From positions 1-53,869 of the forward strand of contig NZ_AUMQ01000040.1 of NCBI RefSeq assembly GCF_000430765.1: 53,869 nt of DNA, given 5' to 3'. The notes beneath the pieces were generated by a model that saw nothing but the letters and a program-made list of their open reading frames with translations, made no database searches and was not told where the DNA came from. The position numbers were made by a program, and so were the translations under genes. Source of the stretch: Peribacillus kribbensis DSM 17871 (GTDB lineage: Bacteria; Bacillota; Bacilli; Bacillales; DSM-1321). This document shows, piece by piece, positions 1 to 53,869 of the stretch (positions are counted from its first letter, which is position 1; every line of letters starts with the position of its first letter).

Positions 1-26
1 AAGAAAATAACGTTGGCGTCTTGTTT

Positions 27-47
27 CGTTCAGTTTTCAAAGAGCAA
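27..47 (-). promoter_or_regulatory. rRNA leader boxA-like element
   Basis: Reading the minus strand, this is TTGCTCTTTGAAAACTGAACG, the boxA-type antitermination and processing motif found in Bacillus just before 16S rRNA. It lies downstream of two tandem promoters (72-100 and 162-190), so an rRNA operon continues to the left of the window. The 16S gene itself is not visible. The stretch 1-422 has no gene: it holds this leader, the two promoters, and the lysS terminator. Confidence 0.75.
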
Positions 48-71
48 CTTCGCTGCATAAGCAGCTTTTTA

Positions 72-100
72 ATATTATCATTAACTTGTTCAAAAGTCAA
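72..100 (-). promoter_or_regulatory. rRNA operon promoter P2 (sigma-A)
   Basis: Minus strand: -35 TTGACT at 95-100, 17-bp spacer, -10 TAATAT at 72-77 with an extended TG upstream of the -10. Near-consensus and AT-rich, as expected for the proximal promoter of a tandem rRNA pair. It points leftwards into the boxA leader. Confidence 0.8.
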
Positions 101-161
101 TAATATTTTTTATGTTTCTTTTTCGTTTCGTTAAGTTTAAGTTGTCTTAACGACAGATATA

Positions 162-190
162 AATATACCATCATATTTAGCATTGAGCAA
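162..190 (-). promoter_or_regulatory. rRNA operon promoter P1 (sigma-A)
   Basis: Minus strand: -35 TTGCTC at 185-190, 17-bp spacer, -10 TATATT at 162-167, again with an upstream TG. It sits 90 bp upstream of P2, the usual tandem layout of Bacillus rRNA operons. The -35 is weaker than that of P2. Confidence 0.65.
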
Positions 191-360
191 TAACTTTTTT
201 AAAAGTTTTTCCGGGAATTATAAAAGATCATTTATTCAAAAAACTCAGCTAACTCACCGCTTAATCCAAAGGCCTTCTTTCCATTATTATTTTTTCAAGA
301 TAATAAAAGGCTGAACATGCAGGCGAGGGACGATAGAATATCCATGAAGCCTGAGAAAAC

Positions 361-412
361 AAAAAAAAGACTGGTCTTAAAACCGGCAGAAGAAAACGGC
401 TAAAACCAGTCC
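361..412 (-). terminator. lysS intrinsic terminator
   Basis: On the minus strand a GGACTGGTTTTA arm pairs with TAAGACCAGTC across an inner GCCG/CGGT pairing, followed by a run of eight T. It begins about 10 bases after the lysS stop and separates lysS from the rRNA promoters. Confidence 0.85.
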
Positions 413-422
413 TTTTATAAGA

Positions 423-1928
<1,506 letters not shown>

Positions 1929-2005
1929 CTATCTCATGGATACTTCATCCGAATATATTTTATTTTACACTAAGTGTTCACTTGAAACAGCTTTATGTAC
2001 AATAC

Positions 2006-2031
2006 AAAAACTGCCAGATCAAACTGGCAGT
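2006..2031 (-). terminator. dusB intrinsic terminator
   Basis: Minus strand: ACTGCCAG, a 6-base loop, CTGGCAGT, then TTTTTGT. A perfect 8-bp stem with a T-run, about 45 bases past the dusB stop. It closes the folate-yazB-dusB gene group. Confidence 0.9.
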
Positions 2032-2074
2032 CTGTATTAATGGGTATTATAGGAAAATTACTTGATCTTGTCAA

Positions 2075-3073
2075 TCAGGCTAGCTTTGTTACAGCTTCTC
2101 CCGCTTCTACTTCTTCAACTAATCCATAGAGAACACTCACAAGCTGATCTCTTGTTTCACTCTCATTAATCCCATTACGCACTTTGGCATTTCCGCGGAT
2201 TCCTTTCAGGTACCATGCCGCGTGCTTTCTCATTTCTCTTACACCAATATACTCATCTTTCAGGTTGATCAGGCGGTCCAGATGAAGAACACATACATCG
2301 ATTTTTTCGCGGGCACTAGGTTCACCTATCAGCTCGCCAGTTTCTAAATACTTTACTGTCTGATAAATCATCCAGGGATTTCCGAGAGCTGCCCGGCCGA
2401 TCATGACTCCATCAGCACCTGTTTCCTTAAGCATGCGTTCAGCATCAAGAGGAGTCTTTACATCACCGTTTCCTATAACAGGAATATTTACAGACTGCTT
2501 TACTTCACGGATAATATCCCAATTCGCTGTACCTTCATACAATTGAACACGTGTTCGGCCATGCAGAGATACAGCACTTCCCCCCGCTCGTTCAACTGCC
2601 TGGGCGTTCTGAACAGCAAAGATGTGATCCTCGTCCCAGCCCATTCTCATTTTTACAGTCACCGGCTTTTTCACTGCGTCCACTACTGCAGAAACCATTT
2701 CATATATTTTGTCAGGGTCTAGTAACCATTTTGCTCCTGCATCACATTTTGTGATTTTAGGTACTGGACATCCCATATTTATATCGATGATATCCGCATT
2801 GGTATTTTTATCAACAAACTGTGCAGCTTCTACCAAGGTTTTCTTTTCACCGCCAAAAATTTGCAGGCTGAGTGGTTTTTCTCTTTCATCTATATAAAGC
2901 ATGTCTATCGTTTTTTTATTCTGATTGACGATGCCTTTATCGCTGACCATTTCCGCACATACCAGGCCTGCACCAAATTCTTTAACCGTAAGACGGAAAG
3001 CTGAGTTGCATATTCCCGCCATGGGTGCTAGGACAACTTGGTTTTTCATTGTAATGTCGCCTATTTTTAACAC
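2075..3073 (-). CDS. dusB: tRNA-dihydrouridine synthase
   Basis: Reduces uridine to dihydrouridine in the tRNA D-loop using FMN and NADPH (the YacF gene of B. subtilis). A TIM-barrel flavoprotein: APMAG near residue 16 begins the FMN site, NMGCP carries the catalytic Cys at about residue 102, and GADGVMIGRAALGNPW near residue 220 is the phosphate-binding segment. At 332 residues it is full length. Translation starts at GTG with GGGGGG 7 bases upstream. It follows yazB after about 95 bases and probably belongs to the folP-folB-folK-yazB transcription unit. Whether it acts at U20 or elsewhere cannot be told from sequence. Confidence 0.93.
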   Translation of the reverse strand: MLKIGDITMKNQVVLAPMAGICNSAFRLTVKEFGAGLVCAEMVSDKGIVNQNKKTIDMLYIDEREKPLSLQIFGGEKKTLVEAAQFVDKNTNADIIDINMGCPVPKITKCDAGAKWLLDPDKIYEMVSAVVDAVKKPVTVKMRMGWDEDHIFAVQNAQAVERAGGSAVSLHGRTRVQLYEGTANWDIIREVKQSVNIPVIGNGDVKTPLDAERMLKETGADGVMIGRAALGNPWMIYQTVKYLETGELIGEPSAREKIDVCVLHLDRLINLKDEYIGVREMRKHAAWYLKGIRGNAKVRNGINESETRDQLVSVLYGLVEEVEAGEAVTKLA

Positions 3074-3167
3074 GCGGATCCCCCCTCTTTAGTTTTTGAT
3101 ATCTCTAAGCTGCATTTTCGATCAATATTCTATAATTACAGTAGATACTGTAGTAATTAAAAAGTTA

Positions 3168-3380
3168 TTATCCATTCTCTGGCGGCTGCAATTCAACAAG
3201 CGGCACATTAAGCTTCTCACATACTGTTTCAATGACGGAATGAGAGGGCATACGATTGCCCCTTTCAATTTCTCCAAGCAGTGAAACAGAAATGCCGATT
3301 TCCTTTGCAAATCCCTCTTGCGTAAAACCTTTTAGCTTTCGAAAAGCGCGAATGCGTCTTCCCCATTTTTCCGCTTCCAT
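3168..3380 (-). CDS. yazB: Small XRE-family helix-turn-helix protein
   Basis: A 70-residue protein that is almost entirely one Cro/C1-type helix-turn-helix domain. The turn is visible as GFTQEGFAKEIGIS (about residues 18-31), followed by the recognition helix VSLLGEIERGNRMPS. Its start overlaps the 3' end of folK by 49 bases, so the two are translationally linked. The same small gene lies in this place in B. subtilis, where as far as I know its targets are unknown. No effector domain is present; the C-terminus is a short acidic tail. Confidence 0.85.
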   Translation of the reverse strand: MEAEKWGRRIRAFRKLKGFTQEGFAKEIGISVSLLGEIERGNRMPSHSVIETVCEKLNVPLVELQPPENG

Positions 3381-3856
3381 AATCGAACTCCCTCTTTATC
3401 AGGAATGGCATCAAGAATAACTGGCAGTGGTTCACTGAAGCCCGGGATCAAAAGAGCTGGGTTTAACTCTAATAATGGAACTAGCACAAAAGCTCTTTCG
3501 TGCATCCGGGGGTGAGGAATCACAAGACTCTCTGTTTCAATATTTTCGTGATTATAAAGCAAAATGTCAAGGTCGATTGTCCTGGGACCCCATCTGATTT
3601 CCCTTTTTCTCCCAAGCTCAATCTCGATCTGCTGGCATTTAGAGAGAAGTTCTTCTGGGCGCAAGGAAGTTTTTACCTGGAGGGCGATATTTAAAAAACA
3701 ATCCTGTTCCGTATAGCCGACTGGGTCTGTTTCATATATAGAGGAGATGTTTTCAATCTGGATATCCGGTTCCTTCATTAGAGCAGATACCGCTTCTTTT
3801 AAATTTTGCTCTCTATTACCCATGTTGGAGCCCAGCGATAGATAGGAGCTGTTCAT
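3332..3856 (-). CDS. folK: 2-amino-4-hydroxy-6-hydroxymethyldihydropteridine pyrophosphokinase
   Basis: Transfers pyrophosphate from ATP to 6-hydroxymethyl-7,8-dihydropterin, making the substrate of FolP in folate synthesis. The HPPK signature is visible: YLSLGSNMGNRE at the N-terminus and WGPRTIDLDILLY (about residues 92-104), whose two Asp residues hold magnesium. The ATG chosen overlaps the folB stop codon; a TTG one codon earlier is an alternative and both use the GGGAAGAG site upstream. The 3' end overlaps yazB. Confidence 0.94.
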   Translation of the reverse strand: MNSSYLSLGSNMGNREQNLKEAVSALMKEPDIQIENISSIYETDPVGYTEQDCFLNIALQVKTSLRPEELLSKCQQIEIELGRKREIRWGPRTIDLDILLYNHENIETESLVIPHPRMHERAFVLVPLLELNPALLIPGFSEPLPVILDAIPDKEGVRLWKRKNGEDAFALFES

Positions 3857-4221
3857 CAACGGTCTCTTCCCCTTTGAATTTCAATGGCCACAAAATTATA
3901 ATGGCCTGGAATAGGCGGGTCCGGTTTAATTACCTTTACTGTACAAGAGGTGACTTGGGAATAACGGTCCAGGATCTCTTCGGTAATCTTTTCAGCAACA
4001 GCTTCTATAAGCTTAAATGGCTGCCCCTCGACGACATCCCTTGAAATCGCAAATAAATCCGCGTAGCTTATTGAATCCTCCAGGTGATCGGATTTGCCTG
4101 CAATTGATAAATCCGTTTCTACCACTAAGTCTACTTTGAAGCGCTGGCCAAGGCGGTTTTCCTCTGGGAACACTCCATGATATCCATAAAACTCCATTCC
4201 ATTCACATATATTTTATCCAT
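3856..4221 (-). CDS. folB: Dihydroneopterin aldolase
   Basis: Converts 7,8-dihydroneopterin to 6-hydroxymethyl-7,8-dihydropterin and glycolaldehyde, the step before FolK. The 121-residue protein has the family's GMEFYGYHGVFPEENRLGQ N-terminus, with the catalytic Glu in PEE, and a conserved late Lys in VKVIKPDPPIPGH. It overlaps the end of folP by 8 bases and abuts folK, so folP, folB and folK are translationally coupled. Confidence 0.94.
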   Translation of the reverse strand: MDKIYVNGMEFYGYHGVFPEENRLGQRFKVDLVVETDLSIAGKSDHLEDSISYADLFAISRDVVEGQPFKLIEAVAEKITEEILDRYSQVTSCTVKVIKPDPPIPGHYNFVAIEIQRGRDR

Positions 4222-5044
4222 TCTGCTCTCCCTTCTGCATTAAGGCATCCATCATCCTGGCCATTCTAGCCATTTCTTTGACATCATGAATACGGATTAA
4301 CTGGCATCCCTTCTGTATGCCGTAACATACCGTGGCTCCAGTCCCCTCCATTCTTTCCTGTGCCGGAAGATCCAGTACCTGTCCGATAAATCCTTTTCTT
4401 GAGGTGCCAAGCAGTACAGGATAGCCCAGCATGACGATTTTATCCAATTCACTCATCATTTTTAGATTTAGATGGAAGTCTTTTGCAAACCCGATCCCTG
4501 GATCCAAAATAATCTTATCATCCGTGACTCCGGCCTTTTTCATGATATGGATACTTTCATAAAGGTCGTTGATTGCATCCCGAATAAAATGTGCATAGTC
4601 CCGATTGTGACGGTTATGCATGAGGATAATAGGCGCACCCGATTCAGCTGCTGCAGCTGCCATGTCAGGGTCTGCCTTACCTCCCCAAATATCATTGATG
4701 ATATGAGCGCCTGCCTTTATCGCTCCCCGGGCGACTTTTGCTTTATATGTGTCAATAGACAGCGGTACATCAAATTCGCTGGACAATGCCTCTACCACTG
4801 GAATCACTCTTTCAAGCTCTTCCTCATCAGTTATCCTTTCATATCCAGGGCGGGTTGACTCCCCCCCTATATCAATAATGTCTGCTCCGTCTCTGATCAT
4901 ATCTCTTGCATGATAAAGAGCCTGATCTATTGCATAAAATCTGCCGCCATCAGAGAAAGAATCAGGAGTAACATTTAAAATTCCCATAATGATGGTTTTC
5001 TGACTATAGTCTAGTGTATAAGGTCCGCAAGAAATCTGATTCAT
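4214..5044 (-). CDS. folP: Dihydropteroate synthase
   Basis: Condenses 6-hydroxymethyl-dihydropterin pyrophosphate with p-aminobenzoate to dihydropteroate; the sulfonamide target (Sul in B. subtilis). Motifs: MGILNVTPDSFSDGG (about residues 20-34), GADIIDIGGESTRPG (about 54-68) and GTSRKGFIG near residue 217. At 276 residues it is full length, with GGAGG 6 bases before the ATG. In B. subtilis the gene lies behind pabB-pabA-pabC; here it is the first gene of the unit and follows the cysK terminator, so it needs a promoter in 5045-5151, where I see no clear one. Confidence 0.95.
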   Translation of the reverse strand: MNQISCGPYTLDYSQKTIIMGILNVTPDSFSDGGRFYAIDQALYHARDMIRDGADIIDIGGESTRPGYERITDEEELERVIPVVEALSSEFDVPLSIDTYKAKVARGAIKAGAHIINDIWGGKADPDMAAAAAESGAPIILMHNRHNRDYAHFIRDAINDLYESIHIMKKAGVTDDKIILDPGIGFAKDFHLNLKMMSELDKIVMLGYPVLLGTSRKGFIGQVLDLPAQERMEGTGATVCYGIQKGCQLIRIHDVKEMARMARMMDALMQKGEQNG

Positions 5045-5151
5045 TTCATTCCTCCATCAATTAAAACATGTCCCTTTAGTACGTAAAATCCGCATTCAAT
5101 GTATATTTTATAAAAAAAATGTCCGTCTTTAAAGCCGGGTGTGCTGACAGC

Positions 5152-5177
5152 AAAAAAACCCGGCAAAAAGCCGGGCT
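5152..5177 (-). terminator. cysK intrinsic terminator
   Basis: Minus strand: AGCCCGGC, TTTTT loop, GCCGGG, then seven T. A GC-rich stem followed by a T-run, 16 bases after the cysK stop. It separates cysK from folP. Confidence 0.93.
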
Positions 5178-5192
5178 TTCTTTGGAACAATC

Positions 5193-6116
5193 TTATTGTT
5201 CAAAGTTGTATAGCGGAGTGCTTAGGTATCTTTCCCCGTTACTTGGAATGATGGCCAGGACCTTTTTGCCTTTGCCCAGCTTCTTCGCTTCTTGAATGGC
5301 AGCATAGATGGCTGCTCCAGAAGAAATACCGCCAAGGATTCCTTCCTCTTTTGCAGCACGCCGTGCGTAATCGAATGCTTGTTCGGATGTCACTTGTGCA
5401 ATCTCATCATAGATTTTAGTATCAAGGACATTAGGTATAAATCCTGCTCCGATTCCCTGGATTTTATGCGGGCCAGGTTTTCCTCCAGAAAGGACTGGTG
5501 AATCAGATGGCTCCACCGCAATAATCTTAATGCCAGGGAATGCTTCACGCAATACGCTGCCAGTTCCTGTGATTGTACCGCCGGTACCGATTCCTGCTAC
5601 AAACGCATCAAGCTGGTCCATTTGTTCCACAATTTCCTTGCCTGTTGTTTTCCTGTGGATCTCCGGGTTGGCTTCGTTATTAAATTGCTGAGGCACAAAG
5701 TATCCATGTTCCTTTGCTAATTCATCAGCTTTTCTGATTGCACCGCCCATTCCTTCAGGCCCGGGAGTCAAGACAAGCTCTGCTCCATAAGCACGAAGAA
5801 GATTACGGCGCTCCGAGCTCATGGTCTCAGGCATAACCAAAATTGCCCGGTAGCCTTTAGCAGCAGCTATCATAGCTAATCCAATTCCAGTGTTTCCGCT
5901 TGTAGGCTCGATGATTGTATCACCCTTCTTCAGGCGCCCGCTTTCTTCTGCGTCTTCAATCATCGCCAGTGCAATACGGTCCTTAACACTGCTGCCAGGG
6001 TTCATGTATTCAAGCTTAAGGTATACATCAGCGATGTCTTCCTCTACCATACGGTTTAATTTTACAATCGGAGTCTGGCCGACTAATTCAGCCACCGAAT
6101 TTGCTATACGTGCCAT
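5193..6116 (-). CDS. cysK: Cysteine synthase A (O-acetylserine sulfhydrylase)
   Basis: Makes cysteine from O-acetylserine and sulfide with pyridoxal phosphate. The PLP lysine is Lys45 in [11 protein letters not shown]; the substrate loop is [10 protein letters not shown] near residue 70; the phosphate cup is [10 protein letters not shown] near residue 178; [10 protein letters not shown] closes the active site near the C-terminus. The 307-residue length is typical. It has its own promoter and terminator and is monocistronic. In B. subtilis cysK is repressed by CymR bound to CysK; a short inverted ATTCC/AGGAT inside the promoter spacer could be an operator, but I cannot confirm this. Confidence 0.95.
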
Positions 6117-6163
6117 CTTTTCCCCACTCCTATTCCGACTACTTTTATTGGTTTTATATTAAA

Positions 6164-6192
6164 AATTTATCCTGAATTCGTGGAATTGTCAA
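6164..6192 (-). promoter_or_regulatory. cysK promoter (sigma-A)
   Basis: Minus strand: perfect -35 TTGACA at 6187-6192, 17-bp spacer, -10 TAAATT at 6164-6169, about 50 bases before the cysK ATG. The spacer contains ATTCCACGAATTCAGGAT, an imperfect inverted repeat in the position of a repressor site such as CymR; this is inference. Confidence 0.65.
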
Positions 6193-6240
6193 ATATTTTA
6201 CACCGCATGATAAATCCTTTGTCCTAAGAAAGGAGCCAAA

Positions 6241-6266
6241 ATAAAAAGCACAATACATATTGTGCT
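6241..6266 (-). terminator. yacD intrinsic terminator
   Basis: Minus strand: AGCACAATA, 2-base loop, TATTGTGCT, then TTTTATTTT. A perfect 9-bp stem 6 bases after the yacD stop. Confidence 0.88.
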
Positions 6267-6272
6267 GTAAAA

Positions 6273-7160
6273 TCACTTCTTCGGTCCATAGAGCCAGTCC
6301 ACCTTGAATTCCCTCCAAAACATTTCAGGGGAAGGGCTTGTCTTCATCTTCTCAAGGGCAATCTGCCTGCGGACTTCTTTTTTTACATCTTCAAAGCTAA
6401 GCTTTGTTCCTGGTTTTTTTTCTTTCAAATAAAGGACTGCATATCCATTCTCAATCGGGATCGAGCCGCTCCAGCTCTTTGGCTGCATTTCACCCGCCGC
6501 TTCTAAATAGGAGCTTGGTATGGTATCTGTATCTTTGCTTACAAAGCCCAGATCTCCGCCCTGGCCAGCCGTAAGCTCATCCTGTGACTTTTCCCTTGCA
6601 AGGGTAGAAAAAGGAGAGCCGGCTTTTAATTCGGCCAGGACTTGATCTGATTCTTTTTGATCGGCAGTCACGATATGGGCTAGATGATAAGAAGCAGGTA
6701 TGTCAAAGGAAGATTCATGCTGGCTATAATATTGTTTCATTTCTTCTTCTGAGACTGACACATCCTTCGTTATTAGCTCAGCGAGCAGCAAATCAGCCTT
6801 AATGCTGGTTTTCAGGCTGCTTTCAGATTCATTTCTATTTACACCTTCAGTGGTTCTGGCCAGCTCCACTTTTCGATTGATTTCCTTATCCGAAATAGAA
6901 ATATGATATTTTTTGGCCGCCTGAAAAATGACCTGCTGGTTGATCATATCCTCCAGGACCTCTTTACCGAATCTGGATTCCAATTCTTTTGTCCATTGGC
7001 TGCGGTCAATATTTACATTCCCGACAGCGGCGACTTTGTCTGACTTTTTTAGATCCATCGCCCGCAGAGAAGGAATAGGTTTTACTAAGAAAAAGAGAAT
7101 CGTAATAATATTACATAATACCAAGCCTGAAATAATCGTCCAGAGCTGCTTACTCGACAA
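6273..7160 (-). CDS. yacD: Membrane-anchored parvulin-type peptidyl-prolyl isomerase
   Basis: Likely an extracytoplasmic folding factor of the PrsA/SurA type. Residues about 8-27 form one hydrophobic signal-anchor, with no lipobox Cys at a usual place, unlike PrsA. A SurA-like N-terminal helical region follows, then a parvulin domain (about residues 150-255) with YHLAHIVTADQ, FSTLAREKSQD and GGDLGFV. The 295-residue length matches YacD of B. subtilis. It starts 19 bases after hslO and ends in a terminator, so it closes the coaX-hslO-yacD unit. Its substrate is unknown. Confidence 0.85.
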   Translation of the reverse strand: MSSKQLWTIISGLVLCNIITILFFLVKPIPSLRAMDLKKSDKVAAVGNVNIDRSQWTKELESRFGKEVLEDMINQQVIFQAAKKYHISISDKEINRKVELARTTEGVNRNESESSLKTSIKADLLLAELITKDVSVSEEEMKQYYSQHESSFDIPASYHLAHIVTADQKESDQVLAELKAGSPFSTLAREKSQDELTAGQGGDLGFVSKDTDTIPSSYLEAAGEMQPKSWSGSIPIENGYAVLYLKEKKPGTKLSFEDVKKEVRRQIALEKMKTSPSPEMFWREFKVDWLYGPKK

Positions 7161-7179
7161 TTTATTCTTCCTCCACCTA

Positions 7180-8058
7180 TTATTTTGCTTCTGCTTTTAA
7201 TTCCTCTAGTTCCTCTTTTGAAAAGTGGTATTTTTCATTACAGAAGTGGCATTGAGCTTCTGCCTCGCCATCTGAATCAATGATGTCTTGGATTTCACTC
7301 TGGCCAAGGCTTACAAGGGCATTTGAAATGCGCTCTCTTGAACACTGGCACTTAAATTGGATAGGCATTTTTTCAAGGATCTTCACATTTCCCTCGCCCA
7401 TCAGCTCTTCCAGTATGTCTTCAGGGCTTAACCCCTGCTGAATCAGCTTAGAAATTGGAGCAATGGTCTTCAATCTATCTTCAAGCGCAGCGATCGTCTC
7501 CTCATCTGCCCCTGGAAGGAGCTGCAGGATGAATCCGCCGGCTGCAAGGATTGAATTGTCCGGATTTACAAGGACGCCGACTCCCACAGATGATGGCACT
7601 TGTTCTGAAGAGGCAAAATAATAAGTGAAGTCTTCACCAAGCTCGCCGGATACAATCGGAACCTGTCCTGTAAAATGTTCTCTCAAGCCTAGATCTTTAA
7701 CAACAGTTAAAGTCCCTTCCGTTCCAACTGCTCTTTTGACATCTAGTTTTCCGTGTTCGTTTAAATCAAAGTGAGTCTGCGGATGGGTTACATATCCCCT
7801 GACTTCCCCTTTTGCGTTGCTGTCCACGAGAATCGGCCCGATAGGACCGCCGCCCTCCACTTTAATGGTCAGTTTTTCTTCGCCTTTCAACATGGCTCCC
7901 ATTATCACACCTGCTGTCATGGTGCGGCCAAGGGCAGCAGATGCTGTCGGCCATGTTCCATGCCGGCGCTGTCCCTCTGATACGGTCTCTGTAGAGCTTG
8001 CTGCATAAGCCCGGACCTGTCCATTGAATCCTAAAGCTTTAATTAAGTAATCGGCCAT
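7180..8058 (-). CDS. hslO: Redox-regulated chaperone Hsp33
   Basis: A holdase that is off when reduced and on under oxidative unfolding stress. The switch is the C-terminal zinc centre: Cys237 and Cys239 in KCQCSRER, Cys270 and Cys273 in CHFCNEKY. The N-terminal Hsp33 fold contains [11 protein letters not shown] near residue 70. At 292 residues it is full length. It lies between coaX and yacD with short gaps, as in B. subtilis. Confidence 0.95.
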
Positions 8059-8084
8059 TTTAATACCGCCTTCCGGTTGTTTAA

Positions 8085-8849
8085 TTATGAATTTCTTTTA
8101 TAGATAAGCTGCAAACCTTTTAATGTGAGAAAAGGATCCACCACATCAATAACAGGAGACTCTTTTGAAATCAGTTTGGCCAGTCCTCCTGTAGCGATCA
8201 CCTTTGGCACAACATTACTTTGCTCTTTCATCCTTCTTACGATTCCCTCAACCTGCCCGACATAGCCATAAACGATGCCTGCCTGCATGGCCGCCACTGT
8301 ATTTTTACCGATGATGTCATCCGGTCGTGCGATTTCGATCCTGGGCAGCTTGGCTGCTTTCGAATAGAGAGCCTCTGTAGATATCCCGATTCCCGGTGCA
8401 ATGGCACCACCCATATACTGCTTGTCCTCATTAATATAACAGTATGTAGTCGCAGTACCAAAATCTACAATGATCAGCGGGCTTCCGTATTCATGAATGC
8501 CGGCAACGGCATTGACAATCCGGTCTGCCCCGACTTCGCGGGGATTATCATATTTTATGTTTAAGCCTGTCTTGATTCCAGGACCAACAACAAGAGGCTT
8601 TAATTCAAAGTATTTGTGGCACATTGATTCCAATGAAAACATGATAGGCGGAACAACGGATGAAATGATGATGCCGTCAAAATCTCCAAAGGCAAGTCCT
8701 ACATGGGAAAGGAGCCCTTTTATGATCATGCCGAATTCATCATCCGTTTTGTGCCTGTTTGTTTCTATTCTCCAATGGTGTTTTAAAGCTTCTCCTTCAT
8801 AAACGCCTAATACTATATTTGTGTTCCCGACATCCAATACAAAAATCAT
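8085..8849 (-). CDS. coaX: Type III pantothenate kinase
   Basis: Phosphorylates pantothenate, the first step of coenzyme A synthesis. It is the ASKHA-fold type III enzyme: DVGNTN at residues 5-10 is the phosphate-1 motif, [11 protein letters not shown] lies near residue 105 and DFGTATTY near residue 130. I place the start at the ATG giving [11 protein letters not shown] (254 residues) with GTGGTGA upstream; an ATG 16 codons earlier has a poor ribosome-binding site and would add a tail not typical of the family. Confidence 0.94.
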
Positions 8850-8989
8850 ATTATTCACCACTTTTATAAATATAGAAAGCTTCATTAGCAGAATCATTAA
8901 AGGATGGCCGCATTTTGCTTATATCCTTCCACATCATAACATAATTCACTCCCTTAGGGATATATTGGAGCACTATCCTAAAAGGATGC

Positions 8990-9012
8990 AAAAAAGGCAC
9001 CCGCAGGTGCCT
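8990..9012 (-). terminator. ftsH intrinsic terminator
   Basis: Minus strand: AAGGCACC, TGCG loop, GGTGCCTT, then a T-run. A perfect 8-bp stem 9 bases after the ftsH stop. Confidence 0.93.
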
Positions 9013-9020
9013 TTTTATAC

Positions 9021-11048
9021 TCAGATATCTGATTTACTGCTTTGATCGCCGGATGGCGGGAATTTATCTCTTGGATCCTGAATTGGAGGACCTTCCTGAA
9101 GTGGCGGGTTTGGGATGGTTCTTGAACCTGCTGTTCCTTCATTCTCTGCTCCTTCTGCAGAATCATCTTTTTTATTGATATTGACTTTAACATCCTTGCC
9201 TGATTTTGAAGAACGGTCAGGAAGTGTGCCATGGTCAATTAAATGCTTAATTTGTTCAGCATCAAGCGTTTCAATCTCAAGAAGAGTATTCGCAATCAGT
9301 TCAAGCTTATCGCGGTTCTCTGTAAGGATGGTCTTAGCACGCTGATAGCTTTCTTTAATGAACGTCTGGATCTCCAAGTCAATCTCGTATGCAATCTTAT
9401 CGGAGTAGTTCTGCTCGTTATGAAGATCGCGGCCTAAGAAGACCTGGCCTCCCTGCGCCTGGCCGAACTGAAGCGGGCCGAGCTTGTCGCTCATACCGAA
9501 TTCGGTTACCATGCGGCGCGCTATGCCTGTGGCACGCTGGAAGTCATTGTGAGCCCCTGTGCTGACTTCACCAAAGATAATTTCCTCAGCTACCCGTCCG
9601 CCGAGAAGGCCGACAATTTTATCAAGAAGCTCAGGCTTCGTCATGAAGTAACGGTCCTCTTTCGGAAGCATTACAGCGTATCCGCCTGCCTGGCCACGAG
9701 GGACAATAGTTACCTTGTGGACCATTTCAGCATCATCCAGAACCGTACCGATTACCGTATGACCAGCTTCATGGAACGCCACAATTCTGCGTTCTTTCTT
9801 TGAAATGACACGGCTCTTCTTAGCAGGTCCCGCAATTACACGGTCCGTTGCTTCATCAATATCGGTCATATCCACTTTCTTCTTATTCTGCCGGGCAGCC
9901 ACCAGGGCAGCCTCATTCAGAAGGTTCTCCAGATCCGCACCGGAGAATCCAGGCGTTCTGGCAGCGATAGCTTTCAAATTTACAGTGTCATCAAGAGGCT
10001 TATTGCGCGCATGTACCTTGAGTACAGCCTCACGGCCTATAACATCAGGACGGTCAACCGTAATCTGGCGGTCAAAACGTCCCGGACGAAGAAGTGCCGG
10101 GTCCAGAATATCCGGACGGTTTGTAGCGGCGATGATTATGATTCCCTCATTCGCACCAAATCCATCCATCTCAACCAAGAGCTGGTTCAAAGTCTGCTCA
10201 CGCTCATCATGGCCGCCTCCAAGACCGGCACCACGCTGGCGTCCTACTGCATCAATTTCATCAATGAAGATGATACAGGGAGCATTTTTCTTAGCGTTTT
10301 CAAACAAATCACGGACCCTTGAAGCACCGACACCGACGAACATTTCGACAAAGTCGGAGCCGCTGATAGAGAAGAACGGAACTCCCGCTTCTCCTGCTAC
10401 AGCCCTTGCCAGCAAGGTTTTACCTGTCCCTGGAGGTCCGACTAAAAGGACACCCTTAGGTATGCGGGCGCCAAGCTCCGCAAATTTCCTTGGATCTTTA
10501 AGGAATTCAACAACCTCTACAAGCTCCTGCTTTTCCTCATCAGCACCGGCAACATCTTTAAAACGGACCTTCTTCTTGTCGTCGTTATAAAGCTTCGCCT
10601 TGCTTTTGCCAAAGTTCATGACACGGCTTCCGCCGCCCTGAGCCTGGTTTAAAAGGAAGAAGAACAGTATGAAGATGATGACAAAAGGAATGATCGAAGT
10701 AAAGAATGTTACCCATCCGCTCGTCTCTTTTGCCGGAAGTACATCGACTTTCACATCATTGTCCCGGGATGCTTTATCCACCCGATCTATTGCATTGTTG
10801 CTATTAGTGATATAAGTGATAAACTGTTTGCCTTTTTTCCCGCTGTCAAGCTGTCCCTTCACCTCAAACACATTGCGTTCAGGCTGCATGGATACTGAGC
10901 TGACCTCACCATTTTCCAGATATCTGAAAAACTGATCTTGGGAAATATTATCGGTTGGCTCATTGTGATTATTGAAAATGCTCACTACCCCAATGATCAC
11001 CAAAAATATGAGTAAATAAAATATTGTATTACGGAAGATCCGATTCAT
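9021..11048 (-). CDS. ftsH: ATP-dependent zinc metalloprotease FtsH
   Basis: Membrane-anchored AAA protease that degrades misfolded membrane proteins and short-lived regulators. Two membrane segments flank an external domain: about residues 6-24 and 112-134. Then come Walker A GPPGTGKT near residue 203, Walker [13 protein letters not shown], the second region of homology ending in RPGRFD, and the zinc-binding HEAGH near residue 425. The last 50 or so residues are low-complexity (Gly, Ser, Pro, Asp), typical of Bacillus FtsH. At 675 residues it is slightly longer than usual because of that tail. It is monocistronic, with its own promoter and terminator. Confidence 0.97.
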
Positions 11049-11083
11049 CCCTTACCTCCTCCCACGGTAAAAAACTAACTAAA

Positions 11084-11113
11084 ATAGTATCATATGCGAT
11101 CCTATTTTTACAA
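11084..11113 (-). promoter_or_regulatory. ftsH promoter (sigma-A)
   Basis: Minus strand: -35 TTGTAA at 11108-11113, 18-bp spacer, -10 TACTAT at 11084-11089 with an extended TG. It lies 36 bases before the ftsH ATG. Confidence 0.5.
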
Positions 11114-11162
11114 ATAATTGCTTTCATTTCACAAACATGACAAATTTCTCTCAAAAAAATGA

Positions 11163-11708
11163 TCAGGATTGATATACTTCAGGCTTCAAAACACCTATAT
11201 AAGGCAGGTTGCGGTACTTCTCCGCATAATCCAGCCCATATCCCACAACGAAGGCATCAGGAACGATAAATCCAGCATAATCTGCTTTAATGTCAGTTTT
11301 CCTGCCGGATGGCTTATCTAAAAGAGTGACAATCTTGATGGATTTGGCTTTCCGATAGCGGAACAATTCGACGAGATAGCTTAGGGTTAAGCCGGAGTCG
11401 ATGATATCTTCAATTATGACTATATCTCTACCCTCTACTGACGTATCCAAATCCTTAATAATTTTCACTTCGCCTGATGATACAGTTGAATTTCCATAGC
11501 TTGACACATCCATGAAATCCATTTCAAGGTAAGTATCCACCCTTTTAAGAAGATCTGACATAAAAGGCATGGCCCCTTTAAGGACTCCGATGGCAAGCGG
11601 GAAGCTGTCTTTATAATCCTCAGTCAGCTTTTCCGCAAGCTCTTTGGTCTTCGCCTGGATTTCCTCTTCTGTAATCAAAATTTCTTGGATATCATTTTTC
11701 ATGCTCAT
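11163..11708 (-). CDS. hpt: Hypoxanthine phosphoribosyltransferase
   Basis: Salvages hypoxanthine and guanine to IMP and GMP using PRPP. The PRPP loop is [13 protein letters not shown] (about residues 97-109); LLDKPSGRK and [19 protein letters not shown] are characteristic C-terminal motifs. At 181 residues it is full length. It follows tilS after 25 bases, the conserved tilS-hpt pair that precedes ftsH in Bacilli. The start could be the first ATG or the one two codons later. Confidence 0.95.
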
Positions 11709-11733
11709 TATTCTGGTTTGCCCCCTAGAAGAA

Positions 11734-13122
11734 CTAGACTTTAATATATTCTAGATATATGTATTTTTTTTGGCCTCCATGGTCCACCGGCTCTCTTCCC
11801 GATTTTTTCAATCCCGGAATCCAGAGGATCTCTCCGGCTGAATCGATGATGACAGGCCAAGTATTGCGCTCATCCATAGGAATCTTTTCATTGATAAAGA
11901 TATCTTTCACTTTTTTAGATCCCGTAAGACCTTTAAGGTTCATTCTATCTCCCGCTTCCCTGGTCCTTGCTGCAAGCATGATTCCTTCTTCAGCTTCGAG
12001 TACAAAAGTATCATTTCCTTTTTTCTCCGGAATAACCGGGCAGAAGGATGCTTTTATCTTGCACCCATTGGGAAGGGTGCTCTCTCCCGGAATGTTCAAT
12101 TCGAGGTAATAATTCTTAGGTTTTGTATGATTGTAGGAAAAAATACAACTATCATAAGATTTTTTTACCAGAAGTCCACTCGGAAAATGCAGTTCGGCTG
12201 AGGGATGGGGGTTATCAAAAAGATCCCTTAGCTGGGTGAGATGCTTAGCGTTTAAATCGCTCTGCTCCCCGCCGTAAAGATAGTTTAATATTAGTTGAAT
12301 GGCTCTCCTTTGTAAAGAATTAGGCATTTCTAAAAGAGCCTTTATCCGTATGGAGGATTCTCTATTTGAACGCTTAATCCAGATGCTGTCCATCCTGGAG
12401 GCGGCAAGGTCCTGAAGATAGGATTCATCCTCTCTTATTTCCTCGCTGAACCTTTGAAAATGCTCATGTGCTTTTATGTTTTCCCTTTTTAGAAAAGGCA
12501 AAACTCTTAATCTGAATCGATTTCTACTGTATGCTTCCTTTTGGTTGCTTGGATCCAGCCTTGGCTTAAGGCCCCATCTCCGGCAGTAATCCCAGATATC
12601 CTCTTTTTCAGCCCCCAAAAACGGCCTGATAATCATGGAATCCCCAAACTTCCGGGCAATTGGGATTCCGGCTCTCGCCGCTCCTGCTGCTCCCCTTGTT
12701 AATCTCATCAGGATGGTTTCAATCTGGTCATCCCCGTGGTGTCCGAGAGCGAGCTTGCGAATGCTGTGCCTTTCCATCACTTCCTGGTAGAAGCTGTACC
12801 TAAGTTTACGTGCTGCAACCTGAGAGCTTTCTCCGGTTTCTTTCATATAGCCCGCTGCATCCAGCCGGATTCCTTCAAATGGTATTCCGAGCTCCTTGCA
12901 AAAACCTTCAACAAAAAGCAGGTCTTCATAAGATTCCTCTCCCCGGAACATATGGTCTACATGAATTGCAGTCAATTCGAGTGAGAATTGGTGCTTAATT
13001 GAATAAAGAAAATGGAGAAGCGCTAAAGAATCTGGTCCGCCAGATACTCCTGCCGCCAGCTTTTCACCTGGTTCCAGGAGATGATGTCTTTTTATAAATT
13101 CTAAAGCTTTCGTTTCCAGCAT
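11734..13122 (-). CDS. tilS: tRNA(Ile)-lysidine synthetase
   Basis: Modifies C34 of tRNA-Ile(CAU) to lysidine, changing its identity from Met to Ile; essential. The PP-loop SGGPDS is at residues 27-32, HVDHMFRG lies near residue 67 and [17 protein letters not shown] near residue 125; the C-terminal substrate-binding domain ends in [11 protein letters not shown] place the start at the ATG giving MLETKALEF (462 residues), preceded by AAAAGGA at 8 bases; the longest open frame begins 17 codons earlier at 13173 without a good site. Confidence 0.94.
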
Positions 13123-13210
13123 TCCTAACATCCTTTTCTGTCTGGTGGATAAACTATGTATACGGATAAGCATACAAAAGGTTTCATAGAAAATAAAATT
13201 TATTTTTCAT

Positions 13211-14179
13211 TCAAAGAAGCCTGCTATAAATATATAGTATATAGATAAAGGAAATCAAAAGAACCAGGATGAGTGATTCAAGATGCCTGCCCTTTGTTTT
13301 TTTCTTTCGGGCTGTCCTGCTTTGAACCAGAGAAGGCTCCTTTGTTCCCTGGTTGGGGATACCCCCTTTAGCACTGTTTTGGGAAATAATCCGGAGCAGC
13401 TCTTCCCTCATGGAATCCGCCGTATCATACTTCCCCATCAACGCCTTTAAGATGACCTTTTCATATCTTCTGAGCTCCTTATGCTCATTCACCGCTCTGG
13501 TAAGCTCCGATAGTCCCTCTCCTTTTCTGCCGAATCTCTTCGGATAATAGGAATTGATAAAAATCATGGCAGCGGCAAACAGATCATAAGCTGGATCCGC
13601 CTTCCTAGATCCCATCCCCCAGTATCCTCTATCGAAGAACTCAGTGAATTCCTTGATGGACCTGCCTATCGGGGTTATCCCGCCGACATCCACAAACCGG
13701 ACATCTCCTGCAGGGGCGCTTATGATTAAATTCTCAGGTTTTAAATCTCCGAAAATATAACCCATCCCGTGCAGGAGGGAAAGATTTTTCAACAGCCTGA
13801 GTATGAGTACAGCGGTCCAGGAATCCCCTTTTTTAATAAAGTCCAGATAGTTTTCGCCTTTTATATATTCCATCACATAAAAAGGGAATACCTTATCCTT
13901 TACAGCCCAGTCATCGACGGCCAACAAAGAAGGCCCTAGGGTGCACCCCCGGACCTTTGCAAAGGATTTAAGAATGTTTATCTCCGAACTGATCGACATG
14001 CTGTTATCACTGATCTTTAACGCAGCATCCTGTCCATGGCAGTCTGCTAGATAGACAATGCCGTTTGCTCCATTCCCCAGTTCTTTGATAATCCTATATT
14101 CATGATTATACCATTTTCCTTTAATGACTGTTCCAGGGGAGACTTTATACTGATTCCTCAAAGAATGGTTTATCATCAT
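13211..14179 (-). CDS. yabT: Membrane-anchored Hanks-type Ser/Thr protein kinase
   Basis: A forespore-linked kinase in B. subtilis (YabT). Kinase motifs: GNGANGIVYLA (glycine loop, about residues 35-45), ALKISD (ATP lysine), and HGMGYIFGDLKPENLII with the catalytic Asp. The usual DFG is VDVGG, a family peculiarity rather than decay, because the metal-binding Asp is kept. One membrane segment sits at the extreme C-terminus (about residues 298-318) and there is no PASTA domain, so the kinase faces the cytoplasm. It overlaps the 3' end of yabS by 35 bases, with AAGGAG 11 bases before the ATG. Confidence 0.9.
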   Translation of the reverse strand: MMINHSLRNQYKVSPGTVIKGKWYNHEYRIIKELGNGANGIVYLADCHGQDAALKISDNSMSISSEINILKSFAKVRGCTLGPSLLAVDDWAVKDKVFPFYVMEYIKGENYLDFIKKGDSWTAVLILRLLKNLSLLHGMGYIFGDLKPENLIISAPAGDVRFVDVGGITPIGRSIKEFTEFFDRGYWGMGSRKADPAYDLFAAAMIFINSYYPKRFGRKGEGLSELTRAVNEHKELRRYEKVILKALMGKYDTADSMREELLRIISQNSAKGGIPNQGTKEPSLVQSRTARKKKTKGRHLESLILVLLISFIYILYIYSRLL

Positions 14180-14882
14180 TGGACAGCAAACTCCTTAGTG
14201 AACGTTTTTTCTTAAAACTGCCTAAGGCTTCCCTTAATGCAGGTCCTGTTGGCGTCATTCCGCCCGTTGTCAGCTTAGGAAATATATTGGTCAGTGCTTC
14301 GAGCCTGGGGGTCCAATCAAGAAGCTTTTCCACCTCTGATTTTTTCCCGGGAAATATAAAAACAGAAAAATGGTTTTCTCCCATTCTGGCATTCAGGCTG
14401 AGGGACAGGTCCAGGAGGGCTTCCTTTACAGTGGGAAGCTTATGCTTCATACTGGCGCTGGTATCCACCAGAACAAGCACCTGCAGGCCTGCCGTTTCAC
14501 CGAGCTCATCCACAACCTCGACAATTTCCCCTCTTTTATCAGGCGGCAGGTCTTCAATAGTCTGGGAACGGCCCAGAATCTGCTGAAGCTCCTTATTCAC
14601 AACACCTTGAATGGTCTGAGTCATCCCTTTTCTTGTGACCATCTGGACGGTCTGGGAAAGCTGCGCGCTGTAGACGACCTGGCTGACTCCTCCTCCCGCC
14701 TTTGCAATGGATTCTATTTCTGAAAGGCCCTTTTCATCAATTATATCCTGATCCACTACACCAATGACATTCACTGTAATACCCTGCTCCCGGGCCAGGG
14801 CAGCCATTGCCGAAGGATCTTCTCCATGGTTTGAGCACCCATCTGTAATAAGCAGAATCTGTCTGATTGTTCCTGGATTCAT
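14145..14882 (-). CDS. yabS: von Willebrand factor A domain protein
   Basis: A 245-residue protein built from VWA-like sequence. A metal-binding MIDAS site is visible in LVLVDTSASMKHK (about residues 130-142, DxSxS), and a related ITDGCSNHGED occurs near the N-terminus. The later TGGMTPTGPAL is the second MIDAS loop. No signal peptide or membrane segment. It lies between spoIIE and yabT with a strong GGAGGG site, the same trio as in B. subtilis; overlap with yabT suggests a shared role in sporulation, but the function is not known to me. Confidence 0.85.
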   Translation of the reverse strand: MNPGTIRQILLITDGCSNHGEDPSAMAALAREQGITVNVIGVVDQDIIDEKGLSEIESIAKAGGGVSQVVYSAQLSQTVQMVTRKGMTQTIQGVVNKELQQILGRSQTIEDLPPDKRGEIVEVVDELGETAGLQVLVLVDTSASMKHKLPTVKEALLDLSLSLNARMGENHFSVFIFPGKKSEVEKLLDWTPRLEALTNIFPKLTTGGMTPTGPALREALGSFKKKRSLRSLLSNDDKPFFEESV

Positions 14883-14993
14883 CTTATTTTCCCTCCAAAT
14901 TAAGCTTCCACTGGGTCTATGTCCGAGTGCGAAACCTTGATCGTATTACCATCTTGGGCTAAACCAAAGGGATGTATACCTCCGAATTCGAGG

Positions 14994-17471
14994 TCATTGG
15001 GCCTTTCTTTTTGTTGAGAAAACCGGGATCGATGCCCACTTTGGAGTATTATGCCTGACTTTAGCGGTAACAATCGTGATGTCATCATCAATTTTGCCCT
15101 TCCTCCTGATGACCTCCTCCAAAAGAATATCCGCAATTTCCTGGGGATCATCGGTTTCCAGTTCTTTAATTTTCCGCTTCATCCAGTACTCGAAGTTTTC
15201 AAAATGAGAAGGCCCGTCAAAAATCCCATCACTCATCATGATGACCAGGTCCCCAGCTTTCAGCTGTTCCATGACCACTTCAACATCAAACTCTTTGAAC
15301 ATTCCCATCGGAAGGTTGTCCGATTCTACCTTGATAATCTTGTCGCCTCTCTTGATAAAGCTTGGGACCGAACAGATTTTCAGGAATTTCGCTTTTGCAT
15401 CATGCAGGTCGATCATGGCTAAATCAAGCGTCGAAAAAATTTCATCGGTTGTCCTCAGAGACAGTACAGAGTTGACCGATTTAATAGCAATTTTCTCTTC
15501 TATCCCGGACATCAGGATCTTTTGCAGGAGCTGCAGAGTTTCCATACTTTCATGATGGGCCCTTTCTCCATTTCCCATGCCGTCGCTTATAGCAAGGGCA
15601 TATTTGCCAAAGCCGATATCCATGGTGGTATAGCTGTCCCCTGAAATCAGGCCGCCGCCTTTTGCCGCATGGGCTACACCCGGCTCCACTGTAAACTTTT
15701 TAGCAGAACGGAAGGTAACATGGCAGGTTCCTCCCGGGAATTGGGCACAATCCTCAGAATGGACAATAATTGGCTCGTTCAGGATATCGGTGAGCATAGG
15801 AGCAATCAGCTTTTCCCCCTCCCCCCGCCCATGGCAGTAAGGCGTACTGATATCGATATCTATATTGCCCTGCTCCAGGCTATAGATCTCAATCCCATTT
15901 ATAGGAAGACCGAAATTTTGAATAGCCTCTAAAATTTCCGACTCCTGAAGATGATGATTTTTCCGTTCCTTTTGTATTTCTTTGGCAAAGTCCTCCATCA
16001 CTTCAGAAACGCCTTTCAATTGGTCGGCCACTAACTTCCTGCTTTCCTGCACCTGTCTTTTCAGCTTATTGTTCGCCTGGGCAATGGTTAGTTCCTGTGC
16101 AATTGAATCGATGACTTTGTCTGCCCGCGTACAGCTCTTTTTCCACTCCCGCTGCATCTGCGGGGAAACCTGCCCCTCCTGCTCTTCGAGATGATACATA
16201 ATCTGTCTCATTGAATCATACGTATTAGAAAAGTTCCGGCTCCAGCAATGCTCCTTGCGATGGCAGGTCTGGCAATTTTTCTCGGTAACATTGCTCAGCA
16301 GATAATCCACCCTTTTATCTTCATCCATTTCTTCCTCCTGCCATTCGCCGGCCTGGGAAAAACTATTGGAGAGGGCCTCGAACACATTGGAAAACTGCGA
16401 TACCCGCTTAGCCGTAACATCCCGGATTTTTCTCATATACTGCTGCTGCTCGCTGCTATATTCTGCGGTACCCGGTATATGTTTTGCCAGTTTTACTATC
16501 AAAGAGGAGGGAGTTATGGCAAATAAAACGATCGCTGCAAGGGTCTCATATAAGGTAAGACTTAAATTATTGCTTCCTTCCCCATAAAGGCCGATTAATA
16601 ATGTAGCAATAATCAGTCCAAGCGAAGCCCCTATCTTTTTCCCTTCCTTCAGCAGGCCTCCAAGCAGACCTGAAAAGGCAAGGAGGCTCATTTGATAAAG
16701 GCTCGATATATTTGCGAGCGAAAAAATCAGCCCTGTTACCACCCCTACAGTGGAGCCGATCGCTGCCCCTCCGGACAGGGCAAAAATCAAGACAAGATAC
16801 CGGGAGAGAATATGCTCCATGGACAGGTTATAAACAGACCAGCCGATGGTCCCGGTCATAACTGAGGCAAGAAGAATAATGATGCTCACTACTTCCTCTG
16901 TTTTAAACGAATGCGATTTCTTCCGGATGGAGATGAGCGGAATGGACTGAACAAAAATCAGAGTAAGGATGGCTGCAAGCCCCGCCTCAACGATGATCAT
17001 CATTCCATCATATAATTGTACATGTCTGTATATAATCAGCTGTTCTGATACCCTGACGAGTCCAAGAGAAAGAAAGACATATAGGGAAATTACTCTGAAT
17101 CTTCCCCCGGCCGGCGGCTCTTTTATCTTATAAAGAAGCATCATGACAAAGGAAGAGCAGAAGACCACGATTCCATTGGAGAGATGGATGGTTACAGCCC
17201 CGCAGATTAAGCCCACTAATGCGAAGGGAGCTCTATCCCTCCTCATCATATAAGCAGCCGCAAAGTAGGGGATCGCAAACGGTGCGAGCTGAGAGAGGAT
17301 CAGGGCTCTGCCCAGCAAAAAGCCGATCAGTCCCAAGATTAATCCCCGCTTGAATACCATCTCCTCAAATTTCTTCTGCAGCTGATGCACCCATTTGGCT
17401 GCATTCTGTTTGGCGCCATGTATATTCAGATCGGTAATGGTTTCCGTGATGCCGCGTTCAACCTTTTCCAT
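14994..17471 (-). CDS. spoIIE: Stage II sporulation protein E (PP2C-type phosphatase)
   Basis: Dephosphorylates SpoIIAA-P to activate sigma-F in the forespore and takes part in polar septation. About ten membrane segments fill residues 40-325, followed by a regulatory domain with a CxxC..C cluster (NCQTCHRKEHCW), and a C-terminal PP2C domain (about residues 595-805) with metal-binding Asp residues in DIGFGKYALAISDGMGNG and MMSDGIFDG. The start is the ATG giving MEKVERGITE (825 residues), with GGGGAG 8 bases upstream; an in-frame GTG three codons earlier overlaps that site. Transcription comes from a Spo0A-type promoter at 17505-17538. Confidence 0.96.
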   Translation of the reverse strand: MEKVERGITETITDLNIHGAKQNAAKWVHQLQKKFEEMVFKRGLILGLIGFLLGRALILSQLAPFAIPYFAAAYMMRRDRAPFALVGLICGAVTIHLSNGIVVFCSSFVMMLLYKIKEPPAGGRFRVISLYVFLSLGLVRVSEQLIIYRHVQLYDGMMIIVEAGLAAILTLIFVQSIPLISIRKKSHSFKTEEVVSIIILLASVMTGTIGWSVYNLSMEHILSRYLVLIFALSGGAAIGSTVGVVTGLIFSLANISSLYQMSLLAFSGLLGGLLKEGKKIGASLGLIIATLLIGLYGEGSNNLSLTLYETLAAIVLFAITPSSLIVKLAKHIPGTAEYSSEQQQYMRKIRDVTAKRVSQFSNVFEALSNSFSQAGEWQEEEMDEDKRVDYLLSNVTEKNCQTCHRKEHCWSRNFSNTYDSMRQIMYHLEEQEGQVSPQMQREWKKSCTRADKVIDSIAQELTIAQANNKLKRQVQESRKLVADQLKGVSEVMEDFAKEIQKERKNHHLQESEILEAIQNFGLPINGIEIYSLEQGNIDIDISTPYCHGRGEGEKLIAPMLTDILNEPIIVHSEDCAQFPGGTCHVTFRSAKKFTVEPGVAHAAKGGGLISGDSYTTMDIGFGKYALAISDGMGNGERAHHESMETLQLLQKILMSGIEEKIAIKSVNSVLSLRTTDEIFSTLDLAMIDLHDAKAKFLKICSVPSFIKRGDKIIKVESDNLPMGMFKEFDVEVVMEQLKAGDLVIMMSDGIFDGPSHFENFEYWMKRKIKELETDDPQEIADILLEEVIRRKGKIDDDITIVTAKVRHNTPKWASIPVFSTKRKAQ

Positions 17472-17504
17472 CCTCAACACTCCCCATTTGTTTTTGTTCT
17501 TTTG

Positions 17505-17538
17505 ATTATAAAAGGGACATGCTTCATTTTTTTGTCAA
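17505..17538 (-). promoter_or_regulatory. spoIIE promoter, Spo0A-dependent sigma-A type
   Basis: Minus strand: perfect -35 TTGACA at 17533-17538 and perfect -10 TATAAT at 17505-17510, but the spacer is 22 bp instead of 17. This abnormal spacing is the known feature of spoIIE and spoIIG promoters, where Spo0A-P lets sigma-A use a misplaced -35. Confidence 0.88.
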
Positions 17539-17564
17539 AATCAAGAAATGAGGATAAAGAAATG

Positions 17565-17572
17565 TTCGACGG
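17565..17572 (-). promoter_or_regulatory. Spo0A box upstream of spoIIE
   Basis: Minus strand CCGTCGAA, a 6-of-8 match to the Spo0A box TTGTCGAA containing the GTCGAA core. It lies 26 bp upstream of the -35 element, where Spo0A binds at spoIIE promoters. Confidence 0.6.
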
Positions 17573-17710
17573 CATTCTTTTAAAATAATCAATACTTTAC
17601 AGGATGGTCTTGTATTCTTTAGGAACGGCCGGAATTTTATCAGTGAAAAGGAAGGATTTTAGATTTATATGAGTCATAAAAAAGGGAATGGATTATTTTC
17701 CTCCAGCATA

Positions 17711-17740
17711 TTGACTAACGAAATCCAAATGAGGTATTAT
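17711..17740 (+). promoter_or_regulatory. tRNA-Met promoter (sigma-A)
   Basis: Plus strand: -35 TTGACT at 17711-17716, 18-bp spacer, -10 TATTAT at 17735-17740. The predicted start is about 13 bases before the tRNA, so this is the tRNA's own promoter. Confidence 0.7.
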
Positions 17741-17759
17741 AGTTTTTGTGATTTTACAT

Positions 17760-17833
17760 GGCGGTGTAGCTCAGCTGGCTAGAGCGTACGGTTCATACCC
17801 GTGAGGTCGTGGGTTCGACTCCCTCCGCCGCTA
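17760..17833 (+). tRNA. tRNA-Met (CAU), elongator type
   Basis: The cloverleaf folds with a GCTC/GAGC D-stem, anticodon stem TACGG/CCGTG, loop TTCATAC (anticodon CAT) and a TTCGACT T-loop. The acceptor is GGCGGTG against CGCCGCT with A as discriminator. It lacks the initiator's C1:A72 mismatch and resembles the elongator tRNA-Met next to spoIIE in B. subtilis. CCA is not encoded. The T-stem GTGGG/CCCTC has a T:T mismatch at its second pair. It is transcribed against all its neighbours. Confidence 0.93.
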
Positions 17834-17868
17834 TCTATTAAAAATGCTGCCACAGACAGCAAAAAACT

Positions 17869-17920
17869 GGCCGCACCTTGTATAGTTAATTCTTTAACTA
17901 ACAAAGTGCGGTCCTTTTTT
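17869..17920 (+). terminator. tRNA-Met terminator, bidirectional
   Basis: A long hairpin, GGCCGCACCTTG on the left and CAAAGTGCGGTCC on the right, with inner AGTTAA/TTAACT pairing. It is followed by seven T on the plus strand; on the minus strand CCAG then TTTTTT follows. It can stop tRNA transcription rightwards and act as a back-up for yabR transcription leftwards. Confidence 0.85.
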
Positions 17921-17994
17921 ATGGTGCAGCTTTTTCGCTGCGTATTGATTTCGCTTTTGAACAAGAGGCTGATCTCCGCTCCAGGATGCGAAAC

Positions 17995-18023
17995 AAAAAA
18001 AGAAGCTAAATAGCATTAGCTCC
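17995..18023 (-). terminator. yabR intrinsic terminator
   Basis: Minus strand: GGAGCTAA, TGCTAT loop, TTAGCTTC (8 bp, one G:T), then seven T. It lies about 57 bases after the yabR stop and closes the yabM-to-yabR gene run. Between it and spoIIE lie only the tRNA gene and the promoters listed here. Confidence 0.88.
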
Positions 18024-18079
18024 TCGTTTATATAAAAAAGTTTTCGGAAAGATCTATTTTAATTGAATTCAGCAGCAAG

Positions 18080-18535
18080 TTATCCGCGTCTTCCGCCTCT
18101 GCCACCGCGTTTTGTTTCGGTGTTTCTTTTAAGGGATGAAAGACGGTCTTCACTGTCTTTAAGGAACTTAGCCATCTTGGATTCAAAATTCTCTTTAGGG
18201 CGGAAGCTGTCTCTTGAACGGTTATTGTCGCGTCCACGGCTGTCATTGCTTCTTCCTTGTCTAGGTCTTGGAGTATAAGCAGGCGTTTCGCCTTCTGGAC
18301 GGTCTATAGCCTTTTTAATGGATAATCCGATTTTTCCATCCTTCTCGACATTGATGACTTTAACCTGGACTTGATCCCCTACTTTTAAATGATCGTTAAT
18401 ATCTTTAACATAATTGTCTGCTACTTCACTGATATGAACAAGTCCTGTTGAACCTTCCGGCAGCTCCACGAATGCCCCGAAATTAGTAATACCTGTGACT
18501 TTCCCTTGTAACTTGCTGCCTACTTCTATTGACAT
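18080..18535 (-). CDS. yabR: S1-domain RNA-binding protein
   Basis: A general-stress-type S1 protein. Residues about 5-75 form one S1/OB fold: VGSKLQGKVTGITNFGAFVEL, then GLVHISEVADNYVKDINDHLKVGDQV and KIGLSIKKA. The C-terminal half is low-complexity, rich in Arg, Asp and Ser, and ends in RGGRGGRRG, an RGG-like tail that should bind RNA loosely. At 151 residues it resembles YabR of B. subtilis, possibly ribosome-linked. It follows divIC after a 73-base gap. Confidence 0.9.
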   Translation of the reverse strand: MSIEVGSKLQGKVTGITNFGAFVELPEGSTGLVHISEVADNYVKDINDHLKVGDQVQVKVINVEKDGKIGLSIKKAIDRPEGETPAYTPRPRQGRSNDSRGRDNNRSRDSFRPKENFESKMAKFLKDSEDRLSSLKRNTETKRGGRGGRRG

Positions 18536-18608
18536 AAAAAAAATGTTCCTCCTTAGAATTTAAAAAATCATGGTTACTCTATATTATAACGAAAGAAAAA
18601 AAACAGTG

Positions 18609-19001
18609 TCAATAAGAGTCACTGTCTTGTTTCTTTTTTGGCAGATTAAAGATGATTTCCCCTTTATCCGAAAGAAAGTAATCGCGCCGTGCAAGCTTAG
18701 CAATGTAATCATCATCGTTAAGCTTAGTCACTTCATCTTCCAGATCTTTCTGATCATTCTTTAATCCTGTCAGCTGAGTAGTGAGCTTCTTTTTTTGTTC
18801 CTTTTTTTGTTCCAATACAGAGGCCTGTGACATAAGAGTGGAAATGAGCAGGCAAGTAAGCACGGCAGCCAGGACGCCCATTACGGATAACCGCCGGACC
18901 AGCCCCCGTCTCTTCCTTGCGACGGTTTGTACCTTTTGTTCCTGCTGAGATACATACGTTGATTCAATCTTAGACACATTCCGTTTTTCCAGGTTACTCA
19001 A
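18609..19001 (-). CDS. divIC: Cell-division protein DivIC
   Basis: Bitopic septum protein of the FtsL-DivIB-DivIC complex. A basic cytoplasmic N-terminus precedes one membrane segment (about residues 40-62) and an external coiled coil (LEQKKEQKKKLTTQLTGLKN...LEDEVTKL), ending with DYIAKLARRDYFLSDKGEIIF, the DivIC signature. I choose a TTG start: GGAG lies 8 bases upstream and the resulting N-terminus lines up residue for residue with what I remember of B. subtilis DivIC. The longest frame begins 8 codons earlier at 19025 inside the end of yabQ. Confidence 0.93.
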   Translation of the reverse strand: MSNLEKRNVSKIESTYVSQQEQKVQTVARKRRGLVRRLSVMGVLAAVLTCLLISTLMSQASVLEQKKEQKKKLTTQLTGLKNDQKDLEDEVTKLNDDDYIAKLARRDYFLSDKGEIIFNLPKKKQDSDSY

Positions 19002-19021
19002 CCTTTTCACTCCAATCTTCC

Positions 19022-19633
19022 TCATTTTTTAGTCCGTTTTACCCAGCCCGCTATTAGGGATAAAAACCGCCTGACGGCACCTTCCATTCTTCTGAGCATT
19101 GATCTGACAGGTTTCGGCAGTACTCTGCCTATTTTTGTAAATAACCAGGAAAAGGATATTAGTAGTCCCTTTATAATAGATAATACTGGTTTCAAAAGGA
19201 GTTTGGCAAGAGAAAATAGTCCTCTTCCAATAGTTAGTAAAATAGCGATAGCAGTGAATAGAATCCACTTTAACGGACTCCATAGGAGAAGAATCACGAT
19301 TTTCATGAAGATGCGGGCCATTTTTTTAACGATGGAAATAAGAATGAGGAGCATTCTCATATACAGCTTTTTTAAAAGGGCCTGATAGATGGAAAATCCG
19401 CACAATAAAGCCAGAAATAAATAAAATCTCAATTCCCCTTCGTTGACTAAAAACAGGATATAAAAAGTAAGCAGCCCCTGGACAACCCAAAAAAGCAGAT
19501 CATTTACGAATACAATGAAACCATTTCTTTTGGACCGCTTAAGAAATAAATTGTACGTATCAAGAGCTGCCCCAAAGTAGCATCCCATCCCGACAATGGA
19601 TAATAGGGTATAAAATTGGGTGGTGAGCGTCAT
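19022..19633 (-). CDS. yabQ: Spore cortex protein YabQ
   Basis: A sporulation membrane protein required for cortex formation in B. subtilis, made in the mother cell and located at the forespore outer membrane. The 203-residue sequence shows about five hydrophobic segments (around residues 8-25, 43-62, 66-86, 115-137 and 140-165) and a basic C-terminus rich in Arg and Lys. It starts 4 bases inside yabP, so the two are coupled. No enzymatic motif is visible. Confidence 0.9.
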   Translation of the reverse strand: MTLTTQFYTLLSIVGMGCYFGAALDTYNLFLKRSKRNGFIVFVNDLLFWVVQGLLTFYILFLVNEGELRFYLFLALLCGFSIYQALLKKLYMRMLLILISIVKKMARIFMKIVILLLWSPLKWILFTAIAILLTIGRGLFSLAKLLLKPVLSIIKGLLISFSWLFTKIGRVLPKPVRSMLRRMEGAVRRFLSLIAGWVKRTKK

Positions 19634-19935
19634 TTAAACAGCTTGCCAAAGAATCCTTTAGCTTTATCTCCGCTTTGCTCATCCAGGTAGACAAGATCGA
19701 ATACCTTCCCCTTAATGGATACAATCCCTTTATCAACATCAAGGTTCTTCATTTGCAGATTCTGGCCTCTTATCGATAAAAAACCCATTACAGTCTCTAA
19801 TAAAAATTCCTCGTTATCAAAGCTTTCAACCTGTTTGACCCCTGAAATATCAAGGAGCCTCCTGCCTTTCATAATCACGTCATGCTCTGGCACCGATGTT
19901 TTATTGCTTTGTCCGGATTCATAAAATTGGCTCAT
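19630..19935 (-). CDS. yabP: Spore cortex protein YabP
   Basis: Small sporulation protein needed for cortex formation with YabQ; YabP/YqfC family. The 101-residue sequence has the family's HDVIMKGRRLLDISGVKQVESFDNE pattern, split here around residues 19-43, and SIKGKVFDLVYLDEQ near residue 75. The start is the ATG giving MSQFYESG, with GAGGG at 8 bases; a GTG five codons earlier overlaps that site. The ribosome-binding site lies in one arm of an inverted repeat (19944-19979), see the separate entry. Confidence 0.92.
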   Translation of the reverse strand: MSQFYESGQSNKTSVPEHDVIMKGRRLLDISGVKQVESFDNEEFLLETVMGFLSIRGQNLQMKNLDVDKGIVSIKGKVFDLVYLDEQSGDKAKGFFGKLFK

Positions 19936-19943
19936 AGTTTCAT

Positions 19944-19979
19944 CCCTCACATTAGCATTTGTACAAGTCTATGTGAGGG
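19944..19979 (-). promoter_or_regulatory. Inverted repeat covering the yabP ribosome-binding site
   Basis: A perfect 9-bp inverted repeat, CCCTCACAT and ATGTGAGGG, with an 18-base loop. On the minus strand the second arm contains the yabP Shine-Dalgarno GAGGG. A TGTACAAAT in the loop (19957-19965) loosely resembles a sigma-E -10. Transcripts reading through from rqcP would carry both arms; a transcript starting in the loop would lack the first arm. Confidence 0.55.
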
Positions 19980-19996
19980 GATGAAGGGTTAGAACT

Positions 19997-20263
19997 TCAC
20001 TCAGGTATCTTATCCTCGCTGAGTATAGTATACATTTCAGCCGCTTCTTCTTTCCGGGAGTTTTCCTGAAGCTTCTCCACCTGTACCTTTACCACTTTCT
20101 GTCCGAAACGAATCTCCATTTGGTCTCCAGCCTTTACATTTGAGCTTGCTTTAGCCGTAGTTCCATTGATGGCGATTCTTCCCTGGTCAGCCACTTCTTT
20201 GGCCAGGGTCCTTCTTTTAATCAATCTGGATACCTTCAAAAATTTGTCCAATCGCATTGGCAT
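19997..20263 (-). CDS. rqcP: Ribosome-associated quality-control protein RqcP (S4 domain)
   Basis: RqcP (YabO) binds stalled 50S-peptidyl-tRNA complexes and helps RqcH add C-terminal Ala tails. The 88-residue protein is one S4 RNA-binding domain: MRLDKFLKVSRLIKRRTLAKEVADQG, broken here by position (about residues 3-28), then FGQKVVKVQVEKL. GGAGGG precedes the first ATG; the family's usual start is the ATG two codons later. It follows yabN by 14 bases. Confidence 0.93.
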   Translation of the reverse strand: MPMRLDKFLKVSRLIKRRTLAKEVADQGRIAINGTTAKASSNVKAGDQMEIRFGQKVVKVQVEKLQENSRKEEAAEMYTILSEDKIPE

Positions 20264-20277
20264 CTAGAGCCCTCCTC

Positions 20278-21741
20278 TTAATATCCCTTCTTCTTTGCTT
20301 CTTCCCATAATTCATCAAGCTGAGAAAGGGTATATTCCGCAAATGATGAGTTTTTTTCTTCTATTTGGATTTCTATATATCTGAATCGGTCGTAGAATTT
20401 CCGGTTTGTTGAATGGAGTGCTTCCTCCGGGTTAATTGAATAATAACGGCAAATGTTGACAAGAGCAAAGAATATGTCCCCAAGCTCTTTCTTTAACAGG
20501 TCCATATTTCCGGCTTCGATTTCGTCTTTTGCTTCTTTGATCTCCTCTGCAATCTTTTCCCACATTGGCAGGGGGGAGTCCCAGTCAAACCCTGCTTTTC
20601 CGGCCTGCTTTTGATAGTCATAGGCTTTTAAAAGCTGGGGAAGAGACTTCTCGACAGAATCCAGCAGTGAGCCTTTTTTTGCATCAGGGTTTTCCTGATC
20701 CTTAATTTTCTGCCAATTAACAAGTACATCTCCAGAAGTCTCCACCTCCACATCACCAAAGACATGCGGGTGCCTTCTGATCATCTTGGACGAAAGGCTT
20801 TCGATGACATCTCCAATTGAAAACATCCCCTCGTCCTCTCCTATCTGAGCATGGAGGAGTACCTGCAGGAGAATATCGCCTAGTTCTGAGATCATCTCCT
20901 CATCATCTTCGGCATCAATGGCATCAATGAGCTCATACGTTTCCTCGATAAGATACTTTTTCAGACTTTCATGTGTCTGCTCCTTATCCCAAGGACAGCC
21001 TTCCGGACTCCGAAGCTTCGCAATGATCTTTTTCGCCTTAAAGAATTCGCGGTATAGCAGTTCATCCTTTTGAACAGGAGGAACATAAACACTTGTGAGA
21101 TTATTCAGCTCCATGTTATGGTCCAGTTCATAAAGCGGCACTATTACTGTCTTTTCAGAAGCTGTTCCGGCAGCTGTGACAATCCAGACCTCGTAATCAT
21201 CAGGAAGTTTTTCCATGAGTGTCAGCTTGACATCTGAAGCGGTAAGCTGATCGTATACCTGGCCGATGATGACATGCTGTGAAATGGAAATCTGGTCTGC
21301 ATCAAGGCTCGTTCCATCCAGAAGCTGAAAGCCTTCAATAGGATCAATTCCCACTGCCTGGAACAGCGCATCTAGAAAACTCTGTCCGCCAAGTATCGTA
21401 ATGGCTGTATCATGTTTCGGCCCTTTTTCCAGCAGAAGCTGAACAGTTTTTTCCGCAACCATGGGATGGCCGGGAACCGCATAGATCACATCTCCCTCAG
21501 AAGCAAGGTTCAAAAGGGTTTCGGAAATCTCTTCGTATACTCTTTCGAAACCGTCATGCTTTTCGTAGATGGAATCGAAACTTTCGAAACGGATTCCTTC
21601 CGAAGCCAGCTCGTCGATCACCGGGTGATCCATAGTCCTCACATAGCAAAAGCCAGCCTTCTTCATCGTTTTATAAATACCGTATGGAATCTGGTCTAGG
21701 TCTCCGGAACCCAATCCAGCTATTTTAATTTCATTCGTCAT
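20278..21741 (-). CDS. yabN: Tetrapyrrole-methylase-like / MazG NTP pyrophosphohydrolase fusion
   Basis: A two-domain protein. Residues 1 to about 215 are a SAM-dependent tetrapyrrole (corrin/porphyrin) methylase fold (GSGDLDQIPYGIY, YAVPGHPMVAEKTVQLL); residues about 250-487 are MazG, which hydrolyses non-canonical NTPs, with CPWDKEQTHESLKKYLIEET and the EExxE metal pattern. The two domains are always fused in Bacilli and the methylase substrate is not known to me. The start overlaps the end of yabM by 11 bases. Confidence 0.93.
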   Translation of the reverse strand: MTNEIKIAGLGSGDLDQIPYGIYKTMKKAGFCYVRTMDHPVIDELASEGIRFESFDSIYEKHDGFERVYEEISETLLNLASEGDVIYAVPGHPMVAEKTVQLLLEKGPKHDTAITILGGQSFLDALFQAVGIDPIEGFQLLDGTSLDADQISISQHVIIGQVYDQLTASDVKLTLMEKLPDDYEVWIVTAAGTASEKTVIVPLYELDHNMELNNLTSVYVPPVQKDELLYREFFKAKKIIAKLRSPEGCPWDKEQTHESLKKYLIEETYELIDAIDAEDDEEMISELGDILLQVLLHAQIGEDEGMFSIGDVIESLSSKMIRRHPHVFGDVEVETSGDVLVNWQKIKDQENPDAKKGSLLDSVEKSLPQLLKAYDYQKQAGKAGFDWDSPLPMWEKIAEEIKEAKDEIEAGNMDLLKKELGDIFFALVNICRYYSINPEEALHSTNRKFYDRFRYIEIQIEEKNSSFAEYTLSQLDELWEEAKKKGY

Positions 21742-23323
21742 CTGTTCTTAAACTCCTTCTACTATTCTTTTGCGGAGAAAGAGGTAAAAGGGACAGCTCC
21801 TCCCCGCTGAAAATACCTGACTTAAAGATGATTAACAGATACAGGCTGCCTCCTGCAATAACCTCAAGAATCGCCTGCAGTACAGCCATCCACCTGCTTC
21901 CCATATCTCCAAACAGCCAGTTCACAGCTGCTAAAAGAACGGCCATGCTGCCTGCAGCGAGACTCCAAATCTTAATATGAGGAGGCGTAAAAAGAGGCTC
22001 CTTGATGGTCTTCCGCAAGAGAACAACCAGCCCGCCTGAGACCGCCAAGTAGGAAAGAACGGTGGCAAGAGCTGAACCAGTTATGGATAACGGAGGGATA
22101 AAAAGGTAATTGAGCACCAGCTTTATCAATAATCCGCCCGCAATAAAAGCCATGGTAGGCCATAAGCATCCAAGACTCTGAAGAATAGCCGCTGCTACCA
22201 TAATCAAGGAATTAAATAAAATGGCTGCAGAGAGAAGGGCCAGTGCCTTTGATCCGCTGCTATCGGTGAAAAGCATAATATTGACTGGCTTGATAATGCA
22301 GATCAGTCCAACAGCTGCCCCTAACCCAGCAGTCACCGCTACCCTTAATGCCAGACTGATTTTATTCAACAAATACTGTCGATCCTTCTGAGCTTCATAG
22401 GAGGAAAGCAGCGGAACTACTGCAAGTGATAGAGAGGTAGCAGCAATCGATCCCAGCTGTAAAAGCGGCTGGCCCCTGTCAAATACTCCTTTCAGCTGTT
22501 TAGCAAGGGAAGGCTCCATTCCAGAATCAATTAACAGCGAATAGAGATTGAGTGCATCCACGAGCTGAGTAAAGGTGAGCATCAGGCTTGTGATACAGAA
22601 AGATATCCCCTGTACAAGCAGCACCTTCCCTACCTTTACAGCTTCACTTGCTTTAAATCCCTTAAAGCTGATCATTCCCGATTTACGGGCTAATAGAAAC
22701 GCACTCAGCGTAAAGATGCTGGCCAGGGCTCCCGCAACCGATCCAAAAACGGCCCCTGCCCCAGCTTCATAAAGGGACCTGCCTTCATGCAGCAGTAAAT
22801 AGGTCAATATGACGATGACTGTGACTCTTACTGTCTGCTCAGCAATCTGGGAGGAAGCAGTCGGCACCATCTCATTATGACCCTGAAAGTATCCGCGGAT
22901 CAGGGAGACCGCCGGCATCAAGAGGAAGCTAAATGAAGTGATTCGAATCAATGGGGCGAGATGTTCATCTCCCATAATTCGTGCAATCCCTCCTGCGCCG
23001 GTGTATAAAACCGCAAAAAAGAGGATTCCCAGCCCTGCAAGGAATGCCATGGCTGCCAGCATGATTCTGCCGGTCTCCTCCTGTCCCCTGTTTCTTTCCG
23101 CAATCAGCTTGGATATGACGACTGGAAAACCGTATGTAGAAAGAATAAGGGATATCCCATAAAACGGATATACCTGCTGATAAATATAGAAGCCAGTATC
23201 TCCCGCAATGTTTTGATAGGGAATGCGGTAGAAGGCACTCAAGATTTTCGTAATTATAGCAGCTATCGTCAGGACAGCCGCTCCCTTGAAAATCCTCTTT
23301 GTCTCTAGAGGCTTTTCAGCCAT
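21731..23323 (-). CDS. yabM: Polysaccharide-biosynthesis/lipid flippase, MATE/MVF superfamily
   Basis: A SpoVB/MurJ-related membrane transporter with about 14 membrane segments over 530 residues. Family marks are RIPYQNIAGDTGFYIYQQVYPFYG, divided around residues 28-50, and LIRGYFQGHNEMVPTASSQIAEQ near residue 140. It probably moves an undecaprenyl-linked glycan; the substrate is unknown. It heads the yabM-yabN-rqcP-yabP-yabQ-divIC-yabR gene run. An extended -10 (TGCTATAAT at 23474-23482) lies about 150 bases upstream, and the leader between holds a CCGTGA/TCACGG hairpin (23420-23437). Confidence 0.9.
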   Translation of the reverse strand: MAEKPLETKRIFKGAAVLTIAAIITKILSAFYRIPYQNIAGDTGFYIYQQVYPFYGISLILSTYGFPVVISKLIAERNRGQEETGRIMLAAMAFLAGLGILFFAVLYTGAGGIARIMGDEHLAPLIRITSFSFLLMPAVSLIRGYFQGHNEMVPTASSQIAEQTVRVTVIVILTYLLLHEGRSLYEAGAGAVFGSVAGALASIFTLSAFLLARKSGMISFKGFKASEAVKVGKVLLVQGISFCITSLMLTFTQLVDALNLYSLLIDSGMEPSLAKQLKGVFDRGQPLLQLGSIAATSLSLAVVPLLSSYEAQKDRQYLLNKISLALRVAVTAGLGAAVGLICIIKPVNIMLFTDSSGSKALALLSAAILFNSLIMVAAAILQSLGCLWPTMAFIAGGLLIKLVLNYLFIPPLSITGSALATVLSYLAVSGGLVVLLRKTIKEPLFTPPHIKIWSLAAGSMAVLLAAVNWLFGDMGSRWMAVLQAILEVIAGGSLYLLIIFKSGIFSGEELSLLPLSPQKNSRRSLRTDDE

Positions 23324-23538
23324 TTTCTTCTCCTCCGGTCAAGGGGTAAATCAAATCACCACTGAGTCTTTTTCCTGCAGTATAGTTTTTTCTTTATGTG
23401 TTCGAACATAAGTAACATGCCGTGAATACAGTCACGGAATCATTTTCCATGGGCCGCAGATTAAATACTTGTAATTATAGCACAGTAAGGAGAACTTCGA
23501 TATAATCCCTTATATTCAGGACTCGCCGACTTCCTCAC

Positions 23539-23581
23539 CCAAAAAGAAAAAGGCAGCATCAGCATACCTTTTTCTTTTTGG
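23539..23581 (-). terminator. spoVT terminator
   Basis: Perfect 15-bp inverted repeat: CCAAAAAGAAAAAGG, 13-base loop, CCTTTTTCTTTTTGG. The 3' arm supplies a T-rich tract. It lies about 49 bases after the spoVT stop. Between it and yabM I see only the candidate yabM promoter and its leader hairpin. Confidence 0.75.
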
Positions 23582-23629
23582 TGATTTACTTTATAGATTC
23601 CACGGATTTTATTGATTCCCTTAATTCTT

Positions 23630-24166
23630 TTAAGATTCCATCTGGCGTGCCAGGAAGCCCGCTGCAGTTTCTACTGCCTTTCTTTCAACCTCACCGACAG
23701 TGCTTTCCTTCGCGAAGATGATAACTGCACCAATCGGATCACCATTTGCGACAATCGGCCCAATCGTATAGGACTGGATGTCCTCATCGGTGCCGTCAGC
23801 AAGGGCAATCTGGCCTTTTGATGTTTCAAGCACAGAGCCTCTGTCCTCCATAGCTTTTTCAACCAGCTCACTAACGCTTTTGTTAAGGTAATCCTTTTTA
23901 GAACCGCCTGCAACTGCGATGAAGGTGTCACGGTCACAGATTAATACTGGATTGCCAAGGCTGTCATATAACGCTTCTGCATATTCCCTTGCGAAATCGC
24001 TTAGTTCACTGATTGGGGAATATTTCTTTAAAATCACTTCACCGTCTCTATCAACAAAGATTTCCAGAGGATCTCCTTCGCGGATGCGGAGGGTCCTTCT
24101 AATTTCCTTTGGGATAACAACTCTTCCTAAATCATCAATACGACGTACTATTCCAGTTGCTTTCAT
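23630..24166 (-). CDS. spoVT: Stage V sporulation regulator SpoVT
   Basis: Forespore transcription regulator acting late with sigma-G. Residues 1-50 are an AbrB-type swapped-hairpin DNA-binding domain (MKATGIVRRIDDLGRVVIPK) and residues about 55-178 a GAF domain (YTIGPIVANGDPIGAVIIFAKE). The start is the ATG giving MKATGIVRR (178 residues), with AGAGG upstream; the ATG 7 codons earlier is less well placed. It has its own sigma-G-type promoter, so it is a separate unit although it follows mfd. Confidence 0.96.
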   Translation of the reverse strand: MKATGIVRRIDDLGRVVIPKEIRRTLRIREGDPLEIFVDRDGEVILKKYSPISELSDFAREYAEALYDSLGNPVLICDRDTFIAVAGGSKKDYLNKSVSELVEKAMEDRGSVLETSKGQIALADGTDEDIQSYTIGPIVANGDPIGAVIIFAKESTVGEVERKAVETAAGFLARQMES

Positions 24167-24233
24167 CTTGTGCTGCCTCTCTTTCATGATTTGGATAGGG
24201 GTGAAAACATTGGGAATTCACCGATATTGACCT

Positions 24234-24263
24234 TAGTATCATTCAACTCTCGACTTCTATACA
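24234..24263 (-). promoter_or_regulatory. spoVT promoter, sigma-G type
   Basis: Minus strand: -35 TGTATA at 24258-24263, 17-bp spacer, -10 GATACTA at 24234-24240. Compared with the sigma-G pattern TGHATR - 17/18 - CATNNTA there is one mismatch. spoVT is a known sigma-G gene. Confidence 0.65.
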
Positions 24264-24394
24264 CTATCTGACATTTTTCTTCTCTTGTTTTACTTTTTCC
24301 CAGCCAAATCTATCTCATGACGCAAAAGCCATGAAAATTAAAGGGTTTATAAAGCCCGTCTTAGATGTCACAATTCCTTTGAAGGAGCCCGGGT

Positions 24395-27300
24395 TCACAG
24401 TTCAACCCATTCCTTCAAAGCTGTTTTTAAGCCTTTTATTAATTCCTGGAGAATCTGAAGCCACTCTTCCGAAGGAGTGCCCTTTGTATTGAGCGTCATC
24501 TTCAAATTGCTTCCTTCCATTCCAAGACCCACTTTTCGGCCGTATTTCGAGCCCAGGTGGAATACTTTTTGGCCATCTATCTTACTGCTTGTTTTTTCTG
24601 AGATGAGAATTTTTATTTCCTGCTTGGTCTGCTTAATGAGGCTTACACCGTTTTCGAGGGCATGAACCTTAATCTCTGCAACCATGAAAAGGAAGGAAAC
24701 CTCTTCTGGATATTCTCCAAAACGGTCAAGCATCTCTCCCTGAAGCTCTTCAAGCTCCTCGATGGTCGTTACACCCCTGAAGCGTTTATACATCTCGATC
24801 TTTTGATGACCGTCAGAGAGGTATGAATCCGGAATGTACGCATCAATCTCAAGATCAATCTCGACACTCGGCTTTTCTTCCGGCACCGCTCCCACTTTTC
24901 TCTCTTCAATTGCTTCTTTAAGCATTTGGGAGTATAAATCAAACCCTACCGAATCTATAAAGCCGTGCTGTGCAGCCCCAAGCAGGTTGCCTGCTCCACG
25001 GATGGACAAGTCACGCATCGCAATTTTAAATCCCGAACCCAGCTCTGTAAACTCTTTGATAGCCTGAAGACGTTTTTCGGCCACCTCGGTAAGGATTTTA
25101 TCCTTCCGGTAGGTGAAATACGCATAGGCTACCCGGTTGGACCGCCCTACACGGCCGCGGAGCTGATAAAGCTGTGAGAGGCCCATTTTGTCAGCATCAT
25201 GGACAATCAGTGTATTGACATTAGGTATGTCGACACCGGTTTCAATGATCGTCGTGCTGACGAGCACATCATACTCTCCTTCCATAAAGCCCAGCATGAC
25301 TGCCTCGAGTTCGGTTTCGGTCATCTGCCCGTGGGCATAGGTGACTCTTGCATCCGGAACAAACATGGAAATTTCTTCTGCTTTTCTTGCTATATCTTCT
25401 ACCCTGTTGTATAGGAAATAAACCTGGCCGTCCCTTGCGAGTTCCCTCTCAATCGCTTCTTTAGCAAGGATTCCGTTGTATTCCATTACATAAGTCTGGA
25501 CAGGAAATCTGTTCTCAGGCGGCGTTTCAATGACCGATAAATCTCTTACACCCAGCATGGACATATGAAGCGTCCTTGGGATAGGAGTAGCGGTCAAGGT
25601 GAGAACGTCCACATTGGTTTTTAGCTTTTTGATCTTCTCTTTATGTGTTACACCAAAGCGCTGTTCTTCATCAATGATGAGGAGCCCCAAATCATGATAC
25701 TGAATGTCCTTGGACAGGATCCTGTGCGTACCAATGACGATATCCACGGATCCGGCTTTCAGTCCCTTAATGGTGTCATTCTGCTGTTTCCTGGTTCTGA
25801 ACCGGCTTAAAAGACCGATGTTTATAGGATAATCCTGGAACCTTTCCCGAATTGTTTCAAAGTGCTGCTGTGCAAGGATAGTAGTCGGTACAAGGAAAGC
25901 GACCTGCTTTCCATCCATGATTGCTTTAAAAGCTGCACGGATGGCCACCTCTGTTTTTCCGTACCCTACATCTCCGCAGAGCAGTCTTTCCATGGGACGC
26001 TCCCGCTCCATATCATTTTTAATTTCATAGATGGATCTCAACTGATCATCCGTTTCCTTATATGGAAAGGCAGATTCAAATTCCCGCTGCATATCGCTAT
26101 CCGGTGAAAAGGCATAGCCCTTTGCAGCCTCTCGCTCCGCATAGAGCTTAATAAGATCGTCAGCAATATCCTGGACGGAGGATTGGACCTTGCTTTTAAC
26201 TTTTTTCCAATCACTACCGCCAAGCTTGTAAAGCTTAGGCTCCTTGCCTTCTGATCCCACATATTTCTGTACCAGGTCAATCTGGTCGACAGGGATATAC
26301 AGCTTATCCGTCCCTTGATACCTGACATGGAGATAATCCTTATGGACCCCATTTATCATCAGGGTTTCAAGCCCAAGATACTTCCCGATACCATGATTGA
26401 CATGGACTACATAATCACCGGCCTTTAATTCCGAATAGCTTTTGATCCGTTCTGCATTGGACAGTTTCTGCCTTCTTGAAGACTTTTTCGTCTTTTTATT
26501 GAAGAGCTCATGTTCCGTCACAATCGCAAGACGTGTCATGGGAAGCTCAAAACCTGCATGCAGGTTTCCCTTTGCAATTTGAATCTTGCCGGGAAGAATC
26601 GAACTCCCTTCTGAAAGCTCTGCCGCTTCAATTTCGTAATCCTCTAACACTCTCTGAAGCTTTTTCACTCGTTCTTCATCAGGCCCCAGTATGACAACGG
26701 CATACTTCCCTTTTTTCCATCTGTCTATCTCCCCTTTAAACACATGCATCTGTCCATGGAAGTTCTGCATCTGCTTACAGGTGAAGTTAATAATGTTCTG
26801 TGGATTAGTAAAAGGAACATGCCTTAAGAAAAGAGTTAAATAAATAAATGGATGTCTGGCATTGTACATAAGCTCAGGCAGCTTATGGGAAAGTGCTACG
26901 TCATGAATGATCTGCCCTTCACCCAGAAGGGATATATACCACTCTGCCTCTTCCTTCTCAAGGCTGTCACTTACTTCGTGAATTCTTGAGATTTCATCGA
27001 GGAAGACAAGGCCATTCTCCGGAAGGTAATCTATCAAACTAGCTGGGTGTTCATACGCCAGGCTCATATATTTAAAAAGGTGTTCTGGGAGGGATCCATC
27101 CCTAAGAAGCTCCAATTCATGACCGATATTATGGAGCATTTGTTCTTTCGCCTTTTCATCCTTAAGCTTTTTAAGGCTTGTGCTTAAACCCTTGTCTAAA
27201 TTAGCAATAAGCGCATCCAAGGCAGGTCCCTGAACGATGGATTCAGTTGTCCCCCCGAAGGAAATTGAGTCCTTTTTTTCGAGGGACCGTTGGTTTTCTA

Positions 27301-27931
27301 TTGAAAACGCCCGAATGGAATCTACTTCCGTATCAAATAATTCAACACGGATGGGATGATCCTCTGTCAGGGGATACACATCCAGGATTCCGCCTCGAAG
27401 TGAAAACTCTCCAGGTGCAGATACCATCTCCGCTCGTTCATATCCCATTGCTACAAGAGACAGCAGCGTCTGATCCAGATCAATATCATCTCCAAGCTTC
27501 AAGGTGAGCTGGCTGTTCCTCCACACCTCTTTAGGAGGCAGCAGCTTCTTTACCCCAGCCATAGGAGCAATCACGATACCGCTTGATTTTCGGCTCCAGT
27601 GATTGAGCACTTCAATTCGCTGCCCCTTAAGCTCCGGGCTCGCAATACTTAGCTCTGCGGCTATCAGCTCGTTTGCGGGATAGAGAAAAATCTCATCATC
27701 AGGCAGAAATGAAGTCAGGTCATCATGCAGCTTTTGCGCTTGCAGTAAATTATGGGTGATGACCAAAATGGGCTTATGTGTTTCCGAATAAACAGACGCA
27801 ATCAGCATCGATCTTGAAGATCCGGAAAGTCCAGCCACCATCTGCTCCCTGAGTCCCTCATCGATCCCGGTTAAAATGGATTGAACATCATCGTTCTTAG
27901 CAAAAGTCCGGTGCAAATCATTCAAGTGCAC
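24395..27931 (-). CDS. mfd: Transcription-repair coupling factor Mfd
   Basis: Pushes stalled RNA polymerase off DNA and recruits UvrA. In order: UvrB-homology region ([15 protein letters not shown] near residue 175), the CarD-like RNA-polymerase interaction domain ([15 protein letters not shown] near residue 500), and a RecG-like translocase with Walker [10 protein letters not shown] near residue 655, box [10 protein letters not shown], and QLRGRVGRS near residue 905. A TRCF domain ends the protein. At 1178 residues it is full length. I see no convincing terminator downstream. The hairpin repeat at 28146-28433 lies upstream, between fin and mfd. Confidence 0.97.
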
Positions 27932-28145
27932 GTCCCCCTTTCCTTCAGTGTTTCTTTTTAGAAAACTAGTTTTTGAATGTATGTTAATGCTGCGGATTCC
28001 CTCCGCCTAAATTTACTTTTTAGTTATTTAATAAGTTATGCATCTCTGAATGAACGGCTAACTCCTAAATATTTTGCAGAAAAGAGCCCACATTGCGGAA
28101 AAGGCCTTCCTCAATAATTAAGGGTTGGTGAAGGTACCGCCTTCA

Positions 28146-28238
28146 GCTTTTCAACAAGTTATATCTTTCAAAATTAGTATGTTATTCATTCATAATAAAA
28201 CATATTCTATCCGAAAAGCACCGTTCTCCGCTTTTGAG
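28146..28238. repeat. 93-bp direct repeat, left copy (repeat element A)
   Basis: Identical to 28341-28433 except for one base (T at 28185, C at 28380). It begins GCTTTTC and contains the matching GAAAAGC at 28213-28219, so it can fold on itself; it ends with ACCGTTCTCCGCTTTTGAG. The two copies are 195 bp apart start to start and flank the hairpin core. Confidence 0.95.
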
Positions 28239-28340
28239 GCATCCAGCTCCGAACTGACATCCTCGAGTCATAAGCCAGGCTGTCCACGGGAAGGAAAAGC
28301 ACTTCCCATAGACACCCCGTCTTATGCTTGTCGGATGTCT
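28239..28340. repeat. Hairpin core of repeat element A
   Basis: A 102-bp segment between the two direct repeats. Nested inverted repeats: GACATCC (28256-28262) with GGATGTC (28333-28339), CATAAG (28269-28274) with CTTATG (28321-28326), and GGGAAG (28288-28293) with CTTCCC (28302-28307). A related core with changed but still paired sequence is at 33622-33703. No protein of its own is credible. Confidence 0.9.
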
Positions 28341-28433
28341 GCTTTTCAACAAGTTATATCTTTCAAAATTAGTATGTTACTCATTCATAATAAAACATAT
28401 TCTATCCGAAAAGCACCGTTCTCCGCTTTTGAG
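28341..28433. repeat. 93-bp direct repeat, right copy (repeat element A)
   Basis: Second copy of 28146-28238 with one difference. Its outer end runs into GAGATATAA and then the fin terminator, 9 bases away. The intergenic stretch 27932-28475 holds, besides this repeat, only AT-rich sequence upstream of mfd. Confidence 0.95.
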
Positions 28434-28442
28434 ATATAACAG

Positions 28443-28469
28443 AAAAATGCTTTGGATGGTCTCCAAAGC
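28443..28469 (-). terminator. fin intrinsic terminator
   Basis: Minus strand: GCTTTGGA, GACCA loop, TCCAAAGC, then ATTTTT. A perfect 8-bp stem 6 bases after the fin stop. Confidence 0.88.
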
Positions 28470-28475
28470 TTTTGT

Positions 28476-28706
28476 TTATTGGATTAGGAAGTCGTTTTGG
28501 TGGTTGGACGGATTTTTTTCGAATGCTTCCTGGCAGTCTTCGCATATGGAGGATACCTGATAGTCACCTGTTTGAGTGATGCTGATCATTTCCTGTCTTT
28601 CCTGGCTGGTCAGAGCATGAAATCCCAGTTTCATCGAATCTAAAACCGGTTCATCCAACATTCCAATGTCCGTTCCACAATGTCTGCACTTGTAATGATA
28701 CGCCAT
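28476..28706 (-). CDS. fin: Anti-sigma-F factor Fin
   Basis: Small zinc-ribbon protein (YabK) that displaces sigma-F and helps the switch to sigma-G in the forespore. The 76-residue sequence has CRHCGTDIG near the N-terminus and CEDCQEAF near residue 54, four Cys for one zinc. It lies between pth and mfd as in B. subtilis, followed by its own terminator. Upstream, CATACTA (28742-28748) with TGAATA 19 bases away (28768-28773) resembles a sigma-F/G promoter with a slightly long spacer, which would fit forespore expression. Confidence 0.94.
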   Translation of the reverse strand: MAYHYKCRHCGTDIGMLDEPVLDSMKLGFHALTSQERQEMISITQTGDYQVSSICEDCQEAFEKNPSNHQNDFLIQ

Positions 28707-28796
28707 CTTCTTCCCCCCGTTTTTCAGGTCAATCTACTTTGTAGTATGAACCTTTAGGACCGGGATTTATTCATGATTCCGGAAGAAGGATAAGAA

Positions 28797-29357
28797 TTAT
28801 TTGTTAAATTGATTCATTACTTGTAAAAAGTCATTGCTTAACCAATTTTCGCAAGCTTCTGCACTTCTTTCAACTACTTTGCTCATCTCCGCACGTTCTT
28901 CTGGAGAGAATTTGCCCAGCACGAAATTTGAAACAGAGTTTTTCTCGGATGGACGCCCAACTCCAATGCGGATCCGGTTAAATTCCTGGGTTCCAAGATG
29001 GGCAATGGTAGACTTTATCCCATTATGGCCGCCTGCGCTCCCCTTCTGCCTTAGTCTGATTTTTCCTGAAGGCAGATCGAGATCATCATAAATCACTACG
29101 ATATCCTTAGGTGCCAGCTTATAAAAATTCAGGACAGCAGAAATGGATTCCCCTGAGAGATTCATATACGTCATGGGTTTCAGAAGCAGGACCTTCTCCC
29201 CATTAACCGTACCCATTCCAAATAAACCTTTATGTTTAGCCTGGTCAAGTGGAATTCCCCATTTAGAGGACAGCTCGTCCACCACTTCAAATCCAATATT
29301 ATGTCTTGTTTGATCAAATTGTTTGCCAGGATTCCCAAGACCGATTATTACCTTCAT
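28797..29357 (-). CDS. pth: Peptidyl-tRNA hydrolase
   Basis: Releases tRNA from prematurely dropped peptidyl-tRNA (SpoVC in B. subtilis; essential). Catalytic residues: IIGLGNPGKQFDQTRHNIGF with His20, KPMTYMNLSG near residue 65, and VVIYDDLDLPSGKIRLRQKG with Asp93, broken here by region; GGHNGIKS near residue 110. The start is the ATG giving MKVIIGLGNPG (186 residues), with GGAG 8 bases upstream; a frame extending 30 codons further upstream has no support. The 399-base gap to ctc holds the ctc terminator and otherwise AT-rich sequence without a convincing promoter or gene. Confidence 0.96.
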   Translation of the reverse strand: MKVIIGLGNPGKQFDQTRHNIGFEVVDELSSKWGIPLDQAKHKGLFGMGTVNGEKVLLLKPMTYMNLSGESISAVLNFYKLAPKDIVVIYDDLDLPSGKIRLRQKGSAGGHNGIKSTIAHLGTQEFNRIRIGVGRPSEKNSVSNFVLGKFSPEERAEMSKVVERSAEACENWLSNDFLQVMNQFNK

Positions 29358-29677
29358 GTCCAACACTCCATTAGAATTAAAAAATATGCTTTTAAGCCTT
29401 TTAACTATCATCGTCATAGAATCCTTTTGATATTCGTTATAAAGCACTGCCTTTTCGTTTTTAAACTCTATAAAAAGAAATTAACAAAGTTCAGCCAGAA
29501 TAAAAAGGGCATGAAGACCTGTTCTGGATGAAGAACACTCTCTCCGCTATTATTTCTCCGAAGAATGGGAAATCCCCTTTTTAGATTAACTATTTTTTTC
29601 TTCGCTCCATTATATCTTACTTCTCGTAAAGAGACAGATTGTTTTGTCGCATATCCTGAAGCTGACATGGTACAAAA

Positions 29678-29717
29678 GAGCATCAGAAAAGGCGCAACCT
29701 TATAAAGGTCACGCCTT
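29678..29717 (-). terminator. ctc intrinsic terminator
   Basis: Minus strand: AAGGCGTGACCTT, TAT loop, AAGGTTGCGCCTT (13 bp with G:T pairs), then TTCTGATGCTCTTTT. The T-run is interrupted, so it is somewhat less certain than the others. Confidence 0.7.
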
Positions 29718-29756
29718 ATTATAGCCTATAAAGCACATATTGCCTTTTTTAATGCC

Positions 29757-30380
29757 TTATTCTGCAGCAGGTTCTTCCCCGGCTGCATCTCCGCCATCTG
29801 CTTCCCCTTCATCTGCAGGCTCAACCTGCTGTCTTGGCGGGAGGACTGAAGCAATTACTTCATCTTCTTCGTGGTTGATCAGGATATTTCCATAATTCTT
29901 CTTGATATCTCCTACATACAGCGTCTCGTTTATACCAAGCGGGGAGACGTCTGCTTCAATCGCTTCAGGAATATCATTGGGTTTGGCTGTGATCGATAAA
30001 TCATGGATGGCCTGCTGCAGCACGCCGCCCTCGGATTCTCCGGCTGGTGTGCCGGTTAAGTTTACACGCACCTGAGCATTAATCTCTGTAGACATATCGA
30101 TATATAAAAAGTCTGCATGAAGAATGGTATTTTTTAAGGAGTCTGTCTGATAATCTGTCAGCATAACATTTTGCGGACTTCCATCCACATTTAAAGATAT
30201 AATTCCATTTCTGCCGACTTCCTTGATCGTTTTGATGAGGTCTTTGCTATCTATCACAATGGACTTGCTTTCTTTATTTCTCCCATATACTACAGCGGGA
30301 ATTCCGCCATTTTGTCTTACAGAAGTCAAAAAAGAATTTTGGGACTCTTTACGTTCTCTGGCACTTAACATATTACTCAT
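29757..30380 (-). CDS. ctc: 50S ribosomal protein L25/general stress protein Ctc
   Basis: Binds 5S rRNA; in B. subtilis the long form Ctc replaces the plain L25 and is induced by stress. The N-terminal L25 domain covers residues 1-95 (GGIPAVVYGRNKES near residue 25, LHADFLYIDM near residue 90); a C-terminal beta domain follows, and the last 25 residues are an acidic Ala/Glu/Gly tail. At 207 residues it is a normal long form. AGGTGG precedes the ATG by 6 bases. An exact sigma-B promoter lies 43 bases upstream. Confidence 0.95.
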   Translation of the reverse strand: MSNMLSARERKESQNSFLTSVRQNGGIPAVVYGRNKESKSIVIDSKDLIKTIKEVGRNGIISLNVDGSPQNVMLTDYQTDSLKNTILHADFLYIDMSTEINAQVRVNLTGTPAGESEGGVLQQAIHDLSITAKPNDIPEAIEADVSPLGINETLYVGDIKKNYGNILINHEEDEVIASVLPPRQQVEPADEGEADGGDAAGEEPAAE

Positions 30381-30422
30381 GCTTAACCACCTTTATACGA
30401 TTATTTGGTCTCCTCTATCTTT

Positions 30423-30448
30423 TTTCCCTTTATCAGCTGCTTTTAAAC
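30423..30448 (-). promoter_or_regulatory. ctc promoter, sigma-B type
   Basis: Minus strand: -35 GTTTAA at 30443-30448, 14-bp spacer, -10 GGGAAA at 30423-30428. This is an exact match to the sigma-B pattern GTTTAA - 12/15 - GGGWAW. ctc is the classic sigma-B gene, so the general stress sigma factor is expected in this organism. Confidence 0.88.
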
Positions 30449-30543
30449 AAAAGGAACATTAGATATATCATGTTTTATTTTAGTCTACCTTTTAAATGGG
30501 ACTGCCGATATCACCCGATTGCAAAAACCTCACTTAAAAAACT

Positions 30544-30568
30544 AAAAGCCCGCCAAAAGGCGGGCTTT
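30544..30568 (-). terminator. prs intrinsic terminator
   Basis: Minus strand: AAAGCCCGCC, TTTT loop, GGCGGGCTTTT. A perfect GC-rich stem with T-run, 8 bases after the prs stop. It closes the spoVG-glmU-prs region and leaves ctc to its own promoter. Confidence 0.93.
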
Positions 30569-30575
30569 GTTTGAT

Positions 30576-31529
30576 TCAGTCAAAAAGAGTGCTGACTGAT
30601 TGTTCTTCGTGGACACGGATGATCGCTTCACCGATTAATGGTGCAACAGACAGTTCTACAATTTTACCGATTTTCTTTTCTTCTGCAAGGACAATGGAAT
30701 TTGTTATAACTAATTCCTTAATTCTAGAATTTTGGATTCTGTCAATGGCAGGTCCGGATAATACTGGATGGGTACAGCATGCATAGACTTCAGCAGCACC
30801 ATTTTCTACTAAAGCATTGGCAGCCAGGGTAATGGTACCGGCTGTATCAATGATGTCATCAATAAGGATGGCGGTTTTGCCTTCAATGTTACCGACAATG
30901 TTCATGACTTCCGCAACATTCGGTCTTGGTCGGCGCTTATCAATGATAGCAATAGGAGCTTTCAGGCGGTCTGCCATCTTTCTCGCACGGGTTACTCCGC
31001 CATGATCTGGAGATACAATCACGATATCCTTCAGATTTTTGGTTTTGAAATAATCGGCAAGGATAGGTACACCCATAAGGTGGTCAATAAGAATATCAAA
31101 AAATCCCTGAATCTGCGGTGCGTGCAGATCCAGTGTAATAACACGGTCTGCCCCAGCTGTTTCAAGCAGATTAGCTACAAGCTTGGCAGTAATCGGTTCA
31201 CGGGCGCGCGCTTTACGGTCCTGACGGGCATAGCCGTAGTAAGGCATTACAATATTCACCGTTTTAGCGGATGCGCGCCTTAAGGCATCAATCATAATCA
31301 ATAGTTCCATTAGGTGTTCATTGACCGGGGCGCTTGTTGACTGGATTACAAATACGTCACAGCCGCGGATACTTTCTTCGATGTTAATCTGAATTTCTCC
31401 ATCACTGAAATGTGTAACTGAACATTTCCCAAGCTCTACGCCTATAAATTTGGCAATTTCCTCCGCCAATCCCCTGTTGGAATTGAGTGTGAAGACTTTC
31501 ATCTTTGGGTCAAGGTACTGATTAGACAT
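30576..31529 (-). CDS. prs: Ribose-phosphate pyrophosphokinase
   Basis: Makes PRPP from ribose-5-phosphate and ATP, feeding purine, pyrimidine, His and Trp synthesis. Motifs: [17 protein letters not shown] near residue 46, [11 protein letters not shown] (about 96-106), [12 protein letters not shown] near residue 130 and the PRPP loop [12 protein letters not shown] near residue 216. 317 residues, the standard length. It follows glmU after 15 bases, a conserved pair. PurR, encoded a few genes upstream, senses its product. Confidence 0.97.
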
Positions 31530-31544
31530 GCTGAACCTCCAGTG

Positions 31545-32915
31545 TTATTTGTTTTTTAACTTTTGAACATAATTCTCTTTATTGACTTGGCGTGCACGGG
31601 CAATGGATAGTGCCTGTCCAGGAACATTTTCAGTAATGGTAGATCCCGCTGCTATATAGGCGCCCTTTCCTACAGTAACTGGTGCTACAAGGTTAGAATT
31701 ACAGCCTACAAAAACCCCATCTTCTATTTTAGTCAGGAATTTATTTTTTCCGTCATAATTAACAGTGATTGAGCCGCAGCCGATATTTACGTCACTTCCT
31801 ACTTCAGCATCTCCGATATAACTCAAATGGGATGCTTTGCTTCCCTTTCCAAAGTCCGCTTTTTTGATTTCAACAAAGTTTCCGATTTTCACTTCGTCAT
31901 GAATAGTAGAAAGCGGGCGAATATGGGCAAAAGGACCAATATTAACATCTGAGCCGATGCTGCTGTCATGTGCCACCGACTGGCGGATAACTGTATTATT
32001 CCCAACAGAACAGTCTTTCATTTCTGTATTCGGGCCAATCGTACAGTCAGAACCGATTTCTGTTTTGCCGGATAGGATCGTACCTGGATAAAGGATCGTA
32101 TCCTGCCCAATCACAACATCAGGGGAAATATAAGTGTTGGCCGGATCGATGATGGTTACTCCATTTCGCATATGCGCTTCGTTGATGCGCACTTTCATGG
32201 AGGCTTCCGCCTGTGCAAGGGCTACCCGGTCATTCACACCCAAAGTTTCAGAAAAATCATCTGTCTGATAGGCTGTTACAATTTCACCGTTCTTTTTAAG
32301 GATTTCAATCACATCAGGAAGATAGTATTCTCCCTGGACATTTTCATTTGAGACATTCTTTAAAGCCTCGAACAAAGCTTTATTATCAAAGCAGTAGGTG
32401 CCTGTATTGATTTCTTTTACCAGACGCTCCTCTTCAGAAGCATCTTTATGCTCCACAATCTTTTCGACAAATCCTTCTTCATTGCGGATGATTCTTCCAT
32501 AGCCCGCAGGTGAATCTGTATAAGCCGTAAGGATGGTAGCCTTTGCATGGTTTTCCTCATGCTGCTTTATCAGCAGATCCATGGTTTCGGATTTGATCAA
32601 AGGAGTATCCCCGCAGATAACAAGGGTAGTTCCTTCTTTTCCTGCCAAAAGCTCCTCTGCCTGCATAACAGCATGCGCTGTGCCGAGCTGTTCGGCCTGC
32701 AGGGCATAGCCGGTCCGTTCTCCCAGATGGGATTTTACAAGTTCAGCGCCGTGACCGATGATCGTTACGGTTTCTTTTATCTCAAGCTTTGAAATTTCAT
32801 CTAGTACATGCTCGACCATTGGCTTTCCGCAGACAGGATGCAACACCTTATATAATTTGGATTTCATTCTGGTTCCCTGTCCGGCAGCCAAAATAACTGC
32901 ATAGCGATTATTCAT
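31545..32915 (-). CDS. glmU: Bifunctional UDP-N-acetylglucosamine pyrophosphorylase/glucosamine-1-phosphate acetyltransferase
   Basis: Makes UDP-GlcNAc for peptidoglycan and teichoic acid synthesis. The N-terminal uridyltransferase carries [11 protein letters not shown] (residues 9-19) and GDTPLIK near residue 102; the C-terminal half is a left-handed beta-helix of hexapeptide repeats ([38 protein letters not shown]). At 456 residues it matches GcaD/GlmU of B. subtilis. The gap to spoVG (32916-33153) holds the spoVG terminator. Confidence 0.97.
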
Positions 32916-33083
32916 AATAGGCCTCCGTTTACCTTTTTATCCATTACGAATATATCTCAAAAACAGACTGTTTTCAAGGATACAACCTAAAGTGCCTATA
33001 TTTTTCAATTCAGGGGAAATTATTCAAGGACATGAGATAGAAGGAGAAACACGTTTAAGATGAGGAATTCGTGGTAAATCACA

Positions 33084-33118
33084 TAATAAAAGAGCCTTAC
33101 TTAGGAAGCAGGCTCTTG
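33084..33118 (-). terminator. spoVG intrinsic terminator
   Basis: Minus strand: AAGAGCCT, GCTTCCTAAGTA, AGGCTCTT, then TTATT. An 8-bp stem with a 12-base loop, about 36 bases past the spoVG stop. The T-run is short, so read-through to glmU is possible. Confidence 0.75.
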
Positions 33119-33153
33119 ATGCGGTAATATACTGTTTTTATCTGCCTTTTAGA

Positions 33154-33447
33154 TTAGGAAGCTCCTGCTTCTTCAAGTTCAACAACTTCCATTTCTCCTA
33201 GACGATGATATTCAGCTAGAACAGCATCCTGGATTTTACTGCGTGTAGAAGAGTTGATTGGATGGGCAATGTCCCGGAATTCTCCATCTGGAGTACGCTT
33301 GCTAGGCATGGCAACGAATAAGCCATTATTTCCGTCAATCACACGGATATCGTGAATGACAAACTCATTGTCCAGTGTAATTGATGCAATCGCTCTCATT
33401 CTGCCATCGGTAGTCACTCTTCGTAATCTTACGTCTGTTACTTCCAT
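33154..33447 (-). CDS. spoVG: RNA/DNA-binding regulator SpoVG
   Basis: A 97-residue global regulator with roles in septation and cortex. The whole family signature is present: [44 protein letters not shown] (about residues 30-51) and [11 protein letters not shown]. It has a perfect-looking sigma-H promoter, as in B. subtilis, where AbrB also represses it; the AT-rich tract just upstream of the -35 is where AbrB would bind. The upstream gap also holds repeat element B. Confidence 0.96.
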
Positions 33448-33499
33448 TATCTACACCACCTAAAAGTTTATTGGCAAGCTTTTTGGGCTTGTACTACTA

Positions 33500-33526
33500 A
33501 TTCCACATCAAGAGTGATATTCCTTC
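33500..33526 (-). promoter_or_regulatory. spoVG promoter, sigma-H type
   Basis: Minus strand: -35 GAAGGAATA at 33518-33526 and -10 GTGGAAT at 33500-33506, 11 bp apart. Both match the sigma-H pattern RNAGGAWWW and RNNGAAT. A 20-base AT-rich tract lies directly upstream, like the AbrB target at B. subtilis spoVG. Confidence 0.85.
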
Positions 33527-33587
33527 TTTTTAATTAATATTTTTTTGAAAAAATAGGTCTATTTGGATAATATCTGGGATTTAAGGT

Positions 33588-33792
33588 CGTTCTCCGCTTT
33601 TTTAACTGCCAGCTTCGAACTGACACCTTCGGTCATAAGCCAATCGCCATCAAAAGGCAAAAACGGCCTTTCGCTGCCGCTTGTCTTATGCCTGTCAGGT
33701 GTCTGCCTTCTAATCTGTTTCTCATTTTTTACTATTATCCTACATCATCCTGCCTCGTATCAGTAAAAGTTTGAAGGCACCGTTCTCCGCTT
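33588..33792. repeat. Hairpin repeat element B (diverged copy of element A)
   Basis: Same order of parts as element A: CGTTCTCCGCTTTT, then CAGCTTCGAACTGAC, then paired arms GACACCT (33622-33628) and AGGTGTC (33697-33703), CATAAG and CTTATG, inner AAAGGC and GCCTTT, then TGCCTTC (33704-33710) paired with GAAGGCA (33773-33779), and finally ACCGTTCTCCGCTT with AGATATAA. Arms differ from copy A but remain paired. It lies directly behind the ridA terminator. Confidence 0.88.
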
Positions 33793-33798
33793 AGATAT

Positions 33799-33827
33799 AA
33801 AAAACGCCCGTTATTATTTAACGAGCG
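33799..33827 (-). terminator. ridA intrinsic terminator
   Basis: Minus strand: CGCTCGTT, AAATAAT loop, AACGGGCG, then TTTTTT. The ridA stop codon lies inside the loop. Repeat element B begins 6 bases further on. Confidence 0.85.
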
Positions 33828-34191
33828 CTACAACTTCGATTTCTACCAATACATCTTTAGGAAGCCTTGCTACCTCTACACAGGAGCGGGCTGGCTTGTG
33901 AGTGCTGAAATATTCTCCGTATACTTCATTCACTGCCGCAAACTCATTCATATCCTTGATAAAAACAGTCGCCTTAACGACAGATTCTAGTGATGCCCCT
34001 GCTTCTTTCAGGACAGCCTGCAGATTTTTGAATACCTGGTGGGTCTGTTTCTTTACATCTCCAGTTACCAGTTCACCCTCGGCGGTCAATGGAATTTGTC
34101 CTGAACTAAAAAATAGATTATTCACTACGATTCCCTGTGAATATGGCCCGATCGCTGCAGGTGCTTCATTTGTGTGAACTATTTTCATAAA
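33814..34191 (-). CDS. ridA: 2-iminobutanoate/2-iminopropanoate deaminase
   Basis: RidA (YabJ) hydrolyses reactive enamine/imine intermediates to keto acids, protecting PLP enzymes. The family motifs are [15 protein letters not shown] near residue 10, SSGQIPL near residue 30 and the active-site Arg in [14 protein letters not shown] near residue 103. The start is the ATG giving [10 protein letters not shown] (125 residues), with AGGGGG 8 bases upstream; it overlaps the end of purR by 26 bases. In B. subtilis it is co-transcribed with purR. Confidence 0.95.
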
Positions 34192-35026
34192 GATTTCCCC
34201 CTTGTTCAAATCGTTCAAAGTAATTACCTGGTTTGACATTGATTTTTCTGGCTTTGGTATCTACATCCGTTAATTTTATCAAGGAAAGATAGTCATTTAC
34301 CAGTCTGTCCTCTGCATATTCGGATTCTACCAGGACAGATATTCCGGCTACGGATGCATTGAATTCATCTAAGAGGCTGATCATTCCATTTATGGTCCCG
34401 CCTGCCTTCATAAAGTCATCCACAATGAGGACGTTGGACCCCTGGGCGAGGCTTCGTTTTGACAATCCCATTGTTTGGATTCTTTTTGAAGAGCCAGAGA
34501 CATAATTAATGCTGACGGTAGATCCTTCTGTTACCTTGCTGTCGCTCCTTACAATGACCACTGGTACATTTAGATAGCTGGCAGCGGCATATGCAATGGG
34601 AATTCCCTTAGTTGCGACTGTCATTACAATATCGATTGATTTATGGGCGTAGGCGGAGGCAATGGTCTTCCCTACCTTTTTTAGGACCTGCGGGTCACCA
34701 AGGATGTCGGTCATAAAAAGATATCCTCCCGGCAGGAGCCTCTCGGGATTGGCCACCAGCTCACACATTTCAGTAATAAACTGCCTTGTTTCAGACTCGC
34801 TGCTGCTGACGATATATTTAACGCCGCCTGCAGCTCCGGGTACAGTGACCAGCCTGCCGATCCCGCGATGTTCGAAGGTTTCTTTAATGATGGTTAAATC
34901 TTCACTGATTGAGGACTTAGCCGATCCATATCTTTCCGCAAAAAATGTCAGTGGGACAAGCTGGAACGGATGGTCGAGCAAATAGTGAGTCATATCAACT
35001 AATCTTTCGCTCCGGCGAAATTTCAA
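34166..35026 (-). CDS. purR: Purine operon repressor PurR (PRPP-responsive)
   Basis: Represses purine genes at PurBoxes and is released by PRPP. A winged helix at residues 1-72 ([11 protein letters not shown] near residue 36) precedes a phosphoribosyltransferase-like domain with [13 protein letters not shown] near residue 200, the PRPP loop. I place the start at TTG, giving [11 protein letters not shown], with GAGGTG 6 bases upstream; a GTG three codons earlier overlaps that site. A 10-of-13 PurBox-like AACATTCGCTTTT (minus strand, 35043-35055) lies just upstream and could serve autorepression. Confidence 0.96.
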
Positions 35027-35085
35027 ATGCGGCACCTCTTTTAAAAGCGAATGTTTTATTAATAATGTTACATGAACGTACGGGC

Positions 35086-35955
35086 TTATTCAAGTGTGTT
35101 TCGTTCCCCCAAGATGCGGACAGCATAAACCTGGTCGCAAAACCCTCTAAGACCGTTGTACACACGCTGAACCCTTGATTCGTGCTCTACAAGACCGAAT
35201 ACGGTCGGTCCGCTTCCACTCATTAGAACAGAATCTGCACCAAATCTCTTCATTTGCTCTTTAATATGGGCAACCTCGGGGTTTGTTTCCAGCGTTACAT
35301 ATTCCAGCACATTTTTCAGGTTCGAACAGACATCAGAATAGCTTGAGGCATCCAGGGCTGACAGCATATTCTCGATCGCTGGATGCTCCACCTTTGAAAT
35401 ATTGAGCTTTTTGTATACATCTGCCGTGGAGACTCCGATGGTAGGCTTCGCCAGGATGACCCAGCACTTTGGCGGCTGGGGGAGCTGGATGATTTTTTCT
35501 CCCCTTCCCCTTGCCAGTGCAGTGCCTCCATATACACAAAAAGGCACATCCGATCCTATTTCCCCTCCGAGCTCTGCCAGCTCATCAAGAGACAGCCCCA
35601 GATCCCAGAGACGGTTCAAACCTCTTAATGCTGCGGCTGCGTCACTGCTGCCACCGGCAAGACCGGCCGCAACAGGGATATTTTTCTCGATCTCTATACT
35701 GACTCCTCTTTGAATATTGAATCTTTTCTTTAATAGTATGGCTGCCTGATAAGCTAAGTTTCGACTATCATCCGGAACAAAACGATTATGTGAAATAATT
35801 TTTATTTCATTAGTTTCTATTTCAGATATCTCAATGCGATCGGCTAGATCGACTGTAGTCATGACCATTTCCACTTCATGGTACCCATCAGGACGTTTAT
35901 AAAGCACATCCAAGGCCAAATTAATTTTAGCAGGTGCTTTTTCCATAAGTCTCAT
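35086..35955 (-). CDS. ispE: 4-diphosphocytidyl-2-C-methyl-D-erythritol kinase
   Basis: GHMP kinase of the methylerythritol phosphate route to isoprenoids. Motifs: [22 protein letters not shown] (about residues 6-27, split by a substrate loop), the ATP loop [15 protein letters not shown] near residue 97 and [10 protein letters not shown] near residue 245. At 289 residues it is full length. AGGTGG precedes the first ATG. About 230 bases separate it from sspF, holding the sspF terminator. Confidence 0.96.
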
Positions 35956-36104
35956 CTTTCCACCTACTTTACGATCTTCAAATTTATTCTCATTTTATCA
36001 TATATAGCTTATTCTATAGATTTTTTCAAGCGCGTTCAAATATGTTTGGGATAATCATGGAAGGATAAAGATAGGATGACAGAAGTGAAAATCATAGAGG
36101 GCCG

Positions 36105-36150
36105 AAAAAAATAAGGACTGAGCCAGTCAGGTTGATCTGGCCCAGCCCTT
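36105..36150 (-). terminator. sspF intrinsic terminator
   Basis: Minus strand: AAGGGCTGGGCCAG, 10-base loop, CTGGCTCAGTCCTT (14 bp with two G:T), then ATTTTTTT. A strong terminator about 38 bases past the sspF stop. Confidence 0.9.
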
Positions 36151-36187
36151 CCGCCGTGGTTTTTACTGCTGCCTAAGGAAGATTAGA

Positions 36188-36364
36188 TTAAGAACGATTT
36201 AACATCTGCTGCTGAGCGATTTCCACAGCACGTTTAACCATATTTCCCGCATCCTTTGCCCGGATGCCTCCCCAGCCTTCCCTTTGGACAACGTCATAGA
36301 AACCAAGTTCTTTGGCAAGCTCGTTTTTAAAGTTCTCAGACATGGTGCCATTTCTTCTGCCCAT
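36188..36364 (-). CDS. sspF: Small acid-soluble spore protein, alpha/beta type
   Basis: Coats spore DNA; SspF is a minor alpha/beta SASP. The family core [17 protein letters not shown] and [15 protein letters not shown] is present, but the usual germination-protease site is not obvious, as in B. subtilis SspF. The start is the ATG giving [11 protein letters not shown] (58 residues), with AAAGGAG 10 bases upstream; the frame is open 20 codons further, covering the likely promoter. A CACTATA about 35 bases upstream of the start could be a sigma-G -10, but no good -35 is seen. Confidence 0.93.
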
Positions 36365-36447
36365 TCGGAACAACTCCTTTTTAACGGCGGCTTTTATAGT
36401 GTTACTGGGAATAGATCGTTTCATGAGAGGGGAATATTAGCAGAAAT

Positions 36448-36477
36448 AAAAAAAACAGTAAACAATTTGTTTACTGT
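36448..36477 (-). terminator. veg intrinsic terminator
   Basis: Minus strand: ACAGTAAACA, 3-base loop, TGTTTACTGT, then seven T. A perfect 10-bp stem immediately after the veg stop. Confidence 0.95.
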
Positions 36478-36741
36478 TCAGCTTAAAGCCACGTTTCCTG
36501 CTGTTTCATCAAAGAATGTTAATTGTACTGTTTCAGTTAACACATCTGCATAACTATAGGAGACTCTTTCAAATGCATTTTCATCCTGATCAAGCTCGAT
36601 TACAAAAACAGAAGGATAAGTTTCTGCTAATGTACCTAAACGCTCAACCGTTTTTCTTCTTCCACCGTTCGCTTTTAAAAGAAGCCTTTTCCCAAGATTT
36701 GAGTCGAGGGCAATTTTAATATCAGCTAAAGTTTTTGGCAT
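36478..36741 (-). CDS. veg: Veg protein
   Basis: A small, abundant Firmicute protein; in B. subtilis it is linked to biofilm formation through SinR/SlrR. Conserved blocks: [18 protein letters not shown] at residues 3-20, [14 protein letters not shown] and [20 protein letters not shown], divided around residues 22-60. The start is the ATG giving MPKTLADIK (87 residues), with GAGGTGG 5 bases upstream; an upstream GTG lies in that site. It is driven by two strong tandem promoters and stopped by a perfect terminator, so it is monocistronic. Its molecular function is not established. Confidence 0.94.
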
Positions 36742-36762
36742 TTGGTCCACCTCACTAAGTGT

Positions 36763-36792
36763 ATTGTATCACAATTTCAACCGCTCAGTCAA
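36763..36792 (-). promoter_or_regulatory. veg proximal promoter (sigma-A)
   Basis: Minus strand: -35 TTGACT at 36787-36792, 18-bp spacer, -10 TACAAT at 36763-36768, about 21 bases before the veg start. Confidence 0.8.
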
Positions 36793-36804
36793 ACAAAAAT
36801 ATAA

Positions 36805-36834
36805 ATTATATCAATTCTTAATTTTGTTTGTCAA
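36805..36834 (-). promoter_or_regulatory. veg distal promoter (sigma-A)
   Basis: Minus strand: consensus -35 TTGACA at 36829-36834, 18-bp spacer, consensus -10 TATAAT at 36805-36810. Tandem with the proximal promoter, 42 bp apart. Confidence 0.85.
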
Positions 36835-36887
36835 TGGTTTTTTTACTACTCAAAACATCAAAAACCAACATAGTTACTATTCCCTTT

Positions 36888-36895
36888 TTGTCGAA
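36888..36895 (+). promoter_or_regulatory. Perfect Spo0A-box match upstream of veg
   Basis: TTGTCGAA on the plus strand, 8 of 8 to the Spo0A box, 54 bp upstream of the distal veg -35. One or two such matches are expected by chance in a window this size, so function is uncertain. Confidence 0.35.
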
Positions 36896-36927
36896 AAATA
36901 TGTATAGATAGGAGGAAACTTTCAAAA

Positions 36928-36993
36928 ATGCCAAAAATAGCTTGGAATATTGTCAATATTCGCGGTTTTTTTTACAATAAAACATGGAGATAA
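36928..36993 (+). CDS. Possible 21-residue peptide, antisense-oriented
   Basis: A plus-strand frame of 21 codons, MPKIAWNIVNIRGFFYNKTWR in two overlapping halves by position, in the gap between veg and yabG. AGGAGG lies 12 bases before the ATG, a little far. The yabG terminator hairpin follows on the plus strand about 13 bases after the stop. I see no good promoter and do not recognise the peptide. It may be chance; the unusually good ribosome-binding site is the only reason to list it. Confidence 0.25.
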   Translation: MPKIAWNIVNIRGFFYNKTWR

Positions 36994-37002
36994 ATAAGCA
37001 GT

Positions 37003-37037
37003 AAAAAACAAGCCGATCACACGTAATTCGGCTTGTT
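37003..37037 (-). terminator. yabG intrinsic terminator
   Basis: Minus strand: AACAAGCCGA, 11-base loop, TCGGCTTGTT, then TTTT. The yabG stop codon overlaps the first arm. Confidence 0.9.
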
Positions 37038-37917
37038 ATTCCTCCTCATGAACCTGTCTATAAGGCAGACCCGTCCGAAGGACTCCTTTTGTCTCCACTC
37101 CTCCGAGACCCTTCTCTCCTGTCAGGGTGTTTCTTAATACTTCCCATACATTAATCCGGTCCATAAAGGGAGTGAAGCTGATTTTAGCTACGATGTAGAC
37201 TGGATCCAGCGCATGGATATTGACCCTTGAAGGAGAGCTTGCAAAGTTGGCACCTGCCTGGATCAATGATTCAAAGTGTGACTGGCAGGCACCTGCAAAT
37301 ATCACCAGCTGATCGAGATTCGGGATTTTCTTCCTTGCCTCTCTGACAGTTTGGACAAAATGCCTGGAATGTCTGTAAGCATTGATATCTGCCATTTTCC
37401 CTTTCGACCTTGAATAGGAATCATGGCCAGTAATAACCAGAATATCAGGCCGATAAGACTCAATGAGGCTCCCTATTTTAATCGGCATCTCCTTTTCATT
37501 GCAATAGACTCCATGAACAGGAATGCCCACCTTTTCATAAAGATCCATACACTTGCGCAAGTAAGAAGGATCACCATCAAGGTGAAGGACTCTTCCGGGT
37601 ATTTGAAAATAGTCCCCTGGATGCCGGTATCCATCCGTCGCCTCATATTCCCTCTTCATTTTCAGCAGTTCATAGTCCTGGGAAAAGAGTAAATAGGACT
37701 TCTCAATAAGCGCTTCTTCTTTTTTTCTTCTGTAATTCTGCTCCTGAACATCCATAATCATAAGATCATGAATCGGGGCATCTGCGATCAGCCTGAAGTC
37801 CTCGCCATATAAAACTGCCTGGACGACCCCATTTTCCTCTTTAAAATCTATAACTCGAAACAAAAGATCACAATTAAAGGATCTCCGCCCTACAATGTCA
37901 TTTAATTTAACGCTCAA
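37036..37917 (-). CDS. yabG: Sporulation-specific protease YabG
   Basis: A mother-cell cysteine-type protease that processes spore coat proteins and prepares them for cross-linking. The sequence has RPDILVITGHDSYS near residue 155 and NLDQLVIFAGACQSHFESLI near residue 190, with His and Cys in the expected catalytic places. I choose a TTG start giving MSVKLNDIVGRRSF (293 residues), with AGGTG 6 bases upstream; the longest frame begins 12 codons earlier with a GTG. A sigma-K-like promoter lies about 190 bases upstream. Confidence 0.93.
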   Translation of the reverse strand: MSVKLNDIVGRRSFNCDLLFRVIDFKEENGVVQAVLYGEDFRLIADAPIHDLMIMDVQEQNYRRKKEEALIEKSYLLFSQDYELLKMKREYEATDGYRHPGDYFQIPGRVLHLDGDPSYLRKCMDLYEKVGIPVHGVYCNEKEMPIKIGSLIESYRPDILVITGHDSYSRSKGKMADINAYRHSRHFVQTVREARKKIPNLDQLVIFAGACQSHFESLIQAGANFASSPSRVNIHALDPVYIVAKISFTPFMDRINVWEVLRNTLTGEKGLGGVETKGVLRTGLPYRQVHEEE

Positions 37918-38103
37918 AATCTTCACCTCAGGGTTAGGGAACTGGCTGGTCACGCTACTTTCAATGTGCTGCTGGCAGCAGCTTAAATTACTGAATTTCT
38001 CTGCCTGGCAGATAGACTCGGGGAATGGAAGCAGAATTGCATGAACAGCCTCTGCGCTCCTGACGTATTATGAGTCCCCGCTTAAACAGCTGCTGCTCAT
38101 TGA

Positions 38104-38131
38104 TAGGCTATGCATGATGAATCAAGAATGT
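38104..38131 (-). promoter_or_regulatory. Possible yabG promoter, sigma-K type
   Basis: Minus strand: AC at 38130-38131, 17 bases, then CATAGCCTA at 38104-38112, an exact CATANNNTA. yabG is a sigma-K gene in B. subtilis. The predicted leader would be about 190 bases and contains a GCTGC/GCAGC hairpin near 37966-37981. The motif is short, so chance is possible. Confidence 0.45.
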
Positions 38132-38138
38132 GAAGAAC

Positions 38139-38202
38139 AAAAAGGAGTCAGGATTCCGCCTGCTCGAATATCACTTACATTCGCAGACGGAATCTTGACT
38201 CC
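38139..38202 (-). terminator. rsmA intrinsic terminator, long stem
   Basis: Minus strand: GGAGTCAAGATTCCGTCTGC pairs with GCAGGCGGAATCCTGACTCC almost end to end, with an AT-rich apical part, then TTTTTGTTCTT. A stem of over 20 bp, about 48 bases past the rsmA stop. The unusual length suggests a palindromic insertion serving as terminator. Confidence 0.85.
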
Positions 38203-38249
38203 AATTGAATTTTGAGCATCGTCTTGTAATAAGTATAAGGCCGCATCCC

Positions 38250-39681
<1,432 letters not shown>

Positions 39682-39919
39682 AAATCCTCCACATTGATGA
39701 AACTTTTCTGCACTCTCAATCGTCTATATTTATAGAATTACAAATGTAAAAGGTTTTTATGTTCTGCCTTTTATTGTACAAGGGCGGTTAACCAGCATCT
39801 CCTTGTATACAGCCTGCCCTTTAAAGATGCAGGCTATCTTATTTAATCATGTTTTTGCCATTTATGCGATGTGTTTATAGGATAAAGCGCGAGAACGTCT
39901 TTCGGATCCCCAGCCGGGC

Positions 39920-39972
39920 AAAAAAAGAAGACCGCAGCCAAATCCGGTTTCCACCGGAGTCCGCCTGCAGTC
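39920..39972 (-). terminator. yabE intrinsic terminator
   Basis: Minus strand: GACTGCAG and CTGCGGTC outer arms, ACTCCGGT and ACCGGAT inner arms, then TTCTTTTTTT. About 30 bases past the yabE stop. Confidence 0.85.
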
Positions 39973-40002
39973 TGAGGTAAGGATCTCTCCTCTGTTGAAA
40001 GG

Positions 40003-41190
40003 TTAATTCAGGATCTTAATTTTTATTTTCCTTGCTCCCCATTTGTAAGCCTGAGATGTGGTTGGAAAGAATACGTCGATTTTATTTCCTTTTATGGCTC
40101 CGCCCTTATCTGCTGCTACAGCGTACCCATAGCCTTCTACGTAAACCTTTGAACCCATTGGAATGACTCTTGGATCCACAGCAATGATTTTACTGTTTGG
40201 ATTGCTTTTTAAATTAATACCTGTAGATGTGAAACCTGAACATCCGCTGCAATTGGCAGTGTAGGCAGTGGAATTCACATAGAATTCTCTGCCGCCGGAT
40301 TCGCTATTATTTCCGCGCGACACCTGCGCAAATAGCTTTTTCGTACCTACAGCTACTATTTTATTTGTCTTGTTCCTTATCATCTTTTGACTGACCAGCC
40401 TGCGCGAGACTTCTTTTCCATTTTCCCGGACAATGTCGTATTGTTTGGAAACAAGGCCATTTTGACCCTGGGCCATAACCTTTTGTGTACCTTGCGGCAG
40501 CCGGTCATCCTTTTTCGTGATGACAGCATAATGTACCGGTTCCTCCACCACATCCTTGGCTTTTTCCACCCGGATTACATTTACCATTGCACCAGGCTTC
40601 AATTGCTCATGTAATGCCGGCTCAGTACGGTCGAGATTATTCACCTTAATCTTCTGCTTCCCGAGGAAGTCAGCCACTGTCATTGAGGTAGACCATGCCT
40701 GCTGGGATTTTCCTGCTACGTTTAAGCGGACTGGAAATGCTTTATGGATTTCAAGCTTCATACCATTTTTGATGGCTGTTTCTTTTGAGGGATGAATTTG
40801 ATCATAGCTGCTTATCTGGAGATTTTCCTGTTGTACCAGGTCTCCTACTGTATTGGCTGTACTCCATACATGTCTCTTCTCTTGATTTTGGATAATTTGA
40901 ACCTGTTTTGCCGATTTGAGCACTACTTGTACATGATCCTTCACCTTTGCATCAGCCTCAGGATACAAATAGTCTTCTGCATGGACGGTAATCTCCAAAT
41001 CTTTTAAAATATCCCCTATAGTGGAAGCGTGCGTTTGAACCATTTTTTGCTCGCCATCCAGGTTAATGGATACCGTTTTCTTTGTGCTTTCATGCAGGAT
41101 CCATCCTATCGCTGCTGCAAAAACGGCAACACTTGCGATCGACATAATCCATGTCTTTCGATTAAAAGAAGTGGAGAACAGGTTTTTCAT
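40003..41190 (-). CDS. yabE: Cell-wall-active protein with DUF348, G5 and 3D domains
   Basis: A YabE/resuscitation-promoting-factor-like protein. Membrane anchor or signal at residues about 13-32; three DUF348 repeats (each with a VxDLL/GDLV pattern, around residues 40-200); a G5 domain (about 205-285); and a C-terminal 3D domain with TAYTANCSGCSGFTSTG, DPRVIPMGSKVYVEGYG and AADKGGAIKGNKIDVFF, whose three Asp form the putative lytic site. Likely a peptidoglycan-remodelling enzyme. In B. subtilis yabE has an antisense RNA; I did not find a convincing promoter for one here. Confidence 0.93.
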   Translation of the reverse strand: MKNLFSTSFNRKTWIMSIASVAVFAAAIGWILHESTKKTVSINLDGEQKMVQTHASTIGDILKDLEITVHAEDYLYPEADAKVKDHVQVVLKSAKQVQIIQNQEKRHVWSTANTVGDLVQQENLQISSYDQIHPSKETAIKNGMKLEIHKAFPVRLNVAGKSQQAWSTSMTVADFLGKQKIKVNNLDRTEPALHEQLKPGAMVNVIRVEKAKDVVEEPVHYAVITKKDDRLPQGTQKVMAQGQNGLVSKQYDIVRENGKEVSRRLVSQKMIRNKTNKIVAVGTKKLFAQVSRGNNSESGGREFYVNSTAYTANCSGCSGFTSTGINLKSNPNSKIIAVDPRVIPMGSKVYVEGYGYAVAADKGGAIKGNKIDVFFPTTSQAYKWGARKIKIKILN

Positions 41191-41372
41191 ATTCCTTATC
41201 TCGATAAAAAACTCCTCCCTTTCAGTGATGAAAATATGATGTGCCGGCTGTCATCTTTCATGACTTAAAAGCTAATCCTTATTATGCATATACTCTTTTA
41301 AAAATGAAAGTCTGACTTATCGACATAGTCATCCTATGATAGAAATGAGACTTGTAGAACCAGAAAGAATAA

Positions 41373-41397
41373 AGGGGTGTTGAGACAAGCCTCCCCT
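41373..41397 (-). terminator. Possible tatD terminator
   Basis: Minus strand: AGGGGAG with CTC and CCCCT arms around a short loop, then TTTATT. The stem is broken by AACA, so this is a moderate candidate about 20 bases past the tatD stop. Confidence 0.5.
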
Positions 41398-41417
41398 ATT
41401 CTTGACAGGATATGCTA

Positions 41418-42185
41418 TCAAACCATGCCGAATAATTTTCTAGCATTCCTTGCAGTTGCCTCTGCCACCTCTTCATAGGAGATACCTTTAAGCTCGGCAA
41501 TCTGCTCGGCAACAAGCTTAACATAAGATGGCTCATTCCTTTTGCCCCGGTATGGATGTGGCGCAAGATACGGACAATCCGTTTCAATCAATAGCCGATC
41601 CAACGGGATTTCCTCTGCTACTTCCTTTGGCTTCCTTGCATTTTTGAAAGTGACAGGACCGCCAAGAGATATGTAAAAGTTCATGTTTATGCATTCTTTG
41701 GCTGTTTCGGCACTTCCACTGAAGCAGTGCATGATGCCCCCGACTTCTTCAGCATGTTCTTCTTTCAGTATGTCGATAATATCAGCAGTGGCTTCCCGGT
41801 TATGAATCACGATTGGAAGCTTTACCTTCTTCGCCAGCCGGATCTGCTTTCGGAATACTTCCTTTTGAACATCCTTCGGAGATTTGTCCCAGTGATAATC
41901 CAGTCCCGTTTCACCGATTGCCACCACTTTTGGATGTGCCGCAAGCTCCTCAATCCAGATTAAATCTTCTTCTGTCATATCTATAGCGTCAACGGGATGC
42001 CAGCCAACAGCAGCATAAATGAATTCATGCTCTTCAACAAGCTCCATTGCGCGGGTGATGGTAGGACGGTCAAATCCTACAACTACTATTTGTGAAACTC
42101 CTGCTTCTAAAGCCCTCTGCATAACCTCATTAAGGTCTTCATTGAACTGTTCTGCGTTTAAGTGGGCATGTGTATCAAATAACAT
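41418..42185 (-). CDS. tatD: TatD-family metal-dependent DNase
   Basis: A TIM-barrel hydrolase (YabD) with a two-metal centre; TatD enzymes degrade DNA 3' to 5' and act on misincorporated or damaged ends. Motifs: DTHAHLN at residues 4-10, GETGLDYHWD near residue 93, VIHNREA near residue 128, MHCFSGS near residue 155 and IETDCPYLAPHPYRG near residue 201. 255 residues, normal. It follows metG at a distance of about 305 bases, which holds the metG terminator with a parS-like palindrome and AT-rich sequence. Confidence 0.93.
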   Translation of the reverse strand: MLFDTHAHLNAEQFNEDLNEVMQRALEAGVSQIVVVGFDRPTITRAMELVEEHEFIYAAVGWHPVDAIDMTEEDLIWIEELAAHPKVVAIGETGLDYHWDKSPKDVQKEVFRKQIRLAKKVKLPIVIHNREATADIIDILKEEHAEEVGGIMHCFSGSAETAKECINMNFYISLGGPVTFKNARKPKEVAEEIPLDRLLIETDCPYLAPHPYRGKRNEPSYVKLVAEQIAELKGISYEEVAEATARNARKLFGMV

Positions 42186-42432
42186 GCTATTCTTCCTTCC
42201 CTAGCTTCTAGTTTATAAAAAAAAGACGGATTCATGTTTCACATTTATGTAACATTTTCATTACATTAGACCCATGCAATTCCCCTTCATTCTACATAGC
42301 ATTTCTGTTTTTGCAAAATGATTTGCTTTTCTTATATAGTACGATAACAATTTACATTTTATGTCCTCTCTACTAAACAAGAACTTTTTCAGGCAAAAGA
42401 AGCTGGCTACATTCAAGATAGCCCAACAAAGA

Positions 42433-42462
42433 AAAGGAGCGTTCCACGTGGAACACTCCTTT
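42433..42462 (-). terminator. metG intrinsic terminator
   Basis: Minus strand: AGGAGTGTTCCA, CG, TGGAACGCTCCT, then TTTCTTT. An 11- to 12-bp stem with almost no loop, about 30 bases past the metG stop. The same bases form the palindrome listed next. Confidence 0.75.
42440..42455. promoter_or_regulatory. parS-like site (Spo0J/ParB binding)
   Basis: Minus strand TGTTCCACGTGGAACG: 14 of 16 positions match the parS consensus TGTTNCACGTGAAACA, and the inner GTTCCACGTGGAAC is a perfect palindrome. I recall a mapped B. subtilis parS site at about 4 degrees near metS, which is this position. It lies within the metG terminator stem. Confidence 0.6.
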
Positions 42463-42490
42463 CTCTATACTGCTATAAAGTATGGTATTT

Positions 42491-44482
<1,992 letters not shown>

Positions 44483-44865
44483 TTATTCTGCTCATTCTAT
44501 TATGACATGTTTCTTTTTTTGTTCCTATATTTTTGTACAGAATGAGAAAACAGAACGCTAAAAAACTAGTACTGCAGCTCCCATCTCCCTGCATGACAAA
44601 CCATACTTGCCATTTTTTCCTGCATCAACAACAAAATATACCTGCTGATTGGAAGAAGTGCAATTTTTTCAAGTAAACCTCTGTTATTTTCTGGATATTA
44701 TAACCAGTGCAGCCGACAAACACTATCTGATAAAATAAAGGAAAAGTCCTTTTTTACTATTTTACTATAAGAAATATTAAGCAGTACTAAATTCCTTTTC
44801 TTTTAAATTGGAGAATAAAGGACCTTAATAATTTTTCAACAATAGTAAAATGGATGTAAGGATTA

Positions 44866-44882
44866 TGTCGAATTATGTCGTA
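44866..44882 (+). promoter_or_regulatory. Distal Spo0A-like box pair upstream of abrB
   Basis: TGTCGAA (44866-44872) and TGTCGTA (44876-44882), a 10-bp tandem repeat of ATTATGTCG, so both copies face the same side of the helix. The first is a full match to the TGTCGAA core. They lie 64 bp upstream of the distal promoter -35. The gap 44459-45171 has no gene; it holds this pair, two promoters and the proximal boxes. Confidence 0.5.
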
Positions 44883-44945
44883 ATTGGTAGGGCCAACTTA
44901 CTGGTTTTAATTATTCGAATTTCCTGTTGCTTACAGTCAAACTAT

Positions 44946-44973
44946 TTGCGTTAAAAACATTTTTTTGTATAAT
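44946..44973 (+). promoter_or_regulatory. Distal promoter upstream of abrB (sigma-A)
   Basis: Plus strand: -35 TTGCGT at 44946-44951, 16-bp spacer rich in T, perfect -10 TATAAT at 44968-44973. It would give a leader of about 190 bases for abrB. Confidence 0.6.
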
Positions 44974-45044
44974 AGTAAAGAACCCTTGATAAATAAGGTT
45001 TTACCGACAGTAAAAAAATCCCATAACCATAAGCAGGAAATAAA

Positions 45045-45073
45045 TTGACGCATATGGGAATGTCTGGTACTAT
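45045..45073 (+). promoter_or_regulatory. Proximal abrB promoter (sigma-A)
   Basis: Plus strand: -35 TTGACG at 45045-45050, 17-bp spacer, -10 TACTAT at 45068-45073 with an extended TG. Two Spo0A boxes follow at about +10 to +30, the arrangement through which Spo0A-P represses abrB. Confidence 0.85.
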
Positions 45074-45090
45074 TAGGAAGTAGTAGAATT

Positions 45091-45108
45091 TTGTCGAATA
45101 ATGGCGAA
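45091..45108 (+). promoter_or_regulatory. Spo0A boxes repressing abrB
   Basis: TTGTCGAA at 45091-45098 (perfect box) and TGGCGAA at 45102-45108, just downstream of the proximal start. The order, spacing and surrounding bases closely resemble the B. subtilis abrB control region as I remember it. Confidence 0.88.
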
Positions 45109-45171
45109 TGAGTAAAGATACATAGAGAGAAATCGAGTATACTATTTTAGGGAGAGAAGGAGTTTTTTAGT

Positions 45172-45456
45172 ATGAAATCTACTGGAATTGTTCGTAAAGT
45201 TGATGAGTTGGGACGCGTGGTTATTCCTATCGAACTTCGACGCACTTTGGGAATCGCTGAAAAAGATGCATTGGAAATTTATGTGGATGATGAAAGAATC
45301 ATTCTTAAAAAATACAAGCCAAACATGACTTGTCAGGTGACAGGGGAAGTTTCCGACAATAATCTATCCCTTGCAAATGGCAAGCTGGTTCTTAGCCGTG
45401 AAGGTGCAGAACTATTGTTGAAAGAGATCCAAGAAAGCTTCTCATCTGCAAAATAA
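45172..45456 (+). CDS. abrB: Transition-state regulator AbrB
   Basis: Represses many post-exponential genes (spoVG among them) during growth. The N-terminal 53 residues form the swapped-hairpin DNA-binding domain: MKSTGIVRKVDELGRVVIP, then ELRRTLGIAEKDALEIYVDDE; the C-terminal half is the multimerisation region. 94 residues, with GAAGGAG 9 bases upstream. It is the only protein gene here on the plus strand, also opposite to its neighbours in B. subtilis, and converges on rsmI. Confidence 0.97.
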   Translation: MKSTGIVRKVDELGRVVIPIELRRTLGIAEKDALEIYVDDERIILKKYKPNMTCQVTGEVSDNNLSLANGKLVLSREGAELLLKEIQESFSSAK

Positions 45457-45464
45457 TGAACAAT

Positions 45465-45497
45465 AAAAAAGGCTTCCCGTTAAGGAAGCCTTTTTTT
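45465..45497. terminator. Bidirectional terminator shared by abrB and rsmI
   Basis: AAAAAAGGCTTCC, GTTAA loop, GGAAGCCTTTTTTT. The stem is flanked by A-run and T-run, so it works on both strands. The rsmI stop codon overlaps its right edge. Confidence 0.95.
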
Positions 45498-46377
45498 ATT
45501 GTTCATTAATATGATAAGCGTTGTATACATCTCTTTTTTGGAGCCCTCTATCTTTCGCCGTTTCCTTGATTGCTTCCTTCGAGGTCATGTTTTTATTCTG
45601 AATATAAAATTCGACATGTTCCACAACTGAGAGCGGCTGCCACCATGCAGCAGTTTCCTTTTCCTCTTCAAGTATACTGCCCTCTATAATGAGGCAAAAC
45701 TCTCCTCTGATTTCATTGGATGCTGCCCATTCTGCTGCTTCCGAAATCGTTCCTCTGATAAACTCTTCGTATTTTTTCGTCAATTCCCGGCATAAAACGA
45801 CTCTGCGGTCACCCAATATAGCCAGCATATTTTGCAGGGTTTCTTTTAATCGATGCGGCGATTCATATAAGATAAAGGTAGATTGAATCCTTTTTAATTC
45901 CTCCAGCTCGGCCTTGCGCGTCTTGGTGGATCGGCTCAGAAAACCATAAAAGTAGAATGGCTGTGTGGCCAGCCCGGATGCTATAAGCGCAGTCAAGGCT
46001 GCATTAGCTCCAGGCAGGGAAATGACTGTGATCTCTGCTTCAAGGGCATCTTGAACTAATTCGTAACCGGGATCTGAAATCGTAGGCATCCCTGCATCAC
46101 TGACCAGGGCGACCACACTTCCCGCATTCATTTTTTCGACAAGCTGCCTGCCGCTGGTTTGTTTATTATGCTCATGATAACTTAAAACCGGCGTCTCTAT
46201 TTCAAAGTAATTGCACAGCTTCTTCGTATTCCTTGTATCCTCAGCCGCAATGATATCGGCTTCTTTTAATATCCGTATGGCCCTGAAGCTCATATCCTCC
46301 AAATTGCCGATTGGAGTGGGAACTAAATACAGAACCCCCTCATTCCCTTCCTTTTCAAAGCTTTTCTGCTGCTTCAT
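45496..46377 (-). CDS. rsmI: 16S rRNA (cytidine1402-2'-O)-methyltransferase
   Basis: RsmI (YabC) adds a 2'-O-methyl to C1402 in the ribosomal P site. SAM-dependent tetrapyrrole-methylase fold: LVPTPIGNLEDMSFRAI near residue 18, ALVSDAGMPTISDPGYELV near residue 90, and SLPGANAALTALIASGL near residue 118. 293 residues, normal. It directly follows yazA (1-base gap), completing trmN6-yazA-rsmI. Confidence 0.95.
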   Translation of the reverse strand: MKQQKSFEKEGNEGVLYLVPTPIGNLEDMSFRAIRILKEADIIAAEDTRNTKKLCNYFEIETPVLSYHEHNKQTSGRQLVEKMNAGSVVALVSDAGMPTISDPGYELVQDALEAEITVISLPGANAALTALIASGLATQPFYFYGFLSRSTKTRKAELEELKRIQSTFILYESPHRLKETLQNMLAILGDRRVVLCRELTKKYEEFIRGTISEAAEWAASNEIRGEFCLIIEGSILEEEKETAAWWQPLSVVEHVEFYIQNKNMTSKEAIKETAKDRGLQKRDVYNAYHINEQ

Positions 46378-46378
46378 T

Positions 46379-46645
46379 TTATATGACTCCCCCTTCCTCT
46401 ATCAATCGTTCCTTTGCTTTCCTGCTTAATCGTTTTACCTTATATTCAGCTTTCATTGCAGAGCTTTTATCGGGATAAGTTATATGATAAACCAGCTGCA
46501 CAGGGAGCCTCCCCCGGGTGTATTTGGCCCCTTTCCCTTGATTATGAACATCAATTCTTCGTTCAAGGTCATTGGTGTATCCCGCATAGTAGGTTCCATC
46601 GCTGCATTGCAGGACATACACATAATGGACTTCAGCTTTCTCCAT
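46379..46645 (-). CDS. yazA: GIY-YIG nuclease-fold protein
   Basis: UPF0213 family; 88 residues, one GIY-YIG domain. Motif residues [24 protein letters not shown] (about 7-30, read in two halves) and a late Glu in [14 protein letters not shown]. Small stand-alone members are common and their substrate is unknown; structure suggests a DNA or RNA nuclease. It overlaps the end of trmN6 by 14 bases. Confidence 0.9.
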
Positions 46646-47372
46646 ATAGAATCTCTCTTATCTCACTGGTATATTGATGATCTTGGCCGTAAACATACAG
46701 GGGAGGAAGGATTTTCAAATCCGGATTGCCATCCTTTATTCCTTCTACAAGGATCGTGTTTGCTTCCTTTCCTTCCTTAGGGTAGACAAACCGAAGGCGT
46801 TTCGGTTCAAGTCTATATTTCCGCATAAGTGTGACAAGATCCAAAAGCCTTCCCGGCCTATGTACAAATGCTGCTTTTCCTCCCTGCTTCAATAGCTGGC
46901 TGCTGACCCTGACCGCATCCTCCAGCGTACACATGATTTCATGCCTAGCTATGGCAAGATGTTCATTTTCATTGATTTCCTCCTGGGATGGAGTGGGAAA
47001 GTAAGGAGGATTGCAGGTTACCGCATCATACTTAGAAAAGCCGATTTCCTTTGGTATTTCCCGGATATCTCCGTGAATCATCTTCAGTTTGTCAGAAAGA
47101 CTATTATACTCGATGCTTCTTATGGCCATGTCATACAGCCTGTCCTGTATTTCTATTCCAGTAATCTCCCCATTGGTCCGTGTACTTAGGAGCAGGGGAA
47201 TGACTCCGTTTCCTGAGCATAAATCCACCATACTACCCCGCTTGGGGATCCGGATGAATCTCGCCAATAAGACCGCATCGAGGGAGAATGAGAAAACCGT
47301 GGGGCTCTGTATGATTCTAAGCTCCTCCGCTAAAAGATAATCAAGTCTTTCATCCCCTTTTAATAAAACCAT
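46632..47372 (-). CDS. trmN6: tRNA1(Val) (adenine37-N6)-methyltransferase family protein
   Basis: YabB. Rossmann-fold SAM methyltransferase: [16 protein letters not shown] near residue 47 is the SAM loop and [10 protein letters not shown] near residue 115 the NPPY motif of N6-adenine methylases. The family in E. coli modifies A37 of tRNA-Val; the exact tRNA in Bacilli is less certain. 246 residues, normal. First gene of a three-gene unit after the yabA terminator. Confidence 0.9.
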
Positions 47373-47419
47373 CCTGCTGTTCCTCCTAAAACTCTTTTGA
47401 TATTAGTATAAACACTGTC

Positions 47420-47464
47420 AAAAAAAATAGAGCCTGACTCATGAAATTTGGGAGCCAGACCCTA
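47420..47464 (-). terminator. yabA intrinsic terminator
   Basis: Minus strand: TAGGGTCTGGCTC, 11-base loop, GAGTCAGGCTCTA (13 bp with G:T pairs), then eight T. It directly follows the yabA stop and closes the yaaO-to-yabA unit. Confidence 0.92.
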
Positions 47465-47468
47465 AATG

Positions 47469-47843
47469 CTATTTTTTATTAAGGAAGGACAGGCAAAAAA
47501 GGCAGTCCCCTTCTTTGCGCGGGCTTCCGAAGTGAAGGTTGCAGATATGAAACCCTTCCTGATAAAGGCGGGCAAGGTTATCATAACCCTCTCCTACATC
47601 TGGTAATTTCTCTTCTTTTGATCGCGCGGAAGATTTTTTCTTTCCTGCATCCTTTTCTGATTTATCATTACCCTTTGCTCCTTGATCCAGATGCTTTCGC
47701 AGATGGTCATTTTCAAGCTTAAGTGAATTGTTTTCTTCCAATATTCCGGCTAAATGCAGTTTCAATTCACCCAGCTGTTTATATAAATGGCCAATCTGCT
47801 CCTCCATATTGCTCACAGAATCAAAGATTTCCCTTTTATCCAC
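47469..47843 (-). CDS. yabA: Replication-initiation control protein YabA
   Basis: Restrains replication initiation by binding DnaA and the sliding clamp DnaN. N-terminal coiled coil (about residues 1-60; heptads with Leu/Ile from [19 protein letters not shown]), a charged Ser/Lys linker, and a C-terminal zinc site [19 protein letters not shown], given here only by its ends at about residues 99-117. 124 residues, normal. It follows ricT by 12 bases. Confidence 0.95.
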
Positions 47844-47855
47844 GCTCTCACCACC

Positions 47856-48686
47856 TTAGTAATCTGTGGCTTGTATAGAAACGGCTCCTTCTTTTAGAAT
47901 TTCATCTAAAGTATATTCTAATACTCTTTCCTGCTCGACTAATTCAATTTGAAGCACGCGTTCTAGAATATTGAGCCCCACTACCTTGCCTGTCCCATTC
48001 GGTGTCTGGATCATTTCCCCTAAGTCTGGAAGCTGTTCCTTAGCTGATTCATATTCATCATTCTCATATTTCAAACAGCACATCAGCCGTCCGCAGAGAC
48101 CAGAAATTTTAGTAGGATTCAACGAAAGATTCTGGTCCTTCGCCATTTTAATGGATACTGGTTCAAAATCACCCAGGAACGTTGAACAGCAAAGCATCCT
48201 TCCGCATGGGCCAATTCCACCCAGCATCTTAGCCTCATCTCGGACCCCTATCTGCCGCAGTTCAATTCTTGTCCTGAAAATAGAAGCCAGGTCCTTCACC
48301 AGTTCACGGAAATCGACTCTTCCGTCCGCTGTGAAATAAAAGATGACTTTATTACGGTCAAACGTGTATTCCACATCCACCAGCTTCATATCAAGCTGAT
48401 GCTCCTCTACCTTATTACAGCAGGTTGAATATGCCTCCTCGGCGGCAGCCTTGTTTTCTTCGACAATCATCCTGTCCTTAGCATCTGCCACCCTCAGCAC
48501 CTTTTTAAGCGGAAGGACCACATCCTTTTCGCCAACCTGCTTCCGGGCCGTAACAACCTTCCCGAATTCTACTCCGCGGACCGTTTCCACAATCACAAAC
48601 TCATCCTTTGGAATGTCTAAATCACCAGGGTCAAAATAATATATTTTACCCGCTTTCTTAAAGCGGACTCCTACAACATCAAACAA
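47856..48686 (-). CDS. ricT: Y-complex (Ric) subunit RicT, PSP1 domain
   Basis: YaaT: forms a complex with YlbF and YmcA that guides RNase Y and promotes Spo0A activation; it binds Fe-S clusters. PSP1 domain with many Cys: GGIGPCGRMLCCSTFLGDF near residue 150 and ISGLCGRLMCCLKYE near residue 192, the cluster ligands. 276 residues, normal. It overlaps the holB 3' end by 8 bases. Confidence 0.95.
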   Translation of the reverse strand: MFDVVGVRFKKAGKIYYFDPGDLDIPKDEFVIVETVRGVEFGKVVTARKQVGEKDVVLPLKKVLRVADAKDRMIVEENKAAAEEAYSTCCNKVEEHQLDMKLVDVEYTFDRNKVIFYFTADGRVDFRELVKDLASIFRTRIELRQIGVRDEAKMLGGIGPCGRMLCCSTFLGDFEPVSIKMAKDQNLSLNPTKISGLCGRLMCCLKYENDEYESAKEQLPDLGEMIQTPNGTGKVVGLNILERVLQIELVEQERVLEYTLDEILKEGAVSIQATDY

Positions 48687-49683
48687 ATGAGGATCCCTCC
48701 TGCAAATTTAACACCAGCTGTTCCATCAATAACTGGGTATTTGTATTGGACATTAATCTTTTCTTGGAATCCAAAATCATAGACATCTTTCCTGCCAATG
48801 TTTTTGGTGATATCAGCAGCGCATCATGCTCCAGCTTTTTTTCTATTTCCTTAAAAACAATCTGATCGCGCTTGTCCAATTGAACATATAGCAAGTCCTT
48901 ATGAATCAGGTATAACAAATCTAACCCTCTATCTATTTGTTCTTTCTCTTTAAAATGGCTAAACCATTCTTCCTGAAGGTATAAAAGTGCTTTCATAGAA
49001 TTACTGCTTAACACTTCATATAATTTTACCATTATTTTTTGAGCTTGTGCAAACCATTCCTGTGAATTAAGCTCCAGGGCCTCTTCCAAATTTTGGGTTA
49101 GAGAGGAAATAATGGAGGCGCTTTGTGGTGTTACTCCCTCATTCAGCAAGGAGTTTTTGAAATTACCAGGAGAAAGCGGCTTAAAGTTGATAACCTGGCA
49201 TCTTGAAAGAATGGTTGGCAATATTCTCTGCACCTGCTCTGTAATGAGAATAGCGGTGGTTTCCTGGTGAGGTTCCTCTAAAAATTTCAGGAGGCTGTTT
49301 GCTGCTTGTGAAGTCATCTTGTCAGCATGAACAATCGTATAAAATTTTCTGCTTGATTCGACTGCCTTCTTGGAAAATTCCTCTTGCAGCTCCTGGATTT
49401 GATCCTTCTTTAAAGACAGGCCATCCGGTTCAAGCAGGTGAACATCGGGATGGTTGCCGCTGTCAATTCTCCTGCATGCATGACAGGAGTTGCAGGGAAT
49501 AATGGTATCGGAAAGATTTTCGCAAAATAGACTTTTGGCCAGAAGAACACTGGCCTCCCTTTTCCCTGTCCCTTTTCCGCCCTCAAATAAATAGGCGTGT
49601 GCAATCCGGTTTTTGAGCCGGCTGTTTTTCAGCATTTTATAAACATCAGGCTGCACCTGCGACAAATCATCCCAGTTCTCCAT
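48679..49683 (-). CDS. holB: DNA polymerase III subunit delta'
   Basis: Clamp-loader subunit. GGKGTGKREAS near residue 34 is a P-loop-like segment, the zinc module has Cys in CENLSDTIIPCNSCHACRR (about residues 53-71), and NSLLKFLEEP near residue 128 and ILPTILSRCQ near residue 153 (SRC motif) are conserved. 334 residues, normal. Cluster with tmk and ricT is conserved in Firmicutes. Confidence 0.95.
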   Translation of the reverse strand: MENWDDLSQVQPDVYKMLKNSRLKNRIAHAYLFEGGKGTGKREASVLLAKSLFCENLSDTIIPCNSCHACRRIDSGNHPDVHLLEPDGLSLKKDQIQELQEEFSKKAVESSRKFYTIVHADKMTSQAANSLLKFLEEPHQETTAILITEQVQRILPTILSRCQVINFKPLSPGNFKNSLLNEGVTPQSASIISSLTQNLEEALELNSQEWFAQAQKIMVKLYEVLSSNSMKALLYLQEEWFSHFKEKEQIDRGLDLLYLIHKDLLYVQLDKRDQIVFKEIEKKLEHDALLISPKTLAGKMSMILDSKKRLMSNTNTQLLMEQLVLNLQEGSSFV

Positions 49684-49700
49684 CTTGGTTAATCACTCTC

Positions 49701-50141
49701 TTATGTGTAAAGATTTATTAATAGTCCTTTTATTTCACCGATTCTGCCTAGTAAATCTATTGATTCGGTCTCACTCTTTCTTACTTCATCTGTCAGTTCG
49801 ACAAGTTTTTCATCTATGGTTTTAACGGTTGTAAGAGAACGTCCCTGGCCATAACTGTTCCAGCTCTGCGATTGATTGAGCTCCATGCCGTTGTCAACTG
49901 CTTCTCTAACAAATCTTTTCACCAGCGTTTTAAATTTAGCCAGGTCCTTGAAATTTTTGGAGCGGCTCAGCCGGTCCCCTGCTCCTTGAATTTCAGAAAG
50001 GAGCTTATCGAGGGCTGCCAGCTGCATCTTCTGATCCTGCTTCTGAATAAAATCAGTAAATCTGCGGGAACCGGGGGACGTCTGCCGCTGCTCTGTCTTC
50101 AGCTTATCCAGATTGATTTGTGGTTCCTGATTGATTTTCAT
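49701..50141 (-). CDS. yaaR: DUF327 family protein YaaR
   Basis: Conserved in the tmk-holB cluster of Bacilli; function unknown to me. 146 residues, largely helical: FTDFIQKQDQKMQLAALDKLL (residues about 29-49, read in two parts) and DLAKFKTLVKRFVREAV, ending RIGEIKGLLINLYT. No Cys, no membrane segment. The start is the ATG giving MKINQEPQINL, with GGGGGT 8 bases upstream; an ATG five codons earlier overlaps that site. Confidence 0.88.
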   Translation of the reverse strand: MKINQEPQINLDKLKTEQRQTSPGSRRFTDFIQKQDQKMQLAALDKLLSEIQGAGDRLSRSKNFKDLAKFKTLVKRFVREAVDNGMELNQSQSWNSYGQGRSLTTVKTIDEKLVELTDEVRKSETESIDLLGRIGEIKGLLINLYT

Positions 50142-50192
50142 CCAGGTTACCCCCATTCGTCTCCATAATCGAGTTTGCCGGGACCGCCCTAA

Positions 50193-50543
<351 letters not shown>

Positions 50544-50580
50544 TTATTATTATACCAGTACAACTCATGTTCTGCTTTAA

Positions 50581-51231
50581 TTAGATTAAAATATGATGGG
50601 CTGAAAGGATTTTCCCCATGGCTGTTTTAGCTTCTGCCACCACCTCAGGAAGGCTTTTGCCGGCATCAATGATTCTAAAACGTGCGGGATCCTGCTGGAT
50701 GACCTTCTCATAGCCCTCTGAAACTAACCGGTGGAACTGGATGCTTTCATTATCCAGGCGGTTATATTCTCTTTCGCTGTTCTTCCGGATCCTCTTTAAT
50801 CCTTCCTCAGGATTAATCTTGAAATAAAAGGTGGCGTGGGGCCATTGACCTTCTATGGCAAACTCATTTATTGACCTTACTTCCTCAATCCCCAGCCCCC
50901 TGGCATAGCCCTGATAGGCAAGGGAGCTGTCGATGAACCGATCGCATAATATGATCTTTCCCTCTTTCAATGCCGGGAACACCTTTTCCGCCAGATGCTG
51001 TCTTCTTGCAGCAGCATAAAGAAGGGCTTCTGTTCTTGGATCCATTTTTGTATTTTTCGTATTTAAGATAACTTCCCTTATTTGTTCGGCGATGGGTATA
51101 CCGCCGGGTTCCCTGGTCAGGATAACATCTAGATTTTTTTTCTTTAAAAATACATACATTTCATTTAATACCGACGTCTTCCCTGCACCATCGGGCCCTT
51201 CAAAGGTGATAAATAATCCGTGGTTTTCCAA
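50581..51231 (-). CDS. tmk: Thymidylate kinase
   Basis: Phosphorylates dTMP to d[14 protein letters not shown] near residue 10 is the P-loop, LTREPGG near residue 38 the DR-like motif, and [12 protein letters not shown] near residue 91 the substrate loop. I choose a TTG start giving [12 protein letters not shown] (216 residues), with GGAGGG 10 bases upstream; the ATG six codons earlier overlaps that site. It follows yaaO by only a few tens of bases. Confidence 0.95.
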
Positions 51232-51266
51232 AATAGTAATACCCTCCATGCATAATGTCCATTTTC

Positions 51267-52736
51267 CTATATAAATACCGCAATTTCACCCTTACCGAGG
51301 CGTTCGCCGCCATGAAACCTGGCACCTAATGCCAAATAAGATTGCAGCTGTTCTATGTGATCATCCGTAATTTTTTCTCCTTTTAACAGAAGAGGAATGC
51401 CTGGAGGGTAAGGGGTAACGAACTCTGCAGCAATTCTGCCTCTGCTGTCTTTTAACGGAATATACTTTATACTCCGCAAGTCCATTTCCCGGTAAGAATA
51501 AGCCAGCTCCGCCAGGGCAGGAAAATGGGGCTTAAGGGGGTGATCTAAAGAAGGAGTCCCTCTTACCTCTTTTATTCCTTTTCTTATGGAAGTTAAAACT
51601 TTTTCAAACTCCTTCATCTGCTCAATACCAAGAGGAAGAACAAAAAGCACATTAAAAGGGTCTGCAAGCTCTGTATAAACCCCCTGCTGTTCCAGGGCAG
51701 CCTGAAGGTCATAGCCAGAGTATCCCTTTACAGATTGAATGACCACTTTAAGGGGATCTGCCTTCGCAGCAGGCTCCACCAGCTTTATGTCCTGTATCCC
51801 GCGCAGCCCTTCTCTGAATGCTTCAGTTGCTCTATACAGGCTATCGGCCAGCTCTTCTGTATAGCCAGCGAGATAGTGCCTTGCCAGATCCAGCGAAAGC
51901 ATAATTGGATACGAGGGACTGCTCGATTGAATCATCTGGAGATAAAAGCGGATACGTCCGGCATCAGCCAGTCTGCCGTTTATATGAATGTAAGATCCCA
52001 TTGTCATCGCAGGCAGAGTCTTATGCGCTGATTGCACAACCACATCTGCCCCTGCTTTTAGAGCAGAATCAGGAAAAGCGCCAGGTAAGACAAAATGAGC
52101 CCCATGAGCTTCGTCGACCAGCACAGCTGTTCCTCTTTCATGAGCTGCTTCTACAATTCCTTCTATGTCTCCGCCGACCCCATAATAATTTGGGTACGTG
52201 AGGATGAGGGCTTTGGCATTTGGATATCTATGCAGGGCTGCTTCTACCTCTTTGAAGTTCACTGTACCAGCTGTCTTCATTTCCGGATCATACCCTGGGG
52301 AGATAAACACCGGCTTTGCATTTGCGAGCATAAGTCCATGCAGAATAGACTTGTGGCAGTTCCGCTGTACGATTACCACATCCCCTTCCGAGCAGACAGC
52401 AAGAATCATCGCTAAATTTCCGGACGTGGTTCCGTTCACAAGAAAATGGCTTTCATCCGCACCGTATAAGTCAGACAGAAGTGTCTCTGCCTCTTTAATG
52501 GGCCCTTCTGCGGCATGCAGGTCATCCAGGCCAGTGAGTTCTGTTACATCAATAGGAAGCACAGACTGAAAATACTTATAACCTGCTTCATTAAAGACTC
52601 TTCCACTTTTATGGCCCGGCACATGAAATGATACAGGCGCTTTCTCTTCAAATTCCCTTATTGCCTTCAGCAAGGGAATATTCCTTTGATCCTTCAAATT
52701 GCATTCATTCCTTTTACTTCTTGCATGTCCACACAT
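51267..52736 (-). CDS. yaaO: Orn/Lys/Arg decarboxylase family protein (YaaO)
   Basis: PLP-dependent fold-type I decarboxylase related to SpeA; substrate not determined. PLP motif [17 protein letters not shown] near residue 235 with the Schiff-base Lys, [13 protein letters not shown] near residue 212, [10 protein letters not shown] near residue 39. The start is uncertain: the first ATG has no clear ribosome-binding site; a TTG 13 codons later (AAAGGA at about 11 bases) is an alternative. In B. subtilis xpaC and yaaN precede this gene; here they are absent and csfB is next. Confidence 0.9.
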
Positions 52737-52977
52737 CCAAGTAACAGATATCTATATATATCTATTGTAGCAAAAAATGAAGCTTACTATGAACGGCGGG
52801 TCTTTTTGCTCCATGAGTTTTTTTAGGGTATGACCCGTTTATTACTTTCATACAAGAAATGCGGCTTCCTCCATGATTTTTTGCACAAATCCTCGATTAG
52901 AAGCGTCATACACCAAGATGTATATTTATTAACCTTGATTTTTTACCTCGTTTTCATTCTCATTTAGACATAATGAC

Positions 52978-53009
52978 AAAAAGCCCCTGCCTGGTAACCT
53001 GGCAAGAGC
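52978..53009 (-). terminator. csfB intrinsic terminator
   Basis: Minus strand: GCTCTTGCC, 9-base loop, GGCAGGGGC (9 bp with G:T pairs), then TTTTTGT. About 19 bases after the csfB stop. The rest of the gap to yaaO (52737-52977) shows nothing I can name. Confidence 0.85.
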
Positions 53010-53027
53010 AGAATCAGCATTCCTAGA

Positions 53028-53231
53028 TCATGAATAAATTTCTGGAATAGATGCCTTTTTCAGCTGATTGATGATATATATATACTTCGGATCCTTCGTA
53101 TCGGTAGACGTTATATCCTTTTCACAATCTCTGCAAATAAACGACGTGTATAAATGTATGCCCTTCCCTCTTGGCTGCTCACAAACCACACAAATTTCTT
53201 CCATCACTTTCTTTGTTGCTGCCGAATCCAC
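53028..53231 (-). CDS. csfB: Anti-sigma factor CsfB (Gin)
   Basis: Binds sigma-G (and sigma-E) in sporulating cells and blocks premature activity. Zinc Cys pairs: CVVCEQPRGKGIHLY near residue 14 and FICRDCEKD near residue 33. I choose a GTG start (67 residues): GGAGG lies 8 bases upstream and the sigma-F promoter (53253-53282) overlaps the more distal in-frame ATG at 53273, which therefore cannot be used by that transcript. The family in B. subtilis is 64 residues by memory, consistent with this start. Confidence 0.93.
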   Translation of the reverse strand: MDSAATKKVMEEICVVCEQPRGKGIHLYTSFICRDCEKDITSTDTKDPKYIYIINQLKKASIPEIYS

Positions 53232-53252
53232 TCTCTCCACCTCCATATCCCT

Positions 53253-53282
53253 TATAATCTCCGAAAATTTCATTTTGTATAC
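53253..53282 (-). promoter_or_regulatory. csfB promoter, sigma-F type
   Basis: Minus strand: -35 GTATA at 53278-53282 (exact GYWTA), 15-bp spacer, -10 GGAGATTATA at 53253-53262 (9 of 10 to GGNRANAHTR). Predicted start near 53246, just before the ribosome-binding site. csfB is a known sigma-F gene. The gap 53283-53504 up to the 5S terminator shows nothing else I can name. Confidence 0.85.
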
Positions 53283-53504
53283 AATATTTCGAATCTTTTA
53301 GCGGGATAAAGGCCTATTTTTTCTTAGTGTATGTCAGCAAAGCTCCTTCTGTGTTTGTCTAGAATAAAAGTTTTTGCCTCTTTCATTAAAATAAGAAATC
53401 GAATCATTTATCCGCAATATCGGATCATAATTCACCTGCTGTATCTCGGTACCTGTAGTAGAACTCAGTCCCCTTCATAATCACTCAAAAAAGAATAAAA
53501 ACAC

Positions 53505-53534
53505 AAAAAAAGACCAGCTGAAATCAGCTGATCT
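53505..53534 (-). terminator. rRNA operon terminator after 5S
   Basis: Minus strand: GATCAGCTGA, TTT, CAGCTGGTC, then seven T, a few bases after the 5S 3' end. Confidence 0.93.
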
Positions 53535-53540
53535 CGGTGT

Positions 53541-53656
<116 letters not shown>

Positions 53657-53725
53657 ACAAAATGAAAGAACTTCGTTCCTTCAAAACTAGATAACAGAAG
53701 GCTTGCACGTTTCATAAACCAACTA

Positions 53726-53869
53726 GGTTAAGTCCTCGATCGATTAGTATCTGTCAGCTCCACGTGTCACCACGCTTCCACCTCAGACCTATCTACCTGA
53801 TCATCTTTCAGGGATCTTACTAGCTTGACGCTATGGGAAATCTCATCTTGAGGGGGGCTTCATGCTTAG
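53726..53869 (-). rRNA. rrl: 23S ribosomal RNA, 3' end (partial)
   Basis: The minus strand runs in from the window edge and ends with CGAGGACTTAACC, the typical Bacillus 23S 3' end; CTGACAGATACTAATCGATCG just before it is highly conserved. About the last 144 bases are present. A 69-base spacer separates it from 5S. Confidence 0.93.

Follow-up and report, generated by a model that had tools for sequence, protein, structure and literature searches.

A folded intergenic repeat between yabJ- and spoVG-like genes of Peribacillus kribbensis, probably a copy of a mobile REP/MITE-like family found across its order

Introduction

The window analysed here, a stretch of 53,869 nucleotides from Peribacillus kribbensis DSM 17871, contains two hairpin-rich elements, A and B, both of which lie in gaps between co-oriented genes and in the same orientation as these genes (element B in the yabJ-spoVG gap, element A in the fin-mfd gap). 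The original prediction, made from these two copies, held that the arms of element B (placed at 33588-33792) had changed in pairs while the fold was kept, and put the element forward as an undescribed structured element. The locus raises the question of what element B is, a single structured RNA or one copy of something more widespread, and of why its fold is kept.

Results

Element B and the fold of the unit

Element B comprises one full unit with three helical parts (P1, P2 and P3), which is followed by the start of another; coordinates, strand, feature and evidence are as follows.

33154-33447, minus strand: downstream co-oriented gene, presumably SpoVG-like (name as in the original prediction; ORF, whose MEVTDV-type start served as the anchor for locus comparison)
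33588-33600, minus strand: truncated start of a second unit, AAAGCGGAGAACG (13 nt), separated from element B by an 8-nt spacer
33609-33793, minus strand: element B, one full structured unit (R1 model match, 156.7 bits, E 1.1e-37, model positions 1-186 of 186)
33611-33620, minus strand: P1 3' arm, GTTC-GAA-GCT (sequence; pairing and covariation)
33622-33628, minus strand: P3 outer 3' arm, AGGTGTC (sequence and pairing)
33634-33639, minus strand: P3 middle 3' arm, CTTATG (sequence and pairing)
33653-33658, minus strand: P3 inner 3' arm, GCCTTT (sequence, pairing, covariation)
33666-33671, minus strand: P3 inner 5' arm, AAAGGC (sequence, pairing, covariation)
33685-33690, minus strand: P3 middle 5' arm, CATAAG, almost invariant (sequence and pairing)
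33697-33703, minus strand: P3 outer 5' arm, GACACCT (sequence and pairing)
33704-33710, minus strand: P2 3' arm, GAAGGCA (sequence, pairing, covariation)
33711-33772, minus strand: P2 loop, AT-rich and poorly conserved (in other copies, units compared at matched loci are 0.33-0.55 identical here)
33773-33779, minus strand: P2 5' arm, TGCCTTC (sequence, pairing, covariation)
33782-33791, minus strand: P1 5' arm, AGC-GGA-GAAC, with the GNA internal loop (sequence; pairing and covariation)
33799-33827, minus strand: intrinsic terminator-like hairpin of the upstream gene (sequence, by eye)
33814-34239, minus strand: upstream co-oriented gene, presumably YabJ/RidA-like (ORF; matches in 37 of 41 genomes searched)

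All four arm pairs that the original prediction had named in element B were confirmed at their positions by a check of the sequence, while the closing stem P1 (33782-33791 with 33611-33620) had been overlooked; the interval 33588-33792 does contain the hairpin element, and resolves into one minus-strand unit plus the truncated start of a second. Element A, the second full unit in the window, carries different arm sequences, as had been said, and is likewise followed by a truncated unit:

28146-28234, minus strand: truncated second unit at element A, P1 5' arm and P2 (nhmmer, model positions 1-88)
28243-28429, minus strand: element A, full unit (R1 model match, 188.3 bits, E 1.1e-45)

This truncated copy forms a 96-nt direct repeat (98% identical) and is covered by a weak match to the R1 model at 28040-28234. 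The units in the window measure 185-187 nt, begin with (A)AAGCGG and end with AGCTGG, and both fold better than their dinucleotide shuffles, with z-scores of -5.84 for element A and -4.31 for element B and no shuffle out of 200 equalling either element.

Stem P1 was placed unprompted by RNAalifold on 40 units, from which the R1 model (31 units, 45 pairs) was drawn. Among the units of this genome, GAAC or AAGC near the 5' end switches together with GTTC or GCTT near the 3' end, and P1 consists of these bases and the flanking AGC and GCT, broken by G-N-A opposite G-N-A (AGC-GNA-GAAC / GTTC-GNA-GCT). Because P1 closes both ends of the unit around P2 and P3, the unit is modelled as a three-way junction of P1, the hairpin P2 with its AT-rich loop, and the long hairpin P3. 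On either side of the P1 internal loop, 178 of 182 units retain the G and the A, with a variable middle base, and in other genera the GNA loops are kept in 63 of 65 short-form units on either side. Sheared G-A pairs are formed by RNA and by single-stranded DNA alike, and the kept G and A of this loop are consistent with such pairs. The GNA/GNA and GA...CGA loops are conserved across units, and a G-U pair occupies columns 115/158 in 130 of the 182 units.

Elements A and B both start directly after the upstream gene's terminator-like hairpin (33799-33827 for element B), so that their own transcription is doubtful, and element B would be transcribed only by read-through or from a promoter of its own. 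An end resembling GGGC-GTTTTTT was also seen behind the orthologous upstream gene in many of the relatives inspected.

Paired changes and covariation

In the first alignment to the R1 model, 93.1% of 1,386 cells were paired and 24 of the 45 pairs had changed on both sides, compared with 83.0% and 18.3 pairs in alignment shuffles, and on four of five measures none of the 500 shuffles reached the observed value; the fifth and less distinct measure, further pair types, gave 55 against 50.6 (7 of 500 as high), and structures slid along the same alignment paired at most 49.1% of cells. For the short form of the unit described below (R2 model; 19 units, 37 pairs), 93.4% of 694 cells were paired and 28 of 37 pairs had changed on both sides, with 0 of 500 shuffles as high on all five measures.

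Covariation was further assessed with a home-made test resembling R-scape, in which a G statistic with APC was computed for all column pairs at least 4 apart on MAFFT alignments built without structure, and compared with 60 null alignments simulated along a FastTree tree, in which each column received its parsimony number of changes. After identity filtering (182 to 160 units of the window's clade; 75 to 65 short-form units), seven column pairs reached E<0.05 among the 160 units, all of them structure pairs (7 of 45), and the best ten of 17,766 column pairs all lay in the structure, the eleventh outside it. Among the 65 short-form units, which come from 48 loci and none from the window's genus, eight column pairs reached E<0.05, again all structure pairs (8 of 37), and the top twenty of 7,140 lay in the structure. 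No column pair outside the structure reached E<0.05 in either set. These E-values are approximate, since gene conversion between units violates the assumption of a tree. In this R-scape-like form, the covariation check proposed with the original prediction returned significant pairs in the structure only, and its central claim, paired changes with the fold kept, holds against a tree-based null.

Units from arrays with matched flanks were compared in 16 cases, for which 36 of the 45 pairs were counted and units within arrays were not paired one-to-one. Changes on both sides affected 0-10 pairs per comparison, broken pairs numbered 0-5 except for 8 in L165/L154, and the identity of the P2 loop was 0.33-0.55. 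The arms differ in pairs and the fold survives.

Copy number and distribution

The two copies of the original prediction proved to be members of a large family. The 12-mer AGCGGAGAACGG has 48 exact matches in the 5.05-Mb genome (2 for the reversed 12-mer as control), and the R1 model gives at least 116 matches at E<=0.01, at least 93 of them at E<=1e-10; these counts are lower bounds, as 150 of 3,902 first-look candidates were scored, and the weaker matches include fragments and opposite-strand matches on the same palindromes. Many units stand in tandem arrays with a period of about 193. Three units (L031, about 1966-2224 and about 12349-12600; L033, 1619-1862) carry an insert of about 65-70 nt (TAAAGAAGACTTGCTGATTGGCGAG...), which separates the outer helix of P3 from the middle one, and were excluded from the R1 model set, and several other model matches of 244-259 nt may contain the same insert.

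R1 matches were found in 27 of 61 genomes (own genome included) and in 14 of 28 genera. Most loci fetched from other genera carry a short form of about 116 nt without P2, whose P1 reads AGC-GNA-AGCGCC / GGCGCT-GNA-GCT, among many other arm sequences; the extra hairpin P2 is present in units of the P. deserti clade. The R2 model of the short form matched 178 of 249 genomes sampled from the order (own genome included) and 75 of 106 genera. In a phylum-wide sample of 199 genomes, R2 was found in two of the three from the order (the own genome and G075) and in none of the 196 from outside it. Copies per genome in these multi-genome scans are lower bounds, at most 43 (R1) or 14 (R2) candidates having been scored in each. 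Plasmid records contained no match to the short form (E 1e-5) or to element B (E 1e-3).

Position relative to genes

The start is intact in 53 arrays, 11 of which are embedded in a MITE-like repeat (described below). A co-oriented ORF lies upstream of 23 of the remaining 42, and 15 of the 23 start at most 12 nt from the stop codon of that ORF. In a stricter set of 36 arrays, which omits arrays that are MITE-borne, without an intact start or next to masked bases and requires flanking ORFs of 100 aa on both sides (ORFs being called by length alone), 12 start within 12 nt of a co-oriented stop, whereas random placement and orientation in the same gaps gave a mean of 2.87 and as many in 0 of 20,000 trials. 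The mirror case, an array end within 12 nt of a convergent stop, occurred in 1 of 36. In other genera, 11 of 44 first units (three of the 44 being the same place taken twice: L085/L326, L089/L328 and L080/L331) lie at -1 to +6 nt from a co-oriented stop, and a convergent gene lies downstream of 23 of the 30 last units, with 2 ending within 12 nt of its stop. At L083 (1502-1617) and at G000:C10:25596-25781 a unit stands, in two genera, behind the stop of what is apparently the same gene, with the C-terminus GDVIHFRFNV and presumably YchF-like.

Occupied and empty sites, arrays and candidate enzymes

The R1 and R2 models were scanned over 59 loci of the flanking genes (30 yabJ-like, 29 fin-like; the gap of L258 has masked bases, and a shortened locus could hide a unit), and matched the window genome's own two loci (L236 and L266) and L244 of genome G002, and no other. 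The sites of elements A and B are thus unoccupied in the relatives scanned, except in G002 at the yabJ gene, and a conserved position upstream of homologous genes, as of a cis-regulatory leader, was not found at either site. In G002 the unit behind the yabJ-like gene lies inside a MITE-like repeat, in G001 the same repeat stands there without a unit, and in the window genome element B stands there without the repeat.

This second, palindromic repeat has ends like GGTTGATT...AATCAACC and a core GGTGAGCCTCC...GGGGTCTCACCTGTCCCGCT. It was seen in this genome (G000) at L031, L032, L197, L199, L200, L202, L223, L225, L227, L230 and L231, and in G001 and G002 at L237 and L244; it often bears a single unit, whose internal position hardly varies. 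Some P. deserti copies lack the unit, and L276 carries a similar repeat without a unit.

Unit numbers differ between species at four loci with matched flanks (5 vs 1, 5 vs 1, 3 vs 2 and 4 vs 2 detected units) and are equal at others (2 vs 2 at both L154/L165 and L041/L138). When the 4 nt upstream of each of 35 arrays were set against the array's first inter-unit spacer, 78 of the 140 positions agreed, compared with 50.3 (sd 4.8) for spacers of other arrays and 0 of 5,000 draws as high. This test ignores the two bases nearest the unit, which are mostly A, and flanks that are ends of other units were removed; with them, 41 arrays gave 99 of 164 against a null of 62.9. Such a likeness between upstream flank and spacer is what repeated target sites would give. 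Among the matched loci there was no clean case of a filled and an empty site with an exact target duplication, and the best candidate, G001/G002, is embedded in another repeat and could have arisen by recombination between repeats. The 3' ends of arrays are ragged, with truncated units, for which simple cut-and-paste does not account; precise 5' ends combined with ragged 3' ends would be in keeping with a rolling-circle (IS91-like) origin, although this is speculation.

A RAYT/IS200 partner was sought and rejected for this genome, with 0 matches to PF01797 (Y1) in G000 at E<=1e-5. Y1 is present in 22 of 27 genomes with R1 matches and 12 of 34 without, a comparison confounded by kinship and by R2 in some of the 34. 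A Y2 transposase had no match in this genome, nor in the control genomes, and PF00078 (reverse transcriptase) had 0 matches in G000, the control being positive in 3 of 14 known genomes. At L263 (G019), an IS200-type gene occupies the yabJ-spoVG gap in which the window genome has element B (Y1 match at G019:C3:35906-36262).

Discussion

What keeps the fold

The observations that units are dispersed and arrayed in tandem, that their presence varies between relatives and that they are enriched in the sense orientation behind stop codons lead us to regard element B as probably a copy of a non-autonomous mobile structured repeat, REP/MITE-like, which occurs across the order and whose fold is maintained. 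The strand on which the fold matters can be approached through the ratio of G-U to A-C mismatches, where the evidence is mixed. In the window form, parts of P3 favour a sense-strand fold (34:6 in the outer helix, 121:1 in columns 114-116 and 46:4 in columns 126-130), P2 does so weakly (14:8), and the CATAAG helix (5:8) and P1 (13:27) do not; these counts omit the poorly aligned columns 117-125, 129 and 131, whose inclusion adds 51 A-C cells at the single pair 129/144, probably through misalignment. In the short form the ratios are 47:6 in columns 39-43, 14:10 in columns 47-49, 25:11 in columns 53-58, 8:6 in P1, 3:2 in the outer helix of P3 and 5:7 in CATAAG.

An RNA element under selection, with the units acting as 3'-UTR hairpins or excised small RNAs (in mRNA stability, ribosome release or as a protein sponge) and mobility secondary, would explain why arrays are anchored in sense orientation behind stop codons and why G-U stands well above A-C in parts of P3 and in short-form columns 39-43; the fixed G-U pairs and the conserved GNA/GNA and GA...CGA loops are also compatible with it, and the REPs found in E. 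coli no more than 15 nt from a stop codon (PMC12306157) and the transcribed bcr copies of B. cereus (PMC3446304) offer reported precedents. It is nevertheless a possibility on the doubtful side, as the P1 mismatches do not favour the sense strand in either form and those of P2 do so weakly, 24 of the 36 arrays start elsewhere than at a stop codon, and element B itself follows the upstream gene's terminator-like hairpin. Selection on the fold could be dispensed with altogether if arm-to-arm copying at replication (quasipalindrome correction) mimicked compensation, and the whole-pair swaps with few or no G-U intermediates are of the kind that this process would leave (C-G 17 vs G-C 14 at columns 96/177; C-G 12 vs G-C 6 at short-form columns 23/103), as is the near-equality of G-U and A-C in short-form P1. 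Such copying should, however, erase the unpaired GNA/GNA loop and the G-U pair at 115/158, both of which persist, and the arms of P1 covary although they stand about 160 nt apart with two hairpins between them, which makes this explanation improbable. Least credible of all is a protein-binding or regulatory device particular to the pairs yabJ-spoVG and fin-mfd: both window copies do lie in such gaps, co-oriented with the genes, but in the other genomes scanned the models detected no unit beside these genes apart from that of G002 at yabJ, and units occur at dozens of unrelated sites.

Proposed mechanism

On our preferred reading, that of a mobile structured repeat, an enzyme would insert units beside short target sequences, which would then reappear between tandem units, and arrays would afterwards grow and shrink by tandem duplication. 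Such an enzyme would probably recognise a folded strand. The hairpin may be kept because mobility acts on it, probably in the form of single-stranded DNA, or because well-folded units alone are harmless or useful as 3'-UTR hairpins, or for both reasons. That the repeat often ends up in 3' UTRs is the best reading of its positions; copies landing there may be tolerated or used as hairpins, which, as is reported for E. coli REPs, would protect the 3' ends of mRNAs or influence ribosome release. The reported effect of REPs on translation and the transcription of B. cereus repeats are parallels for such a role, by analogy.

More tentatively, and in our judgement unlikely as a whole, the family could be a modular system in which a constant P1 frame (AGC-GNA ... 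GNA-GCT) transposes, inner folded modules (the CATAAG hairpin, Bacillaceae-1 RNA and others picked out by eye) are exchanged, and a putative enzyme places units sense-ward behind stop codons. If this were true, much of an order would carry swappable hairpin arrays as 3' UTRs. Other inner modules in a similar P1 frame were noted by eye at L084, L086 and L091, of the kind TGAAGCAAATAGG...CATCTTTTGCACA and GACAAGCGCTGG...GTGAAGCGACTCGAG. The family offers a large natural data set in which to ask if such folds persist because of their role in RNA or in DNA, and by what route repeats become anchored behind stop codons.

Comparison with known systems

REP elements are described as palindromes of 20-40 nt with GTAG or CGTC at one end and are thought to be mobile (PMC3733652), and E. 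coli REPs less than 16 nt from stop codons were reported to lower translation (PMC12306157). Like REP, BIME and REPIN sequences, the present units are intergenic palindromic repeats in many copies, clustered and in some cases near stop codons; unlike REPs they are 116-186 nt long, their ends lack the GTAG/CGTC tag and, unlike REPs with RAYT, they occur here in a genome without a Y1 transposase. Membership in REP (GTAG/CGTC) or REP-with-RAYT families was rejected on length, tag and cognate transposase alike.

The repeats bcr1-bcr18, of which 84 of 165 and 62 of 155 copies were transcribed in two B. cereus strains (PMC3446304), share with the present units the character of foldable intergenic repeats (40-51% of the B. 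cereus copies are found in transcripts), as do the bacterial MITEs RUP and NEMIS. The units differ from bcr repeats and MITEs in having no long terminal inverted repeats, in the covariation of P1 between units and in forming tandem arrays with different inner hairpins, the comparison with bcr1-bcr18 being one of published description. Examined for the features of a MITE, the unit has a short inverted repeat at its ends (the 7 pairs of P1) and target-like repeats that are significant in bulk, with no clean empty site. Bhal-1 and Bhal-2, intergenic stem-loop families of B. halodurans of 74-76 nt described without a known function (PMC2267715), are likewise Bacillus-type intergenic stem-loops of a different length, a comparison made by description.

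No Rfam family matched at the gathering threshold at element A or B (whole window scanned) or at short-form units (in the scanned loci), and at E<=10 nothing fell on either element over 28100-33850. An element with this fold occurs in 178 of the 249 genomes sampled from the order, yet the scans made matched it to no Rfam family. The partial texts returned by a literature search held no recognisable description of this repeat family under any name, and papers containing one of four sequence strings were, by title, not on Bacillus repeats. The original prediction of an undescribed structured element is therefore borne out as to structure and the absence of a name in these sources, and revised in that the element is a dispersed repeat family and not a single RNA locus; the outcome it had named against itself, a known palindromic mobile element, applies in so far as the family behaves like one, though no name for it was found.

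A named RNA that lies near units is Bacillaceae-1 (RF01690); according to PMC4333381 its discoverers doubted its strand, its reverse complement resembles a CsrA site, and strand and function are open. CsrA is present in this genome, but no CsrA-type hairpin loop was visible by eye in the unit, and a CsrA link was dropped; identity of the element with RF01690 was likewise rejected, the gathering score of 35 bits not being reached. Across the 36 distinct loci scanned, RF01690 occurs beside or among units at four places (L080, the same as L331; L082; L087; L330) and 0.9 kb from a unit at L327. The two differ in size and inner hairpins, and by eye Bacillaceae-1 RNA seems in some arrays to fill the same outer P1 frame. 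The repeat works like REP/MITE-type repeats yet falls outside both REP and RF01690 by the tests applied, and the family may supply a common frame for Bacillaceae-1 RNA.
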